From Halobacteria archaeon HArc-gm2 (GTDB taxonomy: Archaea; Halobacteriota; Halobacteria; Halobacteriales; Haloarculaceae), in assembly GCA_025517465.1 (NCBI GenBank), contig JAOPKE010000001.1:1-64000 (forward strand): a DNA stretch of 64,000 nt. The letters are read 5' to 3'. The notes under the pieces are model-generated. The model saw only the letters and a program-made list of their open reading frames with translations. It was not told the DNA's origin and did no database searches. This document shows positions 1 through 64,000 of the stretch, piece by piece. Both the position numbers and the translations under genes were made by a program. The number at the start of each line of letters is the position of its first letter. Within the stretch, counting starts at the first letter, position 1.

Positions 1-55
1 AGCGGAGCGAGGAGCGCAGCAAGCCCCGGGACCGGAGCGCGCCGAGGGCTTTCTG
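1..55. repeat. Right end of dispersed repeat element (copy A)
   Basis: The first 55 bases are identical to positions 58468-58522, the right part of the complete repeat copy F. The segment ends in the family signature CGCCGAGGGCTTTC, whose reverse complement is the left end of other copies. The rest of this copy lies outside the window. The remaining bases to 127 hold no gene; they are the 3' flank of the HerA-like gene. Confidence 0.75.
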
Positions 56-127
56 GGTGTTGCTGTCAATATTCGTTTCACTGGCTCAACTGAGGACCAA
101 CCGTTCAATACACACAACTACTGATCC

Positions 128-1999
128 CTAGTCCCGTCCGTGTCGGGTCAGGCAGTACGGCAGCCCCTGAATCTCCACGGGTTCGGAGTTGTCGGGCGAG
201 TAGACGACCATCTGGCCCTTCTCCATGTAGGGGACCTTCGATTCGAGGTTCGTCGGGATGTTCACCGCCGAGATTGCGTCCTCGTCGCCGAGGTTGAGGA
301 CGACCGTCGAGTTGATCTGTTTGAAAACCGGGTCGGCGATGTCCTGGGGGTCCTGGGTGATGAGGAACAGCCCCAGCCGTTCTTTCCGGCCCTGTTTCGC
401 GGCCTCGGTGAACTTCCCGATGACCTGGCGGGCCTGGACGTTGTCCGCGCCGGTGAGGAAGTTGTGGGCCTCGTCCATCCCGACGACCAGGGGCGTGTCC
501 TTGATGCGCTGGAAGTTCGGGTTGTTCGAGAGCTTCTCGTCGACGAGCATCGAGGCGAGCGCGAGGACGACCGTCGTCTTGCTCCGCGAGTTGTTGACGT
601 GGTACGTCGGGACGCAACTCAACTGGCCGGGGCGGACGAACTGGTCGACCAGATCGGTGATGGGCCGGGCGTCCTGGTCGAAGATGCCGTCGAAGCCATA
701 GGCGCGCCGCTTTATGGCGTCGAAGGTGGCCTCGTGGACCCGTCCCTGTTCGTCGAGTTCCTCCTTCAGCACGGGGTCGTCGAGGAACGTCCGGAACTGG
801 TCGTAGGTGCCGCCGGGGCCGTACTCGCGGCGGAAGCGGTCGAGCAGGAACTGGAGGGCGTTGTACTGGTTGTCGTTGAGCTGGCTGCCCGCGATGAGCC
901 AGGGGTTGTCGTACACCATCGTGAACGGGATGGTGAACTCGACCTGCTCGGCGCGGTGGTGGCTGGCCGAGTAGTCGGCGCCCTCGACCTTCGGGACGAA
1001 CGCCGTCGTCTGCTCGTGACCGCCGTAGGCGATGCCCTCGCGCTCGCAGCGCCGGGCGAACTCCTGAGACAGGTCGCCATCGCCGTGCATCTGGGAGTAC
1101 TCGTCCTGCGGGTCGAACATGACGACGCAGGGGGCGGCCTCGCGGTTCTCCCCCTCGACGGGATAGGAGCGCTCGTCGGCGAGGTACTGCCGGAGGACGT
1201 TCTTCGAGGCGTGGGTCTTCCCCGACCCCGTCCCGCCCGCGACGAGCGTGTGGCGGAAGACGAGCGGGTCGCCCTCCGAGTAGTCGTCCTTCAGCCGGTA
1301 GTCGATGGTCGGCGGTTCGGCGGCGGTCCGGACCTTCTCGCCGCCGACTGAGAGGTGGCCAAGGAAGACGCCGTCCTCCGGAATCTTCAGCCCGGTCTTG
1401 ATCTCGTTCTTGTCGGTGGCCTGCCGAACCACGGTCTCGGGCTTCGGCACGCGGTCGGTCATTCGGCGCTTGAGCCCGTCCTCGTCCTGGTAGAGGACGG
1501 CGACGGGTTCCAGTTCGGCCATGAACTTGAAGTCCTGTTCGTCGATGCCGCCGGAACGCATCGCCCGGCGGGCGTGGATCTCGGTAGCGTCGTCGGCGCG
1601 GAACTCCTGGGCGTACTCCAGGCCGGTGATCCGGCAGAACAGCCGCTCGCCGTCCGGATAGGGCGCCAGCAGGTACTTGCCGATGCGGACGTCCGAGCGG
1701 TTGCCGACGGTGACGTAGGCCCGCAGGCAGGTCTCCATCTCGTCCTCGCTGATGGTCAGCCCCTCCGAGGCCGAGAGGACGCCCAGGCCGTGGTCCTGCC
1801 CCGTCGCTTCGACGGCGAACTCCTCGAAGTCGTCCGTGGCGGTGTCGTCAGCCGATTCTCGTCCGCCCGGCGCGTCCTCGGCCGCAGTCCGCTGGCTCGC
1901 GGGTCCTTCGTCCCCGCTCGCCCCTTCCGAGGGCTCACTCCGTTCGCCCTCGCGGCCGTCGTCGCCCTCAAATTCCGTGAAATCCCCGAGATCGGACAT
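128..1999 (-). CDS. herA: HerA-like ATPase (DUF87/FtsK-HerA superfamily)
   Basis: A 623-residue P-loop ATPase of the HerA/FtsK class, expected to form a hexameric DNA translocase that works with the NurA nuclease in double-strand-break end resection. Walker A is GGTGSGKT at about residues 255-262. Walker B is VVGMDEAH at about 505-512. A sensor-like LITQDPQD follows near 546-553. A HAS-barrel-like region precedes the ATPase at about 85-250. The ATG at 1999 was chosen over an upstream in-frame Met because the protein then starts MSDLGDFTEF, a normal acidic haloarchaeal N-terminus. Residues 15-55 are low complexity and overlap palindromic GC-rich DNA. A NurA-type gene lies 3.7 kb away on the same strand (5669-6916), which supports a HerA role, although the pair is not adjacent. 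HerA assignment within DUF87 is likely but not proven. Confidence 0.85.
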   Translation of the reverse strand: MSDLGDFTEFEGDDGREGERSEPSEGASGDEGPASQRTAAEDAPGGRESADDTATDDFEEFAVEATGQDHGLGVLSASEGLTISEDEMETCLRAYVTVGNRSDVRIGKYLLAPYPDGERLFCRITGLEYAQEFRADDATEIHARRAMRSGGIDEQDFKFMAELEPVAVLYQDEDGLKRRMTDRVPKPETVVRQATDKNEIKTGLKIPEDGVFLGHLSVGGEKVRTAAEPPTIDYRLKDDYSEGDPLVFRHTLVAGGTGSGKTHASKNVLRQYLADERSYPVEGENREAAPCVVMFDPQDEYSQMHGDGDLSQEFARRCEREGIAYGGHEQTTAFVPKVEGADYSASHHRAEQVEFTIPFTMVYDNPWLIAGSQLNDNQYNALQFLLDRFRREYGPGGTYDQFRTFLDDPVLKEELDEQGRVHEATFDAIKRRAYGFDGIFDQDARPITDLVDQFVRPGQLSCVPTYHVNNSRSKTTVVLALASMLVDEKLSNNPNFQRIKDTPLVVGMDEAHNFLTGADNVQARQVIGKFTEAAKQGRKERLGLFLITQDPQDIADPVFKQINSTVVLNLGDEDAISAVNIPTNLESKVPYMEKGQMVVYSPDNSEPVEIQGLPYCLTRHGRD

Positions 2000-2078
2000 A
2001 GGACTGTGCACACGCTCCCCGGACAAACCGGTTTCCCCCGACGACACGCTTACCCTCGTGGCACCGTATTCCACGAGT

Positions 2079-2873
2079 ATGGATCCCCTGCGCGTGATGA
2101 CGTTCAACGTCCGTCTCGACACGGCGGACGACGGGGACGACGCCTGGCCGAACCGGCGCGACCTGGTTGCCGACACGATCCGGTACCACGCGCCCGACGT
2201 GATCGGCCTTCAGGAGCCCTTCGCCCACCAGCTCGACTATCTGGAGGAGGCGCTACCCGGCTACGAGTGGGTCGGCGAATCGCGGCTGGCGACCGACGGC
2301 GAGGGCGAACACGCGCCCATCGGCGTTCGGACCGACCGGTTCTCCCTCGTAGATTCGGAGACGTTCTGGCTCTCGGAGACACCCGACGAACCGGGGAGCC
2401 GCGGCTGGGACGGCAACCATCCGCGCGTCGCGACCTGGACGCGACTCGACGACGCGACGGCGGAGCGTCCGCTTGTCCACGTGAACACGCACCTCGACAA
2501 CAGAGGCGAGGTGGCGAGACGCGAGGGCGCTGCGCTCGTCGCGGAACGCGTGCGGGAACTTGCCGACGGAACGACGCCGGTGGTGACGGGCGACCTGAAC
2601 TGTCTCGCCGGCGAACCCGCACACGCACGACTCGACGGACTGGACCTGGGCGACGGCCGCCGGCTGGAACCCGCCGCCGAGACCGCGACGTTCCGTCACG
2701 GGCCCGAAACCACGCGAACCGACTTCCACGAACTCGACCCCGGGCGCAAGATCGACCACGTCTTCGTCCCGTCTGACTGCTCGGTCACCGGGTACGCCGC
2801 GCTCACGGACCGCGACGACACCCGCTATCCGTCGGACCACCTCCCCGTGGCGGTCGACGTCGTTCGTCGTTGA
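2079..2873 (+). CDS. Endonuclease/exonuclease/phosphatase (EEP) family protein
   Basis: A 264-residue metal-dependent phosphoesterase of the EEP fold. The N-terminus MTFNVRLDT and the following VIGLQE (about residues 47-52) are the classic Asn and Glu metal-binding motifs. VHVNTHLDN (about 140-148), TGDLNC (about 172-177), and the C-terminal KIDHVFV and SDHLPVAV blocks complete the catalytic set. Substrate cannot be told: family members hydrolyse nucleic acids, sphingolipids or inositol phosphates. The ATG at 2079 gives MDPLRVMTFNV, directly in front of the first conserved strand. It is divergent from the HerA-like gene with about 80 bases between them. Confidence 0.85.
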   Translation: MDPLRVMTFNVRLDTADDGDDAWPNRRDLVADTIRYHAPDVIGLQEPFAHQLDYLEEALPGYEWVGESRLATDGEGEHAPIGVRTDRFSLVDSETFWLSETPDEPGSRGWDGNHPRVATWTRLDDATAERPLVHVNTHLDNRGEVARREGAALVAERVRELADGTTPVVTGDLNCLAGEPAHARLDGLDLGDGRRLEPAAETATFRHGPETTRTDFHELDPGRKIDHVFVPSDCSVTGYAALTDRDDTRYPSDHLPVAVDVVRR

Positions 2874-2957
2874 CCCGTCCGGCCGGGTGTCGGTCGACGC
2901 GTCTGGCAAAAAGCTACCGGGGCAACGCTTGTTACGCCTGGTACCATAGCACAAACG

Positions 2958-3305
2958 ATGCTACAGATCAGTGGGAGTGCCGGTGGAACGACGCTGACGG
3001 GGACGCTCTACGAGGACGGCGAGCGCGCGCCCTCGTTCCGGGGTGCACCGGAAGAGAACGCCGCGTTCGTCTGGGTCTGCGACGAGTTCTACGCGGTCGC
3101 CTCCGGGGGGGCCGTCCAGCGCTTCGGCGACGAAGACGTCCGCGTCGCCTTCGAATCGCCGATGCCCCGGGGGTTCGAGGACCGCGAGCAAGCCGTCGCC
3201 GCCGCGAAAGAACACGTCCGGACGCAGTTCGCCCGGGTCGGCGTGCCAGCGGCGGACGTCGACGTTACCGTCGAACGGTTCGAAGCGGCCGGCGGCACGG
3301 CGTGA
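2958..3305 (+). CDS. Conserved haloarchaeal protein of unknown function
   Basis: A 115-residue acidic, soluble protein without membrane segments or recognisable catalytic motifs. It begins with a short beta-rich segment (LQISGSAGGTTLTGTLYEDG) and ends in a charged helix (EQAVAAAKEHVRTQFARVGV). It resembles a small haloarchaeal DUF family (possibly DUF7113), a label I offer from memory. It lies between the EEP gene and the ATP-grasp gene, in the same direction. A TATA-like stretch between it and the ATP-grasp gene suggests it is not necessarily in that operon, so a role with the peptide cassette is open. Confidence 0.7.
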   Translation: MLQISGSAGGTTLTGTLYEDGERAPSFRGAPEENAAFVWVCDEFYAVASGGAVQRFGDEDVRVAFESPMPRGFEDREQAVAAAKEHVRTQFARVGVPAADVDVTVERFEAAGGTA

Positions 3306-3332
3306 GGCGCGGGATAGAACCAGCGAAAGCTC

Positions 3333-3344
3333 TTTTTATTTTAC
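3333..3344 (+). promoter_or_regulatory. TATA-like promoter of the ATP-grasp/M50 operon
   Basis: The stretch TTTTTATTTTAC is a marked AT island in GC-rich DNA. Its centre lies about 28 bases before the ATG at 3367, the spacing expected when an archaeal TATA box drives a leaderless mRNA. No Shine-Dalgarno sequence is needed or seen. This is inferred from sequence composition only. Confidence 0.5.
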
Positions 3345-3366
3345 GGCCGACAGTTCGGATCGATAC

Positions 3367-4344
3367 ATGGTGGTCGCGCTCCTAGGAACGCGGGACGATC
3401 CGCAGGTCCGTTCGGTCGGAGCGGCCCTCGACGACCGGGACGCCGAGTGGGAACTGTGGAACTCGGGAGACTGGCCCGGAGCGGAGCCGGTTTCCCTGTC
3501 GGTCGGTTCCGGAACTGGTCCCTCCGAGACAGATTCCCATTCTAACTTCGATTCCGAGACCGCTCCATCGGGGACCCGGACCGTCGTCGGTGAGCCAGTT
3601 AATCCGGAACGGATCACGTCGGTGTACCTCCGACGCATCGGCCTCGACCCCCGCGGTCCCGAGTTCGAGGACGACCTGGCCGACCGCCCGTACTCGCTGG
3701 TCAACCAGGTCCGGGAGTACCGGGGCCTGGTCACGTCGGTCCTCAGGCACCTCGAATCGCGCGGCGTCCCGGTCGTCAATCCGGTCGCGGCCCAGTCGGT
3801 GCACGGACTCAAACCGTACCAGCTCGCCGCGTTCGAGGACGCCGGGATCCCCGTGCCCGACACGCTGGCGACGAACGACCCCGACGCCGCGAGCGCGTTC
3901 GTCGAGCGGGTCGACGACGCCGTCTACAAACCCGTCGGCGGCGGCGGGCACGCCCGGTCCATAACGCCGGCTGATCTCGATTCGGACCGTCTCGACCGCC
4001 TCGCCAACGCCCCCGTCCAGTTCCAGGAACGCGTCGCGGGCGAGAACTACCGCCTGTTCGTCGTCGGCGGCGACGTCGTCGCGACGGGCCACATCCGGAG
4101 CGAGGAACTCGACTACCGCCTCGGCGAGCACGAGGTGGACTCGGCGTCGGTCCCTTCGGCCGTCCAACGTGCCGCGGTCCGCGCCGCCGACGTCCTCGAC
4201 CTGCGCTTCGCGGGCGTCGACGTCATCGAACGGGACGGCGAGTTCGCCGTCCTCGAAGCGAACCCCTCGCCGATGTTCGCCGCCTTCGACGAGCGGGCGG
4301 GCACCGACGTCGCCGGCCACCTCGCCGCCTTCCTCGACCGATGA
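3367..4344 (+). CDS. RimK-like ATP-grasp ligase, candidate graspetide macrocyclase
   Basis: A 325-residue ATP-grasp enzyme. The pre-ATP-grasp region ends in VVNPVAAQSVHGLKPYQL (about residues 136-153) and VPDTLATNDP (about 163-172). The latter closely resembles the IPxTLVTNDP-type motif seen in MvdD/PsnB graspetide cyclases. The ATP-grasp core shows VYKPVGGGGHAR (about 186-197), FQERVAGENYRLFVVGG (about 219-235) and the metal/ATP-binding FAVLEANPSPMF (about 293-304). Such enzymes join a carboxylate to a nucleophile through an acyl phosphate; the microviridin/plesiocin branch forms side-chain esters or amides in a precursor peptide. The gene overlaps the next one, an M50 protease, by 4 bases. 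It lies 0.9 kb from a small ORF with a TTxxxxEE core motif (5289-5438). That context, more than the fold alone, points to peptide modification. A RimK-type amino-acid ligase is the alternative. Confidence 0.85.
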   Translation: MVVALLGTRDDPQVRSVGAALDDRDAEWELWNSGDWPGAEPVSLSVGSGTGPSETDSHSNFDSETAPSGTRTVVGEPVNPERITSVYLRRIGLDPRGPEFEDDLADRPYSLVNQVREYRGLVTSVLRHLESRGVPVVNPVAAQSVHGLKPYQLAAFEDAGIPVPDTLATNDPDAASAFVERVDDAVYKPVGGGGHARSITPADLDSDRLDRLANAPVQFQERVAGENYRLFVVGGDVVATGHIRSEELDYRLGEHEVDSASVPSAVQRAAVRAADVLDLRFAGVDVIERDGEFAVLEANPSPMFAAFDERAGTDVAGHLAAFLDR

Positions 4345-5249
4345 GCGACGACGCGGAGGGGACGTTCGGGTTCACGTGGGGCGAGACGGAGGGGCTGGTG
4401 TGGTTGCGCGACGACGCGGGCAACTACAAGCGGGTCGACCGCGAGTTGCTGGTCGACCTCAGGGCCGTCGCGGCGGGCGAGCGCCGGGTCGCGGACCTCT
4501 CCGAGAAGAAGCGCGCGGCCGTCGACCACCTCCGCGAGGCCGACTTTCTCCACTCCGGTGGCTCCGTCACCCGTCACGAGACGCCACCCGGTGTCACGCT
4601 CTGGCCGCGGCTCCTCGCGTTCGGTGTCGCGTTCGCCCTGCTCACGGCCTACGTCGGCTACCGGCTCCTGATCACCGGCATGCCTGTCGGCACCGGGACG
4701 GCGCCGAGCCTCGGCGGCGGCGTCGTCGGTGACCTGCTCCTCGCCGTCCCGGTGTTCGTCGCACTCGCGCTCGTTCACGAGGCGGGCCACTACTTCGCCG
4801 CCCGCCCGTACTTCCGCCCGTCGCTGGACCTGACGCTCCTCAACGGCGTCTTCCCGGCGTTCGTGACGCGAACGAACGACGCCTGGCGCTGCCCGCGAAG
4901 CGTCCGCGTCTGGATCAACCTCGCCGGGCCGGTCCTGGACTGTCTGCAGTGTCTCGTCCTCGCGGCGCTCTCGCTGTTCGTCTTCCCCGCGTCGTACCTG
5001 CTCGCCGTCCTCCCCATTTTCGAGTACGTCCGGCTCCTCTTCTCGCTGAACCCTTTCGTCCGCGGCGACGGCTACTGGATGCTGGTCGACTGGTTCGGCG
5101 CGACGAACCTCCACACCCGAGGCGTCCGCGACCTGAAGAACCTCGAACCGAGCGTCGGTGCGCTATACGCGACGCTCTCGACGGCCGTCACGCTGTTCGG
5201 CCTCGTGATGATGGGATACGTCGCCGCGACCCTCGCCGGCCTCGTGTGA
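4341..5249 (+). CDS. Membrane M50-type zinc protease with PqqD-like N-terminal domain
   Basis: A 302-residue integral membrane metalloprotease. Residues about 15-75 look like a PqqD/RiPP-recognition (RRE-like) winged domain: YKRVDRELLVDLRAVAAG, then a helix ending in LREADFLHSGG. Membrane segments follow at about 88-110 and 128-148. HEAGH at 146-150 gives the two zinc histidines and the catalytic Glu. NPFVRGDGYWMLVDW (about 237-251) supplies the distal Asp and matches the DGYY signature of peptide zinc metalloproteases found in RiPP and bacteriocin loci. At least two more membrane segments occupy about 205-230 and 275-300. The start codon overlaps the stop of the ATP-grasp gene (ATGA), implying translational coupling. 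The likely job is leader removal or export-linked cleavage of the peptide modified by the ATP-grasp enzyme; this is inference from domains and context. Confidence 0.85.
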   Translation: MSDDAEGTFGFTWGETEGLVWLRDDAGNYKRVDRELLVDLRAVAAGERRVADLSEKKRAAVDHLREADFLHSGGSVTRHETPPGVTLWPRLLAFGVAFALLTAYVGYRLLITGMPVGTGTAPSLGGGVVGDLLLAVPVFVALALVHEAGHYFAARPYFRPSLDLTLLNGVFPAFVTRTNDAWRCPRSVRVWINLAGPVLDCLQCLVLAALSLFVFPASYLLAVLPIFEYVRLLFSLNPFVRGDGYWMLVDWFGATNLHTRGVRDLKNLEPSVGALYATLSTAVTLFGLVMMGYVAATLAGLV

Positions 5250-5288
5250 GCGACCGGTGTGAGTCGCGACGGTTCGGGGATCGATACC

Positions 5289-5438
5289 TCAACAACCCGT
5301 CTCGAAACACGCCATCGTGATCGGACCGCCACCGCCCTCCTCGCCCACGGCGAGTGTGGTCGGCGTCGCGATGGACGCGTTCGTCCGCTCTTCCAGGTCT
5401 TCGACGAAGTGGACTTGTTCGTCTGAACTCATGTCCAT
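5289..5438 (-). CDS. Candidate graspetide (omega-ester RiPP) precursor peptide
   Basis: A 49-codon ORF convergent with the ATP-grasp/M50 operon, 39 bases past its end. The first part (residues 1-26) is an acidic leader with a helix-like HFVEDLEERTN. Residues 27-34 read TTLAVGEE, an exact fit to TTxxxxEE, the core motif of plesiocin-type graspetides in which two Thr esterify two Glu. A GGGGP linker follows. Residues 40-47 read ITMACFET, a second repeat that keeps the inner Thr (41) and inner Glu (46) but has lost the outer pair. The peptide ends G-C. Cysteines at 44 and 49 are unusual for a haloarchaeal protein. The start at 5438 fits a leaderless mRNA; an in-frame ATG at 5432 would give 47 residues. 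Small size makes chance ORFs possible, but the motif beside these two enzymes is hard to explain by chance. Confidence 0.75.
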   Translation of the reverse strand: MDMSSDEQVHFVEDLEERTNASIATPTTLAVGEEGGGGPITMACFETGC

Positions 5439-5460
5439 CCGACATGTGAATGTGAAGGGG

Positions 5461-5470
5461 TAAAAATATT
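5461..5470 (-). promoter_or_regulatory. TATA-like promoter of the precursor-peptide gene
   Basis: On the minus strand this reads AATATTTTTA, within a strongly AT-rich patch (5461-5500) that stands out from the GC-rich surroundings. It is centred about 27 bases upstream of the ATG at 5438, the position expected for a leaderless archaeal transcript. The peptide gene would therefore have its own promoter, separate from that of its putative modification enzymes. Confidence 0.5.
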
Positions 5471-5499
5471 ACTCCTATAATACTTAATATTAGCTGTTT

Positions 5500-5668
5500 T
5501 TCACAGGGAGGCCGTTCGTCCGGCGACCGCTCACGGGTCGCTTCGCTCCCCGTTCGCTATGAAGATGGTTCCTCCCTGCGGTCGGAACCATCCTACTCCT
5601 CGCGTGTCGCTCCTTTCAGTCGCTCCCGCTCGTCGTTGCGGAGGCCCCTCACTTCGTTCGGCGCCTCC
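5500..5668. repeat. Palindrome-rich non-coding stretch between peptide gene and nurA
   Basis: This gene-free stretch is built of short GC-rich inverted motifs of the CGCTTCGCTCC type found throughout the intergenic DNA of this window. It contains a clear hairpin with arms GATGGTTCC (5564-5572) and GGAACCATC (5584-5592). No start codon with a plausible reading frame is present. It may serve as a transcript end for nurA (which ends at 5669) or may be a decayed repeat. Confidence 0.4.
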
Positions 5669-6916
5669 CTACTCCTCGAACGCCACCCCCCACCGCTTAT
5701 CGTTGTATTCCCGCTGTTGCTCGCTGTCGAACTGTCGTTCGATCTCCTCGCGGAGCGCTTCCTTCTCGTCGCCGCCGATGCGGGCGAGTTCGTCGGCCTT
5801 GCGAACCGCCAGCGGCGGGCCGCGCTCGGCCGCGACGTCGGCGAGCACCTGGCGGGTGATGGCGTCCCGCGTCTCCTCGTCGCGGGTGATGCCGTAGGGC
5901 GATTCCACTCTGTACAGCAGGTCCTCGCGCGGGTCGTAGACGACGAAGAAGGTGACCTCGTAGGCCGCTGGTTCGAGTTCCCGCTCGATACCGAGGGCGT
6001 CGCCGCTGGTCGAGAGCACCTCGTCCGTCCCGACGCGCGAGCGGAACCAGTTGGTGAACGTCAGCGCGTCCGTGATGCGCTCGCCCTCGTCGTCGTGGCG
6101 TTCGAGCACCTGCCGGAAGAACGCGGCGTCGTTGGCCCACGGCGCGTTGCCCTGTTCTTTCCGCACGATGCGGGTGATGGCCTTCGACGTCGTCGACTTG
6201 ACGAACCCGGCTAGGGCGGCGTCGCGCTCGACGAACTCCTCGACGAGGGCGACGTAGTTTGCCACCACGTCGAGCACGTCGTCCTTGACGAGCAGTTCGG
6301 CCAGTTCCGGGTCGTGGTCGGCCCACTGGAGGAGCCCGGTGGGGTAGACGGGGCCGTCGAGAACGAGGAGGTCGTCGACCAGGTCGGCCTCCTTGAGCGC
6401 GTGCTCGCTCTCGGCGAGGTAGAGCGCCAGCGCGTGGACGACGTCCTGTTCGTACCGGTCGACGCGGGGGACCTGGAGGATGCGCTCGCGGGCGTACCCC
6501 TCGTCCTGCATCGTCCACTCCTCGCCCAGCGCCACCGAGACGTCGTTCGAGTGGGCGGTCATGACGATGGTCCGGCCGCGGTGGAGGTCCAGGTCGGAGG
6601 GCACCGACGCCATCGCGGCCTGGGCCACGTCGAGGACGATGCCGTTCTTGAACGTCGTCGGGTTGATCGTCCCCGAGTCCAGTCCGTGCTGGGTTGGGAA
6701 CGGGGGCTCCTGAAGCGCCGCGTCCTGGACGTCGACCAGCATCCGGGCCTGCTCCTCCACCGGTTCGAGGACGGGCTTTCCATCAGAAAGAAGCGGGTCG
6801 AGCAGGTCGTTCCACACGGTGCCGGCGAAGTCCCGGTGGTCGGTCGAGTCGACCCCCTGCGTGATGCGGCCCGCGAGTCGCGCGATGCCGTCGACGTGGA
6901 CCGGGTCCAGGGTCAT
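5669..6916 (-). CDS. nurA: NurA-type nuclease
   Basis: A 415-residue NurA-domain protein. NurA is a 5'-3' exo/endonuclease that acts with the HerA translocase in archaeal DNA end resection. The RNase H-like core is visible as NGIVLDVAQAAM (about residues 91-102, with the likely catalytic Asp 96), a following strand RTIVMTAH (about 115-122), and LLVLDGPVYPTG (about 183-194), a typical second acidic motif of the family. The C-terminal half carries the AITRIVRKEQGN and THQL-like helical regions and ends with a charged helix. The partner candidate is the HerA-like ATPase at 128-1999 on the same strand; a four-gene block lies between them. The protein from 6969 lies just upstream in the same direction with a 52-base gap. 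Confidence 0.8.
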   Translation of the reverse strand: MTLDPVHVDGIARLAGRITQGVDSTDHRDFAGTVWNDLLDPLLSDGKPVLEPVEEQARMLVDVQDAALQEPPFPTQHGLDSGTINPTTFKNGIVLDVAQAAMASVPSDLDLHRGRTIVMTAHSNDVSVALGEEWTMQDEGYARERILQVPRVDRYEQDVVHALALYLAESEHALKEADLVDDLLVLDGPVYPTGLLQWADHDPELAELLVKDDVLDVVANYVALVEEFVERDAALAGFVKSTTSKAITRIVRKEQGNAPWANDAAFFRQVLERHDDEGERITDALTFTNWFRSRVGTDEVLSTSGDALGIERELEPAAYEVTFFVVYDPREDLLYRVESPYGITRDEETRDAITRQVLADVAAERGPPLAVRKADELARIGGDEKEALREEIERQFDSEQQREYNDKRWGVAFEE

Positions 6917-6968
6917 TGCTCGAACCCTTCTTCGGGTTCGGGTTAAGTGTTTTCTCGGCCGTCTACGC

Positions 6969-7391
6969 TTAGCCGGATTCTTCCTGCAGCAGTCGTTCGA
7001 GCACTTCCGCGACTTCTTCGTACTCGCGCATCGTCAGCCCGTCGGTCGTGATGATGACGCCCTGGCGTTCGGTGGTGATCCGGAGGAGATAGCCGTTCTC
7101 GAAGACGCGGACGGTGAAGTGATAGGGGCCGAGTTCGGTCGTCTGGTAGGCGTTCTGGGTCTCCTTGAAGTCGCGCCACTCGTGGCCGACGAACTCGTCG
7201 AGGTCGGCGTCGCGTTCCAGGTCCTCGCGGAGGTACAGCTGCTGGTAGTTCGCGCGGGTGAAGTACGTCACCGACCGGAGCGTGTCGCTCGTCGCGGCGC
7301 GCGAGGACGAGACGATCTCGTCGGCCAGTTCCTGCCGGATGATGCTCCCGCCCGTTTCGTCGTCATCGTCCAGTTCGGTCCCGTCGCTCAT
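6969..7391 (-). CDS. Conserved haloarchaeal protein of unknown function
   Basis: A 140-residue acidic soluble protein. The N-terminal 20 residues are disordered and Asp-rich. The rest looks like an alpha/beta fold with the segment GPYHFTVRVFENGYLLRITTERQGVIITTDGL, followed by a C-terminal helix (REYEEVAEVLERLLQEE). No membrane segment or known catalytic motif is seen. It resembles a haloarchaeal DUF (possibly DUF7522; from memory). It is directly upstream of nurA on the same strand and may be co-transcribed, but no function can be assigned. Confidence 0.75.
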   Translation of the reverse strand: MSDGTELDDDDETGGSIIRQELADEIVSSSRAATSDTLRSVTYFTRANYQQLYLREDLERDADLDEFVGHEWRDFKETQNAYQTTELGPYHFTVRVFENGYLLRITTERQGVIITTDGLTMREYEEVAEVLERLLQEESG

Positions 7392-7535
7392 GTCACTGTA
7401 GTTCGTCGGCCGGGCCTATAACTGCGGCGCTCACGACGCGGATCGTGGGGCTGGGACCCGACGTTCCGCCGCCTGTCCGACGGTTCCGTTCGCGTCATCG
7501 AAGGGATATTACGGCGGGCACGCGACCTCTCGACC

Positions 7536-9056
7536 ATGCACGTCGGACTCGTCATCCTGGACGGCTGGGGCCTCAATCCCGACTCGACCGTCCGGGACGC
7601 TGTCGCCGCCGCCGAGACGCCGAACTTCGACCGCTACTGGGACGCCGGCGCCCACGGAACGCTCACGACGCACGGCCGGGCGGTTGGTCTCCCCGACGGC
7701 CAGATGGGCAACTCCGAGGTCGGCCACCTCAACATCGGCGCCGGCCGCGTCGTCAAGCAGGACTCCACCAGGGTTACGGACGACATCGAAAGTGGCGCCT
7801 TCTTCGAGAACGACCGACTGCTCTCTGCCTTCGAGTACGCGGAGGAGAACGACGGCCGCGTCCACTTCATGGGCCTCGTCTCCGACGGCGGCGTCCACTC
7901 CTACCAGAAACACCTCCACGCGCTGATCGAACTCGCCGCCCGGCGCGGGACGGAGGCCCTCACCCACGCCTTCACCGACGGCCGCGACACCTCGCCGAAG
8001 GGCGGCGAAAGCTACCTGAAGGCCCTGCAGGACCACATAGACGAGCACGGCACCGGCCACGTCGCCAGCGTCTCCGGGCGCTACTACGCGATGGACCGCG
8101 ACCAGAACTGGGACCGGACGATGCGGGCCTACGGCGCCATCGTCGACCACCAGGCCGACTACGGGGCGACTTCGGGTGTCGAGGCCGTCACCGACTCCTA
8201 CGCCCGCGGGGACACCGACGAGTTCGTCGAACCCACGGTTATCGAGGGCCAACCGGGGATGCAGGAGGGCGACGCCGCCGTCTTCTTCAACTTCCGCTCA
8301 GACCGGGCCCGACAGCTCACCCGGATGCTCGCGGACATCGAATCCGAGGCCTGGGACGTCCCGACGACGCCGCCGGACGTCCGGCTCGTCACGATGACCC
8401 AGTACGACGCCACCTTCGACCTGCCCGTCGCCTACCCGCCGAACCAGCCCGAAGACACCCTCGGCGAGGTGCTCGCCGACACCGGCCACACCCAGCTCCG
8501 ACTCGCCGAGACGGAGAAGTACGCCCACGTCACCTACTTCCTCAACGGCGGCCGCGAGGTCGAGTTCGACGGCGAGCGCCGCGAAATCGTCGAGAGCCCG
8601 GACGTGCCGACCTACGACCTCCGGCCCGAGATGAGCGCGCCAGTCGTGACCGACACCGCCATCGACGTCATCGAATCGGACGACCCGGACGTCCTGGTCC
8701 TCAACTACGCCAACCCCGACATGGTGGGCCACACCGGCGAGTTCGACGCCGCCGTCGAGGCCGTGGAGGCAGTGGACGAGCAACTCGGCCGCCTCGTCGA
8801 CGCCATCCAGTCCGCCGGCGGCCACGCCCTGATCACCGCCGACCACGGCAACGCCGACGACATGGGCACCGTCGACGACCCCTACACCGCCCACACGCTC
8901 AACCCTGTCCCGCTGATCTCCCTTGCGCCCGACGGGACGAGTGGTGGGCGGACCGCGCGCGACGGCGGCGCCCTCGCTGACCTTGCGCCGACGATTCTGG
9001 AGCTGATGGAGCTCGAGCAGCCCGACGCGATGACCGGTTCGTCGCTGCTGGAGTGA
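7536..9056 (+). CDS. gpmI: 2,3-bisphosphoglycerate-independent phosphoglycerate mutase
   Basis: A 506-residue cytoplasmic enzyme that interconverts 3- and 2-phosphoglycerate in glycolysis and gluconeogenesis using two manganese ions and a phosphoserine intermediate. LVILDGWG at residues 5-12 holds the first metal Asp. QMGNSEVGH (about 56-64) carries the catalytic Ser 60. The substrate-binding FTDGRDTSP lies at about 147-155. The second metal site is seen in LNYANPDMVGHTG (about 389-401) and ITADHGNAD (about 431-439). Length is that of bacterial-type GpmI, not the shorter ApgM of many archaea. It appears monocistronic; the downstream 0.7 kb holds a repeat element. Confidence 0.97.
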   Translation: MHVGLVILDGWGLNPDSTVRDAVAAAETPNFDRYWDAGAHGTLTTHGRAVGLPDGQMGNSEVGHLNIGAGRVVKQDSTRVTDDIESGAFFENDRLLSAFEYAEENDGRVHFMGLVSDGGVHSYQKHLHALIELAARRGTEALTHAFTDGRDTSPKGGESYLKALQDHIDEHGTGHVASVSGRYYAMDRDQNWDRTMRAYGAIVDHQADYGATSGVEAVTDSYARGDTDEFVEPTVIEGQPGMQEGDAAVFFNFRSDRARQLTRMLADIESEAWDVPTTPPDVRLVTMTQYDATFDLPVAYPPNQPEDTLGEVLADTGHTQLRLAETEKYAHVTYFLNGGREVEFDGERREIVESPDVPTYDLRPEMSAPVVTDTAIDVIESDDPDVLVLNYANPDMVGHTGEFDAAVEAVEAVDEQLGRLVDAIQSAGGHALITADHGNADDMGTVDDPYTAHTLNPVPLISLAPDGTSGGRTARDGGALADLAPTILELMELEQPDAMTGSSLLE

Positions 9057-9173
9057 CTGGCGAACGCGTGGGATCGGCGGTCTCGCTATGTCCCGGGACC
9101 GTTCAGTACAGGGAGTGTCTGTAACGATCTGGTGACTCGGAGAGCACTGACACAGTACCGACACGAACACGAA

Positions 9174-9623
9174 GAAAGCCCTCGGCGTGCTCCGGTCCCG
9201 CGGACCGACTGCGCTCCTCGCTGCGCTGCGGTGCTTATCAGTCCGGGGTTCCCGGAGCCCACCTCGCCCTTTCATTCCTCCAGGGACAGCCTCGCTCGTG
9301 CGATGAAACGCACTCACGATTGAGTCCGCCACTCCTCCCCGGTCGCTCGCCGTCCGGCGAGCGACACGCGTCCTGACCGCCCCGCAACCGCTTGGCCGGG
9401 AGGCCGTCTCGTCGGCCGACCCACCGAAAGACTCGGCACACCTCGTCTTTCGAGCCCACACTCGCTTCGCTCGCGTGGAAGGGGGAGGGCAGGGCTGCGG
9501 TGCTGTGAGGCCCCTGGAGGACTGAAAGGGCGAGGCGGGGTGGAGGAAGCACGGACCCGCAAGCACGCGAGGAACGAGCGCGCGCAGTGTGGTCCGCGCG
9601 ACTCCAGCGCGCCGAGGGCTTTC
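9174..9623. repeat. Dispersed non-coding repeat element (copy B)
   Basis: This copy is bounded by GAAAGCCCTCGGCG on the left (from 9174) and its reverse complement type GCGCCGAGGGCTTTC on the right (to 9623). Large interior parts match copy F at 58015-58622, including the block from GAAAGACTCGGCACACC through AGGGCTGCGGTGCTG and the block GATGAAACGC...CACTCCTCCCC. Reading frames crossing it differ between copies, so it is not coding. The rest of the 9057-9742 gap shows nothing else recognisable. Confidence 0.75.
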
Positions 9624-9742
9624 GAGGTGTTTCCCTCTCTGGTCTCCCCAGCACCCGTTCTCACAGATTCATCTGATCGTTACACTCGCGTCCTCTGAAA
9701 CAGATAGTCGAGGTTCGAGCAATCGACGCAAGTGATGTCGAC

Positions 9743-10594
9743 TCAATCCAGTGCGCTCGATACGCTCGCGGAGATCTTAACAGAGTCGCACTTCTCAAGA
9801 AGGTGCTCGTGTTCGGTGGCGATGGCGTCGGCGTCGCCCGGTGGGTATCGCTCGGCGAGTTCGTGGGCGCGCTCGAAGCAGTCGCAGGCGTCCTCGAAGT
9901 GGTCGAGCGCGTCCGCGGCGTCGCCGGCCTCCGCGGACCAGTTGCCGACTGACCGGCAGTCCCGGGCGCGTCCGAGGTGGGCCTCGACGAGGTCAGCGAT
10001 GGCGGACTCGGCCTCGTCTCGGGTCGCCACGGTGGCGATGTCCGGGTCGTCGACGACCGTTGTCGCACGGCGGAACGCCTCGACCGTCGCCTCCAGCGCG
10101 TCGATGCGGGCCTGGCAGTCGCCGTCCTCGACGGCCGCTTCGGCCGCGTCGCGGTGCTCCCTCGCCCGGGCGAGGAGTTGCTCGGGGATGGCCGCTCGCA
10201 GGTGCTCGACGGCGTCGTCGAGTGCGTCGGACTCCCGGACGGTGAACTCCCAGGTCGCGCCGGCCTCCGTCTCCACGACGAGCGTGCGCGTCAGCATCTC
10301 GGTCCGGGTGTCGACGTCCGCGAACTCGACGTACGGAATCGACGTCACCTCGTCGCCACCGGACTGGCCCACGACGAACGCCGCTCGCCGGTCGGTCAGG
10401 ACCGAGACTGCCCCGTAGTCGGCGTCGGGTTCGATCCGCTCGGTTCCGTCGTCGTCGTCGACGCGCTCGATACCGACCCGGGTGTTCGTCAGCGTCGCGC
10501 GGACGCGCTCGTCTTCGCCAAGGTACTCGCGCACCGGGTGCTCGGTGAGGGGGTCGCTGCCCGCGATTTCTGGGTCGGAATCTGCCGTCGGCAT
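9743..10594 (-). CDS. PH-like domain and helical-repeat protein, function unknown
   Basis: A 283-residue acidic protein. Residues about 30-140 look like a bacterial/archaeal PH-like (bPH) module: DERVRATLTNTRVGIER, then YGAVSVLTDRRAAFVVG and IPYVEFADVDTRTEMLTRTLVVET, the typical strand pattern of a domain that reports a threshold or binds a partner. Residues about 140-280 are entirely helical with regularly spaced Ala/Glu, like TPR-type or coiled repeats, including ALDHFEDACDCFERAHELAERYP. No membrane segment. The ATG at 10594 gives MPTADSDPEIAGSD; an upstream in-frame Met is preceded by poorly haloarchaeal residues. It has no clear operon partner. PH-like is by pattern, not by search. Confidence 0.65.
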   Translation of the reverse strand: MPTADSDPEIAGSDPLTEHPVREYLGEDERVRATLTNTRVGIERVDDDDGTERIEPDADYGAVSVLTDRRAAFVVGQSGGDEVTSIPYVEFADVDTRTEMLTRTLVVETEAGATWEFTVRESDALDDAVEHLRAAIPEQLLARAREHRDAAEAAVEDGDCQARIDALEATVEAFRRATTVVDDPDIATVATRDEAESAIADLVEAHLGRARDCRSVGNWSAEAGDAADALDHFEDACDCFERAHELAERYPPGDADAIATEHEHLLEKCDSVKISASVSSALD

Positions 10595-10750
10595 GTCACA
10601 CTGGTGGGTATCGCGGCCGGACGAATACTCACTCGCACCCACCGTCATGTCGAGAATAAAACTACCGGTCCGGGTCAGGACCTGCCGGTACTCCTCGGAA
10701 TTCTGACTAAAAGATCGACAGGGTCGACGGCCGATTCCGAGGGGCTGGAG

Positions 10751-11401
10751 CTACCGATCGATCCGCCGGAGGTACGAGGGCGGGACGTGTTCGGTGGTGT
10801 ACGTCGACAGGCCGCGCGCGACGACGTCGAGGCCGTCTCTTCGCATGCCGGCCGCGTCGACTTCGAAGACGGCGGGGTCGTCGTCGTGGCGCGCGCCCAC
10901 CTCGCGCGCCTCGTCGACACTCCCGGAGAGGTGGACCTGCTGGCGCTCCATCGGTCTGAGCCCCTCCGACAGAATGGCGTCGAGGTTGCGGGGCGCCGTC
11001 CCGTGGTAGAGTGTGTCCGGGACGGAACCGTCCGCCGCCTCCAGGTCGACGTCGACGGAGTGGCCGTACGCCGCGCGAACCAGCAATCTGCCGTCGCGCT
11101 CGTCGCGCTCGAAGCGCCCCTTCGGATCTGTGGCGACCACGGCGTCGAGATGCTCGGCGGTCGCCCAGTCGTACTTCGACTCCACGGTGGCGACCAGTTC
11201 TTCGCGGGTGGTCCAGCCCGCGTCGTCCAGTTCGATTCTGACGTCGCCGGGGAAGTGTCTCAGCGCGCCCGAGACGAACTTGGAGAGTCGACGGCGGCGG
11301 TCGACCGAGAGAACGAGTTCGCCGGACCGCTCGCAGAACGGGCACGTCGACCCTTCGTGGTAACCGTGGTCGTCGCAGGTAGAGACGGAGTCAGTCATCA
11401 T
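10751..11401 (-). CDS. kptA: RNA 2'-phosphotransferase (Tpt1/KptA family)
   Basis: A 216-residue enzyme that transfers an internal RNA 2'-phosphate to NAD+, giving ADP-ribose 1'',2''-cyclic phosphate; in eukaryotes it finishes tRNA splicing, while its archaeal role is unsettled. The N-terminus has a Cys/His zinc-binding pattern (C-DDHGYHEG-STCPFCER), a known extra in archaeal KptA. The winged-helix lobe starts RRRRLSKFVSGALRH (about residues 35-49). The catalytic lobe shows TLYHGTAPRNLDAILSEGL (about 130-148) and RQQVHLSGS (about 153-161), with the expected Arg/His residues. The double ATG at 11401/11398 precedes the zinc motif. Confidence 0.9.
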   Translation of the reverse strand: MMTDSVSTCDDHGYHEGSTCPFCERSGELVLSVDRRRRLSKFVSGALRHFPGDVRIELDDAGWTTREELVATVESKYDWATAEHLDAVVATDPKGRFERDERDGRLLVRAAYGHSVDVDLEAADGSVPDTLYHGTAPRNLDAILSEGLRPMERQQVHLSGSVDEAREVGARHDDDPAVFEVDAAGMRRDGLDVVARGLSTYTTEHVPPSYLRRIDR

Positions 11402-11553
11402 CGACACGTCGTCCCCTCGCGGCGAAAAGTTCCAGGCTTCCGCCCACTGAGTGTGGCTGGTGGAGAATAATCGCAGTCCACAGATCTGGCAAATCATCTG
11501 CGAGCATCCACAGCCCCGCAAACTTTTCTCTCGGCACTGTCTGGCCCGATGGT

Positions 11554-11919
11554 ATGGGTGCCGACAAGAACTACGTCGTCGTCGAGACGACGACCGGTGA
11601 GAACCACGACGCCGTCCGGACCGATCTGCAGGCGGCAGAAGAACTTGACGAGCCAGAGCAGATTCACGACGAATACCTGGTGGTTTCAGGGTTAGGTGGG
11701 ATCGCTCCGGTTCGGAACAGGCTGCACGAGCTCGACGACCGGATAGAACGCGCTTTGCTCGTCCACGTTTACGACACGGCCATGACGACGACTGGTTGGT
11801 ACTACGAACGGGAACCATCTGGACTCGTCGAAACGGACGAATTCAGTATCGAGGGTAGCTACGGTGCCCCGGTATTCGATTACTTCACCCGCGAATATGA
11901 CATCCCAGCCGCCTTCTGA
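11554..11919 (+). CDS. Small protein of a duplicated small-protein/HEAT-repeat pair (copy 1)
   Basis: A 121-residue acidic soluble protein of unknown function. Its C-terminal half is clearly related to the 113-residue protein at 59722-60063: both share RAL, D-T-x-M, GLVETD, SYG and a terminal YF-x-x-EY-x-I pattern at matching spacing. Both are followed immediately, with overlapping ends, by a HEAT-repeat protein. Here the downstream ATG (11897) lies inside this gene, so the two are translationally coupled. No catalytic motif is evident. The pair could be a chaperone/adaptor pair or an effector with its partner; neither can be told from sequence. Confidence 0.75.
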   Translation: MGADKNYVVVETTTGENHDAVRTDLQAAEELDEPEQIHDEYLVVSGLGGIAPVRNRLHELDDRIERALLVHVYDTAMTTTGWYYEREPSGLVETDEFSIEGSYGAPVFDYFTREYDIPAAF

Positions 11920-13873
11920 GTCGCTCGACCGATTGACAGATGGCGACCGGGAGCAGCGACGGCTCGCCGCGCGGACGCTATTCGAACAGGCATGTGGAGA
12001 CGCCCAGTCACTCGATGGTCACCTCTCCCCACTTGCGGCCCATCTAGGAGATGACGACCCGCTCGTCCGAGGTCACCTCGTCGCCGCGGTGGGAATGGCT
12101 TCGTTCGCCATCGTCGAGTACGATCAACCGAAACCATACCTCGACGTTCTACTGGATAGACTGACGGACCCTGACTCCACTATCCGCCAATCCGTACTGG
12201 GCGTGCTGTGGAACCGTCCCGACGACAGGCTCTGGGAATCGCCGGCGGTGTACGACGACGGTGACCGGATCCGAACACTCGCGGCGGTCGGTTTCGCGAC
12301 GTGTCTAGAGGACGATACTGATGTCGTCCGCCGACGGGCGAGCGATCACATTTCGGCCGAACTCGTCTGCGATCACCCCGACCCCGAATCAGCTGTCGTA
12401 GTACTGTTCGACCGACTCGACGACGATCAGGGTACCGTCCGTCGGGCGGCGGCTGACTGTATAGTCGACCTAGCACGGGGCGAGCCGGCGCTGGTCCGAC
12501 CCTACACAGCCGAGCTGCTCGACCGTATCGATGGCGACGACGACCCAGTACGGCTCCGTGCTGCCGAAGCACTGGTCGCATTTGAGGACCACGACGTCAG
12601 CGAAACTGTCGCGACCGAGCTCGTCGACATGCTAACTGGTGAGCGGAAACAGCGCCAACGGGCGATCGAAGCCTTGCAAGCAGTCACAGAGCGGTCACCA
12701 GCGCTGGTCGACCAGACATTCGACGTGCTGGTCACTCAGCTCGGCACGTTCGACTTCGACGTGCGTGGAACGGCCGCAACGAGTCTCGCCCGACTCGCCG
12801 ACCGCTATCCGGAGCAAGCGCCCGACCCCGCCCTGACGCTTGCTTCTCTCGATAACGACGAACCCTACGACGCGAAAGGCGTCTTCCCGCTGGCTCTGAT
12901 CGCGAACGAATGCTCTGCGTTCGTCGGAGACCGTCTCGCCGACGCAGCCCACGCTGTCGGAAGAGGCGAATACGACGGACACGTGACCGGCCTCATTATC
13001 GAACAGGTGGCTGGAGAGAATCCAGCGGCACTCGACTCTGCAGCCGACGCCTTCGGGGAACTGCTCGGCAACGAGGATGATGGCGTCCGAGAAATAGGGG
13101 TAAAACTCGTCAGCACACTCGCCGTCGAACGACCATCCGCAGCAGAACCGCTGGTCGATGAGTTCGTGGCCACGCTCGACAAGGTTCGTTCGTACGAGTG
13201 TAGCGTCGCCACGGAGGGGCTACTCTCGCTCGCGATTTGGGCTCCCGATATACTCTGTCCGCACGCAGACCGTATCGCGGACCTGGTTCTCTCTTTCGAG
13301 GACGCGCGTTCCAAACGCCGACACAACGCCGCAGTTGCACTCGCACGTCTCGCCGAATACGACCCCACGTGTAGTCCTGACCTCGGTAAGACGCTCGCGT
13401 CACACCTTCAGTCGAAGCACCCGGACCGGTCGTGGGAGTTCGACCGATTCGTGTACATCACCGGGTACGACCGCAAGCAGCTGGAGGATCCGTTCCCACG
13501 TACGGACATCGCTTGGCCGCTTGGCGTTGTCGCCGACGACCGCCCGGGCCTGATCGACACCAGTGCCCTTGCGGATCTCCCAGACCGTGATGACCGGAAC
13601 CAGGCGACAGCGGAAATAGCAACTTTGATCGTCGAAACCGCCGCCGGAAGCGTTCAAGTCGTCGAACCTCTCCTCGACCGCCTCGTTGACGATCTCCTCA
13701 CGGATCCCGGGTACAATGCGACCCAGTATTTCGTCAAGATCGCGAGAAAGAATCCGCAGGTGTTAGCCTCGTACGCCGAAGATATCGAGTCCGCCTCGAA
13801 GATGGATGGCGCAGATCACAAACTGACCGAAGTGGTCTCGATGATCGACGAATCGGGCGGTGACGGACTGTAG
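11897..13873 (+). CDS. HEAT-repeat protein (copy 1 of the pair)
   Basis: A 658-residue all-helical protein built of HEAT-type repeats. Repeats are visible as runs such as DPDSTIRQSVLGVLWNRPDD, DDQGTVRRAAADCIVDLARG, DPVRLRAAEALVAFEDHDVS and DFDVRGTAATSLARLADRYP, roughly 35-40 residues apart, throughout residues 40-640. There is no signal peptide or membrane span. HEAT scaffolds bind proteins, so a partnership with the 121-residue protein encoded just upstream (23-base overlap) is likely. The second pair in this window has a shorter, 431-residue HEAT partner. The ATG at 11897 (MTSQPPSESL) was preferred over a Met 11 residues upstream because it gives an ordinary N-terminus. GC content and codon use here look slightly less extreme than in the neighbours, a hint of recent acquisition. 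Confidence 0.8.
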   Translation: MTSQPPSESLDRLTDGDREQRRLAARTLFEQACGDAQSLDGHLSPLAAHLGDDDPLVRGHLVAAVGMASFAIVEYDQPKPYLDVLLDRLTDPDSTIRQSVLGVLWNRPDDRLWESPAVYDDGDRIRTLAAVGFATCLEDDTDVVRRRASDHISAELVCDHPDPESAVVVLFDRLDDDQGTVRRAAADCIVDLARGEPALVRPYTAELLDRIDGDDDPVRLRAAEALVAFEDHDVSETVATELVDMLTGERKQRQRAIEALQAVTERSPALVDQTFDVLVTQLGTFDFDVRGTAATSLARLADRYPEQAPDPALTLASLDNDEPYDAKGVFPLALIANECSAFVGDRLADAAHAVGRGEYDGHVTGLIIEQVAGENPAALDSAADAFGELLGNEDDGVREIGVKLVSTLAVERPSAAEPLVDEFVATLDKVRSYECSVATEGLLSLAIWAPDILCPHADRIADLVLSFEDARSKRRHNAAVALARLAEYDPTCSPDLGKTLASHLQSKHPDRSWEFDRFVYITGYDRKQLEDPFPRTDIAWPLGVVADDRPGLIDTSALADLPDRDDRNQATAEIATLIVETAAGSVQVVEPLLDRLVDDLLTDPGYNATQYFVKIARKNPQVLASYAEDIESASKMDGADHKLTEVVSMIDESGGDGL

Positions 13874-14006
13874 TCGAGGGAACCACGAGATGTATTTGAC
13901 GGGTTGCCCGGCGCGAGCATCGACGACATAACCCAGTCGTAGTCCACCGTGGCTCGAAACGAAACGTTGAGGGAGGGCCGTTCGGACTGTCAGCCAAGAG
14001 AGATCT

Positions 14007-14678
14007 ATGGGTAGCGTCCTGGGCCGTGGGTGGTCCCCCACAAAGCGACAGTACCGGTTCCTCCGATTCGGCCTCGCCATCCTGCTGGTCACGTCGCCCG
14101 CCCTGGCGTACGTGAGCGGCTATGGGCAACCGAGCTATCGCTACGAGTCCGTCGAGATCCGGCCGACCGACGGGGGATTCGAACACGACAGGGATCGATC
14201 GTTCGTTGAGGGATTCGAAGGTCTCGGTTGTTACGGGTGGGAGCGGTCTCGGCTGTGCCTGCTCGAACGCGAACTTGTCGACCGAAATTACACGTACGAC
14301 GATCCACCAGGAGTCTTCGATTCGCCCGGGGAACGGTACACGTACGTTGACGGGCGGTTCTACGAGCGGATACACGAGGGTCGATACGACGACGTCACTG
14401 TCGGCCTCCGGCCGGTTTCGTCCCGAGAGGTTCTCGACGCCATCGCGCGGGACGTCGACCACCTCGAACCACCGCTCCAGCGAGTCGTACCGGACGGTAC
14501 CGGGACTGTTCACCGCGACCTCGACGCGACCGGACGAATCGTCCGGTACGAAGGGAGTCACTACGCGATTTACCGGGCTGACTACTCGGAACCGGGTAGC
14601 TACATTCCCTCACTGTTCGCGTTCCTCGCGGGGTTCGGACTGCTCGCTCGGGCCCTCCGAGACGAACTACGCGGGTGA
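14007..14678 (+). CDS. Membrane protein of unknown function with an extracellular domain
   Basis: A 223-residue protein with two predicted membrane segments, at about residues 20-40 (LRFGLAILLVTSPALAYVSG) and about 196-213 (YIPSLFAFLAGFGLLARAL). The 155-residue stretch between them is polar and Tyr/Asp-rich and would face the outside. It contains a pair of cysteines in GLGCYGWERSRLCLL (about 73-87) that could form a disulfide. This one-domain, two-anchor layout is common in haloarchaeal surface proteins, but I do not recognise the family. It stands alone between the HEAT gene and the nad operon. Confidence 0.7.
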   Translation: MGSVLGRGWSPTKRQYRFLRFGLAILLVTSPALAYVSGYGQPSYRYESVEIRPTDGGFEHDRDRSFVEGFEGLGCYGWERSRLCLLERELVDRNYTYDDPPGVFDSPGERYTYVDGRFYERIHEGRYDDVTVGLRPVSSREVLDAIARDVDHLEPPLQRVVPDGTGTVHRDLDATGRIVRYEGSHYAIYRADYSEPGSYIPSLFAFLAGFGLLARALRDELRG

Positions 14679-14716
14679 TCGAACGCGGTCGGTCCGCGGG
14701 GAAGGAACGGGACGAC

Positions 14717-15535
14717 TCACCCGGTCCGGAACGAGTAATCCAGCGTGTCGGCGGAGTGCGTCAAGCTACCCATCGAAATCACGTCCACGCCCGTCACGGC
14801 ATAGTCCGGAACGTCCGCCACGGTAATCCCGCCGCTCGCCTCGGCCAGAACCTCCGTCCCTGCCTGCTCCCGGAGCAGGTCGACAGCTCGCTCGGTCACG
14901 TCAGGACTCATGTTGTCCAGCAGGACGATGTCTGCCCCCGCCTCGGCGGCTCGCGGCGCGTCCGCCGGCTCCTCCACTTCGACCTCTATCTTCGTCGCGA
15001 ACGAGACGCGCTCGCGGAAGTGGGCGACGGCCGCTTCCAGCCCCATCTCGGCGACGTGGTTGTCCTTGACCATCACCATGTGCGAGAGGTCCAGTCGGTG
15101 GGTGTCGCCGCCGCCCGCGACGACGGCCCGCTTCTCGATCCCCCGGAGTCCGGGCGTCGTCTTGCGTGTACACGCTATTCGAACGTGATCGCTGACGGAT
15201 CTCGCGGCGTCGACGGCCTCCCGGGTCTTCGTCGCGATGCCGGAGGCGTGGCCCGCGATATTGACTGCGACGCGCTCGCCGCGAAGGACGTCCCGTGCAG
15301 CCCCTTCGGCGCGCAGGACGGCGTCGCCGGCCTCGATACGGTCGCCGTCGTCGACGGGCGTCTCGGCGTCGACGTCCAGGTAGTCGAACACTGCGACGGC
15401 GGCGTCGAGTCCGGCGACGACGCCGTCATCCCTGGCGACGAGTCGACCGGTCGTCTCGCCGGGCACCTGGTTGGTCACGTCGTGGTGCCCCAGGTCCTCC
15501 TGCAGCCAGCCCTCTATCTTGGAATCGGGGATCAT
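14717..15535 (-). CDS. nadC: Nicotinate-nucleotide pyrophosphorylase (carboxylating)
   Basis: A 272-residue quinolinate phosphoribosyltransferase, the third step of de novo NAD synthesis: quinolinate plus PRPP gives nicotinate mononucleotide, CO2 and PPi. The N-terminus EDLGHHDVT (about residues 13-21) and the barrel motifs RKTTPGLRGIEKRAV (about 123-137), GGGDTHRLDLSHMVMVKDNH (about 140-159), VEVE (about 184-187) and LDNM (about 207-210) are canonical. Start and stop overlap with nadB in a TGATG junction, so the genes are translationally coupled. It is the last gene of the nadA-nadB-nadC operon. Confidence 0.96.
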   Translation of the reverse strand: MIPDSKIEGWLQEDLGHHDVTNQVPGETTGRLVARDDGVVAGLDAAVAVFDYLDVDAETPVDDGDRIEAGDAVLRAEGAARDVLRGERVAVNIAGHASGIATKTREAVDAARSVSDHVRIACTRKTTPGLRGIEKRAVVAGGGDTHRLDLSHMVMVKDNHVAEMGLEAAVAHFRERVSFATKIEVEVEEPADAPRAAEAGADIVLLDNMSPDVTERAVDLLREQAGTEVLAEASGGITVADVPDYAVTGVDVISMGSLTHSADTLDYSFRTG

Positions 15536-17085
15536 CAGTCGTCGGCGGTCGGTTCCGTCGGCTCGTTCTCGGGCGCTCCCTCCGCGGCGTCGTCGACGAG
15601 GTGGTGAGTACCCAGGCTCTCCTCGTTCTCCAGCGCGTGGCGGGTGACGAGCAGCGCGACGACGCTGGCGTGACGGAGTTCGTACAGCGAGCGCGACGTT
15701 CGCGTCCGGACGTACGCGTCGACCTCTCCCTTGAGGCGACGGAGGACGGCCAGCGCGCGCTGGAGGTCCCCGGGGTCGCGTTCCAGGCCGACGTACTCGT
15801 CCATCACGCGGCGGAGGCGGTGGAATTTCTGGCGCGCGAAGTCGTCTGGAAGCTCGGGATCGCGTTCGAGCAGCTCCGGCGCTTCGATGACCGACGGGTC
15901 TTCCCCGGCGGCGTCCTCCCCGGCGCGCAGTCCCCAGACGAGCCCTTCCAGCAGGCTCGTCGACGCCAATCTGTTCGCGCCGTGGACGCCCGTGCGGGCG
16001 CACTCGCCGACGGCGTAGAGGCGGTCGAGCGAGGTGCGGCCGCGGTCGTCGACCGCGACGCCGCCACAGAGGAAGTGCTCCGCCGGGCCGACTGGGATGC
16101 CGTCTTCCCAGTCGATGTCCCTGTCTTCGCACTTCGCGGCGAGGTCCGGGAATTCGTCGGCGAACTCCAGCGGCGACACGTCGAGGGTGACCTCGCCGGT
16201 CGCGTCGCGTTCGGCCGCGACTGCCCGCGCCACGACGTCGCGGGGCGCGAGTTCCGCGTCGTCGTGATACTCCGGCATGAAGCGCTCGCCGTCGCCATTC
16301 CGAAGGAGCGCCCCTTCGCCGCGGACCGCCTCGCTGACGAGGAAGGGACCGTCCTCGGGATTCCCGTCCTCACCGGGATAGACCGTCGGGTGGAACTGCA
16401 CGTACTCCATGTCCTCGACGTCCGCGCCCGCGAGCGCGGCCATCCCGACGCCGTCACCGGTGGAGTTTGCCGGGTTGGTCGAGCGCGGGAAGAGGTCGCC
16501 GATGCCGCCCGTCGCGAGGATAGTCGACCCGGCGTAGACCGGTTCCACGTCGCCGTCGTGTTCCAGCATCGCGCCGTGGACGCGGCCTTCGTGACGGATC
16601 AGTTCCAGCGCGGCGGTGTCGTCCCGGATCTCGACGGAGTCGTTGTCGTCCAAGTAGTTCAGGAACGGGACGTGGATGTGCTTGCCAGTCGAGGCGTCGA
16701 CGTGGAGGATCCGGTCGTCGCTGTGGGCTGCCTCGCGGGCGAAGTCCAGGTCCTCGCCGTTCTCATCGAAGGACACATCCAACGTATCGACGAGCACGTC
16801 CCGGACGGCGTCGTTCGCGTTCTCGACGAGGACGTCCACAGCGTCGGGGTCGGCGGTGCCGTCGGAGGCGTCGAGGATGTCCCGCGTGAATCCCTCGGGG
16901 TCGTCCCGGGTGACGGCGATGCCGCCCTGGGCCCACCAGGAGGAGGCGCCCTCGGGGCGCTTTGCCTTCGTCGCGACGACGACGTCGCTCCCCTGCCGGG
17001 CCGCAGCGAGGGCGCTCGCGAGGCCGGCGATGCCGGAGCCGACGACGAGGACGTCCGTCGTTTCGGCGGAGTTCTGGTCGGTCAT
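15535..17085 (-). CDS. nadB: L-aspartate oxidase
   Basis: A 516-residue FAD enzyme that oxidises L-aspartate to iminoaspartate, the substrate of NadA. The dinucleotide-binding motif VVGSGIAGLASALAAA lies at about residues 14-29. Further succinate dehydrogenase/fumarate reductase-type motifs follow: SSWWAQGGIAV (about 47-57), HVDASTGKHI (about 117-126), ATGGIG (about 170-175), QFHPT (about 210-214) and HGANRLASTSLLEGLVWG (about 353-370). The C-terminal helical domain is typical. It lies 3 bases downstream of nadA and overlaps nadC. Confidence 0.96.
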   Translation of the reverse strand: MTDQNSAETTDVLVVGSGIAGLASALAAARQGSDVVVATKAKRPEGASSWWAQGGIAVTRDDPEGFTRDILDASDGTADPDAVDVLVENANDAVRDVLVDTLDVSFDENGEDLDFAREAAHSDDRILHVDASTGKHIHVPFLNYLDDNDSVEIRDDTAALELIRHEGRVHGAMLEHDGDVEPVYAGSTILATGGIGDLFPRSTNPANSTGDGVGMAALAGADVEDMEYVQFHPTVYPGEDGNPEDGPFLVSEAVRGEGALLRNGDGERFMPEYHDDAELAPRDVVARAVAAERDATGEVTLDVSPLEFADEFPDLAAKCEDRDIDWEDGIPVGPAEHFLCGGVAVDDRGRTSLDRLYAVGECARTGVHGANRLASTSLLEGLVWGLRAGEDAAGEDPSVIEAPELLERDPELPDDFARQKFHRLRRVMDEYVGLERDPGDLQRALAVLRRLKGEVDAYVRTRTSRSLYELRHASVVALLVTRHALENEESLGTHHLVDDAAEGAPENEPTEPTADD

Positions 17086-17088
17086 GGC

Positions 17089-18219
17089 TCAGATCTCCAG
17101 CATCCGGTCGAGGGCGACCTGCGCGAGTTCCTTCTCCTCCGGGGCGACCTCGATGACGTTGCGTTCGCGGCCCTCGACCAGTTCCTCCAGCACCCAGGTG
17201 AGGTAGTTCGGGTCGATCTGGCGCATCGCGTTGCAGTCCATGCACGCCTCGCCGCAGAGCGGCAGCACGTTCACCTCGGGGTGCCAGCGCTGGAGGTGGT
17301 GGGTGAGGTGGATCTCGGTCCCGATAGCCCACGTCTCGCCGGGGTCGGCGTTCTCGACGGTCTCGCAGATGGTGGCCGTCGAGCCAGTCTTGTCGGCGGC
17401 CTCCACGACCTCGCGGCGACACTCGGGGTGGACGATGACCTTCGCGTCCTCGTGGTCCGCCCGGATCTGTTCGATGTGTTCGACTCTGAATCGCTCGTGG
17501 ACCTGGCAGTAGCCGTCCCAGAGAATGACGTCATTCTCCACGGCCTTGCTCGCGTCCTTGGACTCTGGATCCCAGGGGTCCCACTCGACGATCTCGTCTT
17601 CGATGCCGAGCCGGTAGGCCGTGTTCTCCCCGAGGTGCTTGTCGGGGAGGAAGAGGACCTTGTCTCCCTTCTCGAAGGCGTATTCGAACGCCTTGTGCGC
17701 GTTCGAGGAGGTACAGACCAGGCCGCCCTGCTCGGCGCAGAAGGCCTTGAGGTCGGCGTAGCTGTTCATGTAGGTGATGGGGATGATGCGTTCGTCGGTC
17801 TCGGCGGTGATCTCCGCCCACGCGGCGTCGACCTGGAGGGCTTCGGCCATGCCCGCCATCGGACAGGAAGCCTCCATGCTCGGGAGGATCACCGACTGGT
17901 CGTCGTCGGTGATGATGTCCGCGGACTCGGCCATGAACGTCACGCCGCCGAAGATCACGTAGTCGGCGTCGGAATCGGCCGCCTCCTTGCTCAACTGGTA
18001 GGAGTCGCCGATGAAGTCCGCGTGCTCCACGATCTCGCGTCGCTGGTAGTTGTGACCGAGGATGACGACGTCGTCGCCGAGTTCGTCGAGCGCGGTCTCG
18101 ATGCGCTCGGTCCGTTCGTCCTCCCCGAGGTCCCGGAACGGCGCCGGGAGCTGTTCGAGGTTGTCGTACTTGAAGAGACTGAGGTCAGTCTCGAAGTGGG
18201 CTGTTTCCATTTCGGGCAC
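17089..18219 (-). CDS. nadA: Quinolinate synthase
   Basis: A 376-residue [4Fe-4S] enzyme that condenses iminoaspartate with dihydroxyacetone phosphate to quinolinate. Motifs include VILGHNYQR (about residues 51-59), SCPMAG (about 118-123), NSYADLKAFC (about 151-160), CTSSNAHKAF (about 167-176), HPECRREV (about 262-269) and CGEACMDCNAM (about 327-337); the conserved Cys residues in the second, fourth/fifth and last supply the cluster. The ATG at 18219 gives MPEMETAHF; a second ATG at 18210 is equally possible. It is the first gene of the nad operon and diverges from hmgA with a 210-base shared upstream region. Confidence 0.96.
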   Translation of the reverse strand: MPEMETAHFETDLSLFKYDNLEQLPAPFRDLGEDERTERIETALDELGDDVVILGHNYQRREIVEHADFIGDSYQLSKEAADSDADYVIFGGVTFMAESADIITDDDQSVILPSMEASCPMAGMAEALQVDAAWAEITAETDERIIPITYMNSYADLKAFCAEQGGLVCTSSNAHKAFEYAFEKGDKVLFLPDKHLGENTAYRLGIEDEIVEWDPWDPESKDASKAVENDVILWDGYCQVHERFRVEHIEQIRADHEDAKVIVHPECRREVVEAADKTGSTATICETVENADPGETWAIGTEIHLTHHLQRWHPEVNVLPLCGEACMDCNAMRQIDPNYLTWVLEELVEGRERNVIEVAPEEKELAQVALDRMLEI

Positions 18220-18258
18220 GATGGGACACCTGTTGGTACTCGAAGCTAACGAAGCGCA

Positions 18259-18285
18259 CTATTGAAAAGATTTTGCCTTCAATAG
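18259..18285. promoter_or_regulatory. Inverted repeat upstream of nadA (candidate operator)
   Basis: Perfect 8-base arms CTATTGAA (18259-18266) and TTCAATAG (18278-18285) are separated by 11 AT-rich bases. The site begins 40 bases upstream of the nadA start, where an archaeal TATA/operator region would lie. It would suit a dimeric repressor that senses NAD status. No regulator is identified, and overlap with the basal promoter is possible. Confidence 0.4.
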
Positions 18286-18429
18286 TTCGGACCGGTGGGT
18301 ATTCTCGGCCAGAGCTCGGAATCGAATCGTCATCGCCGGTGTTGTCGGGAGGCGTGAAGGATTCGCCCGTCCGGAGACGTTCTCGATGGGAAGGCAACTG
18401 TTAGGAACCAGCGCACCGACCCATCCTGC

Positions 18430-19641
18430 ATGACCGACCACGAGTCTCTCGCCGAGCGCGTGCGCGAGGGCGAGTTGCGCCTCTACGAACTCGAAGACCA
18501 CGCCGACGCCGAGACGGCGGCGAAGGCCCGCCGGACGCTCCTCGAAGCCGAGACGGACGCCGACCTCTACCCCGTCGGCGACTACACCTTCGAAGCGAGC
18601 GACGCCGACTCTGCCATCGAGAACATGATCGGTGCAGCGCAGGTGCCGATGGGCGTCGTCGGCCCGCTCCCCGTCGACGGCGGCGCGGCCGAGGGCGAGC
18701 ACTACCTCCCGCTCGCCACGACGGAGGGGGCGCTCGTCGCTTCGGTCAACCGGGGCGTGAGCGCCATCAGGAACGCGGGCGGCGCGACGGCGCGCGTCCT
18801 GAAGTCCGGGATGACCCGCGCGCCCGTCTTCAAGGTCGACGACGTCGCCGAGGCGGGCGAAGTTTCGGCCTGGGTCCGGGAGAACGTCGATGCGCTGGCC
18901 GAAGCCGCCGAGGCCACCACCAGCCACGGCGAGTTGCAGGACGTCACGCCCTACGTCGTCGGGGACAGCGTCTTCCTGCGCTTCTCCTACGACACCAAGG
19001 ACGCCATGGGGATGAACATGGCCACCATCGCCACGGAGGCCGCCTGCGACGTCGTCGAGAGCGAGACGCCGGCGGACCTCGTCGCCCTCTCGGGTAACCT
19101 CTGTTCGGACAAGAAGCCCGCCGCGATAAACGCTGTCGAGGGCCGGGGCCGCACCGTCGCCGCGGACGTCCTCATCCCGCACGACGACGTCGAGGAGCGG
19201 TTCGGGACGACCACCGACGCCATCGCCGAGGCCAACACCCGGAAGAACCTCGTCGGGTCGGCCAAGGCCGGCGCGCTGGGGTTCAACGCCCACGCCGCCA
19301 ACGTCGTCGCCGCCGCGTTCCTCGCGACGGGCCAGGACGCCGCCCAGGTCGTCGAGGGCTCCAACGCCATCACCACCGTCGACGCCCGCGAGGATGGGCT
19401 GTACGCCTCGGTCACCATCGCCTCCCTGGAAGTCGGCACCGTCGGTGGCGGCACCTCGCTCCCGACGCAGGCCGCGGGCCTCGACGTGCTCGGCTACGGC
19501 GGAAGTGGCGATCCGCCGGGCTCCAACGCCGACGCGCTCGCCGAAGTCATCACCGCCGGTGTCCTCGCCGGCGAACTCTCCCTGCTCGCCGCGCTCGCCT
19601 CCCGGCACCTCTCCAGCGCCCACGAGGAGCTCGGCCGATAG
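18430..19641 (+). CDS. hmgA: 3-hydroxy-3-methylglutaryl-CoA reductase (NADPH)
   Basis: A 403-residue class I HMG-CoA reductase that makes mevalonate for the isoprenoid ether lipids; it is the mevinolin/statin target in haloarchaea. Motifs are ENMIGAAQVPMGVVGPLPV (about residues 60-78), the catalytic Glu in TTEGALVASVNRG (about 98-110), SYDTKDAMGMNMA (about 190-202, NADPH binding), LCSDKKPAA (about 222-230, catalytic Lys), and GTVGGGT (about 336-342). A catalytic His is in SSAHEELG near the C-terminus. The gene stands alone and is divergent from nadA. Confidence 0.97.
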   Translation: MTDHESLAERVREGELRLYELEDHADAETAAKARRTLLEAETDADLYPVGDYTFEASDADSAIENMIGAAQVPMGVVGPLPVDGGAAEGEHYLPLATTEGALVASVNRGVSAIRNAGGATARVLKSGMTRAPVFKVDDVAEAGEVSAWVRENVDALAEAAEATTSHGELQDVTPYVVGDSVFLRFSYDTKDAMGMNMATIATEAACDVVESETPADLVALSGNLCSDKKPAAINAVEGRGRTVAADVLIPHDDVEERFGTTTDAIAEANTRKNLVGSAKAGALGFNAHAANVVAAAFLATGQDAAQVVEGSNAITTVDAREDGLYASVTIASLEVGTVGGGTSLPTQAAGLDVLGYGGSGDPPGSNADALAEVITAGVLAGELSLLAALASRHLSSAHEELGR

Positions 19642-19768
19642 CGAGACAGTCGGCCACGTCGACAACTTTTACTTTCACTCCGGTGCTGGCTGTGGTTTAT
19701 TCCGATGCCACCGGTAGTTCGTGATGGCGTCCGCCGGTCAGCACCTGCGGACGTCTCCAGGTGATAGC

Positions 19769-19894
19769 ATGCACAGCCACGAAACCGACGACGACGCGGT
19801 ATCGCTCGCCCACCGCCTGTTGACCCTCGCGAAGCTCGCCGCCACCACGCTCGCCGCGCTGGGCGCCGCAGCGAAGGCGTTCGGCCTGGTCTGA
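19769..19894 (+). CDS. Small alanine-rich protein, possible (41 aa)
   Basis: A 41-residue reading frame: an acidic N-terminus (MHSHETDDDAV) then a continuous amphipathic-to-hydrophobic helix rich in Ala and Leu that ends KAFGLV. It could be a small membrane-associated or dimeric helical protein of the kind often missed in haloarchaea. Codon bias is typical of the genome. No Shine-Dalgarno site decides the start, and nothing else supports expression. Confidence 0.4.
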   Translation: MHSHETDDDAVSLAHRLLTLAKLAATTLAALGAAAKAFGLV

Positions 19895-19960
19895 CGCGAC
19901 GACGGCCACCACGCCGGAGCGCTGCTAACTGTTTTGGGCCCGCGCTGCGAGCGCCCGGGC

Positions 19961-20356
19961 ATGGAACCCCGAGAGTTCGCCTCGCTCGCGGCGGCCGGCA
20001 CCGTCCTGCCCGTGGCGACCGTCGCCGCCGTGCTCATCGCGACGGTGACGTACGGTCTCCACTGGATCGTGCCGCTCTTTTTGCTGCTGTTCAGCCCCGT
20101 CTCGGCCGCCGTCGGGTTCTACTCGTACGGCGTCCGGACCGGGTCGCTGCGCCGTCCCTCCTGGTGGCCCGCGGGTGAGCGACGGCAGTTCGGCGACCAG
20201 ATCCACGACCGGTACCACGAGGAGTTCACGGCGGAGATGCTCGCACAGCCGACGGTCGACGACGCCGGTCCCTCGGGACGGCTCCTCGCGCTGGCACTGG
20301 TCTACCTGGTCTCGACGCCGGTCTACACGCTCCTCTTCTGGGGACTGTTCGGCTGA
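19961..20356 (+). CDS. Membrane protein of unknown function
   Basis: A 131-residue protein with three likely membrane segments: about residues 10-30 (AAGTVLPVATVAAVLIATVTY), about 33-54 (HWIVPLFLLLFSPVSAAVGFYS) and about 108-128 (LLALALVYLVSTPVYTLLFWG). The loop between the second and third carries charged residues including RRQFGDQIHDRYHEEF. The ATG at 19961 (MEPREFASL) was chosen as it directly precedes the first hydrophobic segment. No family is recognised. Confidence 0.7.
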   Translation: MEPREFASLAAAGTVLPVATVAAVLIATVTYGLHWIVPLFLLLFSPVSAAVGFYSYGVRTGSLRRPSWWPAGERRQFGDQIHDRYHEEFTAEMLAQPTVDDAGPSGRLLALALVYLVSTPVYTLLFWGLFG

Positions 20357-20386
20357 CGGTCCAGCCAACGCGGCCGTCTCGGCGGC

Positions 20387-20911
20387 TCAGAGCAAACGGT
20401 ACGTGCCGCGGTTCTCGGAGACCTCGCCGCGGCGGACGAGTTTCGCCAGCGCGTCGTGAACGTAGTCGGCGGGGACGCCCCGTTCGGTGGCGTAGGCCTC
20501 AACGTCCTCGGCGGTCGGTTCCTCGAGCGTCCGCAGCGCCGACAGTACCGTCTCCTTCCGGCTCTGACTCCCGTTCGACCCGCTCTCGACGCGTTCGCCC
20601 GCCGCGGCGACCTCGTCGGCGTCGAGCCCGGACCCGGTCAGGAACTCCTCGTCGCTCACCCCGGCGTCGTCGAGTCGCTCCTCCATCTCGGTGAACGACT
20701 CGAGTTCGGCGAACTCCTCGCCGTGGCCCTGGCGGTTCGCCAGCATCGACGCGCGTACCTCGCGGGCGTGGTCCTCGTCGTCCGTCTCGACGAACTTCCG
20801 GCGCTTGGCGTGTTGCCGGCTCGCCCCGCACCGCGGACACTGGGTCGTTTCGGGCCGTCCCTCGACGATCCAGAGGGCCTGGCAGTCGCTGCAACCCACG
20901 ACGGCGTACAT
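20387..20911 (-). CDS. Zinc-ribbon and winged-helix protein (DUF5817-like)
   Basis: A 174-residue protein conserved in haloarchaea. The N-terminus is a four-Cys zinc ribbon, with CSDC (about residues 7-10) and CPRC (about 26-29). A charged linker follows. The C-terminal 55 residues look like a winged helix: KETVLSALRTLEEPTAEDVEAYATERG then VHDALAKLVRRGEVSENRGTYRLL. This pairing resembles the DUF5817 family, sometimes annotated as replication-associated. The ATG at 20911 directly precedes the zinc ribbon. A nucleic-acid-binding regulator is likely; no target is known. Confidence 0.75.
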   Translation of the reverse strand: MYAVVGCSDCQALWIVEGRPETTQCPRCGASRQHAKRRKFVETDDEDHAREVRASMLANRQGHGEEFAELESFTEMEERLDDAGVSDEEFLTGSGLDADEVAAAGERVESGSNGSQSRKETVLSALRTLEEPTAEDVEAYATERGVPADYVHDALAKLVRRGEVSENRGTYRLL

Positions 20912-21024
20912 GGACTGACCTGGGTCGCGTTCGGATTTCAACGTTCGGACTCGGCCCCAGACGCGGCCAGTCTGTGGGCGGCCCCGGAGTCAGGTCTTAG
21001 GTGTCGCGCGCCCAACGAGCGGGT

Positions 21025-21363
21025 ATGGAGGAGGTCCCACACGCGTCGCGGGAGACCGTCGAGGCTGTCGAGGGGGTCCACCTGACCCAGCTCGCCGTCG
21101 GCGAGCGGATGAGCGTCCAGCACTTCCACTTCGAGCCTGGCGCCGCCGTGCCCGAGCATAGCCACCCTCACGAGCAGGTCGGCTTCGTCGCGAGCGGGGC
21201 GCTCACCTTCACCGTCGAGGGCGAGGCGTACGTCGTCGGCTCTGGCGACTCCTATACGATCCCGGGCGACGAACCCCACGCGGCGCGCAACGAGGGCGAA
21301 GAACCCGCCAGCGGCATCGACGTCTTCAGTCCGCCGCGGGCGAACCCGGACTGGCGGGACTGA
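21025..21363 (+). CDS. Cupin-domain protein
   Basis: A 112-residue single-domain cupin. The metal motif is visible in HFHFEPGAAVPEHSHPHEQVGFVASG (two His pairs and a Glu/Gln, spanning about residues 33-58; only part is quoted elsewhere), and the second motif in YTIPGDEPHAARN (about 81-93). Such proteins bind a metal and act as small dioxygenases, isomerases or sensors; the substrate is unknown. The ATG at 21025 was preferred to the GTG at 21001. The stop codon shares one base with the start of the lipoprotein gene, so the two are coupled. Confidence 0.85.
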   Translation: MEEVPHASRETVEAVEGVHLTQLAVGERMSVQHFHFEPGAAVPEHSHPHEQVGFVASGALTFTVEGEAYVVGSGDSYTIPGDEPHAARNEGEEPASGIDVFSPPRANPDWRD

Positions 21364-22190
21364 TGAATCGACCCACGCCGGCGATTCTGGTCGCTGGCCT
21401 GTGCGTGTTGGCGGGCTGTGGCGGGTTCGGCGGCCAACCCGGCACCGAGGTCCGGGACACCGTCACGCCGGCGCCGGTCCCGACCGTCCCGACCGAATCT
21501 CCAGAGAGCGCCTCGGACGGTGTGATCGACGCAGATAGGATCGCCGCCGACCACTGGCGCGCTCTCGACGGCAGGTCGCACACTGCCCGGACCAGCGTTC
21601 GATGGCGGTATCGCAACGGCTCAGTGTACGACGACACGACGGTCCACCGGGTCAGACCCGACCGCGAGCGGTTCCACGCCGTCGCCGTCTACGCTCGCCC
21701 GCGCGGAGCGATCAACCGGACCGGTCACGAACTGTGGTACGACGGGGAGCGTTCGTTTTACCGCGTGGAATCACAGGACGACGGTCCGGTGTTCCGACAG
21801 TTAGAGACCGAGGTCGCCATCCAGTACCCGGGAGCGAGCCTGATAAGGGGCCTCTTCACCCGCCTGCGACCGGTAGACGTCCGACAGACGGCCTTCGGCA
21901 GCACCGTCGTCACCGGCCCCGTTTCGGGGGTCTACGGACTCCAGGGTCTCTCGCAGTTCCGCGACGAGCGCAACGTCACGATGGCCGCCCATATCACCCC
22001 CGACGGCTACGTGGGTCGCATCGCTATCGGGTTCGACGCGATCGTCCGGGACCGACCCGTCCAGGCCCAGATAACGGTCGCGTTCACCGACGTCGGATCG
22101 ACGCGCGTCACGGAACCTGCCTGGGTCGAGAACGTCAGCGGCCAGTCGGGAACGTCGACGCCGGTCGTGGGGCAACCGCTCGGCACGTGA
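21363..22190 (+). CDS. Haloarchaeal lipoprotein of unknown function (DUF7537-like)
   Basis: A 275-residue secreted lipoprotein. The N-terminus is a signal peptide with the lipobox LAGC, placing the lipid-modified Cys at residue 19. A Pro/Thr-rich stalk follows to about residue 45. The rest looks like a beta-rich fold, beginning DHWRALDGRSHTARTSVRWRY and running through paired strands. This pattern (short stalk, then a 200-residue domain with an FxxTxVTGP-like segment near residue 180) fits the haloarchaeal DUF7537 lipoprotein family, named from memory. It is translationally coupled to the cupin gene upstream. Confidence 0.75.
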   Translation: MNRPTPAILVAGLCVLAGCGGFGGQPGTEVRDTVTPAPVPTVPTESPESASDGVIDADRIAADHWRALDGRSHTARTSVRWRYRNGSVYDDTTVHRVRPDRERFHAVAVYARPRGAINRTGHELWYDGERSFYRVESQDDGPVFRQLETEVAIQYPGASLIRGLFTRLRPVDVRQTAFGSTVVTGPVSGVYGLQGLSQFRDERNVTMAAHITPDGYVGRIAIGFDAIVRDRPVQAQITVAFTDVGSTRVTEPAWVENVSGQSGTSTPVVGQPLGT

Positions 22191-22330
22191 CGGCGAAGGG
22201 GACGAACGAGCGAAAAGTGGCGCGACGGTGCGGTGGGACGGTCCCTGGGGGGCTCCGTTCCCGGCTCGACTCGGTACGCGAGTCGCTCGATGTTCTGGCG
22301 GTTACGCCGCCAGAGGACGAGACGCTCTCT

Positions 22331-23608
<1,278 letters not shown>

Positions 23609-23758
23609 AACCCATGCTACGGTGAAACGTGCCTAAAGGGCTGCTGTTTCGTTTCCGTCATGGTATTTCATGACATTGTTCACCTGAGAGGCAAGTCCGA
23701 AACTCGCGGGAGTCGCCGACAGGCGACGTTTACGGTTGTGGGTTCCGAAATCGGACCC

Positions 23759-24622
23759 ATGCACGTCATCGCCCACGGTGGCGCCGGGAGCGTCCCGGAC
23801 GAGCCCGCGAAGCGACAGCGAACCCTGGCGACGGCGGTCGAGGAGGCGACCCGGTCCGACGACCCACTCGAAGCGGCCTGTGCAGCGGTCCGGGCGCTGG
23901 AGGACGACCCGCGGTTCAACGCCGGGATCGGCAGCGTCGCCCAGAGCGACGGGACGATTCGGACGGACGCCGGGCTGATGGTCGACGACGGGACGACGGG
24001 GGGCGGGACAGTGGGTGCGGCGTGCGGAATGCCCGGCGTGGCCAACGCAGTGGACGTCGCTCGCGTCGTCGCCACCGAGACTCCCCACGTCATGGTGGCC
24101 GGCGAGCCAGCGGTCGATCTGGCGGCCGCGTTCGACGTCGAGACCGACGTGGACCTCTGGACTGACCGCACGCGGGAGCGCTGGGACGCCGCCGACCCGC
24201 CCTCGGGCGGCCTGGACGAGACGCTTCCGTGGGTCCGCGAGCAGTTCGGCCGCGGCAGCGACACCGTCGGTGCGGTCGCGACGGACGGCGAGTCACTCGT
24301 CGCCGCGACGTCGACCGGTGGCCGGTGGTTCGCCCTCGCCGGCCGCGTCGGCGACGTCCCGCAGGTCGGCGCCGGCTTCTACGCCGACGACCGCGGCGGG
24401 GCGAGCGCGACCGGTGCGGGCGAAGCCATCGCGCGGTTCGGCCTCGCTCGCCGCGCCGTCGACGAACTCGAGCGCCGAAGTTCCCACCAGGCCGCAGAAG
24501 AAGTCATCGAGGCGTTCGCGGACGCGACTGGCGAACGCGCCGGCCTCGTCGTCGTGGACCACGACGGTCACGCGGGGTCGGCCACTAACGCCGCGTCGAT
24601 GCAGACCGCCGAACGGCCCTAG
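23759..24622 (+). CDS. Plant-type L-asparaginase / isoaspartyl peptidase (Ntn hydrolase)
   Basis: A 287-residue N-terminal-nucleophile hydrolase. The alpha part begins MHVIAHGGAGSVPDE and includes DPRFNAGIGSVAQSDGTIRTDAG (about residues 60-80), the usual substrate region. Autocleavage would occur before the Thr in GSDTVGAVATDG (about residues 166-177), leaving that Thr as nucleophile. The beta part carries GRVGDVPQVGAGFYADD and a TGAGEAIARF segment (about 197-225), both canonical. It would hydrolyse asparagine or isoaspartyl dipeptides. The ATG at 23759 begins the conserved strand. It is divergent from icd. Confidence 0.9.
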   Translation: MHVIAHGGAGSVPDEPAKRQRTLATAVEEATRSDDPLEAACAAVRALEDDPRFNAGIGSVAQSDGTIRTDAGLMVDDGTTGGGTVGAACGMPGVANAVDVARVVATETPHVMVAGEPAVDLAAAFDVETDVDLWTDRTRERWDAADPPSGGLDETLPWVREQFGRGSDTVGAVATDGESLVAATSTGGRWFALAGRVGDVPQVGAGFYADDRGGASATGAGEAIARFGLARRAVDELERRSSHQAAEEVIEAFADATGERAGLVVVDHDGHAGSATNAASMQTAERP

Positions 24623-24852
24623 TCGCTCCAGGGGTCGATCTTGTTGTCGTATCCCGGCTGTCGGATCTCGTCGAGAAAGCGTGCTCCGACCGCCAGGGCG
24701 ATGATGCCGATGATCCCACCCAGGAAGATTCCGACACCCGAAGTCAGGTCGAGAACGATAACGCCTGCCCCCGTCGACACGAGCACGAGCGCCCACAGAT
24801 ACGGATTCGTCAGAACGGGCTGGGAATGATATTGGCTTGCCACGTCGTTCAC
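24619..24852 (-). CDS. Small two-span membrane protein
   Basis: A 77-residue protein with two membrane segments, about residues 17-36 (NPYLWALVLVSTGAGVIVLD) and about 39-60 (SGVGIFLGGIIGIIALAVGARF), and a polar C-terminus ending DNKIDPWSD. It overlaps the end of the asparaginase gene by 4 bases, convergent. No family is recognised. Codon use is normal. Confidence 0.65.
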   Translation of the reverse strand: MNDVASQYHSQPVLTNPYLWALVLVSTGAGVIVLDLTSGVGIFLGGIIGIIALAVGARFLDEIRQPGYDNKIDPWSD

Positions 24853-25061
24853 TTCGCGTTGTCCCCAGTTTCACCTACAACAGTAAACCGTTTGCCCCCA
24901 CACTGAAGCCACTCTGGATTACGAATCGACAGATTCGAGTTCGGACATCCGGTGTCCCCCACACGGTTCGGGCCTCCTGTCGGTCGGCGCCGTCCTACTG
25001 CCTACGGGTCGCGTTGCTCCCCGCTCGCTTTGTAGATGCTCCTCGCTACGCTCAGACCTGC

Positions 25062-25922
25062 CTATTGCTCTCCCATCTTCTCTCCAGCCACCCGCCGTCC
25101 CTTCGTCGTCAACGCGACTTCCGTCCGCTCGCGCCGGAGACTGATCGCCTCCAGTTCGATGAGTCGGTCGAATATCTCCTCAGTCTGGTCGACCGAGATA
25201 CCGACGAAGCTTGGCACGTCGAATGGAGAGATGCCGGAGTACAGCGCCATGATGACACGCCGCTCCGTGCTCGACAGGTCCAGGTCGGCCCTGTTCCGCT
25301 CGGCGCTCTCCTCGAGCATCACCTGCAACACTGTGGCGTGGAAGTCGTCGCCAGCGAGGTGGGTCTCGACGCTGATGTCGTCCTGCGTGTGTTCGACCTC
25401 GATGACGGTTCGCTCCTCGCCGGAGACGGTCTTGTCGTCGAAGGAGAGGTCGCCGATGTCGGCGCGTTCGATGGGGACCGCCTGGCCGTCGGCGAGCGCC
25501 AGCTGCAGCGCCTCGTCGGTCACCTTCATCCGGCCTTTGGTCCAGCCGGCGTTCTGGACGACCCCACCCTCCACGGCGGGGTGCTGGACGAGGATGATCT
25601 CACCGTCGAGCGCCGCCCGGTAGAGGTCCGTCTCGAAGGACTCGTGCTCCTTTGCGGTGACGAGCAACACGTTGTCGCCGAGGTGGAGCACGACGTAGTT
25701 CGACACGCTGGCGCTCTGCTGGTTGACGTCGAACCGGTCGGCGATGCGGTCGATCGCGGACAGGGGGAACTGGCGCTTCTCGTCGGCGATGAGCACCAGG
25801 CGCTCCGTGGTCAGGACTATCCGGCAGGTCTGCCAGCTCGCGTCGGTGAGCCGCTGGCCCTTCTGGACCGCCTGCAGGTACTGCCCCTGTGTGTCCGTGA
25901 TCTTCTTCTCCGTGTCACTCAT
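25062..25922 (-). CDS. cheF: Archaeal chemotaxis protein CheF (DUF439)
   Basis: A 286-residue cytoplasmic protein of the CheF family, which links the Che system (CheY, CheD, CheC2) to the archaellum motor in haloarchaea. The first 190 residues are a beta-rich domain with CRIVLTTERLVLIA and GEIILVQHPAVEGGVVQN typical of the family. The C-terminal part is a winged helix: SSTERRVIMALYSGISPFDVPSFVGI followed by RRERTEVALTTKGRRVAGEKM. A second family member follows on the same strand (26036-26899). No other che or archaellum gene is in the window, so this pair is separate from its system. Confidence 0.85.
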   Translation of the reverse strand: MSDTEKKITDTQGQYLQAVQKGQRLTDASWQTCRIVLTTERLVLIADEKRQFPLSAIDRIADRFDVNQQSASVSNYVVLHLGDNVLLVTAKEHESFETDLYRAALDGEIILVQHPAVEGGVVQNAGWTKGRMKVTDEALQLALADGQAVPIERADIGDLSFDDKTVSGEERTVIEVEHTQDDISVETHLAGDDFHATVLQVMLEESAERNRADLDLSSTERRVIMALYSGISPFDVPSFVGISVDQTEEIFDRLIELEAISLRRERTEVALTTKGRRVAGEKMGEQ

Positions 25923-26035
25923 GATACGCGCGCCGTTCGTCTCTGCGGAGGTAGCCCAGTCGGGGGAATATAACTTCCGCCCCCATTTTTGTGAGAGAGA
26001 ATGGGGCCGCTGTTCGGCTTTTCGTGCGACGCAGT

Positions 26036-26899
26036 CTAATTTTCGCTCATCGCCTCACTCGCCATGTTCCGCCCCTGAGCGTTCAACGCGACTTCCGTCC
26101 GCGTTCGAACCTCGTCGACGGCGCCGACGTCGAGCAGTTTCTGGTATATCTCCTCGACCTCGTCCACGGGCAGGCCGACGAAGTCAGCCATCTCGAAGGG
26201 GGAGACGCCGGAGTACAGTGCCATCAGGACCTGGTTCTCCGTCTCGGAGAGTTCGTAGTCACCCTCGCGGTCCTCGATGACGCGCTCGAACAGCGACTGG
26301 AGCGCGGTGGTGTGGTGGTCCATTCCAGAGAAGTGGGTCTCGACGCTCCGGCCCTCCTCGTCGGTGTGCTCGACTTCGAGGACGGTGCGTTCATCGCCCA
26401 TGACCTGCCGCGTCGCCGTCTCGATGGTCCCGACGTCGTCGACGGCGAAACTGGTCGACCCGCCGCCGGGGAACCCCAGCGTTATCGTCTCGTCGTCCAG
26501 GCGGAAGCGGGTCTTGCGCCACTCACTGTCGTCTTGGACGACGCCGCCGACGACTGCGGGGTGGTTCGCCAGGATGATTTCGCCGTGGAGCGTCGCCCGA
26601 CAGTACTCGCGTTCGAAGTCCGAGACGCCGGTGGCGTCGAAGAGCACGACGTTGTCGCCGATGCGGAGCGGCGTCGCGCCTGCCGCGTCGATGGTCTCGG
26701 GGACGACGTCGTCGTCGACGATTTCGATGTTCGAGTGGGGCAGCGTCTGCTTGCCGCTGTTGTTGGCGAGGACGAGCCGCTTGCTGGTCATGACGAGGCG
26801 ACAGGAGTTCCACTGCGGGTCGGCGACTGGTTCGCCGTTCTTGACGGCGTAGCAGTAATCCCCCGCCGTGTCGACCAGTTTCTGTTCGTCCTCGCTCAT
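26036..26899 (-). CDS. cheF: CheF paralogue (DUF439)
   Basis: A 287-residue paralogue of the CheF protein at 25062-25922, on the same strand with a 113-base gap. Shared blocks are CRLVMTSKRLVLAN against CRIVLTTERLVLIA, GEIILANHPAVVGGVVQ against GEIILVQHPAVEGGVVQ, VLMALYSGVSPFEMADFVGLP against VIMALYSGISPFDVPSFVGIS, and TEVALNAQGRNMASEAM at the C-terminus. Haloarchaea often encode two CheF proteins with distinct roles, so this is an expected pair. The ATG at 26899 (MSEDEQKLVDTAGDY) aligns with the start of the other copy. Confidence 0.85.
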   Translation of the reverse strand: MSEDEQKLVDTAGDYCYAVKNGEPVADPQWNSCRLVMTSKRLVLANNSGKQTLPHSNIEIVDDDVVPETIDAAGATPLRIGDNVVLFDATGVSDFEREYCRATLHGEIILANHPAVVGGVVQDDSEWRKTRFRLDDETITLGFPGGGSTSFAVDDVGTIETATRQVMGDERTVLEVEHTDEEGRSVETHFSGMDHHTTALQSLFERVIEDREGDYELSETENQVLMALYSGVSPFEMADFVGLPVDEVEEIYQKLLDVGAVDEVRTRTEVALNAQGRNMASEAMSEN

Positions 26900-26970
26900 G
26901 GCCCGCCGTTCACACTGTGGATTGTCGTTCGGCGCTATATATGTTCGCCACCGCGACGTGCGAGCCCCGC

Positions 26971-27786
26971 TCAGACGACCAGCAACGCCCCGCCGAGCAC
27001 GCCGAGCGAACCGAAGCCGACGCAGACCGCCCAGAACGGGACCCGGCGGACGAGCGCGACGAGCGCGCCGACGGTGAGGTAGCCGACGACGGCGCTGACC
27101 GCGAGCGCGAGGAGGGCCGCAGTCGGCGAGATGGCCGGCACGCCGTCGTCGACCAGGACGAGGACGTTCGCCGCGAGCGCTGCCGGAATCGACAGCAGGA
27201 AGGAGAGCCGCAGCGAGGACTCGCCCTCGTGGCCCCGGAGCAACAGCGCGCTGACGGTGGTTCCCGAGCGCGAGACGCCGGGGAGGATAGCGAGTCCCTG
27301 GAGCGCACCGACCAGGACGGCGTCGAGCCAGTCCGGCGTGGCACGCGGGTCCAGCGTGACTGACTCGGCGAAGCGCTGGAGGAGCCCGGTCAACACGAGC
27401 AGGCCGCCGACGAGCGCGACGAAGGCGCCGCCGGTGAGGTCGTTCACGAGCGCGTCGAGCAGGACGTACGCTGGCAGGCCGGTCACGCCCGTCGCCAGCG
27501 TCGCGAGGACGAGAAAGGACAGGTCGGCGCGGTCGCGATCGAACGCGGTCCGCGGGCGCCACTCCGGGACTTCCCGGAGGACTGCTCTCACTTCCTCGCG
27601 GTAGTACGCCAGCGCCGAGAGCGCGGTGCCGGCGTGGAGAAAGAGCGCGAATCGAGTCGCGACGACGGGCGACGCGCCGGTGACGCCAGTCACGACGATG
27701 GCGACGCCGCCCTCGCTGGAGACCGGGAGCCACTCCAGAACGCCCTGGACGACCCCGAGGAGGACGGCGATCAGCGTCTCGTTCAT
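26971..27786 (-). CDS. uppP: Undecaprenyl-diphosphatase (UppP/BacA family)
   Basis: A 271-residue multi-span membrane enzyme that dephosphorylates C55-type polyprenyl diphosphate, recycling the carrier lipid. The two signature motifs are present: GVLEWLPVSSEGG (about residues 15-27) and LPGVSRSGTTVSAL (about 169-182), with a conserved Arg, Ser and Glu for catalysis. About eight hydrophobic segments span the rest. In haloarchaea the carrier is a dolichol-like phosphate used in N-glycosylation. The gene sits alone after the cheF pair; the polyprenyl synthase genes are 16 kb away (43719-45369). Confidence 0.92.
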   Translation of the reverse strand: MNETLIAVLLGVVQGVLEWLPVSSEGGVAIVVTGVTGASPVVATRFALFLHAGTALSALAYYREEVRAVLREVPEWRPRTAFDRDRADLSFLVLATLATGVTGLPAYVLLDALVNDLTGGAFVALVGGLLVLTGLLQRFAESVTLDPRATPDWLDAVLVGALQGLAILPGVSRSGTTVSALLLRGHEGESSLRLSFLLSIPAALAANVLVLVDDGVPAISPTAALLALAVSAVVGYLTVGALVALVRRVPFWAVCVGFGSLGVLGGALLVV

Positions 27787-27920
27787 GGACAGAGGCGTGG
27801 TGTGGCCGGGTAAAGGTCATTCGGTCCGGGACCCGTCGTGTGATAACGGCGATGGCGGTGCAGCGGCCGGACACATCTGACGGCGTAGCTATATACTCCT
27901 GGGGCCTTCGTGAGAGCAAG

Positions 27921-29063
27921 ATGCAATGGAACGGGACGCTTGGGACGGTCAGGGAGGGGATAGAGGCGTTGCCTGACTGGCAGGGGTTTCTCGTGGTCGC
28001 CGGCGGAGCGGTCCTGACCGCCGCATTGCTACAAGTCGCGGGCGACCGGTACCTCAAGCGGGTCACGGCACGCATCCCGGGCGAAGTCGACGACGTGGTG
28101 CTCAGGGGCGTCCACCCCGCGCTCTACCTGACGGTCGCCATCGGGGGCGTGTTCGTCGGCGTCGACCTGTTCGACCTGGCCGAGACAGACGCCGCGACGC
28201 TCGAGGCCGCGGTCCTCTCCCTCGTCACGGTCATCTGGCTGGTGACGCTGGTCCGCGTCGGCCGGAATGTGTCGAACGCCGTCACCGACAACCGCTACAT
28301 CGACCGGCAGGTGGTCCCCATCTTCCAGAACGTGTGGAGCGCCGTCGTCGTCGGCGTCGCGGGGTTCCTCCTGCTCACCTACTGGGGTATCAACGTCACG
28401 CCGCTACTGGCCTCGGCCGGCGTGGCCGGTATCGTCGTCGGTCTGGCCGCCCGAGACACCATCGCGAACTTCTTCGGGTCGCTGGCGCTGTACGTCGACG
28501 GCACGTACAAGGTGGGCGACTACGTCGTGCTCGACTCCGGCGAACGCGGCCGCGTCGAGGACATCTCCGTGCGCTCGACGGTGATCCGGACCCGTGACGA
28601 CATCCTCATCACCGTCCCCAACGCCACGCTGAACAACGCGGCCATCGTCAACGAGTCGACGCCACGCCGGAAGCGCCGCATCCGCGTCCCCGTCGGCGTC
28701 GCCTACGGAAGCGACCTCGACGAGGTCGAGGAGATCTTGCTCGACGTCGCAGCCTCGACGGAGAGCGTCCTCGACCGTCCCAGCCCGCGAGTCCGCTTCC
28801 GGGAGTTCGGCGACTCCGCGCTGGAACACGAACTGCTGTGCTGGGTCCCGAACCCGGCGCTACGGGCGCGCGTCACGCACCACCTCAACAGGGGGATCTA
28901 CCAGCGGTTTCAGGAATCGAACGTCGAGATTCCCTTCCCGCAACGTGAGGTCCGGATGTCGTCGACCGTCGCCAGTGGCGAGAACGGGGCGGCGTCGCCC
29001 GCCTCGACTAACGGAATCCAGGCCGATACCGAAGTCCCGGAGGATCCACGGGTCGACGACTGA
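27921..29063 (+). CDS. Small-conductance mechanosensitive channel (MscS family)
   Basis: A 380-residue membrane channel. An N-terminal span lies at about residues 17-36, two more at about 61-80 and 94-112, and the pore-lining helix is YWGINVTPLLASAGVAGIVVGLAARDTIANFFGSL, residues about 153-187 (shown here as separate blocks: GVAGIVVGLAA, RDTIANFFGS). The beta domain has VGDYVVLDSGERGRVEDISVRST and ITVPNATLNNAAIVN, and the C-terminal domain ends FPQREVR (about residue 345) with a disordered acidic tail. It releases solutes on hypo-osmotic shock. The ATG at 27921 was preferred to upstream in-frame starts. A second MscS protein is at 62536-63867. Confidence 0.9.
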   Translation: MQWNGTLGTVREGIEALPDWQGFLVVAGGAVLTAALLQVAGDRYLKRVTARIPGEVDDVVLRGVHPALYLTVAIGGVFVGVDLFDLAETDAATLEAAVLSLVTVIWLVTLVRVGRNVSNAVTDNRYIDRQVVPIFQNVWSAVVVGVAGFLLLTYWGINVTPLLASAGVAGIVVGLAARDTIANFFGSLALYVDGTYKVGDYVVLDSGERGRVEDISVRSTVIRTRDDILITVPNATLNNAAIVNESTPRRKRRIRVPVGVAYGSDLDEVEEILLDVAASTESVLDRPSPRVRFREFGDSALEHELLCWVPNPALRARVTHHLNRGIYQRFQESNVEIPFPQREVRMSSTVASGENGAASPASTNGIQADTEVPEDPRVDD

Positions 29064-29103
29064 GCGGTCGGAGTAGCGGGACCGAGATGGAAGCGCGGAA
29101 CCG

Positions 29104-29457
29104 TCAGGAGTCGTTGAGGTAGACGGCGATTCTCGTGATCTCTTCGTCGTCGGCGTCGAACTCGAAGAGGTCGCAGAAGTCGGCCTCGACCGGGCCGTCG
29201 TCGCTCTCGCCGGTGACGGTGCCCTCGACGGCCGTGGCGTCATCGCCGTGGACCCGGTTCGTTAGCTCGTGTTCGGTGTTCGAGAGCCCGCGGAGTTCGT
29301 TCATGTACGTCTCGAAGCCGGAGAACCCCTCCAGTGGGCCCGAGAGCGACTCGAACACGACGTCGTCGGCGAGGGCCGGTCGGACGAGTTCAAGGTCCTC
29401 GGCGTCCATCGCGTCGAAGTACGCGTCGATCAGTTCGTTTCGGTCTGCGTCTGACAT
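29104..29457 (-). CDS. SnoaL/NTF2-like protein
   Basis: A 117-residue cone-fold (NTF2-like) protein. The pattern RNELIDAYFDAMDAEDLELVRPALADDVVFES at the N-terminus and EADFCDLFEFDADDEEITRIAVYLND at the C-terminus is typical of SnoaL-like domains, with the deep pocket expected between. Family members are small isomerases, hydratases or ligand sensors; this one cannot be assigned. It is convergent with the MscS gene. Confidence 0.8.
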   Translation of the reverse strand: MSDADRNELIDAYFDAMDAEDLELVRPALADDVVFESLSGPLEGFSGFETYMNELRGLSNTEHELTNRVHGDDATAVEGTVTGESDDGPVEADFCDLFEFDADDEEITRIAVYLNDS

Positions 29458-29548
29458 GCCCGAACCGTCGGCTGGTGGTCCAATAAGCCCTTGCGTCTCG
29501 ACCGTGGGAACACATTAGATTCGGGAACGGATCAACAACCGAGACACC

Positions 29549-29774
29549 GAAAGCCCTCGCGGGGCTCGACCGCTCCGGGCCTCGCTGCGCTCCAGCGGGT
29601 GCTTGCGTCGGCCGGGAGGGTTCGAGCGCGGTTGCGGGAACCCGGACCCCACAAGCACGCGAGCGTAGCGAGCGCGCGCAGTGTGGGTCACGCGAGCGGA
29701 GCGAGTGTGACCTCGAAGGACGAACGAAGTTAGTCCTTCGGTGGTCCCGGGACCGAAACCGTACGAGGGCTTTC
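29549..29774. repeat. Dispersed non-coding repeat element (copy C, short)
   Basis: This copy begins GAAAGCCCTCG at 29549 and ends CGAGGGCTTTCGG near 29774, so both ends match the family. Its interior is shorter and differs from copies B and F, with paired GCGAGCGTAGCGAGCGC and CACGCGAGCGGAGCGAGTGTG hairpins. It fills most of the 412-base gap between the SnoaL-like and pus10 genes. No coding frame is conserved with other copies. Confidence 0.7.
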
Positions 29775-29869
29775 GGTGTCTTTGCGTCATAGTTGGACGC
29801 TCATCTGAGCGCTGCCACCCCAGCTAGCCTTCGAAACTGAATTACCGGCCGCGCCCGTTCCGTTGTCCA

Positions 29870-31159
29870 ATGACGATACTCGAGGACGCGCGCGCGGCGC
29901 TCGACACCGGCCCCCTCTGCGATCCCTGTCTGGGCCGGCCGTTCGCCGACCGCAGTTTCGGCCTCACGAACGCCGAGCGCGGGCGTGCGCTCCGGACGAC
30001 GCTGGCGCTCGACGACGACGAGCCGTACGAGGGGAGCGAGGACTGCTGGGTCTGCGAGATGGAGACCGCCGAGTACGACCGGCTGGCCGAGCGCGCCGCC
30101 GCGGCCATTCAGGGCTACGAGTTCGAGACCTACCAGCTCGGGACGCGCGTCCCGCCGCTGCTGGAGGAGAACGACCACCTGCTCTGGGAGGAAATCGGGC
30201 TGGAGGACGACGAGGGCGAGGCGCTGAAGACGGAGTTCAACCGCGAGGTGGGCAAGCGCGTCGGCGAGTTGACCGGGGCCGAGGTGGACTTCGAGCGCCC
30301 GGACATCCAGCTCCTGCTCGACCTGGCAACCGACGAGATAGCGGTGAACGTCAACTCGGCGTTCGTCTACGGCCGGTACCGCAAGCTCGTACGCGACATC
30401 CCCCAGACGGAGTGGCCCTGTAACGAGTGTCACGAGACGGGGATCAAGCGCGGCGAGGAGTGTCCGGGGTGTGACGGCACGGGGTATCGCTACGACGAGA
30501 GCGTCGAGGAGCTGACCGCGCCAGTCGTGCTGGAGGCGATGGACGGCGAGGAGGCGGTGTTCCACGGCGCCGGCCGCGAGGACGTGGACGCGCTGATGCT
30601 CGGCGGCGGCCGCCCGTTCGTCGTCGAGGTCAAACAGCCCCGCAAGCGCGACGTCGACGTCGAACAGCTGGAGGCGGACGTCAACGAGTTCGCCGACGGC
30701 AAGGCCGAGGTGGAGGGGCTGCGCCGGGCGACCTACGACATGGTCGAGCGCGTCAAGGGGCACGAGGCCTCCAAGACCTACCGGATGGACGTGGAGTTCG
30801 ACGAGCCCGTCGACGAGGACCAGCTACAGGCTGCCCTGGACGCGCTCGAAGGTGCGACCATCGAACAGGAGACGCCCCAGCGGGTCGACCACCGCCGCGC
30901 GTCACTCGTGCGGACGCGGGAGGTGTACGCGACGGACGGCGAACTGGTCGACGAGCGACACGCGGACCTGGAGATACACGGCGCTGGCGGCCTCTACGTC
31001 AAGGAACTCGTCTCCAGCGACGAGGGCCGGACCGAACCGAGCCTCTCCGGCGAACTCGGCGTCGACGCCGTCGTGACAGCGCTGGACGTCCTCGACGTCG
31101 AGGGTGAGGCGGAGTCGTTCGAACAGCCCGAGTTCTTCCGCGACGGCGACGCCGAGTGA
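29870..31159 (+). CDS. pus10: tRNA pseudouridine synthase Pus10
   Basis: A 429-residue enzyme that forms pseudouridine at tRNA positions 54 and 55 in archaea. The N-terminal zinc site uses CDPC (residues 17-20) and CWVC (59-62). A second Cys-rich insert, CNECHETG and CPGCDGTG (about 184-206), resembles a DnaJ-type zinc knuckle. The THUMP-like part surrounds it. The catalytic Asp is in GAGREDVDALMLGGGRPF (about 233-250), followed by FVVEVKQPRKRDV. The C-terminus has the family's KELVSSDEGRTEPSL and an ALDVLDVEG block. The protein stands alone after repeat copy C. Confidence 0.95.
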   Translation: MTILEDARAALDTGPLCDPCLGRPFADRSFGLTNAERGRALRTTLALDDDEPYEGSEDCWVCEMETAEYDRLAERAAAAIQGYEFETYQLGTRVPPLLEENDHLLWEEIGLEDDEGEALKTEFNREVGKRVGELTGAEVDFERPDIQLLLDLATDEIAVNVNSAFVYGRYRKLVRDIPQTEWPCNECHETGIKRGEECPGCDGTGYRYDESVEELTAPVVLEAMDGEEAVFHGAGREDVDALMLGGGRPFVVEVKQPRKRDVDVEQLEADVNEFADGKAEVEGLRRATYDMVERVKGHEASKTYRMDVEFDEPVDEDQLQAALDALEGATIEQETPQRVDHRRASLVRTREVYATDGELVDERHADLEIHGAGGLYVKELVSSDEGRTEPSLSGELGVDAVVTALDVLDVEGEAESFEQPEFFRDGDAE

Positions 31160-31256
31160 CGTCGCGAATCTGTCCGGTGGCTCTCCGCCGACAATCGTCA
31201 GACGCACGTACGACGTCGGTGCAAGAGGTTTAACCCGGGGGGTTCATGGCGGGGAC

Positions 31257-31715
31257 ATGAGCGTGGATTCACCGTCGAGCGGGGGCGACCACCCGTCGGG
31301 GGGCGTCGCCTGTTCGCTGTGCGGACATCGACTCGGTGCGGACGGACGCTTCGTCGGTTTCTATCCGGCGAGCGACCGCCCCGCTCCGTCACCGGCGGCC
31401 GACGACGGGTTACTCGCCGTCTGTGGGGACTGCGCCGTCGAGGTGGACGAACTCGTCGACGCCTGGGCCGGCCACGACGCCCCGCCGGTCGCCGACGAGT
31501 GGTCCATCGGCGCCGGCTACCGCCGCGTCGCCGAGGACTGTAGCTTCTGTGACCGGGCACTCGACGGAGACGACGTGCTCGGCGTCGAGTACTTCGACCG
31601 CGAGGCGGCCTACGGCACCGGCGACGGTCCCCGCGAAAACTTCTCGCTCTGTGACGGCTGCGCGACGGTCTTCGAGGAGTTCCTCGACAACGTCGGTGGC
31701 GACGGCAACGTCTGA
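31257..31715 (+). CDS. Double zinc-ribbon protein of unknown function
   Basis: A 152-residue acidic protein with two pairs of zinc-ribbon motifs. The first module uses CSLCGH (about residues 19-24) and CGDC (about 58-61). The second uses CSFCDR (about 98-103) and CDGC (about 136-139). The two halves look like an internal duplication with a long loop. There are no membrane spans. The likely role is nucleic-acid or protein binding; no family is recognised. The ATG at 31257 gives MSVDSPSSGG. Confidence 0.75.
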   Translation: MSVDSPSSGGDHPSGGVACSLCGHRLGADGRFVGFYPASDRPAPSPAADDGLLAVCGDCAVEVDELVDAWAGHDAPPVADEWSIGAGYRRVAEDCSFCDRALDGDDVLGVEYFDREAAYGTGDGPRENFSLCDGCATVFEEFLDNVGGDGNV

Positions 31716-31797
31716 GGTGATCTACGGAACTGCACGTCGGTTACGCACCGACTGCAGCGGGTAATCTGCAAAATCAGATGTGAGGGAGTGCGGAGAG

Positions 31798-32190
31798 TTA
31801 CTCGACGGTGGCCCGCATCAGGACCGCCGACTCGCCGTGAGCGCTCCAGACGACGCTAACGGTCGTCCCCGGCGCGGCGTCTACCGCCGTCGAATCGCCC
31901 GCCGTCACCTCGCCGTCTCCGTCGTCCCACGCAACTGTTCGGTCACCGGTCTCGACGCTGAGTTCGTCGGCCGGGATGGCGTCACCGCCGTCGTGAGTTA
32001 TCTCCGCCGTCTCGCCCGCTGCGTCGTAGTCGACGGTGAACGAGGCCTGGGGCGTCGCCGCCGCGGACGACTCCCCCATCCCGAGGACGAACGACCCGAG
32101 AACCGCGGCGAGGATGATGAGCAGGATCAGCCCCACCACGAAACTGAACGTTCCGCAGTCACCTCTAGGCGGTGCGGTCGGTGCGTTCAC
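31798..32190 (-). CDS. Type IV pilin-like protein with atypical N-terminus
   Basis: A 130-residue protein from a GTG start at 32190. The hydrophobic segment FSFVVGLILLIILAAVLGSFVLGMG (about residues 16-39; quoted here in part as LILLIILAAVLG) ends like the haloarchaeal pilin H-domain (ILAAVIGTFVLG). The usual preceding prepilin-peptidase motif VSPVIG is replaced by FSFVVG, and the segment is about four residues shorter than normal. The remainder is a beta-rich domain of about 85 residues (SFTVDYDAAGETAEITHDGG). This is either a diverged adhesion pilin or a secreted membrane-anchored protein. The start codon is uncertain. Confidence 0.55.
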   Translation of the reverse strand: MNAPTAPPRGDCGTFSFVVGLILLIILAAVLGSFVLGMGESSAAATPQASFTVDYDAAGETAEITHDGGDAIPADELSVETGDRTVAWDDGDGEVTAGDSTAVDAAPGTTVSVVWSAHGESAVLMRATVE

Positions 32191-32239
32191 CCACAGGGTC
32201 TCACGAACGCATTTGAGTGACGCGCCCGAATCAACAGAT

Positions 32240-32401
32240 ATGTCCACGTCACTCGGCGGCTTCTGGAACGAACTCGAGCCGACGCTGCTCATCGTCGTCG
32301 GCTTCGTCCTGTTCGTCATCCCCGAACCGGCGACGTCGACTCTCGGCGTCGGACTGATGCTACTCGGCGCCGCGTGGTGGTTCTACGAGTGGGAGCGGTG
32401 A
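32240..32401 (+). CDS. Small membrane protein (53 aa)
   Basis: A 53-residue protein, almost wholly hydrophobic. Two short spans are likely: PTLLIVVGFVLFVIPEP and STLGVGLMLLGAAWWFYEW, and the C-terminus is ER. A haloarchaeal family of such small proteins exists, often annotated as hypothetical. It is divergent from the pilin-like gene and begins at ATG 32240. Confidence 0.6.
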   Translation: MSTSLGGFWNELEPTLLIVVGFVLFVIPEPATSTLGVGLMLLGAAWWFYEWER

Positions 32402-32452
32402 TTCTGCCCGTCGGCACCCACAGTTATTGGCGCGGAACGTCCTAGAGCGACC

Positions 32453-32881
32453 GTGGCTGGCAAACTCACCGACACGTACGTCGCTGCCATCCAGCACGAC
32501 CTTGCGGACCTGCCCGAGGGCGCGCGCCGCGTTGGCGTCGTCCGGAAGCCCACGCCCTGGTTCCACGGGGCCGTCGACGAGAATCGGCCGGCGCTGGGCC
32601 CGCCGCGGGACCTTCTCGAGGAGTTCCAGGCGCGCGAGGAGGAGTTCAAACTCGACGGGATGTGCGACGAGGGCGCGCACAACGCCGCGTGGGAGGAACT
32701 CGACTTCGAGGATCGCTACTGCGAGTACCTGGAAACCGAGGAGGCCCGATCGGCCGTGGCTGATCTCCGCGAGACCCTCGCCGACGGTACCGACGTCGTC
32801 CTGGTCTGTTACGAGAACACCGACCAGAAGCGCTGTCACCGGACGATACTGCGCGAGGAACTCGCGGACGCCCGCGAGTGA
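32453..32881 (+). CDS. DUF488 family protein
   Basis: A 142-residue protein starting with GTG at 32453. The C-terminal block DVVLVCYENTDQKRCHRTILREEL has the CxE and CHR motifs of the DUF488 family, whose fold resembles ADP-ribosyl or tRNA-type binding domains. Charged residues fill the middle (EEFQAREEEFKLDGMCDEG). The function is unknown. It is followed by the aldo/keto reductase gene in the same direction. Confidence 0.8.
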   Translation: MAGKLTDTYVAAIQHDLADLPEGARRVGVVRKPTPWFHGAVDENRPALGPPRDLLEEFQAREEEFKLDGMCDEGAHNAAWEELDFEDRYCEYLETEEARSAVADLRETLADGTDVVLVCYENTDQKRCHRTILREELADARE

Positions 32882-32954
32882 TGGCCCGGCGACTGCGCTG
32901 GCGTGACGCTCGTCCTGAAAAACGACTTTACGGACGCCAGCCCTCCGTTCGATC

Positions 32955-33968
32955 ATGGAGTACACCCGACTCGGTAAGACGGGACTGGAAGTCTCACAGC
33001 TCTGCCTGGGCACCTGGCGCTTCGGCAAGGAACACGAAGACAGCGGCGTGATGGAGACCGACCGCGAGTCGGCCCACGAACTGCTGGACGCCTTCGCCGA
33101 CCGCGGCGGGAACTTCATCGACACGGCCAACGGCTACGGCCAGGGTCGCAGCGAGCAGTGGATCGGCGAGTGGCTCGCCGACCGCGACCGCGAGGACTTC
33201 GTTATCGCGTCGAAGTGCTACTGGTCGGACGTCTCGCGCTTCCAGGAGAACCTCTCCCGGAAGAACGTCCGCGCCGAGGTCGAAGGCTCGCTCGACAAGC
33301 TCGATACGGACTATCTCGACATTCTCTACCTGCATCGCTTCGACGACGAGACGCCCATCGAGCGCACGCTCCGCACCGTCGACGACCTGGTCAGCGAAGG
33401 GAAGGTCCACCACGTTGGCCTCTCGACGGCCGACGCGTGGAAGCTCACGAAAGGACTCTGGCAGGCCGACGTGAACAACTACGAGGCGTTCACCGTCACC
33501 CAGCCCCTGTTCCACGCCGCCTACTACGAGGACGTCGCCGAGTACCTGGACGTCTGTGCCGACCAGAACCTCGCCGTCTGCCCCTACTCGCCGCTGGCCG
33601 GCGGCTTCCTGACGGGTAAGTACGAACGCGCGGGCGACGGGACGTACGAACTCGACGCGCCCGAGGACACCCGAGCCGCCCTCGACGACCGGTTCCTGGA
33701 CTTCTACGTCTCGGAACGGGGCTGGCACGTCCTCGACGAGGTGCGGGCCATCGCCGACGAGGTGGACGCGACGCCGGCCCAGGTCGCACTGCGGTGGCTG
33801 ATGGACCAGCCCGACTTCGACTGCGTCCCCATCGTCGGCGCGCGAACGGTCGACCAGCTCGACGAGAACGTCGGCGCTATCGACGTCGAACTGAGCGACG
33901 ACCAGTTCGCACGGATCGAAGACGCGCGCTACGACGACTCGGGCGCGCTGTACCAGAGCAGTACGTGA
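32955..33968 (+). CDS. Aldo/keto reductase
   Basis: A 337-residue NADPH-dependent oxidoreductase of the AKR superfamily with a TIM barrel. The catalytic tetrad is visible: Asp and Tyr in FIDTANGYGQGRSE (about residues 54-67), Lys in VIASKCYW (about 83-90), and His in LYLHRFDDETPIE (about 124-136). The C-terminal coenzyme-binding motif is IVGARTVDQLDENVGA (about 296-311). It resembles the voltage-gated K+ channel beta/YajO-like branch. The substrate is not known. It may be co-transcribed with the DUF488 gene. Confidence 0.93.
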   Translation: MEYTRLGKTGLEVSQLCLGTWRFGKEHEDSGVMETDRESAHELLDAFADRGGNFIDTANGYGQGRSEQWIGEWLADRDREDFVIASKCYWSDVSRFQENLSRKNVRAEVEGSLDKLDTDYLDILYLHRFDDETPIERTLRTVDDLVSEGKVHHVGLSTADAWKLTKGLWQADVNNYEAFTVTQPLFHAAYYEDVAEYLDVCADQNLAVCPYSPLAGGFLTGKYERAGDGTYELDAPEDTRAALDDRFLDFYVSERGWHVLDEVRAIADEVDATPAQVALRWLMDQPDFDCVPIVGARTVDQLDENVGAIDVELSDDQFARIEDARYDDSGALYQSST

Positions 33969-34140
33969 GATACTCGTCGCCGATTCCCGGCCGGCCGCTT
34001 CAGTAGCCGGCGTCTACAGCCGACGATGGGCACCGTCAGGAGCCACCTTCGTTCTGGCAGCATTTGCCCACACAATCGTTTACTCGCGGGAGAATAATTT
34101 AAAGTATGTCTGGTAATGTCCCACATTCCGGAAAATATGC

Positions 34141-34150
34141 AAAATATATA
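34141..34150 (+). promoter_or_regulatory. TATA-like promoter of pckA
   Basis: The stretch AAAATATATA is centred about 32 bases upstream of the pckA ATG at 34178, in an AT-rich island between two genes. The spacing fits an archaeal TATA box with a very short 5' leader. A second AT-rich stretch, AATAATTTAAAG (34092-34103), lies further upstream and could be a regulator or alternative promoter site. Confidence 0.5.
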
Positions 34151-34177
34151 CGGTAGGCCCCCGCAGTAGCTGACACG

Positions 34178-35686
34178 ATGTCAGATCTCGGGATGACGGT
34201 GCAGCCACCGGCCGAAACGCTGCCCAACCCCGCCGAGGCGGACAACGTCATCTACAACCCGTCGTTCGACCAGCTCCGCGAGTTCTCGCGCGAGCTCGAA
34301 ACGACCACGGAGTTCGGCTCACCGTCGTACGTGAGCGAACACCGGTCGCGCAACGCCGACAGGACGAAGAACGCCGTCGACGACGAGTTCGGCGCCGAGG
34401 ACTACCGCCACGTCGAGACGGCCTACGACGCGGTCCACGAGGAGGAGATGGTCTGTCTCGACCGACAGCTCGGTCGCCATCCCGAGAACAGCTACGTCTG
34501 CCGCCTGTTCGTCCCGAAGGAGTACGGACGGATCGCACTCGCCTGGGCGAAGCTCTTCGAACCGGTCGCAGACGAGGCGAGCGAGCCGGACTTCTACACC
34601 GTCCAGCTTCCCGACCACGACGAGGTCGCTATCCGCGTCGTCCCCGACGAGGGGATGACTGCGGTCCTCGGCAGCGACTACACCGGCGAGGCCAAGAAGT
34701 CCTTCCTCCGCCTGTTCATGTTCTACGCGAAGGAACAGGGCGGCCTCGGCCTCCACGCCGGCACCAAGCGCGTCGACCTCCAGACCGACGACGGCATGGA
34801 GACCGTCGGCCAGGTGTTCCTCGGTCTCTCCGGCACCGGGAAGTCGACGCTGACGGCTCACGGGCTCGGTCTCGAGAAACCCGAGGAGGCGACGATGCTA
34901 CAGGACGACGTCTGCGCGCTGCTCCCCGACGGTTCCGTCGCCGGCAGTGAGGGCCAGGGCCTGTTCATCAAGACCATCGGCCTGAACGCCGACGAACAGC
35001 CCGCCCTCTACGACGCGGCCACCCACGAGTCGGCCGTCCTGGAGAACGTCGACGTCGCCGAGGACGGCACCGTCGACTTCGACGGTGACGAGTACACCAC
35101 CAATACGCGCGCGATCATCCAGCGCGAGCACCTCTCCTCGGCCGACGACGAGATCGACCTGCCCGAGATCGACCAGGTCTTCTTCATCACCCGGAACCCC
35201 GCGATGCCGCCAATCGCGAAGCTCACGCCCGAAGAGGCCGCCGCCGCGTTCATGCTCGGCGAGTCCGTCCAGACCAGCGCCGGCGACCCCTCGAAGGCCG
35301 GCGAATCCATCCGCGTGGTCGGCACCAACCCCTTCATCGTCGGCTCGAAGGGCGAGGAGGGCAACCGCTTCCGCGACCTCATCGCCGACCTCGGCGTGGA
35401 GTGTTTCGTCCTCAACACCGGCAGCGTCGGCGACCGCGACGTCGGCGTCGACGACACGGTCACGCTCCTCCGGGAAGTCTCCCGCGGCACCGTGACCTGG
35501 GGTACAGACGACGCCACCGGCCTCGACGTTCCCGAGTCGGTCCCGGGGATGGACGTCGAGCGCTTCGCCGTCGCCGACGCTCTCGACGACCACGAGGACC
35601 ACGTCGATCGACTCCGGAACGAACGGCGCGTCCACCTCTCGAAGTTCGAGGACCTGGCCGACGACATCGAAGACGCCGTCTACTGA
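34178..35686 (+). CDS. pckA: Phosphoenolpyruvate carboxykinase (ATP)
   Basis: A 502-residue enzyme that converts oxaloacetate and ATP to PEP for gluconeogenesis. The kinase-1a P-loop is GLSGTGKSTLTAHG (about residues 218-231), followed by the kinase-2 Asp pair in MLQDDVCALL (about 240-249). Metal and substrate residues lie in GLGLHAGTKRVDL (about 189-201) and NTRAIIQREHL (about 309-319), and RNPAMPPIAKLTPEEAAAAFMLG (about 339-361) is conserved. It is the ATP-dependent type, as in bacteria. It is monocistronic with its own promoter and is expected to be repressed by glycolytic substrates, an inference from its role. Confidence 0.96.
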   Translation: MSDLGMTVQPPAETLPNPAEADNVIYNPSFDQLREFSRELETTTEFGSPSYVSEHRSRNADRTKNAVDDEFGAEDYRHVETAYDAVHEEEMVCLDRQLGRHPENSYVCRLFVPKEYGRIALAWAKLFEPVADEASEPDFYTVQLPDHDEVAIRVVPDEGMTAVLGSDYTGEAKKSFLRLFMFYAKEQGGLGLHAGTKRVDLQTDDGMETVGQVFLGLSGTGKSTLTAHGLGLEKPEEATMLQDDVCALLPDGSVAGSEGQGLFIKTIGLNADEQPALYDAATHESAVLENVDVAEDGTVDFDGDEYTTNTRAIIQREHLSSADDEIDLPEIDQVFFITRNPAMPPIAKLTPEEAAAAFMLGESVQTSAGDPSKAGESIRVVGTNPFIVGSKGEEGNRFRDLIADLGVECFVLNTGSVGDRDVGVDDTVTLLREVSRGTVTWGTDDATGLDVPESVPGMDVERFAVADALDDHEDHVDRLRNERRVHLSKFEDLADDIEDAVY

Positions 35687-35768
35687 CCGGCGCCGCACGT
35701 TCCCGTTTCTGGCGTCCCTGTCACGCCGTTGCGAACCACTTATTGTCCGACACTCGCGCCGTTGAGCC

Positions 35769-36218
35769 ATGCGCGAGGTTCGCCTGCCGCTGTTGCCGGC
35801 CTGGATTCGCTGGTTGGGGGTGGCCACTGTCGCCGGGGTGATCTTCTATCTCTCAGTCATCGCTGCACCCCCCGCGAACCCCATCGTCGAACCGCCGGAA
35901 CTCATCCCGCTCGACAAGTGGCGCCACTTCCTCGCCTACGCCGCCTTCGGCGGGAGTCTCGCCTACGCGACGACGGACTGGGGCTGGTCGACGCGACGGC
36001 TGGTGATCTTCGTCCTCGGTCTCACGGTCCTCTACGGCGTGGGCATCGAAATCTGGCAGTCGTTCGTCCCGGGCCGGTACATGTCGATCGGCGACGCCTA
36101 CGCCAACGCGCTCGGCGCGGTGCTCGTCAGTCCGTGGTACGTCCTCCGTTCCCGACTATCGTTCGTTCCCATCCGGTCCTGGCTGGATTCGGTTCTGGCG
36201 TTAGCCGACGGCTCGTGA
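35769..36218 (+). CDS. VanZ-family membrane protein
   Basis: A 149-residue protein with about four membrane spans. The VanZ signature is plain: DKWRHFLAYAAFGGSLAYA (about residues 49-67) and EIWQSFVPGRYMSIGDAYANALGA (about 94-117). VanZ-like proteins are poorly understood membrane proteins; some confer glycopeptide resistance and others are linked to teicoplanin or phospholipid chemistry. In archaea the function is unknown. It is convergent with the hexapeptide-transferase gene. Confidence 0.85.
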   Translation: MREVRLPLLPAWIRWLGVATVAGVIFYLSVIAAPPANPIVEPPELIPLDKWRHFLAYAAFGGSLAYATTDWGWSTRRLVIFVLGLTVLYGVGIEIWQSFVPGRYMSIGDAYANALGAVLVSPWYVLRSRLSFVPIRSWLDSVLALADGS

Positions 36219-36240
36219 CGGCCACAGCTGACGGACGTTC

Positions 36241-36702
36241 TCAGTCGTCGAGCGAGCGTCGCGACTGGGCCGGGGAACCATGGATGACCGTCCCCCCTGG
36301 AACATCCTCGGTCACCGTCGCGTTCGCACCGATGACTGCATTCTCGCCGATTCGGACGCCGGGTAGCACGACCGCGCCGGCGCCCACGAAGGCACCGTCC
36401 TCGATCACCACTTCCTCGAAGGTATCGTTCTGAAACTCCATCCCATTTTCCGAGAGGTCGTGCGTTACGCCGGCGACGGTCGCGTTCGGACCGATCTGGA
36501 CCCGCTCGCCGACGGTGGCGTTCTCGACGTAGACGTTCGCGTTGACGTCGACCGGTCCCGCCAGACGAGATCTCTTGATAGAGGTTCGCTCGTAGATTTG
36601 ACAGCCGTCGCCTATCTCGGAATCGTGAACGGTCGCGTACTCCCGTATCTCGGCGTCGCCGATGGTCGAATTCTCCACCATCGCGGTGTCGAGGACGGTC
36701 AT
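36241..36702 (-). CDS. Hexapeptide-repeat acyltransferase-like protein
   Basis: A 153-residue left-handed beta-helix protein. Hexapeptide coils with a [LIV]-G-x-x-[AV] rhythm run through the length, for example STIGDAEI, SEIGDGCQI, ATVGERVQIGPNATVAG, AFVGAGAVVLPGVRIGENAVIGANATV and a closing VPGGTVIHGSPA typical of the LacA/NodL acetyltransferase loop. His in VTHDLSENG may be catalytic. A sugar or antibiotic acetyltransferase, or a gamma-carbonic anhydrase relative, is possible. It lies next to the epimerase gene on the same strand. Confidence 0.85.
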   Translation of the reverse strand: MTVLDTAMVENSTIGDAEIREYATVHDSEIGDGCQIYERTSIKRSRLAGPVDVNANVYVENATVGERVQIGPNATVAGVTHDLSENGMEFQNDTFEEVVIEDGAFVGAGAVVLPGVRIGENAVIGANATVTEDVPGGTVIHGSPAQSRRSLDD

Positions 36703-36737
36703 GGCGGCTCCTGCCGCCGGCTCGTGTAAATCAGTTG

Positions 36738-37754
36738 CTACTCCGTAGTCTCGACAGAATCGAGGAAGGAGTCCGTCGCGTCACGCCAGGCGGCGATGAT
36801 CTGATCGTCGTTCTCGCTGTCCCAGTCGTCGATTTCGCCCTCGTCCTCCAGCCACTCGATCGTGCGGCGGATCCCGTCCTCGAAGGGAATCGTGTACTCG
36901 AAGCCCAGGTCGCGGCGGGCCTTGCTGTTGTCGAACACCGTCGAGAACTGGAAGTGGGCGAGCAGCATGTCGGTCCGGTCCGGGACGGCCTCGGCCAGAA
37001 TCTCCGTCGGGATGTGGACGAGTTCGGGGTCCGGTGCGTCCATCACGTCTGCGACGGTCCGGTATAACTGCCCCCAGGTGATGTTCTCCTCGCTGGTGAC
37101 GTGGTAGGCCTCGCCGTAGGCCGTCTCGTTGCCGACGGCGTTGACGAACGCGCGGGCGACGTCGTCTCGGTGACACGACCCCCACAGCGTCTGGCCGTCG
37201 CCGTGAACGACGACCGGCTTGCCCTCTCGGATGCGATCGAGGAAGTAGCTCCCTTGCCCCAGCGTGTGGAAGAGGGTACCGCCCTCGCCGTAGGTGCTCC
37301 ACGGGCGGACGATCGTGGTTTCGAAGTCGCCCCGTTCGTGGGCGGCCATGAAGATGTCCTCGCACTCGGCCTTGTCGGCGCCGTAGTCGCTGACCGGGGG
37401 CTCTCGCGGGGCATCTTCCTGCACGGGGTTCGTGTCGAGCGGCCGGTGGTAGACGTCCACCGTCGAACAGAAGACGAACTGCTCGACGTCGTCCGCGAAG
37501 ACGTCGACGGCCTGTTCGGCCTGGTCCGGCGAGAAACACACCATGTCGACGACGCAGTCGGGGGCGACCTCGTCGCGCGCGTCGGCCAGGTCCCCTCGCT
37601 CGTTGCGGTCGCCGTGGACGAACGCCACGGAGTCGGGCACCCTGGCGTCGCTCTCGCCCCGCGTGAAACAGGTCACCTCGTGTTCGGAGTCGGCGAGCTG
37701 TCGCGTGATTCCAGTGCTGATGAGGCCCGTGCCGCCGATAATGAGGACGTCCAT
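36738..37754 (-). CDS. NAD(P)-dependent epimerase/dehydratase (extended SDR)
   Basis: A 338-residue extended short-chain dehydrogenase/reductase. The Rossmann motif is IIGGTGLISTGITRQL (about residues 5-20). DRNERGD (about 50-56) is the second nucleotide-contact region. VDMVCFSP (about 69-76) is a typical beta4-region. The SDR active site uses Ser/Thr near VFCSTVDVYHRP (about 93-104) with the YxxDKAECE (about 124-132) Tyr-Lys pair. The closest pattern is sugar epimerases and isoflavone-reductase-like proteins of haloarchaea. The substrate is unknown; genes for a hexapeptide transferase and a sugar isomerase-like protein are close by. Confidence 0.87.
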   Translation of the reverse strand: MDVLIIGGTGLISTGITRQLADSEHEVTCFTRGESDARVPDSVAFVHGDRNERGDLADARDEVAPDCVVDMVCFSPDQAEQAVDVFADDVEQFVFCSTVDVYHRPLDTNPVQEDAPREPPVSDYGADKAECEDIFMAAHERGDFETTIVRPWSTYGEGGTLFHTLGQGSYFLDRIREGKPVVVHGDGQTLWGSCHRDDVARAFVNAVGNETAYGEAYHVTSEENITWGQLYRTVADVMDAPDPELVHIPTEILAEAVPDRTDMLLAHFQFSTVFDNSKARRDLGFEYTIPFEDGIRRTIEWLEDEGEIDDWDSENDDQIIAAWRDATDSFLDSVETTE

Positions 37755-37865
37755 ACACTCGCTGGGTGCGGGCGGGGTAAAGGGTCTATGTCACTGCATT
37801 GAGCGGTTTTTGGACGACCGGCCGATCCGCGACATACTTTTGCGCCGACCCGGCGACGTTCCGAC

Positions 37866-38627
37866 ATGGACCGCGACTACGCCGTCGGCGTCCAGAGCGT
37901 CGTCTTCCAGGACTACTCGCTCGCCGGTCTGCTGGAGGCACTCGGCGAAACCGGCATCCGACACCTCGAACTCTGGGACCACCACCTCTCGGCCGACGAC
38001 GACGAGAAGACCATCACCGACGCCACGGCCGCTATCGAGGACGCGGGAATCGACGTCTGCGGCTACGGCGTCGTCGACCTGGACGACGTGGGCCAGGCGC
38101 GTCCCCACGTCGCCTTCGCCGACCGGCTGGGGGCCGACTACGTCACCGTCAACTACCCGCCGGACCGGGACGACGTCACCGAGGAACTGATCGACCTTGC
38201 CGAGGAGTTCGGCGTCGACGTCGGCATCCACAACTACTCCTCGGTCCACCACGACGACCTCTCGCAGGTGTTCTCCTCCATCGCGGACGTCCGCGGCGTG
38301 CTCGACCGGTACGACCACCCGCGCCTGGGCGTCTGTGTGGACACCGGCCACTTTCTCGTCGAGGACGTCGCACCCGACGACGTCATCAGGAATCTCGGCG
38401 ACCGGATCAACGCCGTCCACCTGAAGGACACCTCCGCGGCCGAAGTGGAGGACCTTCCCGGGGCCGGGCAACTCGACCTGCCCTACCTCCTGGCGCTGCT
38501 CGACGAGCACGCGGACGTCGACGCGCCGCTCGTCATCGAGTACGAACTGCCAGAAGACCGGGTGATCGAGGCGCTCGAAACGGCCGAGAAGAACGTACGA
38601 AGGGCGATAGCGGCCGACGGTGAGTGA
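37866..38627 (+). CDS. Sugar phosphate isomerase/epimerase (AP endonuclease 2 family)
   Basis: A 253-residue TIM-barrel protein of the xylose isomerase-like/AP endonuclease 2 superfamily. The fold is shown by the strand-ending motifs LELWDHHLS (about residues 36-44), YGVVDLDD (about 65-72), VGIHNYSS (about 119-126), GVCVDTGHFLVEDV (about 155-168), INAVHLKDTS (about 181-190) and PLVIEYELPED (about 224-234). Metal-binding Glu, Asp and His are present. The family includes hydroxypyruvate isomerases and inosose dehydratases; the substrate is unknown. It is divergent from the epimerase. Confidence 0.85.
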   Translation: MDRDYAVGVQSVVFQDYSLAGLLEALGETGIRHLELWDHHLSADDDEKTITDATAAIEDAGIDVCGYGVVDLDDVGQARPHVAFADRLGADYVTVNYPPDRDDVTEELIDLAEEFGVDVGIHNYSSVHHDDLSQVFSSIADVRGVLDRYDHPRLGVCVDTGHFLVEDVAPDDVIRNLGDRINAVHLKDTSAAEVEDLPGAGQLDLPYLLALLDEHADVDAPLVIEYELPEDRVIEALETAEKNVRRAIAADGE

Positions 38628-38674
38628 GCGGCGAACTGCCGATTCGTCAGCCGGTTCGGCTGCTCGACTCCCGA

Positions 38675-40021
38675 TCAGTCGTCGCTCAGTTCCTCGAGGA
38701 CGCCGGCGGGCATCTCCTCGCGCATCCCTTCCGGGATGTCCTCGACGGCCACGCCCTCGGCGAACGACGGCGGGGCCTGGCCGTCACCGTCGGGTCCGAA
38801 GTTCGGGTCGAACAGCTGGAGCGCGGTGTGGATGGTCGACCAGTCGTCCTCCTCCGCGGCGTCCCGGAGGCTCCGGGTCGGCGCGGAGAGCAACTGGGAG
38901 ACGATGGCGTCGGCCATCGACTCGACGACCTGCTGCTGGTCGTCGTCGAGGTCGAGTTTCCCCAGGGCGGTCTCGAGCTCCCGTGCCTTCACGCGCTCGG
39001 CGCTCTCGTACATCGCGGAGATGACGCGGTCGGCGCGCTTGCGCTTGTACTGGGTCAGCAGGTTGTCGAACTCGGCGTCGATCATCGACTCGACGGCGAC
39101 GGCGGCCTCTCGGCGCTCCTCGCGGGTCTCCTCGGTGACGGTCTCCAGCGCGTCCAGGTCAAGCACGGTGACCTCGGGGAGGTCGTCGACCTCGGGGTGG
39201 GCGTCCCGTGGCTGGGCGACGTCGACGACGATAGTCTCCCCGGCGTCCGTGAACGCGTCGGCGTCGACGACGTGGTCGGGGCTGTTCGTCGCCGTGACGA
39301 CGACGCGGGCCTCTTCGGCGGCCGCGGTCAGTGCGTCGAGGGCGACCGCGCTGGCCTCGACGTCGACGGTGTCGGCGACGTACTCTGCGTTGGGAACCGT
39401 TCGGTTGGCGACGATGAGGCGGTCGACCTCCTCGGCGAGGGCCTCGGCGGCCAGCCGACCCATCTCGCCGGCGCCGACGACGACGCCGGTCGTGCCGTCG
39501 AGGGCGACTTCCCTGGCTGCGAGCCGGACCGCCGCGGAGGCCAGCGATAGCGTCCCCTCGTTGATGGCCGTCTCCGAACGGGCGCGCTCGCCGACGTGGA
39601 GCGCCTTGGTGATGCCGTCCTCGAGGATGGGCCCGACGCCGTCGACGGCCCGGGCGTCCTCGTAGGCGTCCCGGACCTGGCCGAGGATCTGGTCCTCGCC
39701 GAGGACGACGGATTCCAGGCCTGCGGCGACCCGCAGCAGGTGGCGCAGGCTCTCCTCGTGATCCATCGACACCGTGACGTCCCCCGGGACGCGGTCGGTG
39801 AACAGCGAGAGGGCCTCGCCGGCTGTCTCGTCGTCGCCGACGACGTAGGCCTCGATCCGGTTGCACGTCTGGAGGACGAACGCCTCCTCGACCCGCGAAT
39901 CCGCCAGCAGCGCCTTGACGGCGCCGCGCTGGCTGTCCGTGGACGCCGCTTCGAGGTCGTCCATGCTCGAGCGTTCGTGGGAGATGCTCACGCCCGAAAT
40001 GACGCCAATCCCACGCTTCAC
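38675..40021 (-). CDS. hemA: Glutamyl-tRNA reductase
   Basis: A 448-residue enzyme that reduces glutamyl-tRNA to glutamate-1-semialdehyde, the first committed step of tetrapyrrole synthesis in archaea. The catalytic Cys is in LQTCNRIEAYVV (about residues 48-59). The His and tRNA-contact block is LRHLLRVAAGLESVVLGEDQILGQVRDAYEDA (about 88-118; quoted here in part as GEDQILGQV). The NADPH Rossmann motif is VVVGAGEMGRLAAEAL (about 182-197) and NRTVPNAEYVADT follows. A C-terminal dimerisation helix is present. Its start overlaps the stop of the siroheme synthase-like gene by 4 bases, so the two are coupled. Confidence 0.96.
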   Translation of the reverse strand: MKRGIGVISGVSISHERSSMDDLEAASTDSQRGAVKALLADSRVEEAFVLQTCNRIEAYVVGDDETAGEALSLFTDRVPGDVTVSMDHEESLRHLLRVAAGLESVVLGEDQILGQVRDAYEDARAVDGVGPILEDGITKALHVGERARSETAINEGTLSLASAAVRLAAREVALDGTTGVVVGAGEMGRLAAEALAEEVDRLIVANRTVPNAEYVADTVDVEASAVALDALTAAAEEARVVVTATNSPDHVVDADAFTDAGETIVVDVAQPRDAHPEVDDLPEVTVLDLDALETVTEETREERREAAVAVESMIDAEFDNLLTQYKRKRADRVISAMYESAERVKARELETALGKLDLDDDQQQVVESMADAIVSQLLSAPTRSLRDAAEEDDWSTIHTALQLFDPNFGPDGDGQAPPSFAEGVAVEDIPEGMREEMPAGVLEELSDD

Positions 40022-40665
40022 GACGAATCACCGGTGTTGTTCGAGATCACGGCCGAAACTACTTGGCTTGGATTAGATCTGCCACTATCTAAAGCCTTCC
40101 AAACACGGTCAGATTTGACAACGCGCCTGACGGCCGCACGGCGCTCCGCTGGACCCATCCCCTCGTCTCTGAGATCCTGCCGGAGGTCAGCGGTGAGTTC
40201 CGCCATCTCGCCCACGCCGGCAAATTCCTCCTCGAACCGCTCCCGGAGGTACTTCGACACCGCCGGACTGGTCCCGTCCGTGGAGACGGCCATCGTCACC
40301 GGGCCGTCCTCGACTGTCGCCGGGACGACGACGCTGTCGACGTCTCGCTCACCGCTCCGGTCCGTCTGGTTGACGAGGACGCCGCGCTCGTCCGCCGCCA
40401 CGGCGATGGCCTCGTTCAACGCCCCGTCGTCCGTCGCCGCCACGACCAGCGCGGGGTCCGTCCGGTCGAACCAGCCTCCGACGTCTTCGGCGTCTGGCAC
40501 CTCGCGAACGAGCTCCGCGCCGCCGAACTCGACGTCCGCGAACGCCGGGCTGACGACCACGACGTCGGCCTCTTCGGCGAACCGCCGGGCCTTCCGCGCG
40601 CCGACGGGCCCCCCGCCGAACACCAGCACCGTCTCGTCCGTGAAGTCGTGGAAGAGCGGAATCAC
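40018..40665 (-). CDS. Precorrin-2 dehydrogenase / sirohydrochlorin ferrochelatase-type protein
   Basis: A 215-residue protein of the CysG-N/Met8 family that oxidises precorrin-2 to sirohydrochlorin and may insert iron. The NAD-binding motif is VLVFGGGPVGARKARRFAEEA (about residues 14-34; quoted here in short as GGGPVGARKA). ADERGVLVNQTD (about 102-113) and PATVEDGPVTMAVSTDGTSPAVSKYLRERFEEEF (about 125-158; key residues TSPAVSKYLRE) are the family signatures. The GTG at 40665 gives MIPLFHDFTDE, the usual start of this family; a GTG at 40674 is an alternative. It is immediately upstream of hemA, with overlapping codons. Confidence 0.9.
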   Translation of the reverse strand: MIPLFHDFTDETVLVFGGGPVGARKARRFAEEADVVVVSPAFADVEFGGAELVREVPDAEDVGGWFDRTDPALVVAATDDGALNEAIAVAADERGVLVNQTDRSGERDVDSVVVPATVEDGPVTMAVSTDGTSPAVSKYLRERFEEEFAGVGEMAELTADLRQDLRDEGMGPAERRAAVRRVVKSDRVWKALDSGRSNPSQVVSAVISNNTGDSS

Positions 40666-40729
40666 GCTGCCCACCTCGAAATCAATCGCGAACAATCCAC
40701 CGTGGCGCGCGCTTGCTCGCATCTCTGTG

Positions 40730-41001
40730 CGAGCCGAAACTGTGCGAGGTCTTCGCGAGCCATCGGCGAGCGAATGGCTCGAAAGACGAGCGAAGCGAGT
40801 CTTTCGGTGGACGAACGAGCGAAGCGAGTGAGTCGGCTGGGGAGGGTGTGGCTCTTGCGGTCGCAGAGGGCGGGAATGGAAGGGGCCGCGTCCTCGACGA
40901 AGCCCGGCACCCCAAGCACCGCAGGAAGCGAGCGGAGCGAGCGACGAGGAGCGCAGGGTGTGCCGCGCGAGTCGAGGATGCGGGGGCTTCCAGGCTGTTC
41001 C
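40730..41001. repeat. Dispersed non-coding repeat element (copy D, diverged)
   Basis: This stretch is diverged from the other copies but retains the interior theme: GAAAGACGAGCGAAGCGAGTCTTTCGG (about 40780-40806), a gaatggaaggggccgcg block (about 40875-40891), AGCACCGCAGGAAGCGAGCGGAGCGAGCG and a right end CGGGGGCTTCCAGGCTGTTCC near 40980. The 397-base gap between the two heme genes has no other recognisable content. No coding frame is seen. Confidence 0.5.
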
Positions 41002-41062
41002 CCGTGGTGATTCCCGTCGGCACGTCGCGGTTCACCATCTCCAAGACTCATACTCATCTCTC

Positions 41063-42139
41063 TCATTCGACCTCTGCCGGATCGATAACGTTCGCTTCGG
41101 CGCGTTCGTCCATCCGGATACCGGTCTTCTTGAGGATCTGGGTGGAGAACAGCGAGTCCCAGTCGTCGTCGCCGACGTCCCAGAACTCTTCCATCCGCTC
41201 TCGAACCTGCTCGATCCGCTGGTCACTCTCTGCCTCGCTCCGGCCGTGGGTCATCGCGAAGAAGTTGTACGGCCAGACGCCGTCGTGACGCGGGCGCTCG
41301 TAGCAGTGGGTGACGAAGTCGAACGACGCGATGGCGGGCCCCACCTCGTCGACCACGTCGTCGGGGACGTTCCAGACAGTCATGCCGTTCTCCGAGTAGC
41401 CCAGCGCGTAGTGGTTGGGCACCACGCCGACGCGGCGGACCTTGGCCTCCCGGTCGAACCGTTTGATAGTCTCGACGACCCACGAGGGTTCCTGGCCGAT
41501 AGCCGACGCTACGTCGGCGTAGGGCGTCTCGGTGATGGGCAGGCCGCCCTGAATCTCCAGCACCAGGTCGAGTTCGTCGGGCGTGAGCCCCCGCCGCTCC
41601 GTCGGCGTCACGTCCGGCCCCAGGTCCGACAGGTCGAGACCGTCCGGCAGGTCTTCCAGCGGCCCCTCGACGGGGAACTTCGCCTCGACGCGGAACTCCT
41701 GCTGTTTCGGGAGGTTGTACGTCGCCTGACCGGTCTCGTCTTCGATGTCGCCCAGCACCTCCGCCACGCGCTCCTCGTCGGCCACCGACACGACGAACCA
41801 GACGTTGAGGTGGGGGTGCTCGCGCTCGTAATTGTGGGCCACCTCGGGATGGTCGTTGACCCGCTCGACGACCTCGTCGAAGCGCTCGGCGGGGGCGTGC
41901 ATCGCGACGAGCGTCGCCGTGCCGCCGATGGCCTCGGCGTCGATGAGCGCCCCGAAGCGGGAGAGCGTCCCCGCCTCGTCCATCGCGGCGACGCGGTCGA
42001 CGAGTTCCGACTCGGTGACGTCGATGCCCTCTTCGCGGAGCGCCGCCGCCGCGGGTTCGAACGGCCGCTCTGTGACGGGGAATCCCCCCTGGAAGGCGTT
42101 GAGAATACCCCGGTCCACGGGGTCGATATCCTCGGTCAT
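41063..42139 (-). CDS. ahbB: Siroheme decarboxylase (fused AhbA/AhbB, Lrp/AsnC-like)
   Basis: A 358-residue protein made of two Lrp/AsnC-like halves. Each has a winged-helix start (DIDPVDRGILNAFQGGFPVTERPF at about residue 4; LTPDELDLVLEIQGGLPITETPY at about residue 190) and a RAM-like domain carrying NYEREHPHLNVWFVV and CYERPRHDGVWPYNFFAMTHG. In methanogens and sulfate reducers AhbA and AhbB are separate and form the siroheme decarboxylase that makes 12,18-didecarboxysiroheme for heme. Here the two are fused, as is usual in haloarchaea. The hemA and siroheme synthase-like genes upstream on the same strand complete a heme-via-siroheme route, separated by repeat copy D. Symbol is by family. 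Confidence 0.88.
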   Translation of the reverse strand: MTEDIDPVDRGILNAFQGGFPVTERPFEPAAAALREEGIDVTESELVDRVAAMDEAGTLSRFGALIDAEAIGGTATLVAMHAPAERFDEVVERVNDHPEVAHNYEREHPHLNVWFVVSVADEERVAEVLGDIEDETGQATYNLPKQQEFRVEAKFPVEGPLEDLPDGLDLSDLGPDVTPTERRGLTPDELDLVLEIQGGLPITETPYADVASAIGQEPSWVVETIKRFDREAKVRRVGVVPNHYALGYSENGMTVWNVPDDVVDEVGPAIASFDFVTHCYERPRHDGVWPYNFFAMTHGRSEAESDQRIEQVRERMEEFWDVGDDDWDSLFSTQILKKTGIRMDERAEANVIDPAEVE

Positions 42140-42333
42140 GGGCAATCGTCGGTCCCGGGACGGCATAAGCGCCCCGGCGGCGCGGTCGCCGTGTCGACCG
42201 ACCGCACGGCCGACGCCGAGATGCTCCGACCACACGGATCCGCGATGGGAGTGTTTGCCCGTTACCTCCAGTCACGTACCACTCGTCCTTCACTCTCGAC
42301 GAATCAAAACAGTTGGCGATACAACACCTTCGC

Positions 42334-42612
42334 GTGCTCCCCGACGTCACGCTCGGTGCGAACTTCTTCGTCTTCGTCGCCCTGGGCCTCGCCGTCCCGC
42401 TGTCCTTCGCCGCGGTGTACCGGGTCGTCAATCGGCTGTCCATCGGCAACTACGTCGACCAGTACCAGACCGTCGCCCCCGAGGCAGGTCGTGGGCTCGA
42501 AGCACCGCCGGCCGCAACCAGTTGCGACGAAGAAATCTGTCCCCGCTGCGGCGAACGCAACGATCCGGCCTTCGAGTTCTGCCGGTCCTGTACCGCCCGC
42601 GTCGCGGTCTGA
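42334..42612 (+). CDS. Membrane protein with C-terminal zinc ribbon (DUF7577-like)
   Basis: A 92-residue protein from a GTG at 42334. It has one span at about residues 9-29 (ANFFVFVALGLAVPLSFAAVY) and a C-terminal zinc ribbon CPRCGERNDPAFEFCRSC with two Cys pairs. Haloarchaeal membrane-anchored zinc-ribbon proteins of this shape are common and match the DUF7577 pattern (from memory). A TTG at 42313 is an alternative start. It is divergent from the ahb gene. Confidence 0.65.
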   Translation: MLPDVTLGANFFVFVALGLAVPLSFAAVYRVVNRLSIGNYVDQYQTVAPEAGRGLEAPPAATSCDEEICPRCGERNDPAFEFCRSCTARVAV

Positions 42613-42622
42613 CGGCTCTTTC

Positions 42623-43048
42623 TCAGCCCTCGACGCTGGTGACGTCGTAGCCCGCGTCGCGGACGTCCGCGACGATGCCCTCCTGGTCAGCGCTGGCCTC
42701 GTAGTAGAAGATGAGGCGGAAGGCGCCGTCGCGGAGCAGCTGCTGGCACTCCCAGACGAACTCGTCGCCGTCGATGGTCTTGCCCTGGTGCTGGTTCGAG
42801 GAGAAGTCCGGGTCGTCGTTGCCCGAGTAGACGTACACGTCCTGCGGGTCGTGGCCCGCGTGCTCGGCGATGATATCGCCCACTTCGAGGGAGGCTTCCA
42901 TCATCTCGATGTCCTCCTGGCCGTCGTACTCCGTGTGGACGATGACGCCGTTCAACTCGATGTCGCCCGGCTTCAGGAGCGCCTTCGTCCGCTGGTAGAG
43001 GTCGTTGTCGAGGGTGTCCGTCTCCGCGTCCTCCTCTGTCGTGCCCAT
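42623..43048 (-). CDS. Conserved haloarchaeal protein (DUF5778-like)
   Basis: A 141-residue acidic soluble protein. It contains the conserved blocks DNDLYQRTKALLKPGDIELNGVIVHTEYDGQ (shown in part: LLKPGDIELNGVI), YVYSGNDDPDFSSNQHQG and FVWECQQLLRDGAFRLIFYYEAS. This set fits the haloarchaeal DUF5778 family. There is no recognised catalytic motif. The ATG at 43048 (MGTTEED) begins the conserved sequence. It is convergent with the zinc-ribbon gene, with a 10-base gap. Confidence 0.75.
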   Translation of the reverse strand: MGTTEEDAETDTLDNDLYQRTKALLKPGDIELNGVIVHTEYDGQEDIEMMEASLEVGDIIAEHAGHDPQDVYVYSGNDDPDFSSNQHQGKTIDGDEFVWECQQLLRDGAFRLIFYYEASADQEGIVADVRDAGYDVTSVEG

Positions 43049-43199
43049 ACTCCGAATCGACCGTCTTGCCCCATACCTCTCACGATTCCCCGCTCGAAGC
43101 CCGGAGAACATGTTCGAACGGAATCGACAGGCCACTCCTGATAGCGTCGCCACTCACCGATTACCTACCCAAAGAAATCACAACTGGAAGCTACGCAGC

Positions 43200-43394
43200 T
43201 TACAGTCGCGTCAGGTTCTCCGCGCGCGGACCCTTGTCCGCCTGCACGATGTCGAACTCGACCTCCTGACCCTCTTCCAGGTCGGGGCCGCCGACGTCTT
43301 CCATGTGGAAGAAGACGTCGTCGTCGGCATCGTCAGTCTCTATGAAGCCGTACCCTCCGGTATCATTGAAGAAGTCGACTGTGCCAGTCGCCAT
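43200..43394 (-). CDS. cspA: Cold-shock domain protein (copy 1 of tandem pair)
   Basis: A 64-residue single-domain OB-fold protein that binds single-stranded RNA/DNA. The RNP motifs are ATGTVDFFNDTGGYGFIE (RNP1, residues 2-19) and DVFFHMEDV (RNP2, about 27-35). It differs from its neighbour at only a few positions: the region after GYGFI (ETDDADDD against DTEDSDED), V against I in the MED-V/I-GGPD block, and the residue pair near the C-terminus. The ATG at 43394 follows the stop of the neighbour by 2 bases, so the two are a bicistronic unit. Confidence 0.93.
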   Translation of the reverse strand: MATGTVDFFNDTGGYGFIETDDADDDVFFHMEDVGGPDLEEGQEVEFDIVQADKGPRAENLTRL

Positions 43395-43396
43395 GG

Positions 43397-43591
43397 TCAC
43401 AGTCGCTCCACGTTTTCAGCCCGCGGACCCTTGTCCGCTTGCACGATGTCGAACTCGACTTCCTGACCCTCTTCGAGGTCTGGACCGCCGATGTCCTCCA
43501 TGTGGAAGAAGACGTCCTCGTCGGAGTCTTCGGTATCGATGAAACCGTATCCGCCTGTGTCGTTGAAGAAGTCAACCGTACCGGTCGCCAT
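43397..43591 (-). CDS. cspA: Cold-shock domain protein (copy 2 of tandem pair)
   Basis: A 64-residue cold-shock protein that is the first gene of the tandem pair. RNP1 is the same ATGTVDFFNDTGGYGFI as in the second gene and RNP2 is DVFFHMEDI. The C-terminus ends KGPRAENVERL. Haloarchaea often have such CspA genes in pairs. A TATA-like box lies about 28 bases upstream of the ATG at 43591. Confidence 0.93.
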   Translation of the reverse strand: MATGTVDFFNDTGGYGFIDTEDSDEDVFFHMEDIGGPDLEEGQEVEFDIVQADKGPRAENVERL

Positions 43592-43614
43592 TGCAACCGT
43601 CTAAAAGCGATTCA

Positions 43615-43624
43615 ACTATTAAAA
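43615..43624 (-). promoter_or_regulatory. TATA-like promoter of the tandem cspA genes
   Basis: On the minus strand this reads TTTAATAGTT, about 28 bases before the ATG at 43591, in an AT-rich patch of the intergenic region shared with uppS. The spacing suits a leaderless transcript. The same patch may also carry the divergent uppS promoter further downstream. Confidence 0.45.
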
Positions 43625-43718
43625 TCCTGCGCCTGGAAGACAGCTTCGGTTTCGGGCCCACAGCGGAGGCGTACGCGGAGCACAAGCTACTTATCGACTG
43701 CCTGAAATCATTCACACA

Positions 43719-44636
43719 ATGCTAACGCGGGTCCGCGCGCTCGCCCAGGGGGTCTACGAGCGCATGCTGGAGTGGGAGCTCTCCTCGACGCCGTCACACG
43801 TCGCCGTCATCCAGGACGGCAACCGCCGGTACGCGCGAAAGGAGGGCAAGGAGACGACCGAGGGGCACGTCGAGGGTGCCGAGACAACGGAGGCGCTGCT
43901 CCACTGGTCGGACGAACTCGACATCGACGAGGTGACGCTGTACACCTTCTCGACGGAGAACTTCAACCGGCCCGAGGACCAGCTCGAGGCCATCTTCGAT
44001 CTCGTCGAGGAGAAGCTCACCACCTTCGCCGACGCCGACCGCGTCCACGAGAACGAGGTGCGGATCCGCGCTATCGGCGAGATCGACATGCTCCCCGAGC
44101 GCGTCCAGGACGCCATCGAATACGCCGAGCGACGCACCGCGAGCTACGACCGCCTCCACCTCAACGTCGCGCTCGCATACGGCGGCCGGAGTCAGCTCCT
44201 GAACGCCGCCCGGGACGTCGCCACCGCCGTCGCCGACGGTGACATCGCTCCCGAGGACGTCGACGTCGACGCCGTCGAGGAACGCCTCTACGAGGGGCCG
44301 ACCCGGGACGTGGACCTCATCGTCCGCACCGGCGGCGACGAACGGACCTCTAACTTCCTCCCGTGGCACGCCAACGGCAACGAAGCCGCCGTCTACTTCT
44401 GTGCGCCCTACTGGCCGGAGTTCCGCCGGATCGACTTCCTGCGAGCGATCCGGACCTACGAGAACCGCGAGGCGTCGTGGCGCAAACACCGCGCCCGGCG
44501 CGCACTCGCGCTCGTGCGTGCGGTCGGGTCTGCCGAGGCGCCGAAGGCCCGCCAGGTGCTCGGCCGGTTCAAGGATGCGCTCCCCAGCGCCGAGCGGGAG
44601 GCCATCGAGGACGAAGTCGAGCCGGCTGCGGACTGA
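43719..44636 (+). CDS. uppS: Polyprenyl diphosphate synthase (cis-prenyltransferase, UppS)
   Basis: A 305-residue cis-prenyltransferase that elongates polyprenyl diphosphate for glycosyl carrier lipids. The catalytic and diphosphate-binding motif HVAVIQDGNRRYA is at about residues 27-39. TLYTFSTENFNRP (about 74-86) is the second family motif. The C-terminal block VDLIVRTGGDERTSNFLPWH (about 193-212) and FCAPYWPEFRRIDFLRAI (about 227-244) contains the conserved RTGG and the Arg/Glu residues for IPP binding. Homodimer formation is usual. A degenerate paralogue lies convergent 124 bases downstream (44761-45369). Confidence 0.93.
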   Translation: MLTRVRALAQGVYERMLEWELSSTPSHVAVIQDGNRRYARKEGKETTEGHVEGAETTEALLHWSDELDIDEVTLYTFSTENFNRPEDQLEAIFDLVEEKLTTFADADRVHENEVRIRAIGEIDMLPERVQDAIEYAERRTASYDRLHLNVALAYGGRSQLLNAARDVATAVADGDIAPEDVDVDAVEERLYEGPTRDVDLIVRTGGDERTSNFLPWHANGNEAAVYFCAPYWPEFRRIDFLRAIRTYENREASWRKHRARRALALVRAVGSAEAPKARQVLGRFKDALPSAEREAIEDEVEPAAD

Positions 44637-44649
44637 TCGAGTCGCAGAC

Positions 44650-44773
44650 GCTCAGCGCCCAAACTGGCGTCAGACTGCGTCTGACGTGTCTCGCCCTACC
44701 GGCCAAACTTCCGAAAGACTCGCTTCGCTCGCCTTTCGACGTTTGGGCGCTTCGCGGTGCTCAGCGCCCAAAC
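44650..44773. repeat. 15-base direct repeat and hairpin at the uppS-like 3' end
   Basis: The sequence GCTCAGCGCCCAAAC occurs at 44650-44664 and again at 44759-44773, where it is the last codons of the minus-strand UppS-like gene. A perfect inverted repeat GTTTGGGCGC (44741-44750) and GCGCCCAAAC (44764-44773) forms a hairpin at that end. The stretch lies between two convergent genes and could act as a bidirectional terminator or be the scar of a local duplication. Confidence 0.45.
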
Positions 44774-45369
44774 CTGCGCTGTCTGTCCTGATAATCACGC
44801 AACGCTCGCAGGTAGTCGCGCTCGCGGAAGTTTCGCCAGTTCACGTCGGTGAAGTACAGCTCCGAGTAGACCGATTGCCAGATCATGAAATCGGAGAGCC
44901 GTTCGGCGCCGGTCTTGATGACCAGGTCCGGCGCCGTCGGGAAGACGAGCCGGCGGTCGACGTCGTCCTCGTCGATGTCTGCGGGGTCGAGGTCGCCGGC
45001 CCTGGCCTCCTCGGCGAGGCCCTTGACCGCCGTCGCGAACTCGTGTTTCCCGCCGAGGCCGATGGAAATCTGGACCGGCGCGTCGACCTGCTCGTCGTCG
45101 TCGGGGCCGCGGACGGCGACCTCGCCGGGCGCCCTGACGCGTTCGAGTTCTCGGCGGAGCGTCGGGACGGCGCCTTCGTCGAGGACGCTGACGTAGACGA
45201 CCACCTGCTCGGTGCCGAACTGGAACGCGAGGTCGAGGAACTGTTCCAGCGTGTCGTAGGCGTCCGGTTCCAGCAGGTCGCGCTCGGTGATGACCAGTGC
45301 GACCGTCTCGGGCAGGTCGGCGTCGCTGGACTGGAGGCGGGCAGCGAGGTACCGGTCGTAGAGTGGCAC
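44761..45369 (-). CDS. UppS-like protein lacking the catalytic motif (NgBR/Nus1-like?)
   Basis: A 202-residue cis-prenyltransferase homologue. Its C-terminal half aligns with UppS: PDLVIKTGAERLSDFMIWQS (about residues 145-164) against VDLIVRTGGDERTSNFLPWH, and FTDVNWRNFRERDYLRALRDYQDRQRRFG (about 170-199) with the conserved Arg/Glu. The N-terminal catalytic segment, QDGNRRYA in UppS, is replaced by ITERDLLE (about residues 38-45), so the catalytic Asp-Gly-Asn and the diphosphate-binding Arg are lost. It is therefore unlikely to be active alone. By analogy with the eukaryotic NgBR/Nus1 subunit it could form a heteromer with the active UppS. The GTG at 45369 gives MPLYDRYL, but a few more upstream residues are possible. 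Confidence 0.8.
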   Translation of the reverse strand: MPLYDRYLAARLQSSDADLPETVALVITERDLLEPDAYDTLEQFLDLAFQFGTEQVVVYVSVLDEGAVPTLRRELERVRAPGEVAVRGPDDDEQVDAPVQISIGLGGKHEFATAVKGLAEEARAGDLDPADIDEDDVDRRLVFPTAPDLVIKTGAERLSDFMIWQSVYSELYFTDVNWRNFRERDYLRALRDYQDRQRRFGR

Positions 45370-45540
45370 GCCTGTCACTTCGGCGGGGGTACTCCTAAAC
45401 CTCACTACTCGACGGGGGTCCCCGTCGGCGACGCCGCTCCGAACGCGAAAGTGGTGATACGTCGACAGGCGGAGCCGCTGGCGGGCGCTGACGTAGGGAA
45501 GTCCGGAAAGGGTAAGTGCCTCTCCGCGGAACGGCGGGAC

Positions 45541-46932
45541 GTGACATCGACTGTCCGGCGGGCCGTGGCCTTCGCACTCGTCGGCAGCCTGGCGCTGCTG
45601 GCCCCGGTCGTCGTCGGCGCCGGATCCGACACGGTCGCCGCCCTCGCCGCGCCGCTGGGGGCGGCACCGTCGCTCGTCGCGACGGCGGCGATGGCGGCAC
45701 CGTTCGTGCTCGTCGCCGCCGTCGCGCTGACCGTCGACGACGACCGCGCCCTGTTCGACCTGTTCGCCCGTCCCGGTGACCGACAGGACGGGACGCTGTA
45801 CGGACTCGCCGGATTCTCGCTCGCGGCCGCCGGTCTCGCGCTGCTGGCCGGCCAGTTCGGGCTGCCCACGTGGGTGTTCGTCGGGAGCGTCTTCGTCCTC
45901 GGCGTCGGCAACGTCGCCGGCAACGCCACCGACGCGTTCACCGGCGAGCGCATCCTCTCGACCGCCGGCTTCGTCGTCGGCGGGTTCGCCGGGGCCGTCG
46001 TCGGCCAGGCCGTCGCCGCACGGCTCGTCGGCATCGACCTGACCGGCGAGTTCGTCGCGGTCGTCGCCTTCCTCGCCGCCAGCGGGGCGCTCCTGGGGGC
46101 GCTCCTCCGGTCGGTCCTCTTCGAGCGCGACGACCCCCTCGTGATGGTCTCGATAGGACTCCTGCTGTGGCTCCTCTCCGATCTGCCCCTCGAGGACGTG
46201 ACGACCACCCGTATCGCCGTCGCGCTCGCCGTGACGGTGGCGCTCGGCTACGTCGCGTACGCGCTCGATACGGCGTCGCTGCCGGGGATGCTCACCGGCG
46301 TCTTCCTCGGCCTGCTGACGATGGTGCTCGGCGACTTCCGCTGGTTCGCCATGCTCATCACCTTCTTCGGCCTCGGGGGACTGGCCTCGAAGTTCCGCTA
46401 CGAGGAGAAGGAACGCCGCGGCATCGCCGAGGAGAACGAGGGCGCCCGGGGCAGCGGCAACGTCCTGGCGAACTCGCTGGTCGCGCTGGTCGCCGTCATC
46501 GGCTGGGCGGCCAGCCAGGACGTCCCCGACCTCGATTCGCTCCTGTTCCTGTTCGCCTTCGCCGGGTCGCTGGCCGCGGCGATGAGCGATACCCTCTCCT
46601 CGGAGATCGGTGGGCTCTACGACGACCCGCGGCTCATCACCACGTTCGAGCGCGTCGACCCCGGAACCGACGGTGCCATCACCTGGCAGGGTGAGGTCGC
46701 CGGGCTCGTCGGTGCCGGCATCATCGCGGGCATCGCCGGGGCGCTGTTCGACCCCGTCGACGCGGTGGGCGCGGCCGTCGTCCTCGGCGCCGGCGTCGCG
46801 GGGATGACAGTCGACAGCGTCCTCGGCGCCACTATCGAGGGGCGCGTCGTCGACAACCAGGGCGTGAACCTGCTGGCCACCGTCGCGGCGGCCGCCGTCG
46901 GCGTGGCGCTCGCCGTCCTCGTTCTCGCATGA
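45541..46932 (+). CDS. DUF92 family membrane protein
   Basis: A 463-residue polytopic membrane protein starting with GTG at 45541. About ten spans are seen. The DUF92 signature lies in the C-terminal half: AMSDTLSSEIGGLYDDPRLITTFERV (about residues 343-368; in short SDTLSSEIG) and the preceding GLGGLASKFRYEEKERRG (about 278-295). DUF92 includes plant phytol/farnesol kinase VTE6, so a polyprenol or isoprenoid phosphate kinase role is possible but not proven. The N-terminal 200 residues are an extra membrane domain. The GNAT gene overlaps its end by 4 bases. Confidence 0.8.
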   Translation: MTSTVRRAVAFALVGSLALLAPVVVGAGSDTVAALAAPLGAAPSLVATAAMAAPFVLVAAVALTVDDDRALFDLFARPGDRQDGTLYGLAGFSLAAAGLALLAGQFGLPTWVFVGSVFVLGVGNVAGNATDAFTGERILSTAGFVVGGFAGAVVGQAVAARLVGIDLTGEFVAVVAFLAASGALLGALLRSVLFERDDPLVMVSIGLLLWLLSDLPLEDVTTTRIAVALAVTVALGYVAYALDTASLPGMLTGVFLGLLTMVLGDFRWFAMLITFFGLGGLASKFRYEEKERRGIAEENEGARGSGNVLANSLVALVAVIGWAASQDVPDLDSLLFLFAFAGSLAAAMSDTLSSEIGGLYDDPRLITTFERVDPGTDGAITWQGEVAGLVGAGIIAGIAGALFDPVDAVGAAVVLGAGVAGMTVDSVLGATIEGRVVDNQGVNLLATVAAAAVGVALAVLVLA

Positions 46933-47348
46933 TCAGACCGGCCGAACCGGCCGACTACCATGCGCTCCGCGCGATTCAGGAGGCTGCACTCGACGAGTAC
47001 TGGCCCGAGCTTCTCGAACTCGGCGTCGACGGCCCGCCGATATGCCTCGTCGTCGAGACGGACCGGCCGCTCGGCTACGCGCTCGTCGTGGGCGGCGACG
47101 ACGTCGCGTACGTCGCCGAACTCGCCGTCACACCAGCCGAACAGGGGCAAGGGTACGGCTCCGAGTTGCTGGCCGCGCTGCTCGACAGGCTCAGACCGGC
47201 GGGGTTCGAAACTATCCGGCTGACCGCGCGGGCCGACGACGACCGGGTGCGTTCTTTCTACGAAACCTTCGGTTTCGACGTGGTCGACGAGGTGGCGGAC
47301 CACTACGACGACGACGGCGACGCGGTCGTGCTGGCCAGGTCCCTCTAG
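46929..47348 (+). CDS. GNAT family N-acetyltransferase
   Basis: A 139-residue acetyltransferase of the GNAT fold. Motif A is ELAVTPAEQGQGYGSELLAALLDRL (about residues 63-87; core QGQGYGSELL), the pyrophosphate-binding loop for acetyl-CoA, preceded by VAYVAELAV. Motif B lies in RADDDRVRSFYETFGF (about 100-115). A RimI-like enzyme is likely; substrates are unknown. It is translationally coupled to the DUF92 gene. Confidence 0.88.
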   Translation: MIRPAEPADYHALRAIQEAALDEYWPELLELGVDGPPICLVVETDRPLGYALVVGGDDVAYVAELAVTPAEQGQGYGSELLAALLDRLRPAGFETIRLTARADDDRVRSFYETFGFDVVDEVADHYDDDGDAVVLARSL

Positions 47349-47368
47349 TATCGCCGGGTCCGGCCCCG

Positions 47369-48832
47369 CTAGAAGTCGTCTATCGTCCGCACGCGGACGT
47401 TGGTGGGCTGTTTGACGTACTCGCCCTCGCTTCCGCCGACGACGTGCCGGACGCCGCGCTGAGCGGCCACGTCGAGCAGGCGCTGGGTGACGGGCCCGTC
47501 GAGGACGACCGTCTCGGGGACGGCGTCCAGTTCGTCGACGAGGTCGAAGGCGTCCTCGACCGCCCCTTCCTCCAGCACTCGCGCCGTCTCGTCGAGCAAC
47601 CGAACTCGGCCGGTGTCGTCGGCGATGACCGCCTGGACGTGGCCCGCCACCGTGTTGGTCGTCTCGCTCGATGCGGTGTCCGTCGCTGTCGCGGACGACG
47701 ACTCGGCTGTGGTGGTCGTCTCCCCCGCCGTCACTTCTACCGTTGACGCCGTTTCGGCCGGCGTTGCGCTGTCGCCGGGCGTCGTGGATATCGGAGCGTC
47801 GGTGCGCGCAGACTGCTCCGCGGTCCCGCCGTCCGCCTCGGCCATTTCGCCAGTGGCCTGTTCCGCGGCGGAGTCGCCCGCGCTGGACTCGTCAGTGGTG
47901 GATCCGTCGCCGTCGGGCCCGTCTCCGACTGCATCAGGGCCGCCGCCGCGCGTGCCGTCGCCGGCCGTACCCTCGTCGTCAGATAGCTGCGTGTCGGGTT
48001 CTCGCTCGCCGAACGGGCCGGATTCTGTCGCCTCGACGACGGATTCGGCGGTCACCTTCTCACGGAGTGCGGCGGTTATCTGGCCGCGCGAAAGGTCCTC
48101 GACGCCGGTGCCCGGCGGGGCGAACGCGACGTAGTCGACCGAGCCGACCTGTGTGAGTTCTTTCATGATGAGTTCGCCGCCGCGGTCGCCGTCGAGGAAC
48201 GCGGTGACCGTCCGCCGTTTGGTCAGCTCGGCGACCGCTTCGGGGACGTCGGTTCCCTCCACGGCGATGGCGTTCTTGACGCCGTACTGCAGGAGCTGGA
48301 GGACGTCGGCGCGGCCCTCGACGACGACGATGGCGTCGCTGTCGGCGACGCGCGGGCCGGCGGGGTACCCCTCGTACTCGGTGACGTTCTCGACCCGGAC
48401 GCGCTGGCGAACCTCGTCGACGATGTCGACGGAGGTGACCGCGTCCGCTTCGAGGTCGGCGAGCAGGTCCGTCGCCCGGTCGACGACGGTGCGTCGTTTC
48501 GCCTGCCGGACGTCTTCGAGGTCGCTTACCTCGATAGTCGCCCGGCAGGGGCCGACCCGTTCGATGGTCTCCAGCGAGGCCGCGAGCAGCGCCGTCTCGA
48601 CGCGGTCGAGCCCGCTGGCGATGGTAATTTCGCCGAAGGACTGGCCGCCTTCCGAGTCGACGTCGACGTCGATGCGGCCCACCTTGGAGTGGTCCTGTAG
48701 CTCGCGGAGGTCAAGGTCCTCTCCGAGGAGCCCCTCGGTCTGGCCGAAGATGGCACCGACGACGTCGTTTCGCTCGACGACTCCGTTGGCGGTGATGTCG
48801 GCGTGGATGAGATATTTGGCTGAATCGTGCAT
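47369..48832 (-). CDS. dnaG: Archaeal DnaG-like primase
   Basis: A 487-residue TOPRIM protein. Archaeal DnaG is linked to RNA handling through the exosome and possibly to priming. The N-terminal domain (MHDSAKYLIHADITANGVVERNDVVGAIFG at residues 1-30; core HADITANGVVERSD-type) is family-specific. The TOPRIM site is IVVVEGRADVLQL (about 168-180) with Glu 172, and VTAFLDGDRGGELI (about 209-222) with the DxD. Residues about 265-395 form a long Ser/Thr/Glu/Asp-rich linker; the conserved C-terminal domain resumes at GHVQAVIADDTGRVRLLDE. The linker is longer than in many homologues. Confidence 0.93.
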   Translation of the reverse strand: MHDSAKYLIHADITANGVVERNDVVGAIFGQTEGLLGEDLDLRELQDHSKVGRIDVDVDSEGGQSFGEITIASGLDRVETALLAASLETIERVGPCRATIEVSDLEDVRQAKRRTVVDRATDLLADLEADAVTSVDIVDEVRQRVRVENVTEYEGYPAGPRVADSDAIVVVEGRADVLQLLQYGVKNAIAVEGTDVPEAVAELTKRRTVTAFLDGDRGGELIMKELTQVGSVDYVAFAPPGTGVEDLSRGQITAALREKVTAESVVEATESGPFGEREPDTQLSDDEGTAGDGTRGGGPDAVGDGPDGDGSTTDESSAGDSAAEQATGEMAEADGGTAEQSARTDAPISTTPGDSATPAETASTVEVTAGETTTTAESSSATATDTASSETTNTVAGHVQAVIADDTGRVRLLDETARVLEEGAVEDAFDLVDELDAVPETVVLDGPVTQRLLDVAAQRGVRHVVGGSEGEYVKQPTNVRVRTIDDF

Positions 48833-48968
48833 ACTGTCCTCTGGGTGCGGCGGCGGTCGACACTCGCGCCACCGCGTGGATTGGTATTAAATTCGGTGTC
48901 GCGACTCAAATAGCTGCCGACCCGGGCGAAAACGACGATACGACTGAGGACAGTGGCGACCGCCAGGA

Positions 48969-49697
48969 TCAGACGAGCCGCGACAGCACGTCGGCGCCGT
49001 GGGGGATCGCCGCGACCGGGTCGCGGGGCTGGTCGTTCTCGTAGACGAGCCACTCGGCGCCGATCTCGTGGGCCGCCTCGGCGACGGCGGGGATGTCGAG
49101 GTCGCCCTCGCCGAGCGCCGGTACCTCGTCGCTGTCGAGGTTCACGTCCTTGAGGTGGACGTGTGAGACCCGGTCGCTGTACCGGTGGAGCAGTTCGACG
49201 GGGTCTGCGCCGCCCGCGAGCGCCCACCCCGCGTCGAGTTCGAGCATGAAGTCGGTCTGGTCCGCCATGAGTTCGAAGGCGACGCCCGCCTCCGTCTCGA
49301 CGAACTCCTGGTCGTGGTTGTGGTAGTGCATCGTCAGGCCCGCCTCCGACAGCTTCTCGGCGAGCCCGGCGAGTCGGGCGGCGGTCGCCTCGACCGCCTC
49401 GACGGTCTCCCAGTGTTCGGGGTCGAGCCACGGCACGACGACGTCGTCGTAGCCGAGCGCGTCGGCGGCCGCGACGACCGCGTCGAGGTCGGCTTCGATG
49501 GCGTCGATACCGACGTGGGCCGAGGCGGCCTGGAGGCCAGCCTCGTCGAGCGCGGTCCGGACAGCGTCGCGGTCCGCGTCCTCGACTCTGTAGGCGAACT
49601 CCACGCCGTCGTAGCCCGCTTCCCCGACGTCGGTGACGATCTCCGGCAGCGGCTTCTCGACGTCGCGCACTGTGTACAGCTGGATAGCGGTCTGCAT
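48969..49697 (-). CDS. Sugar phosphate isomerase/epimerase (TIM-barrel)
   Basis: A 242-residue TIM-barrel protein of the xylose isomerase-like superfamily, related to the protein at 37866-38627. Strand-end motifs are YDGVEFAYR (about residues 29-37), ASAHVGIDAIE (about 58-68), VVVPWLDPEHW (about 83-93), YHNHDQEFVET (about 119-129), LELDAGWALAGGADPVEL (about 145-162), VSHVHLKDVN (about 172-181) and WLVYENDQPRDP (about 208-219). Metal-binding Glu, Asp and His are in place. It could be an inosose dehydratase or hydroxypyruvate isomerase relative; no cluster context narrows it. Confidence 0.87.
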   Translation of the reverse strand: MQTAIQLYTVRDVEKPLPEIVTDVGEAGYDGVEFAYRVEDADRDAVRTALDEAGLQAASAHVGIDAIEADLDAVVAAADALGYDDVVVPWLDPEHWETVEAVEATAARLAGLAEKLSEAGLTMHYHNHDQEFVETEAGVAFELMADQTDFMLELDAGWALAGGADPVELLHRYSDRVSHVHLKDVNLDSDEVPALGEGDLDIPAVAEAAHEIGAEWLVYENDQPRDPVAAIPHGADVLSRLV

Positions 49698-49799
49698 GCC
49701 ACTGGTTTCGGATCGCGCCCTGAAATAGCTACGGCGACGCGCCTGCTACCGTCACCGGGCCGACACAACAGTTTACGTCGCCACGGTTCAGAGTCCAGT

Positions 49800-50147
49800 A
49801 TGGGCATCGACGAAGAGAACATCGATCCGGAACAGTTTCTGGAAGGCGTGGAGATGCGCGTCGGCGAAGTCGTCTCCGTCGCGGACTTTCCCGAGGCGCG
49901 CAAGGACGTCTACAAACTGGAGGTGGACTTCGGCGAAGCGGTCCGCCAGTCCGCCGCTGGGCTGACGGACAACTACGACCACGAGGACCTGCTCGGGAGC
50001 CAGGTGCTCGCCGTCGTCAACCTCGGGACAGTGAACATCGCGGGGTTCGAGAGCCAGTGTCTGGTCACCGGCGTCGACGACGCGGACGGCGACGTCGTCC
50101 ACCTGCAACCCGAACGCGAGGTGCCCAACGGGACCCGGCTCTACTGA
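49800..50147 (+). CDS. tRNA-binding domain protein (CsaA/EMAP-II-like)
   Basis: A 115-residue OB-fold protein of the CsaA/MetRS C-terminal tRNA-binding type. The signature is MRVGEVVSVADFPEARKDVYKLEVDFGEAVRQS (about residues 18-50; core RVGEVVSVADFPEA) and a closing SQVLAVVNLGTVNIAGFESQCLVTG. It ends NGTRLY. Such proteins bind tRNA or act as chaperone-like factors. The ATG at 49800 was chosen on the conserved N-terminus. Confidence 0.85.
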   Translation: MGIDEENIDPEQFLEGVEMRVGEVVSVADFPEARKDVYKLEVDFGEAVRQSAAGLTDNYDHEDLLGSQVLAVVNLGTVNIAGFESQCLVTGVDDADGDVVHLQPEREVPNGTRLY

Positions 50148-50226
50148 CGGCCGTCCTATTCTCCGATCAGACGATTCGAACAGAATTTCTCTTCGATACC
50201 TCTCTTCTGAGAGATTCGTCATTACT

Positions 50227-50565
50227 ATGTGCGACCAGCCCAACGATACGCCAATCATGAGTGGCGCGAACGCGGCGCGTGGAGAACGAGAGGGCCGACT
50301 CCGGCTGGCGGGCTGGGCTGCCGTGGCGTTCGTGCTCGTCGCGCTCGCCGTCCCGTGGTTCCTCTGGCGAGACGCGACGGTCGTCGCCGGCCTGCCGCTG
50401 TGGGTCTGGTGGCACGTCGGCTGGATGGCGCTCGCGTCGGTCGTCTTCTACGTCTTCACGAAGCGCGCGTGGGGAATCGGTATCGTTCGAGCCGACGCTG
50501 GACACGGCGAGACGACCGAGGCGGACGACCCGGTCGACGCCGAGGAGGTGAGCCAGCGTGGCTGA
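50227..50565 (+). CDS. DUF3311 family membrane protein
   Basis: A 112-residue protein with two spans, about residues 29-47 (LAGWAAVAFVLVALAVPWF) and about 56-80 (GLPLWVWWHVGWMALASVVFYVF), and the DUF3311 signature around the second (PLWVWWHVGWMAL). DUF3311 proteins accompany sodium:solute symporters and are thought to be a small accessory subunit. It overlaps the symporter gene by 8 bases. The ATG at 50227 or 50257 could be the start. Confidence 0.85.
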   Translation: MCDQPNDTPIMSGANAARGEREGRLRLAGWAAVAFVLVALAVPWFLWRDATVVAGLPLWVWWHVGWMALASVVFYVFTKRAWGIGIVRADAGHGETTEADDPVDAEEVSQRG

Positions 50566-52045
50566 CACCGCACTCCAGCTTGCCATCGTCGGGGGATACA
50601 TGGTCCTGGCGGCGGCCATCGGCGTCGTCGCCTACCGGCTGACCGACCGCACCGCCGAGGACTACTACCTCGCCAGTCGAACCCTGGGAACCGTCGTCCT
50701 GCTGTTCACCACGTTCGCGACGCTGCTGTCGGCGTTTACCTTCTTCGGCGGGCCGAATCTGGCCTTCTCCGCCGGGCCCGAGTGGATCCTGGTGATGGGA
50801 CTGATGGACGGCATCATCTTCGCCGTCCTCTGGTACATTCTGGGGTACAAACAGTGGCTCGTCGGCCAGAAACACGGCTACGTCACGCTCGGCGAGATGC
50901 TCGGCGACCGCTTCGGCTCGCGCTGGCTGCGGGGCGGCGTCGCCGCGGTCAGCATCTTCTGGCTCTTCCCCTACGTGATGATCCAGCAGCAGGGGGCGGG
51001 CCAGGCCATCGTCGGCCTCACCGACGGCGCGGTGCCGTTCTGGGTCGGCGCGGGCGCTATCACCCTGTTTATGATCGTCTACGTCGCCGTCTCGGGGATG
51101 CGCGGCGTCGCCTGGACCGACACCCTCCAAGGTCTGGTGATGCTCGGGCTCATCTGGGCCGCCGTCGCGTGGGTCCTCTCCGCGGTCGGCGGCCTGAGTT
51201 CGGCGACGGCCAGCATGGGCGAGTCGAACCCCGAGTTCCTCGCGCTCGGCGGCGGGCTCTACTCCCCGCAGTACGTGATTTCGACGGCGGTGAGTATCGC
51301 CTTCGGCGTGACGATGTTCCCCCAGATCAACCAGCGATTCTTCGTCGCTCGCTCGGAGAAAGTGCTCAAGCGCACGCTCGCGCTGTGGCCGATACTCGTC
51401 GTGCTTCTCTTCGTGCCGGCGTTCATGCTCGGCGCGTGGGCCGCCGGCCTCGGCGTCACGGTGCCGGAGAACGGCAACGTCATCCCAGCTATCCTGAACG
51501 AGTACACCGCGGGCTGGTTCACGGCGGCCGTCGTCGCGGCCGCGATGGCGGCGATGATGTCATCCAGCGACTCGATGCTGCTGTCCGGTGCGTCGTACCT
51601 GACGCGGGACATCTACCGGCCGCTGACGGGTGCGAGCGCGACAGGCGAGGCGGGCGGCCGTGAGGCCCTGGTCGCAAGGGTCGGCGTCGTCGTCTTCGCG
51701 ACGCTCTCCTTCGTCGCCAGCCTCTACTCGCCCGGGACACTCGTGGAGATCGGCGACACGGCGTTCGGCGGCTTCGCCCAGCTCGCGCTCCCCGTGCTGG
51801 TCGCGCTCTACTGGTCCCGGACGACGCGCTGGGGAATGTACGTCGGTCTCGGCGGGGCACAGCTGTTCTACATGGTGAACGTGTTCTTCGTCGACGATCC
51901 GTCCCAGTACTATCTCGGCTGGTCGGCATCTATCGTCGGCATGCTCCTCGGCCTGCTGTTGACCGTTGTCTTCTCGCTCGCGACGACTCCCTCGCCAGGC
52001 GAGGACTCGTCGCTTTACGTCGTCTCCGGCGTCGAGAGCGACTGA
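50558..52045 (+). CDS. Sodium:solute symporter family protein
   Basis: A 495-residue transporter with about 12-13 membrane spans of the SSS (LeuT-fold) family. Family signals include DYYLASRTLGTVVLLFTTFATLLSAFTFFGGPNLAF (about residues 29-64; core ASRTLGTVVLLFTTFATLLSAF), GMRGVAWTDTLQGLVM (about 179-194), and AAMMSSSDSMLLSGASYLTRDIY (about 328-350), which carries the sodium-site Ser residues. The substrate is not certain; pantothenate, proline or acetate are family options. The GTG at 50558 is inside the DUF3311 gene, so the two are coupled. Confidence 0.9.
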   Translation: MADTALQLAIVGGYMVLAAAIGVVAYRLTDRTAEDYYLASRTLGTVVLLFTTFATLLSAFTFFGGPNLAFSAGPEWILVMGLMDGIIFAVLWYILGYKQWLVGQKHGYVTLGEMLGDRFGSRWLRGGVAAVSIFWLFPYVMIQQQGAGQAIVGLTDGAVPFWVGAGAITLFMIVYVAVSGMRGVAWTDTLQGLVMLGLIWAAVAWVLSAVGGLSSATASMGESNPEFLALGGGLYSPQYVISTAVSIAFGVTMFPQINQRFFVARSEKVLKRTLALWPILVVLLFVPAFMLGAWAAGLGVTVPENGNVIPAILNEYTAGWFTAAVVAAAMAAMMSSSDSMLLSGASYLTRDIYRPLTGASATGEAGGREALVARVGVVVFATLSFVASLYSPGTLVEIGDTAFGGFAQLALPVLVALYWSRTTRWGMYVGLGGAQLFYMVNVFFVDDPSQYYLGWSASIVGMLLGLLLTVVFSLATTPSPGEDSSLYVVSGVESD

Positions 52046-52126
52046 TAGTGGTGGTTGTAAGCCCGTACCCGCGTTCGACGCGGTCGGTGCCGTCGAACGC
52101 CGGTACAAAGTTACAACCACCACTAT
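52045..52126. repeat. 82-base near-perfect hairpin (MITE-like or terminator)
   Basis: Outer arms ATAGTGGTGGTTGTAA (52045-52060) and TTACAACCACCACTAT (52111-52126) are a perfect 16-base inverted repeat. Inner arms GTACCCGCGTTCGACG (52065-52080) and CGTCGAACGCCGGTAC (52091-52106) are near-perfect with 2 mismatches. The loop is about 10 bases (CGGTCGGTGC). The left arm starts at the last base of the symporter stop codon. It has no T-run, so it may be a small MITE-like insertion or a strong structure in the mRNA. Confidence 0.6.
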
Positions 52127-52246
52127 GAGTGGAACACGCCTTCTCCGAAGACGAATCCCGAACCGTCGCTTCCGGTTCGATCCCCGGTCGAACTCTCGCG
52201 CCGTTATGGAACCAACATTTACGTCCGTTCCACCGATGATTCGTTC

Positions 52247-52414
52247 ATGGGTGAGGGTGAGAAGTCGGGCGGCGACCCACAGACGCTCGGACGGTGTCGC
52301 AAGTGCGGAAGCATCTATCCAGTGCAGTCTACGGCGTCGGGGGAGCTACGCCCCATCGGAACGGACGGCGTTTGCGAGTGCGGGAACGACTCGTTCGAGC
52401 CCGTCTCGGAGTAG
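52247..52414 (+). CDS. Small zinc-ribbon protein (55 aa)
   Basis: A 55-residue protein with the Cys pairs CRKC (residues 17-20) and CEC (about 45-47), a compact zinc ribbon, and an acidic C-terminus ending FEPVSE. Such CPxCG-related mini zinc fingers are numerous in haloarchaea and some are regulators. The ATG at 52247 (MGEGEKSGGDPQ) is preferred. Codon use is normal. Confidence 0.6.
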   Translation: MGEGEKSGGDPQTLGRCRKCGSIYPVQSTASGELRPIGTDGVCECGNDSFEPVSE

Positions 52415-52581
52415 TCGTGAGGCCGATCGGATTCGATTGTGACTGGGAGGCCGCCCCGAAGCCATCGAGATATCGCAACCGGCCGAAATCCGGACGCAGA
52501 GGCCTTCGATACAGTGCCTGACGCCGAATCGGTTTGTTGGAGCGATCGCAGACATTTTTCCCGGTGGTTTTACCGTAATGT

Positions 52582-52830
52582 ATGGGCCAGATCACCGCGC
52601 TCGACGCGTTCCGGTATGCGACCAGTGGAGAATTGCTAAAACTCTACGCCGTGGCCGTAGTCGGCGGCATCTGTTCGTACCTGAGTGCAATCGGATTGGT
52701 CGTTGCTCCGCTCCCGGTCAAGCTATTCGCGCTGGTGATATTCGCCGTGGGAGCGACGCTGTTGTTCGGTGGCCTCCTCGGTGCGCTGTACAAGGTGTTG
52801 ACCGACTCTCGCTCCGTCGAGGAGGCGTAG
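52582..52830 (+). CDS. Small two-span membrane protein
   Basis: An 82-residue protein with two hydrophobic segments, about residues 21-43 (YAVAVVGGICSYLSAIGLVVAP) and about 46-70 (VKLFALVIFAVGATLLFGGLLGALY), ending in a charged tail DSRSVEEA. No family is recognised. It precedes the HFX_2341-type gene by 37 bases and may be co-transcribed. Confidence 0.65.
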   Translation: MGQITALDAFRYATSGELLKLYAVAVVGGICSYLSAIGLVVAPLPVKLFALVIFAVGATLLFGGLLGALYKVLTDSRSVEEA

Positions 52831-52867
52831 GATCGATTCTGGTCCTTTTTATACCCACAGGCCCGCT

Positions 52868-53800
52868 ATGTCAGGTATGCAGACCCACATCGTGCCGGTC
52901 GGCTTCGACTACGACCGGCTCATCGCGCCGCTCGTGCGCGAACACCTCGAAGTGGACCGGGTCATCCTGCTGGAGGGTGCGGTGGGCAGCGAGGCAAACG
53001 TCGAGTACTCGCGCAACCTCGCCGAGAAACTGGAGAAGGACTACCGGAACCTGCTCGGCGCCGAGACCGAGCGCGTCGTCGTCGCGGACGTCTACGACTA
53101 CGACGCCGCCTTCGAGCAGGCCTTCGCGCTCATCAACGCCGAACTCGACCGGGCCGACGACGCGGCGGTGTGGGTCAACATCTCCGCGATGCCCCGCACC
53201 GTCTCCTTCGCGTTCGCCACGGCGGCCCACTCCATCATGGTCGAACGCGAGGAGGACCGCCAGCGAGTCCACACCTACTACACCGTCCCCGAGAAGTACC
53301 TGGAGACCGAACTCGCCGAGGAACTGCGCAAGCAGCGCGACCTCCTCGACGACGTCGTCGAGGCCGTCGACGACGACGACCTGGCCAAACGGGTGGACGA
53401 CCGCCACGGGGCCGCCGAGGACCTGCTCGACGAGTTCGACGAGCGCGGGACGACCATCGGTGCCAAGGAAGTCGGCGGCAGCCACGTCGTCGAACTCCCC
53501 GTCGCGCTCTTTTCCAACGTCAAACCGTTCGAGGAGGTCATCCTCTTCACGCTGGGCGAACACGGCGAGTTCGAGAGCGTCAGCGAACTGGCCCACGAGC
53601 TCGCCCGCGAACTCGGCGAGGAGTACACCGACAGCTTCCGCTCGAAGGTCATCTACAACGTCGACCGCCTGGGCCCCGGCGGCAAGGGGTACATCGAACA
53701 GGAGGAACACGGCAAGTCCTACCGGACGCGTCTCTCCCGCATCGGTGAACTCTGGGTCCGCGCCCACTCCGGCGACGAGGACGACGAACTCTCTGTGTAA
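52868..53800 (+). CDS. HFX_2341-type (CARF-like) transcriptional regulator
   Basis: A 310-residue protein with an N-terminal Rossmann-type ligand-sensing domain (MQTHIVPVGFDYDRLIAPLVRE at residues 4-24, then AVGSEANVEYSRNL and VWVNISAMPRTVSFAFATAA, about 95-118; the conserved NISAMPR block resembles the nucleotide-binding region of CARF/Csa3-like domains). The C-terminal part, from about residue 200, looks like a winged helix (FEEVILFTLGEHGEFESVSELAHELARELG). The family is annotated HFX_2341-type in haloarchaea; ligand and target genes are unknown. Confidence 0.78.
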   Translation: MSGMQTHIVPVGFDYDRLIAPLVREHLEVDRVILLEGAVGSEANVEYSRNLAEKLEKDYRNLLGAETERVVVADVYDYDAAFEQAFALINAELDRADDAAVWVNISAMPRTVSFAFATAAHSIMVEREEDRQRVHTYYTVPEKYLETELAEELRKQRDLLDDVVEAVDDDDLAKRVDDRHGAAEDLLDEFDERGTTIGAKEVGGSHVVELPVALFSNVKPFEEVILFTLGEHGEFESVSELAHELARELGEEYTDSFRSKVIYNVDRLGPGGKGYIEQEEHGKSYRTRLSRIGELWVRAHSGDEDDELSV

Positions 53801-53889
53801 AACACGGCTTCGCAATCGATTCTGCGTAAGTGAACTACTGTGTTACTCAATCGGTATCTGGGCAACTACTAGAACAGCCACCGAGAAAG

Positions 53890-54292
53890 GAAAGCCACGG
53901 CTGGCTCCGGTCCCGCGGCTCGCTGCGCGCTCACTTCGTTCGCGTGCTTGCTTCGCCGGGGTTCCCGGAGCCAGCCGCCCCTTTCATTCCCACCCGAATC
54001 GGCTGGTCCCTCAGGAGAAACGGGTGGGAATGAAAGGGGCCGACCGCCTGGCGGCGAAGCCGCCAGGTTATAGAAGGTCGGCGGAGCCGACCTTCCGACC
54101 GCCTGGCGGCGAAGCCGCCAGGTTATAGAAGGTCGGCGGAGCCGACCTTCCGGTCGGGGAAGGCGGCCCCGGCAAGCGATGCGAGAGCGAAGCTCTCGCA
54201 AGTGCCGCAGCCGTGGCCTGCGGCCACCGGAGCGAACGGAGTGAGCGAGGAGCGCAGTCGCGGGCCCCCGACCCGAGCGGGAGGGGGCTTTC
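53890..54292. repeat. Dispersed non-coding repeat element (copy E)
   Basis: The left end is GAAAGCCACGGCTGGCTCCGG-type (from 53890) and the right end GGGGGCTTTCGGGCTGTT (near 54292), diverged from the family but in the same order. The interior has the ...GTTCCCGGAGCC...CCCTTTCATTCC and inverse GGAATGAAAGGGGC blocks also found in copy B, and hairpins such as GCGAGAGCGAAGCTCTCGC and GGCCTGCGGCC. A tandem pair of double hairpins is nested at 54041-54150. The rest of the 53801-54469 gap has no gene. Confidence 0.65.
54041..54150. repeat. Two tandem copies of a 55-base double-hairpin unit
   Basis: The 55-base unit runs at 54041-54095 and is repeated exactly at 54096-54150. Each holds two perfect hairpins: CCTGGCGGC-GAA-GCCGCCAGG and, after TTATA, GAAGGTCGGC-GGA-GCCGACCTTC. 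The loops are the three bases GAA and GGA. This is local tandem amplification within repeat copy E. Confidence 0.85.
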
Positions 54293-54469
54293 GGGCTGTT
54301 GTTTGTCGCTCCTGTAGCCCTCTCTGCCCGAACTGCTCAACACAGTAGTCCCGTCGCTTACTCGCGACCCGGGAGTACTCGCGACACGTATCAGGAGTAT
54401 CCGACATGAAGGTAAACCTGAAAGAGAGGAAAGTGGTAAGTAACGGAATCGGTGTCTGTGAGGTAATCG

Positions 54470-55702
54470 ATGTCCCAGTGGGCCGCGGTCCTGGTTTCCG
54501 CCCTTCTCTTTACCAGCACAGCCGGTGCCCTCGGTACGACGAACGCGCTCGACGTCGACGGCGACTCGCGTCCCGTCGCGACGGAGTTGCTCGAGGGGAC
54601 GGACCCGCTGACGGCCGACACCGACGGCGACGGGGTCGACGACGACCGGGAACACACCATCGGAACGGACCCGACGGTCGCCGACACGGACGACGACGGG
54701 CTCTCGGACGGGCGGGAACGGTCGCTCGGGACCGATCCCAGCGCTACCGACACGGACGCCGACGGGCTGGACGACGGTCGCGAAGTGGCACTGGGATCGG
54801 ACCCGACGCTCGTCGACTCTGACGACGATGGCCTCGACGACGCACGCGAAGTTGAACTCGGAACCGACCCGGACGCCGCCGACACTGACGGTGACGGACT
54901 CTCGGACGCTCGGGAAGTCGAATCGACGGCCGTGAACGCGACGGTGGCCGACACGGACGACGATGGTCTCGGAGATGGCGAAGAGGTCGACGGACCCACC
55001 GACCCAACCGACCCGGACACGGACGGCGACGACCTCTCCGACGGCCGGGAGGCCGAAATCGGCACCGACCCGACGATGGCGGACACGGACGGCGACGGCC
55101 TCACCGACGGCGCGGAAGTCACGGGCGAGACGGCGGCGGGCGTCGCCATCGCCGACGCCGACCCGCTGCGGATGGACCTGTACGTCCAGGTGTACTCTGA
55201 CACCGCGTCGGCCGCTCCCTCGTCCTACGACGCCATCGAGGACGACTGGGCGGAAATGCCGGTCCCCAACCCGGACGGGTCGACGGGCATCACGCTCCAC
55301 GTCGACGACCGGGGAACGGTCGAGCAGTCGCACACCTTCGACGGGTCCAGCAGTTCGTTCCGCGCGCTCGTCGAGGACGGGAAGGCCCGCGCCGGGGACG
55401 CCTACGGCCCCTACCGCGTCGTCATGTTCGTCGAGTTCGACGCCGGCCGGTACGTCGGGATGGGACGGGTCGGCGGCCACTTCTCCATCGTCAACGGCGA
55501 CCGGCCGGACCTGAAACAGCGCAAGACGATGAACCACGAACTCCTCCATAACGTCGTCGGCCGTATCGAGGCCGACGGCCGGTGTGCGGACGACCCCGCA
55601 CACTACTGCGAGGGCGGGTGGCTCGAACCGACGACCAACAGCGAACAGTACCTGCCCGCGGCTATCGGCGAGCAAATCGCCGAGAACGGCTTCGCGGAGT
55701 GA
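54470..55702 (+). CDS. Secreted calcium-repeat protein with putative zinc protease motif
   Basis: A 410-residue protein. A hydrophobic N-terminus (QWAAVLVSALLFTSTAGALG, residues about 3-22) is a signal peptide. Residues about 35-225 are thrombospondin type 3-like calcium repeats: about nine copies of a DTDGDGLxDxxE-type motif, each about 20 residues apart, for example DTDGDGVDDDREHTIGTDP and DSDDDGLDDAREVELGTDP. The C-terminal domain starts near residue 236 (MDLYVQVYSDT) and contains HELLH (residues about 352-356) with a following NNVVGRIE-like stretch, an HExxH zinc-protease motif. The C-terminal block has four cysteines or fewer and ends AEQIAENGFAE-like. A calcium-dependent surface metalloprotease or adhesin is possible. 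Confidence 0.8.
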   Translation: MSQWAAVLVSALLFTSTAGALGTTNALDVDGDSRPVATELLEGTDPLTADTDGDGVDDDREHTIGTDPTVADTDDDGLSDGRERSLGTDPSATDTDADGLDDGREVALGSDPTLVDSDDDGLDDAREVELGTDPDAADTDGDGLSDAREVESTAVNATVADTDDDGLGDGEEVDGPTDPTDPDTDGDDLSDGREAEIGTDPTMADTDGDGLTDGAEVTGETAAGVAIADADPLRMDLYVQVYSDTASAAPSSYDAIEDDWAEMPVPNPDGSTGITLHVDDRGTVEQSHTFDGSSSSFRALVEDGKARAGDAYGPYRVVMFVEFDAGRYVGMGRVGGHFSIVNGDRPDLKQRKTMNHELLHNVVGRIEADGRCADDPAHYCEGGWLEPTTNSEQYLPAAIGEQIAENGFAE

Positions 55703-55729
55703 CGGGACCTCGGCCGGGACGACCCGACC

Positions 55730-56545
55730 CTACGCGTCGAGTTCGACCGGCAGGTCCGTCCGGCGCAGATAGTAGTGGGGCGGGTCGAACGCGGTGACGA
55801 GTGCGTGAACCTCGACGCCGGCGGCGCTGACCCGGGTCAGCAGGTCGGCGAACTCGGGGTCGACCTCGCGGAACGGCCGGAACCGCTCGACGTCGGGTCG
55901 CTGGACGACGAACGCGAGGTGGGCCTCGGTGCCGTCCTGCTCGCGAGTCGCTCCGCTCCCCGCTCGCTCAGTCGGCGCCCCCTCGCTACGCTCGGCGCCG
56001 CCCGCGACCAGCGACTCCAGACTCCGGAGGTGGCGCCGGCCCCGCTCGGTCTGGCGGTCCGGGAACTTGACGACCCCGTCCTCGACGTGGGTCGCCGACT
56101 TGACCTCGACGAACGCCTCGCGCGACCCGTTGGCGGTCGTCAGCCGGAAGTCGGCGCGACCGTGGTCCGGGAGCGGGGGTTCTCTGACGATTTCGTCGGC
56201 CCAGTCGAACTGGGGGAGGTGACCGCCGTCGAGCGCGCGAGCGAACAGATCGTTGGCGAGCGCCGTACGGAGACTGACGTGGACCGGCTCGCTGGCGTCG
56301 GCAGTGGTTGCCTCGGGAACGCGAATCGCGATAGCGTCGTAGTCGGTGGCCCGCTCCGGGTCGTCGACGGGTTCACAGAGGACCTCGTAACCTGGTACCA
56401 GAACGTCCCGGAGCGCGCCGGGGTCGCCGAGAAACGCCCGCCCGACCTCGTCGCCGAAGTCGACGCGGATCACGAAGCGGTTGTCCCGCTCGACGAACTC
56501 GCCAACGATCTGGTCGGCATCGCGGGTCAGGAGCCGTTCGTTCAT
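55730..56545 (-). CDS. sfsA: SfsA family DNA/RNA nuclease
   Basis: A 271-residue protein of the SfsA (sugar fermentation stimulation) family, whose fold is a PD-(D/E)XK nuclease. The N-terminus has FVERDNRFVIRVDFG (about residues 17-31) and the OB-like DVLVPGYEVL; the nuclease part has RADFRLTTANGSREAFVEVKSATHVEDG (about 129-156; core VEVKSATHVEDG with the PD-ExK-type Glu and Lys), GVVKFPDRQTERGRRHLR and the closing ALVTAFDPPHYYLRR. A 25-residue low-complexity insert (about 184-205) is encoded by palindromic GCGAGCG-type DNA at 55940-56002, in the middle of the gene. Confidence 0.88.
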   Translation of the reverse strand: MNERLLTRDADQIVGEFVERDNRFVIRVDFGDEVGRAFLGDPGALRDVLVPGYEVLCEPVDDPERATDYDAIAIRVPEATTADASEPVHVSLRTALANDLFARALDGGHLPQFDWADEIVREPPLPDHGRADFRLTTANGSREAFVEVKSATHVEDGVVKFPDRQTERGRRHLRSLESLVAGGAERSEGAPTERAGSGATREQDGTEAHLAFVVQRPDVERFRPFREVDPEFADLLTRVSAAGVEVHALVTAFDPPHYYLRRTDLPVELDA

Positions 56546-56626
56546 CGCGAGTGAGTACTCAATTCGGGGTTCTATGGATTCCGTTCCGTCGCCGCGGCTG
56601 AACGGGATCGGACGTCGCGGACGTCG

Positions 56627-57058
56627 TTACTCGATGGCGCCCGCGTCCCGGAGCGCGGCGATTCCGGTGCTGACCGCATACATCACGACGATGGCGACGC
56701 CGGTCCAGCCGAACGCGAAGGCGACGAGCCTGAGGAACTGGCCGACGTACTCGCCGTGTACCCACGGCAGGGTGACGACGAGCCAGGCGACCAGTAGCCA
56801 CGGACCGGCCGCAAACAGCGCCGTCGCGTTGTCGCGGAGGACGCCCTTCGGTGTCGGATCGCTGTAGGCGGGAGCGGCGTGCTCGGCGATCGTGACGCCC
56901 CGAATCGCGGCGTAGAGCAGCGCCATCACCGTGCCCGCGTTCGTGACGAACGACTGGCCCACTGGCGGGAAGAGGAAGCCGACGGCGGCCCAGAATCCGA
57001 GTATCGTCACGAGGCGCGTGCCGTCCTCGAGGAACCGCCGACTGACGTCCAGGGACAT
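56627..57058 (-). CDS. Membrane protein of unknown function
   Basis: A 143-residue protein with four hydrophobic spans (about residues 16-33 LVTILGFWAAVGFLFPPV, 41-57, 83-101 LLVAWLVVTLPWVHGEY, 109-131) and short polar loops. The N-terminus is charged (MSLDVSRRFLEDG). No conserved catalytic residues are evident. It lies downstream of the DUF1405 gene on the same strand with a 62-base gap. The ATG at 57058 is chosen because the preceding sequence is not haloarchaeal-protein-like. Confidence 0.7.
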   Translation of the reverse strand: MSLDVSRRFLEDGTRLVTILGFWAAVGFLFPPVGQSFVTNAGTVMALLYAAIRGVTIAEHAAPAYSDPTPKGVLRDNATALFAAGPWLLVAWLVVTLPWVHGEYVGQFLRLVAFAFGWTGVAIVVMYAVSTGIAALRDAGAIE

Positions 57059-57120
57059 GCCCGGATGACCGGCGAGTGCCGTAATAAAGCCCGTGGAACC
57101 GTCAGTGCCCGTGTTCCGCG

Positions 57121-57885
57121 TCAGCGGTCCAGTTCGAGCTTCTCGACCCGCGTCGTCAGCGCCAGGAAGGTGGCCAGCACGGTCAGGAAGACGGCGGCCG
57201 CCGCAGCCAGGTCGTGGGCCTGCGACGCGTGGTCGAACGCCGTTCCGGTCCACTCCGCGCCGATGGTGGTGTGGTGTGGGTCGCCGACGAGCGGGAGGAA
57301 GTAATCGACGATGTCGTTCCAGAGGTACCACCCGACGGCAAGCGCCACCGCGCCCACCGGGAAGTCGCTGTAGCGGTGGATGAGGAACGCCTCGACTGCC
57401 ATGGCGAAGTGGCTCCAGACGAGGAAGTGGTACATCCACAGCGGGGTGTCGCCGAGGCCGTTGATCACCAGCTGGACCCACGGCGTCCACAGGCCGAGCT
57501 TGATACAGCCGAAGAAGGCCAGCGCGTGGAGCCACTCGGCGTTCCACCCGCGCTTCCAGGCGATGAGCGAGAGGGCGATGAACAGCGTCGCCACCGGGCT
57601 GTCCGGGACGAAGGGCCACATCACGGTGGGCGTCCGCGCGAACTGGCTGACGAAGAGCGGGTCCGACAGCGGCAGGGGGTGGAAGCCGTAGTACCAGAAC
57701 CCGAACAGCGTCCCCAGCAGGTTGACGATGGCGATGGGGTACGCGAGTCGGAGACCCAGATCCTCCAGCCACCCGGGGAGGGGCGCGACGTAGCGCGGGA
57801 GGTCCTCTCTCGGTGGGAGAGGCGCGTCGAAGTAGCGGGCGACGAGTGCTTCGAGTCGGCGACCCGCGTCGTCGATGGCTGCCAT
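57121..57885 (-). CDS. DUF1405 family membrane protein
   Basis: A 254-residue membrane protein of the DUF1405 family, with about six spans. The family's hallmark segments are AIVNLLGTLFGFWYYGFHPLPLSDPLFVSQF (about residues 48-78; core FGFWYYG), WPFVPDSPVATLFIALSLIAW (about 87-107), GCIKLGLWTPWVQLVI (about 123-138) and MYHFLVWSHFAMAVEAFLIH (about 152-171). The function is unknown. The ATG at 57885 (MAAIDDAGRR) begins the conserved region. It is downstream of a repeat element. Confidence 0.83.
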   Translation of the reverse strand: MAAIDDAGRRLEALVARYFDAPLPPREDLPRYVAPLPGWLEDLGLRLAYPIAIVNLLGTLFGFWYYGFHPLPLSDPLFVSQFARTPTVMWPFVPDSPVATLFIALSLIAWKRGWNAEWLHALAFFGCIKLGLWTPWVQLVINGLGDTPLWMYHFLVWSHFAMAVEAFLIHRYSDFPVGAVALAVGWYLWNDIVDYFLPLVGDPHHTTIGAEWTGTAFDHASQAHDLAAAAAVFLTVLATFLALTTRVEKLELDR

Positions 57886-58014
57886 GTGACGGTGCTTGGC
57901 TCGCGACAGGAAAACGATAGCGGTGTTTCGGGATGGAGATGTTTGGCGGGGTCTCTCGGGAGTGGACTCTCGAGGGCTGCTCGATAGCAGTTCTACCTCG
58001 ACTGCAAACAACTC

Positions 58015-58622
58015 GAAAGCCCTCGGCGCGCTCGCGCTCGCTCAGCGGGATACCCTCACATCCGTTCGGGTAGGGCCCGCTGAGCGACTGCCCTTCGGCG
58101 CGACCGGCCCTCGCCCTTTCAGTCCACCAGGTCCCGCATCGCTCGCGCGATGAAACGCGCTCGCGATTGGATCCCCACTCCTCCCCGAATTCGCGCCGTC
58201 CGGCGCGAATCACGCTTCCAGACCGCACAGCACGGCCGGGAGCGAGTGGCGCGACGACGTCGCGCCCTCGCGACCCACCGAAAGACTCGGCACACCTCGT
58301 CTTTCGAGCCCACACTCGCTTCGCTCGCGTGGAAGGGGAAGGGCAGGGCTGCGGTGCTGGCCTGGGGTCCTGCCGAGCGTAGCGAGGCAGGGCTCGTCAG
58401 AGCTTGCTCTGACGGTGGACTGAAAGGGCGAGGTGCGGTCCGGGAACCCGGGCGCAGCAAGCACCGGAGCGGAGCGAGGAGCGCAGCAAGCCCCGGGACC
58501 GGAGCGCGCCGAGGGCTTTCTGATTGTTGGCGGTCTCGATTCCGTCTATTGAGAGCGCGCCGAGGGCTTTCTGATTGTTGGCGGTCTCGATTCCGTCTAT
58601 TGAGAGCGCGCCGAGGGCTTTC
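58015..58622. repeat. Dispersed non-coding repeat element (copy F, complete)
   Basis: The best complete copy. It begins GAAAGCCCTCGGCGCGCTCG (58015) and ends CGCCGAGGGCTTTCGAGG (about 58622), a long imperfect palindrome at the ends. It shares with copy B the blocks starting GATGAAACGC, GAAAGACTCGGCACACC and AGGGCTGCGGTGCTG, and its right end equals copy A for 55 bases. Hairpins include AGAGCTTGCTCT and GCCGAGCGTAGCGAGGC. The right tail is triplicated with a 51-base period. The gap 57886-58772 is otherwise gene-free. Confidence 0.78.
58502..58622. repeat. 51-base tandem repeat of the element's right tail
   Basis: The tail GAGCGCGCCGAGGGCTTTC recurs at 58502, 58553 and 58604, a period of 51 bases, each followed (in the first two) by the same TGATTGTTGGCGGTCTCGATTCCGTCTATTGA-type sequence. 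Only the third is followed by the ordinary family flank, GAGGTGTTT. This is a local duplication of the element's terminus and the adjacent flank. Confidence 0.85.
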
Positions 58623-58772
58623 GAGGTGTTTTCGGTAGTCTCGTTCACTGCTCCCGAGCAATCCGAAGTCGTTCAACAGTCCTTCGTCGCCCCCGAACAC
58701 CCCTCGCCGACCACACAAACCGCCGTCGCGAGAAGGACACGCGTTAAGTGACCCCGCATCCAATATTCGCCA

Positions 58773-59678
58773 ATGACGGAAACCGATCTCGAAGACCTAA
58801 AGCGCGGGACCGAACTGGTCAAGCGCGGCTTCGCGAAGATGCAGAAAGGCGGCGTCATCATGGACGTCGTGAACCGGGAGCAGGCCCGGATCGCCGAGGA
58901 CACTGGCGCGGTCGCGGTCATGTCCCTGGAGGCGGTCCCGGCCGACATCCGCAAGCGCGGCGGCGTCGCGCGGATGGCCGACCCGGCCGACGTCGAGGAG
59001 ATCATCGACGAGGTGTCCATCCCGGTGATGGGCAAGTCCCGTATCGGCCACACCAAGGAGGCCCAGATCCTCGAAGCGGTCGGCGTCGACATGGTCGACG
59101 AGTCCGAGGTACTCACGCCCGCGGACGACAAGTACCACATCGACAAGCGCGACTTCACGTCGCCGTTCGTCTGCGGCGCCCGGGACCTCGGCGAGGCCCT
59201 GCGCCGCATCGACGAGGGCGCGGCGATGATCCGGACCAAGGGCGAGGCCGGCACTGGCGACGTCAACCAGGCCGTCCACCACCAGCGCACCATCAAAGGC
59301 GCCATCCGCGAACTTCAGGGCAAGACCTTCGAGGAGCGCGAGCGCTGGGCCCGCGAGAACGAGGCCCCCGCCGAACTCGTCCACGAGACGGCGGAGATGG
59401 GCCGCTTGCCGGTCGTCAACTTCGCCGCTGGCGGCATCGCGACGCCCGCCGACGCGGCGTTGATGATGCACCACGGCTGCGACGGCATCTTCGTCGGGTC
59501 GGGTATCTTCGGCGCGGAGGACCCCGAGGCGATGGGCACCGCCATCGTCGAGGCCGTCAACAACTGGGACGACCCCGAGACGCTCGCGGAGATCAGTTCG
59601 AACATCGGCAAGGGGATGAAGGGCGACGCCAACGTCGACCTCCCCGAGGAAGAGAAGATGCAGGGTCGCGGGGTCTGA
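58773..59678 (+). CDS. pdxS: Pyridoxal 5'-phosphate synthase subunit PdxS
   Basis: A 301-residue (beta/alpha)8 barrel that makes PLP from ribose 5-phosphate, glyceraldehyde 3-phosphate and ammonia. Key motifs are [10 protein letters not shown] (about residues 26-35, including the D/N in the active site), [21 protein letters not shown] (about 48-68), [11 protein letters not shown] (about 84-94, with the active-site Lys) and [10 protein letters not shown]-type [18 protein letters not shown] (about 149-166). [30 protein letters not shown] (about 219-248) binds phosphate. PdxT, the glutaminase partner, is not in the window. Confidence 0.96.
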
Positions 59679-59721
59679 ACGGTCAGCACGCTTTTGTCGG
59701 TACCGGGTATCGACCTGGATC

Positions 59722-60063
59722 ATGGGTGGTAGAGAATTCGTTATCGTCGACACGGGTGACCATCCGGTCGACGAGGTGCGAACAGCAGTCGAGGACATCG
59801 ACGAGGGGGAGGTGTGGTTCGAAGACGGCCGCCTGTTCTGGCGGCCCGAATTTGGTGAAAGGCAACTCGACGACCTGGACTTTCCCTGTCGGCGCGCACT
59901 GTTCTTCTGGCAGCAAGATACGACCATGGTGGGGGGCGGCACCCTCTACGAACACGTCGACGGCGGACTGGTCGAGACCGACTCGATAGGTGACGTGTCG
60001 TACGGTCGTGAGTCCAGAGAGTACTTCTGGGCCGAATACGGGATCGAGGTGCCGAGACGATGA
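59722..60063 (+). CDS. Small protein of a duplicated small-protein/HEAT-repeat pair (copy 2)
   Basis: A 113-residue acidic soluble protein, homologous over its C-terminal half to the protein at 11554-11919. Shared positions in order are RAL, DT-x-M, GLVETD, SYG and YF-x-x-EY-x-I. The downstream HEAT gene overlaps its stop by 4 bases (ATGA), so translation is coupled. It has no membrane span or known motif; a function tied to the HEAT partner is likely. Confidence 0.75.
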   Translation: MGGREFVIVDTGDHPVDEVRTAVEDIDEGEVWFEDGRLFWRPEFGERQLDDLDFPCRRALFFWQQDTTMVGGGTLYEHVDGGLVETDSIGDVSYGRESREYFWAEYGIEVPRR

Positions 60064-61355
60064 GCGCGGGCGAGTCTGCCGGGGCGTTCGCGGCGGCGGT
60101 GCTGGACGCGGGGGCCGCCGAGGCAGACGTCGAGACGGCACTCACCAGGCGTCCCGACGCGTTCGCAGCGGCGGTCCGCAGGCGTCTCGACAGTCCCGGC
60201 GGCGTCGAAACTGTCTCTCGCGTGACTCGGTCGCTCGGTCCGGATATATGGGCCGAACCGGCCGTGGCGTGGGCAGTTGTCGACGGACTGGAGCCCCACC
60301 GCTGGGACGATGACGTCGGCCCTCACGCCCGCGCTGCACTCGAGGCGATCGACGACCGCTGGGAAATTGGGACGGTGCTCGTCCCCCGATTACGAGACGC
60401 AGGTTCGAGGGCTACTGTCGCCCAGTGGTATCGCTATCAGACCGTGCCCGACATCAGCGGTCCGATGAACAAAAAAGAGCGGATCGTCCCGCTGACCGAC
60501 GCTGTCGTCGGCGCACTCGTCGACGTGGTGGCGAACGACGACGCGGCGCCCAGGGCTCGACGAGACGCGGCCATCGCACTTGACCAGACGGAGAACGGCC
60601 ACGAAGGCCCGGCGCTCCGCCTGGAGGACGCGGCTATCGACCGACTGGTGAGTGCCGGCCCGGACCTGTCTCCCATGGGATCCCTGGCGATCGGCTCCCT
60701 CGTGTTTCACCATCTCGTCTTCGACGCAGCCGTGCCGGACCGGCTCGAGGACCTCGTGCTGTCGATGCTGGATGCGGTCGACGCCGACGATCCGACCATC
60801 TGGACCCGGGCTCTGTTGACACTGGACCGCACCTCCTGGGGAAGCAAAGAGGAAGTCGTCGAGGCACTGTCCCTCGATTGCCGGATCGACCTGGTGCTGA
60901 CCGCCTGTCGGCACACGGACGAGAACCTCCCCGACGGCATCGACGAGCGACTATCCTTCGCGCGAGTCGACGCGCTCGTCACTGACGAGCACATCTGGCG
61001 ACGGTTCGACGACTTCCTCGAAGCTGGCTGGATTGATCCCTCCGGACCTGTTCGAGACACCGTCATTCCGCAGGGGCCTGCAAAGGCCAGGAAGCTCATC
61101 GCCGACGCCGCCGAGCAGTCGCCCGAACGCGTCACACCCGCACTACGCGAGGCCGTCCTCGAGGAATTCGGTCCAGAGACGGACTCTCACACCGTCAGAG
61201 TCATCGCCACGATAGCCGAGACGAACCCGGAGTACGTCGCGTCGACGGCCTCCGAGCTGGAGAGTCTGGCTGCCGGCCGTGGACCAGTCGTCAGCCCGGC
61301 AGAGACGGCCCTCGAGAGCTTGCGAGAGGCCGACATTCTCGACGACGGCCGCTAA
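60060..61355 (+). CDS. HEAT-repeat protein (copy 2 of the pair)
   Basis: A 431-residue all-helical protein with HEAT-like repeats across most of its length, e.g. ARRDAAIALDQTENGHEGPAL, ALLTLDRTSWGSKEEVVEAL and SPERVTPALREAVLEEF, and a C-terminal IAETNPEYVASTASELESL that resembles the end of the longer HEAT protein at 11897-13873. No signal peptide. It follows its small partner with overlapping codons; the two gene pairs differ in HEAT length (431 against 658) but share order and overlap. Confidence 0.78.
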   Translation: MSAGESAGAFAAAVLDAGAAEADVETALTRRPDAFAAAVRRRLDSPGGVETVSRVTRSLGPDIWAEPAVAWAVVDGLEPHRWDDDVGPHARAALEAIDDRWEIGTVLVPRLRDAGSRATVAQWYRYQTVPDISGPMNKKERIVPLTDAVVGALVDVVANDDAAPRARRDAAIALDQTENGHEGPALRLEDAAIDRLVSAGPDLSPMGSLAIGSLVFHHLVFDAAVPDRLEDLVLSMLDAVDADDPTIWTRALLTLDRTSWGSKEEVVEALSLDCRIDLVLTACRHTDENLPDGIDERLSFARVDALVTDEHIWRRFDDFLEAGWIDPSGPVRDTVIPQGPAKARKLIADAAEQSPERVTPALREAVLEEFGPETDSHTVRVIATIAETNPEYVASTASELESLAAGRGPVVSPAETALESLREADILDDGR

Positions 61356-61473
61356 CGAACGTTGCCGATACCGAACCGTGGGTGTGAACGTGGACCTGTC
61401 CGGGAATGCAGAGCTCCGGAGCGGCTTCGACAGAACAGACTGAATCAAAGTCTCGCCGGCTGAAACTGGTCGT

Positions 61474-62409
61474 TCATCCCGCAGCCAGCACGTCGTCGAT
61501 ACGGTCCTCCAGCGTCTCGATCTCGTCGCGCAGTTCCTCGCCCTCCGTGCCCTCCAGCTCGGCCAGCCTGTCCTTCAATCCCTGTAATCGCGAACGCTTG
61601 GCGTCGCTCTCGACGCCGGTCTTCTGGACGTAGTACTGTTCGTGGACGTCGTACACGTCCGACTCCGCGACTTCGGTCGTGGCCAGCACTACGTCGAGTT
61701 TGTCCTCGTCGACGCCGAGGACCCACTCCCGTGGAACGCCCGCGTCGTCCAGTGCGTCCAGCACGGCGTCCTCGTCCTTCAGCGTTCGGCGCTCCCGGCG
61801 CGTCCGCGAGACAGTCCCGTACTGGCCGTGCAACTGGCCGTCGGGGCCGACGTGGTCGAGCAGGTCGCCACCGACGTGGCGCCGCAGACCGTCGGCGCCC
61901 CACTGGACGTCCGAGAGGAGAACGTAGAGGTCGACCAGTTCCTCGGGCGGTAACTCCTCCAGCGCGGCGACGTCGTGGCGTTCGAGGAAGTCGGCCACGA
62001 GCAAGGCGTCGTCGTGGACCTCCTCCGGCGGTCGGCGGACGTCCCAGCGGGACCGGACGAACGGGCTCTCCGCCGGGACGTCGTCCGACTCCACCCGTCG
62101 CAGCGTTCCCGCGCCCGTCCCGTCGACGGCGTACTGGGGCGCGAGGCTCAGAACGGTGACGTACGGCCCCACGCCGGGCGGGAGCGAATCGAGGTCGAGC
62201 CCCTCGTCGTCCACCGATTCGGCGAGGACGTCGAACTGGTCGCGCCGGAGGTCCCGGCTCCCGCCGTCGAGGAACTCGACGGTCACCCGGTCGTCCTCGA
62301 TGCGTTCGACGACGAACACGCGCTCGTCGCCGGGCGTGACGAGCACCTCGTCGGGGTCGAGCGATTCACACCGCTCCCGGATCGACTGCCACGCGGCGTC
62401 GGTGGTCAT
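61474..62409 (-). CDS. Conserved haloarchaeal protein of unknown function
   Basis: A 311-residue acidic protein, soluble, with a beta-rich N-terminal region (residues 1-55, EVLVTPGDERVFVVERIEDDRVTVEF) that looks like a small SH3 or OB-type fold, a middle domain (about 85-230) and a C-terminal coiled-coil (about 275-311: LQGLKDRLAELEGTEGEELRDEIETLEDRIDDVLAAG, coiled by heptad Leu). No motif identifies its job. It lies convergent with the HEAT gene, with a 118-base gap. Confidence 0.7.
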   Translation of the reverse strand: MTTDAAWQSIRERCESLDPDEVLVTPGDERVFVVERIEDDRVTVEFLDGGSRDLRRDQFDVLAESVDDEGLDLDSLPPGVGPYVTVLSLAPQYAVDGTGAGTLRRVESDDVPAESPFVRSRWDVRRPPEEVHDDALLVADFLERHDVAALEELPPEELVDLYVLLSDVQWGADGLRRHVGGDLLDHVGPDGQLHGQYGTVSRTRRERRTLKDEDAVLDALDDAGVPREWVLGVDEDKLDVVLATTEVAESDVYDVHEQYYVQKTGVESDAKRSRLQGLKDRLAELEGTEGEELRDEIETLEDRIDDVLAAG

Positions 62410-62535
62410 GGCCGTCCGTTGGGGCGCCGTGCGCTAAACGTGTTGTCTCGGCGCCACGACGGTTGAGAACCGCCGGACGGCGTATCCTCGCAAACGAAGG
62501 TAACGCCCAAGTTCTCCGAGGCGAGAGTGAGGGGC

Positions 62536-63867
62536 ATGCAAGCGACGGCGACGTCGAACGAGACGTCCGGTGGATCCGCGACGGAGACGCCGAGCCTGAC
62601 GTCCGGTGAGTCCACGGCGGGGGACGGGCTCGTCGAGGTCGCCACGGGATTCCAGCGGTTCCTGGAGGGGCTCGTCGCGTCCGAGGGCCGCTTCGTCGCC
62701 AGCCTCGTGCTCGCGGGCGCGCTCGTCGTCGGCATCTTCGTTCTCCCCGCCGTCGCGGGTCGCGTTCGCTCGCTGCTCGCCGAGACGGGCCAGACCGACC
62801 GGGCCGTACGTGGGGTCGAACGAGCCAGTCGGTACGTCCCAACCAGTTTCGCCGAATTGCTCCTCCGGACCGCCCAGCTGACGGTGCTGGTCGCCGTCGT
62901 CACGGCGTTTCTCGTCGTCTGGGGGCTGGTCGACCTCTCGACGACGGCCGACGACCTGCGGACTGCTGTCGGACCCAACCTGTACGACGCCGTGAAGACG
63001 GTCCTGATCGTCGCCGTCGCCTTCGTCGCCTCTGACCAGTTGCAGCGGTTCATCGCGGAGGTCGCACGGCAGGTCGACGGGATGACCGAGCACCAGGAGG
63101 AGATACTCCTCCGCGTCGGCCAGGTGACGATTTTCGTCACGCTGGGGGCCACCATCCTCGCTGTGTGGGAGGTCAACGTCGGCGGTCTACTGGTCGGGGC
63201 GGGGTTCCTCGGCATCGTCGTCGGTTTCGCCGCGCGCCAGACGCTCGGCTCCCTCATCGCCGGTTTCGTCCTGATGTTCTCCCGGCCGTTCACCATCGGC
63301 GACTGGGTCGAGATCGGCGACAACCAGGGCGTCGTCACCGACATCACCATCTTCAACACGCGCCTCGAGAACTTCGACGGCGAGTTCGTCGTCATCCCCA
63401 ACGACCAGGTGAGCGACCGCTCCATCACGAACCGGAGCCGGAAGGGACTGCTCCGACTGCGCACCGACGTGGGCGTCGACTACGAGGCGGACGTCGAGAC
63501 GGCCAGAGCGGTCGCCCTCGACGCGATGGAGGACGTGGACGCCGTCGTGACCTCGCCCCAGCCCCAGGTCGTCCCGAAGGCGTTCGGTGATTCGGCCATC
63601 CTCCTCGAACTCCGCTACTGGATCGACCACCCCTCGCCGCCCCGGAAGTGGCGCGCCGTCTCGGCCGTCGTCACCGCTGTGAAGGCAGCCTTCGACGAAG
63701 AGGGGATCACGATTCCGTACCCCCAGCGGACCGTCTCGGGTCGGGACGCGACGGCCGCCGCCGAGGACGCGAACGGATCGCTCGCGGACGGCGAGGCCGA
63801 CGGCGACGGTATCGACGCCAGCGTCGGGAGCGTCGACGACCACCCAGTCAGGGAACCAGACGACTAG
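62536..63867 (+). CDS. Mechanosensitive channel (MscS family), second copy
   Basis: A 443-residue MscS-like channel. After an N-terminal disordered stretch (residues 1-45) come spans near 55-75, 110-135 and 152-175, then the pore helix region GGLLVGAGFLGIVVGFAARQTLGSLIAGF (about residues 215-243; core VGAGFLGIVVGFAARQTLGS), and the beta domain with FTIGDWVEIGDNQGVVTDITIFNTRLENFDGEFVVIPNDQV (core IGDWVEIGDNQG). The C-terminal domain ends PYPQRTV. An acidic disordered tail of about 45 residues follows. It differs from the copy at 27921-29063 in length and tail. A membrane protein gene is convergent at its stop. Confidence 0.9.
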   Translation: MQATATSNETSGGSATETPSLTSGESTAGDGLVEVATGFQRFLEGLVASEGRFVASLVLAGALVVGIFVLPAVAGRVRSLLAETGQTDRAVRGVERASRYVPTSFAELLLRTAQLTVLVAVVTAFLVVWGLVDLSTTADDLRTAVGPNLYDAVKTVLIVAVAFVASDQLQRFIAEVARQVDGMTEHQEEILLRVGQVTIFVTLGATILAVWEVNVGGLLVGAGFLGIVVGFAARQTLGSLIAGFVLMFSRPFTIGDWVEIGDNQGVVTDITIFNTRLENFDGEFVVIPNDQVSDRSITNRSRKGLLRLRTDVGVDYEADVETARAVALDAMEDVDAVVTSPQPQVVPKAFGDSAILLELRYWIDHPSPPRKWRAVSAVVTAVKAAFDEEGITIPYPQRTVSGRDATAAAEDANGSLADGEADGDGIDASVGSVDDHPVREPDD

Positions 63868-64000
63868 TCCGCCAGGCCGGAGACGACCAGTCCGGCGCCG
63901 ACTAGCCACGCCCCGGCGAGCACTCCGAGCACCGCGACGTGGAGGAGCCAGCCGAGGCCGCCACCCATTGCGAGGGGGCCGGTGGTCGCCGCGACGGCGG
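63864..64000 (-). CDS. C-terminal part of a membrane protein, cut by window end
   Basis: An open frame on the minus strand, beginning outside the window and ending with TAG at 63864-63866, overlaps the convergent MscS stop. Its visible 45 residues are strongly hydrophobic: GGGLGWLLHVAVLGVLAGAWLV then GAGLVVSGLAD, consistent with the last span or spans of a membrane protein. The family cannot be told. Confidence 0.5.
   Translation of the reverse strand, partial: AVAATTGPLAMGGGLGWLLHVAVLGVLAGAWLVGAGLVVSGLAD

Follow-up and report, generated by a model that had tools for sequence, protein, structure and literature searches.

Plesiocin (Plesiocystis pacifica PsnA2/PsnB, graspetide group 2, PDB 7drm-7drp) derives from a precursor with four TTxxxxEE repeats and folds into hairpins of ring-within-ring esters that lie adjacent to each other (PMC13097080, PMC12291112); it inhibits serine proteases (PMC13097080). 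From this nested topology, the inner pair of a TTxxxxEE module is expected to be Thr2-Glu7 and the outer pair Thr1-Glu8. Microviridin (MdnA/B/C) likewise depends on an ATP-grasp cyclase acting on a leader-bearing precursor, but with two ligases, another core, and cage-like interlocking rings. A 2026 survey lists 21,584 predicted graspetides, and its main text names archaea only as group 36, from Thermoprotea (PMC13097080), while a 2025 survey of archaeal RiPPs covers lanthipeptides, YcaO products, radical-SAM products and lasso peptides and leaves graspetides unmentioned (PMC12144867). M50 proteases act in other RiPP pathways, where EpeP is thought to cleave and export, and a protease review, in the portion available, names no M50 protease for graspetides (PMC10885120). 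We found no earlier report of haloarchaeal graspetides in the open literature, although supplementary tables may hold members; graspetides predicted in Thermoprotea are known, and the plesiocin type in haloarchaea is apparently new.

The window (the whole 64,000-nucleotide stretch analysed, from Halobacteria archaeon HArc-gm2) contains at 3367-5438 a cassette of three genes in ~2.1 kb: those for an ATP-grasp ligase and an M50 membrane protease on one strand, and that for a small precursor on the other (Table 1). The cassette is very probably a minimal biosynthetic unit for a plesiocin-type (TTxxxxEE) graspetide, a reading drawn from gene anatomy, homology, co-occurrence, the conservation of leader and core, RRE-like and site-2-protease-like folds, and the absence of the cassette from the corresponding gene interval of two sister genomes. 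The original prediction had proposed a compact graspetide unit here; all of its open reading frames are present, the ligase and protease frames overlap by 4 bases as described, and comparison with related loci supports the proposed unit, since the ligase and the RRE-M50 gene are the only ones common to most loci and the precursor lies beside the ligase. With plesiocin the window shares the type of ligase, a closely similar leader and core, their spacing and tandem core modules; it differs in its archaeal host, its RRE-M50 protease partner and the opposite-strand position of its precursor, and where plesiocin has four repeats it carries a single canonical module together with a two-Cys ITxACxETGC module. 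Graspetide group 36 is likewise predicted to be archaeal, but is described from Thermoprotea only and has a chromosome-segregation-like partner (PMC13097080). These data extend plesiocin-type graspetides to haloarchaea, with a cassette small enough, at three genes, to be directly testable in a heterologous host.

Table 1. Features of the candidate graspetide cassette, in window coordinates.
Feature	Coordinates	Strand	Remarks
PsnB-like ATP-grasp ligase (predicted graspetide macrocyclase), 325 aa	3367..4344	+	PsnB is the best PDB relative
M50 site-2-type intramembrane metalloprotease with N-terminal RRE-like domain, 302 aa	4341..5249	+	Conserved motifs; structure model
RRE / PqqD-like winged-helix domain, M50 residues 6-72	4356..4556	+	Structure comparison
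HEAGH zinc-binding / catalytic motif	4776..4790	+	H146, E147, H150 invariant in 15 homologues
GDGY motif	5064..5075	+	P238, G242, D243, G244 invariant, N237 and Y245 nearly so (15 homologues)
Precursor peptide gene	5289..5438	-	49 aa from ATG 5438; 47 aa from likelier ATG 5432
Core module B, ITMACFETGC	5292..5321	-	Keeps the inner pair Thr41/Glu46 and gains Cys44 and Cys49, but has no outer Thr/Glu pair
Core module A, TTLAVGEE	5337..5360	-	Aligned to PsnA2 TTLAIGEE; nested esters and their connectivity predicted
Leader recognition motif HFVEDLEER	5385..5411	-	Aligns with FIEDL of PsnA2
TATA-like box TATTTTTA	5461..5468	-	29-36 nt upstream of the 5432 ATG; consensus match only

The ligase is clearly closer to PsnB, the plesiocin macrocyclase, than to RimK/LysX. 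A phmmer search of the PDB returned PsnB (7drm) at E 1.4e-45, with RimK next at 4e-12; the ligase-family profile found PsnB at 7.7e-78, and Foldseek found it at 2.0e-29 using an AlphaFold model of the ligase (pLDDT 88.9). This model aligns with PsnB at Z 31.2 (rmsd 2.2, 295 aligned residues), with lower structural similarity to MdnC (Z 26.5) and RimK (Z 25.0), and K188, R229, D285, E297 and N299 are conserved across the family. Pfam recognises only RimK-like and other general ATP-grasp domains. The top NCBIfam match is TIGR04187 (GRASP_SAV_5884; ATP-grasp RiPP maturase), at 108 bits against an unreached cut-off of 350, and rimK_fam ranks below it (80.7 bits, 143.4 needed; E 1.1e-22). In a tree of 83 ligases, built by a quick method and unsure in its deep branching order, the window ligase groups with haloarchaeal ligases, its neighbours being PsnB and enzymes of Hydrogenedentota, Bacillota and Omnitrophota, and the genome's own RimK-like paralogues stand apart with full support. 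Sequence, structure and tree all assign the enzyme to the MdnB/MdnC/PsnB kind; a placement inside RimK/LysX, against which the original prediction had asked to be checked, was not found, and RimK, LysX and MptN amino-acid ligases are not its closest relatives.

The M50 protein joins two domains that a second structural aligner resolved, Foldseek with the whole model having returned no significant match. From about residue 125 the AlphaFold model (pLDDT 85.9) resembles RseP (Z 10.5), SpoIVFB and the M. jannaschii site-2 protease S2P (Z 8.8; range Z 8.4-10.5), and the HExxH and NPxxxDG motifs of M50 site-2 proteases lie within a membrane-helix core, the supposed 'DGYY' motif reading NPFVRGDGYW in the actual sequence. 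Residues 6-72 match the lasso-peptide B1 RRE with bound leader (6jx3_B) at Z 7.1 over 66 residues and 2.1 A, a score that lies where common folds can match, followed by TbiB1 (5v1u, Z 5.8) and a sactipeptide thioether enzyme (5why, Z 5.2). At the level of fold, the three-strand, three-helix winged helix of an RRE is thus present, as the RRE/PqqD-like assignment had anticipated, and this N-terminal domain would bind the leader. The Pfam M50 score falls below the gathering score. Daptide and epipeptide proteases (NF041824; YydH/LiaK NF058609) are also M50 intramembrane metalloproteases of RiPP pathways but partner other RiPP classes, and they are the best NCBIfam matches of the window protein at scores far below both cut-offs (46.6/300 and 28/225 bits), which places it outside the daptide family.

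The precursor gene encodes MDMSSDEQVHFVEDLEERTNASIATPTTLAVGEEGGGGPITMACFETGC. It had been proposed as a 49-codon ORF containing TTLAVGEE, of which the ORF and the motif stand, but the true start is more probably the second ATG, because this codon is conserved in the sister genome G064 and lies ~30 nt downstream of the TATA-like box; the G064 copy begins there and keeps 45 of the 47 residues. Such a distance fits the leaderless transcripts of haloarchaea, and most of 25 precursors have a similar box between -27 and -38, a consensus match that is not proof of expression. Only 4 of 144 nt differ between the window and G064 precursors (97% identity), compared with 88.6% identity for the surrounding cassette; this lower rate of substitution, together with the profile matches beside ligases, takes the ORF beyond chance. 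It matches no Pfam or NCBIfam family, at least one public record leaves it unannotated, and in Halocatena salina the corresponding peptide is missing among the listed genes.

A precursor profile built from 13 rows has as its best PDB-chain match the PsnA2 peptide co-crystallised with PsnB (7drm_E), which contains FIEDLGKVTGGKGGPYTTLAIGEE. The match (E 0.5) is not significant alone, being weak because the peptide is short, and its weight comes from its coincidence with the ligase result. The aligned peptides pair FVEDL with FIEDL and TTLAVGEE with TTLAIGEE, and 16 residues separate the Phe from the first Thr in both, so that an FIEDL-like leader stands at the PsnA2 distance from the core; in other haloarchaeal peptides this spacing is ~15-17. 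H10, F11, L15, E17 and R18 of the leader are invariant in 13 precursors. In Haloarculaceae and Natrialbaceae, every near relative of the ligase has an adjacent short ORF bearing an [VI]HFVEDLEER-type leader, and the window precursor itself combines this conserved leader with a core of spaced Thr/Ser and Glu/Asp residues beside the ligase.

The core had been described from TTLAVGEE alone; that module is present, and a second one, ITMACFETGC, had gone unmentioned. By analogy with plesiocin, the esters predicted for module A are Thr27-Glu34 (outer) and Thr28-Glu33 (inner). Haloarchaeal cores fall into the types TTxAxGEE (window, L022, L023, L024, L040, L043), TTANHFEE (L024), TTxxxGECPEKC, in which Glu8 is replaced by Cys (L025-L028, L042), and [ITL]TxxCxETGC, in which Thr replaces Glu8 and, often, Ile or Leu replaces Thr1 (window, L022, L024, L040, L043). 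The plesiocin-type TTxxxxEE core is therefore found in the window and in five other loci, twice in L024, and module B also occurs in Halovivax, Natrinema and the QS_1_68_17 MAG. All four types retain the inner Thr/Glu pair, whereas TTxxxGECPEKC and [ITL]TxxCxETGC have lost the outer acid and gained two Cys. That pattern would be expected of modules closed by the inner ring only, perhaps plus a disulfide. The Halobacteriales MAG QS_1_68_17 (L024) has three tandem precursors with different cores (7210-7362, 7575-7730 and 7869-8051, +) and one ligase, with the M50 gene absent within the 17 kb fetched.

In the proposed pathway, the precursor would dock on the ligase via its HFVEDLEER leader, and the ligase would use ATP to phosphorylate the side-chain carboxylates of core Glu residues, then join them to Thr hydroxyls as omega-esters. 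TTLAVGEE would acquire two nested rings, Thr28-Glu33 inside Thr27-Glu34, and ITMACFETGC one ring, Thr41-Glu46, with Cys44 and Cys49 possibly closing a disulfide after secretion. The M50 protein, its RRE domain holding the leader, would cut the leader off at the membrane and may aid release of the product, which by analogy with plesiocin would be secreted and either inhibit serine proteases or serve in competition.

To place the cassette in a broader sample, we searched 391 Halobacteria genomes, defining a close ligase homologue by E below 1e-80. The precursor profile gave 7 strong matches (E <= 7.3e-17), in exactly the 7 genomes with a close ligase homologue, and every one adjoins the ligase; a ligase of this profile family is present in 20 of 392 genomes of the order (~5%). 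Within 2 kb of the haloarchaeal ligases, 27 short ORFs carry the leader motif and account for 25 of the 28 loci, whereas 342 kb of more distant DNA contains none. Because refinement of the motif drew on these same loci, the p-value of this comparison is not clean; the cleaner check comes from two held-out loci, fetched afterwards, both of which have such an ORF. Three of the conditions that the original prediction had named as refuting it turned out in its favour: TTxxxxEE-type ORFs do stand beside ligase homologues, conservation of the peptide reaches across genera and families, and the ligase lies apart from RimK/LysX. No adjacent precursor was recognised for the ligases of L035, L038 and L068. 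Weak profile matches in G189, G178 and G062 (E 0.006-0.035) were dismissed as chance. In G307, which has no ligase at the threshold used, L113 carries at 1375-1854 (-) DDVHSVEDLEERSNAPPMATVLAPAKKG, with HS for HF and a decayed core; from its sequence this apparent precursor looks like a relic. A search of PLSDB plasmids returned two records only, both already among the sampled genomes.

Related systems were also found in bacteria. Ligase relatives in Paenibacillus and Metabacillus accompany precursors with LFIxELE leaders and TTMALGEEGG repeats, and an Omnitrophota bin has TTLALGEEGG repeats beside a related ligase. These clusters (L056, L058, L053, L050, L054) share the PsnB-like ligase with the window, TTMALGEEGG-type cores being seen in L050, L053, L056 and L058, LFIxELE leaders in L053, L056 and L058, and an RRE-M50 gene just downstream of the ligase, as in the window, in L054, L056 and L058. 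They differ in their longer multi-repeat precursors, encoded upstream of the ligase on the same strand, and have neither ETGC nor CPEKC modules. In a Gastranaerophilales locus (L064, 3628-4212, -), a long multi-module precursor beside a related ligase alternates TTIASGEEGG and ITQSLNEEGG repeats.

In the 83-ligase tree a clade of its own (clade II) unites the Halorussus ligases with those of some other haloarchaea. The ORFs adjoining them are 28-40 residues long and pair a leader of the same type with hypervariable cores, as in MEHFVEDLNESDVEQTDRKADEAPPTPITWFGG, MEHFIENINEEDFAEVEERENTYYTGGCIAYC and MDHFIEELGEDDVSEVESRKNTRVTCPLSC. The ORFs lie at 8734-8835 (-) in L031, 9125-9223 (+) in L032, 6477-6584 (+) in L029, 7010-7096 (-) in L048, 8005-8097 (-) in L059, 9220-9330 (-) in L125 and 6849-6953 (+) in L126, and none of these seven precursors matches TTxxxxEE. 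Their cores vary between and within Halorussus genomes, and several, for example TPITWFGG, TYYTGGCIAYC and TRVTCPLSC, have no Asp or Glu and so offer no side-chain carboxylate through which the core could be cyclised. In Halorussus, a single precursor and a single M50 gene can also be accompanied by two divergent ligases in tandem (L034, 7688-9666; L052; L057), an arrangement that suggests two ligation steps. It is a speculative and rather unlikely proposal that clade II ligases activate the C-terminal carboxylate (or join Cys), giving lactone or thiolactone microcycles in a hypervariable signalling or competition system. If true, this would be a new ring chemistry in haloarchaeal peptides related to the plesiocin-type product of the window; the inner-pair-only modules with two Cys and the acid-free clade II cores would together test the ring-chemistry range of one enzyme family.

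Extending such chemistry to the whole family, with the ligase producing autoinducing-peptide-like pheromones through a C-terminal carboxylate or Cys thiol and TTxxxxEE representing one branch only, is very improbable. The short, hypervariable, partly acid-free clade II cores are what invite it, conserved leaders with divergent cores being typical of signalling and competition peptides, but the window peptide has a full TTxxxxEE module, the loci compared share no neighbouring gene for a sensor kinase or receptor, and we know of no C-terminal activation in the PsnB-type enzyme group. Those acid-free cores, for which a side-chain ring is not possible, would also suit a RimK/LysX-type ligase that makes no rings and instead extends the C-terminus of a protein or peptide by amino acids, or extends the small peptide itself in the manner of peptide-extending ATP-grasp enzymes. 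Such an enzyme would belong to the same ATP-grasp superfamily, as the rimK_fam match and the RimK structures at Z 25 reflect; this too has very little probability, given that sequence and structure both bring the ligase far nearer to PsnB, that the genome's separate RimK-like paralogues branch elsewhere, and that the window peptide has a plesiocin leader and core.

A more radical objection is that ORF 5289-5438 is a chance frame to which the ligase-M50 pair is unrelated. Its shortness, its position on the opposite strand, the lack of Pfam or NCBIfam matches and its omission from the Halocatena salina gene list are compatible with this, but strong profile matches occur exactly in the ligase genomes, leader and core have been retained between genera, families and bacterial phyla, and the frame has fewer substitutions than the surrounding DNA, which leaves the objection scarcely credible. 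Against the plesiocin-type reading itself we count the TIGR04187 score (108 versus 350 bits), the short PsnA2 match with its non-significant E-value, the modules without an outer Thr/Glu pair, the acid-free cores of several clade II precursors, the six loci that have no M50 gene next to the ligase, and the modest Z of the RRE match.

Across haloarchaea, the M50 gene adjoins the ligase in 22 of 28 loci (one match being partial), leaving 6 without an adjacent M50 gene, and Metabacillus, Paenibacillus P25 and one Omnitrophota bin likewise have a related gene after the ligase. Beyond local synteny, no transporter or regulator beside the cassette was common to the loci compared. An MMPL-like permease, so named from its sequence, lies near four Natrialbaceae loci and not elsewhere. 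In the window the cassette fills the gap at 3305-5669 between DUF7113 and nurA, with herA further upstream. In the sister genomes G063 and G061 (L129, L132) the cassette is absent from this interval and the aligned ends of DUF7113 and nurA are ~110 bp and <20 bp apart, respectively; since these neighbors nearly touch, the three genes behave as one discrete block, gained or lost together.

Follow-up and report, generated by a model that had tools for sequence, protein, structure and literature searches.

Within a 64,000-nucleotide stretch of contig JAOPKE010000001.1 from Halobacteria archaeon HArc-gm2 (the window), we identified a haloarchaeal gene cluster that, on the evidence of its sequences, is a plesiocin-type graspetide cluster. 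This assignment was made because the ligase is nearest to PsnB and the precursor matches PsnA2. We consider it probable that the three genes work as one such cluster, including ester formation, a disulfide and removal of the leader. The features are as follows:

3367-4344, plus strand: ATP-grasp ligase, a PsnB-like graspetide synthetase according to sequence profile, single-sequence and fold matches
4341-5249, plus strand: M50/S2P-like intramembrane protease with an N-terminal soluble domain, candidate leader peptidase (HEAGH, GDGYW)
5289-5438, minus strand: precursor peptide gene, 49 aa, start ATG at 5438 or possibly ATG at 5432, conserved in 12 haloarchaeal species
5391-5411, minus strand: HFVEDLE (residues 10-16), the leader recognition motif, corresponding to LFIEDL of plesiocin PsnA2
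5337-5360, minus strand: core repeat 1, TTLAVGEE (residues 27-34), a full plesiocin-type unit by comparison with PDB chain 7drm_E and by spacing
5289-5321, minus strand: core module 2, ITMACFETGC plus stop (residues 40-49), with the Thr41/Glu46 inner pair, Cys44 and Cys49, found in six species

The M50 gene overlaps the ATP-grasp gene by 4 bases, both on the plus strand. The precursor gene runs towards this pair, with 40 bases between its stop and the end of the M50 gene.

The ligase profile, made from 16 ligases, matched PsnB (7drm) with an E-value of 4e-72 and the next solved protein with 5e-26. For the single ligase sequence, the values were 1.4e-45 for PsnB and 4e-12 for the next solved relative. 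The top 15 PDB matches of the fold model (mean pLDDT 84.7) were all PsnB chains, and the best relatives of the ligase were PsnB, then PruB, CdnC and MdnB/C-type enzymes. The match to TIGR04187 was 4e-31, under the cut-off of that model. In the ligase tree, PsnB sits on a long branch next to the distant haloarchaeal clade, a weakly supported placement (86/61). Taken together, sequence comparison and the predicted fold indicate that the ligase belongs to the graspetide synthetase clade. Pfam names its domain RimK, which would suit a RimK-type glutamate ligase with the small ORF as a chance neighbor. We rejected this hardly credible explanation on two grounds: no other solved protein comes near PsnB in similarity to the ligase, and 12/12 window-like loci have a precursor with the shared leader next to the ligase.

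Translation of 5289-5438 (-) gives the precursor MDMSSDEQVHFVEDLEERTNASIATPTTLAVGEEGGGGPITMACFETGC. Repeat 1 consists of T27 T28 L29 A30 V31 G32 E33 E34 and the tail of I40 T41 M42 A43 C44 F45 E46 T47 G48 C49, in agreement with the residue numbering and both repeat readings of the first-pass annotation. No family match was found in Pfam, NCBIfam or PHROGs, and neither the precursor alone nor its profile gave a usable match in the PDB. The PsnA2 chain was reached in the PDB only through a query based on plesiocin, and the letters compared are the PDB's own. Residues 14-38 of PsnA2 (PDB chain 7drm_E, solved with PsnB) read LFIEDLGKVTGGKGGPYTTLAIGEE, ending in TTLAIGEE. The window's FVEDL-(11 aa)-TTLAVGEE and the FIEDL-(11 aa)-TTLAIGEE of PsnA2 have equal spacing and share 7/8 core letters. 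The plesiocin framework that had been proposed for this locus is thus supported by the PsnB-like enzyme and by the leader motif, spacing and repeat 1 of the precursor. A short precursor with a conserved leader and a core of Thr/Ser/Lys and Asp/Glu, an arrangement expected of graspetides, adjoins the ligase.

A same-genus genome, G138, encodes the same peptide with 94% identity, and the only differences are Met1Val, Gln8Pro and Phe45Tyr. Translation may start at Met3 instead of Met1, because codon 1 is ATG in the window and GTG in G138, and codon 3 is ATG in both. The precursor coding DNA is 96.7% identical between the two genomes, whereas similarity is clearly lower over the 160 aligned bases upstream. 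Five codons differ, two of them silently, which is too few for a meaningful rate test, and the case for a real gene leans on more distant relatives rather than on the substitution rate between these two copies. Beyond G138, 10 species in two families encode small ORFs with the same leader ([VI]HF[VI]E[DE]LEER.N), each adjoining a related ATP-grasp/M50 pair. Twelve haloarchaeal species have in common the leader F[VI]E[DE]L and the core TTxxxGE. The copies in relatives exclude a sequencing error, which had been raised as a possible source of the unusual tail. Since relatives in other genera have the same design, the conservation pattern indicates that the cysteine-containing precursor is a real variant, not a decayed gene. 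A search for a second precursor copy in the window's own genome found nothing beyond a chance-level match.

Six species from two families have a module 2 of the pattern [ITVL]T[ML][AS]C[FYA]ETGC:

ITMACFETGC: window
ITMACYETGC: L034
TTMACFETGC: L003/L087, Halovivax sp. KZCA124
TTLACAETGC: L088, a relative in which repeat 1 is exactly TTLAIGEE
VTMSCAETGC: L089
LTMSCAETGC: L090

In TTxxxxEE numbering, T2, C5, E7, T8, G9 and C10 are invariant in the six species. Position 1, the outer Thr slot, is I, T, V or L, and position 8, the outer Glu slot, is always Thr. The first-pass annotation had called repeat 2 degenerate. Because the inner Thr/Glu pair never varies in the six species, nor do the two cysteines, the aligned sequences point to a conserved separate module, not to decay. 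The check that the annotation had suggested, conservation of the single T/E pair and of C-x4-C, came out in its favor in these six species. Relatives with two intact repeats and no cysteine, which would have spoken against its reading, were not found among the precursors of the 12 species.

Two further core forms occur among the relatives. In five other species the core is shorter, TT[LMT][AV][TV]GEC-PEK-C-[WS], and its letters allow a reading in which the start of repeat 1 is fused to the end of module 2. The precursor on a Halocatena salina plasmid (L053) has a single repeat, TTMAMGEE, with neither module 2 nor cysteine, and the other reading frames there hold no frameshifted second repeat. 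The ligase tree places the window and G138 together with Halocatena, and the remaining two-unit forms together with the fused ones; the two-unit Cys form is thus found on either side of this portion of the tree. A reading of repeat 2 as a plesiocin repeat in decay, with cysteines gained by chance, is very improbable and already largely refuted. The lost outer Thr and outer Glu and the missing module in L053 would fit such decay, but six positions of module 2 show no change across six species, drawn from two families with ligases sharing only about 50% identity, and five further species have two cysteines in their fused cores as well. Cysteine makes up about 0.8% of residues in the long ORFs of the window. 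Separately, a distant candidate precursor (L054, 5547-5669, minus strand) ends in SCHGDFWRTTYFCLELA; its TTxxCxE places Thr2, Cys5 and Glu7 in register with module 2 of the window's peptide.

In plesiocin the esters are nested, with T2-E7 as the inner and T1-E8 as the outer link. By analogy, the PsnB-like ATP-grasp enzyme would bind the FVEDL leader, phosphorylate the core glutamates and close side-chain esters. Repeat 1 would carry two nested esters, presumably T28-E33 and T27-E34, and module 2 would carry only one, presumably T41-E46, from its inner pair. An inner ring without an outer ring is plausible because graspetide cross-links are generally made in the N-to-C order of the acids, and the later ones fail when the inner link is lost (PMC12291112).

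Cyclization of repeat 1 alone, with two esters, is an unlikely alternative reading of the same residues. Module 2 would then stay open, its Cys pair would form a disulfide or bind metal, and Thr41 and Glu46 would be kept for structure or target binding rather than for an ester. The absence of the outer pair from module 2 agrees with this, as do the tail invariants T47, G48 and both Cys, which fit a motif in its own right, and the C-P-E-K-C tail retained in the fused forms. However, T2 and E7 occupy the positions of the repeat 1 inner pair, at equal spacing, in 6/6 species, whereas T1 and E8 drift.

The T41-E46 ester is our preferred reading of module 2. Cys44 and Cys49 would form a disulfide after export; passing across the T41-E46 ring, it would make the second head compact. 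We put this disulfide at somewhat below an even chance. The chain order is T41-C44-E46-C49, with Cys44 inside the T41-E46 ring and Cys49 outside it, and so the Cys44-Cys49 link and the ester would cross, not nest. Of the mixed-topology product suggested in the first pass, a T41-E46 ester with a Cys44-Cys49 disulfide remains plausible. A Cys link taking the place of the outer ring does not agree with this crossing order, and a thioether is unlikely, as no recognizable lanthipeptide or radical-SAM-type enzyme lies beside the clusters compared. Several observations count against the main scheme. No disulfide-forming enzyme was seen in the window's cluster, and the Halocatena salina L053 precursor does without module 2 and its cysteines. 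In addition, module 2 lacks the outer pair and places a Cys inside the ring, and the sequence gives no sign that the enzyme would accept it.

Alternatively, Cys44 or Cys49 could serve the ATP-grasp enzyme as the nucleophile, and the link would then be a thioester, not a disulfide, with a Glu or the C-terminal carboxylate as partner. PMC12291112 and PMC13097080 describe that ester-forming ATP-grasp enzymes can form thioesters once the nucleophile is changed. C44 to the C-terminus spans 5 residues, as does T41 to E46, and in two distant clusters Cys appears to occupy the Thr slot before a single acid (SCISVE in L058, SCHVID in L094). But Cys44 and Glu46 are only two positions apart, which leaves too little room for a ring; Cys49 comes after every acid, contrary to the usual order of nucleophile before acid, and the thioesters reported so far are non-native. 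We regard a thioester as improbable. With the disulfide retained, the product may tentatively be pictured as a two-headed archaeal graspetide matured by a membrane protease, with a nested ester-ester head and an interlocked ester-disulfide head. In this two-headed form, one ring of the plesiocin hairpin might, equally tentatively, have been exchanged for a disulfide crossing the remaining ester.

The product of 4341-5249 (+) carries the HExxH and third-ligand motifs that define M50/S2P intramembrane proteases, and its sequence places it among them. HExxH (HEAGH here) and GDG are invariant in 15/15 M50 proteins. The Pfam M50 match was 5e-4, below the cut-off, and the best fold match of the protease model was SpoIVFB, a weak match (E 0.04). 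Its relatives are the M50 proteases of daptide (NF041824) and epipeptide (NF058609) clusters, and it falls below both curated cut-offs. Predicted strands and helices suggest that the N-terminal domain is PqqD-like. We infer that the M50 protein is the leader protease: it would remove the leader at the membrane and release the product outside the cell.

Compared with known systems, the cluster is closest to plesiocin (PsnA2/PsnB), with which it shares the F[IV]EDL leader, 10-13 residues to the first core, TTLAxGEE and a single PsnB-like ATP-grasp enzyme. Plesiocin has four full units, whereas the archaeal precursor has one full unit and a Cys-containing one-pair module. The several intact TTxxxxEE repeats typical of plesiocin are not present, and module 2 keeps only T2 and E7; with only one intact repeat, the cluster is a variant of the plesiocin type rather than an ordinary member. 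Unlike plesiocin, it has an M50 protease, and no NHLM-type transporter was seen next to it. Microviridin-type graspetides (MdnB/MdnC) share the ATP-grasp macrocyclase fold but differ in leader and core, and their match to the ligase profile is 2e-22 or worse, against 4e-72 for PsnB. The daptide and epipeptide systems share the family of the M50 protein but not the modifying enzyme, which in the archaeal cluster is an ATP-grasp ligase. By analogy with plesiocin, the product may inhibit serine proteases. We found no description of haloarchaeal graspetides in the literature searched, a search that lay outside the supplementary tables of the 2026 graspetide survey (PMC13097080); this survey names a Thermoprotea-only group.

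The M50 gene was found in 13/391 genomes of a class-wide sample and, in four families, in 9/125, 6/146, 8/28 and 1/170 genomes. An ATP-grasp gene adjoins it in 25/26 loci read; the only exception, L092, comes from a fragmentary genome (60% complete). A large conserved protein of roughly 880-1100 aa lies near four clusters at varying distance (L003 550-3453, L037 6353-9004, L038 11636-14299, L035 13731-17033) and not near the window's.

Precursor candidates of the distant clusters were found by motif only, and their short cores are very varied. Some distant cores lack a clear Thr/Glu pair, and thus the ligase family is not confined to plesiocin chemistry. Candidates with the leader KH[LV][IV]..LED occur at L058 (7603-7722, minus), L094 (5349-5453, plus), L091 (8885-8986, plus) and L060 (7531-7632, minus), with cores that include STALPSCISVEML, STIVVSCHVIDVQ, STVHIVTSLIWEGY and STLVRSTLVVEAL. 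Candidate cores with little or no Asp/Glu, adjoining the same ATP-grasp/M50 pair, are TYYTGGCIAYC, VVSTPITWFGG and LTGVMGNVYFGA at L055 (8625-8723, plus), L056 (6368-6490, plus) and L093 (near 7321, minus); judging by these cores, the ligase bond perhaps goes to the C-terminal carboxylate. Three clusters have two tandem ATP-grasp genes with M50 (L059 4688-6657, L096 8002-10233, L097 8015-10106). Their candidate precursors end in TSDPTWDSQ or TS[GA]P[SH]DDK, and one lies on a Halorussus salilacus plasmid.

At least one public gene table does not list the cluster's precursor gene. In the record of a Halocatena salina plasmid (L099, NZ_CP096022.1), whose gene table is known to be incomplete, the precursor gene between 3476 and 4001 is missing and the M50 protein is annotated as hypothetical.

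As read from these sequences, plesiocin chemistry would have a place in haloarchaea, in the form of a compact three-gene cluster. The precursors offer a natural series for enzyme tests: two units with Cys, a fused unit with Cys, and a single unit without Cys. This series bears on whether a PsnB-like enzyme can make the inner ring alone, and on how a different cross-link can replace a graspetide ring.
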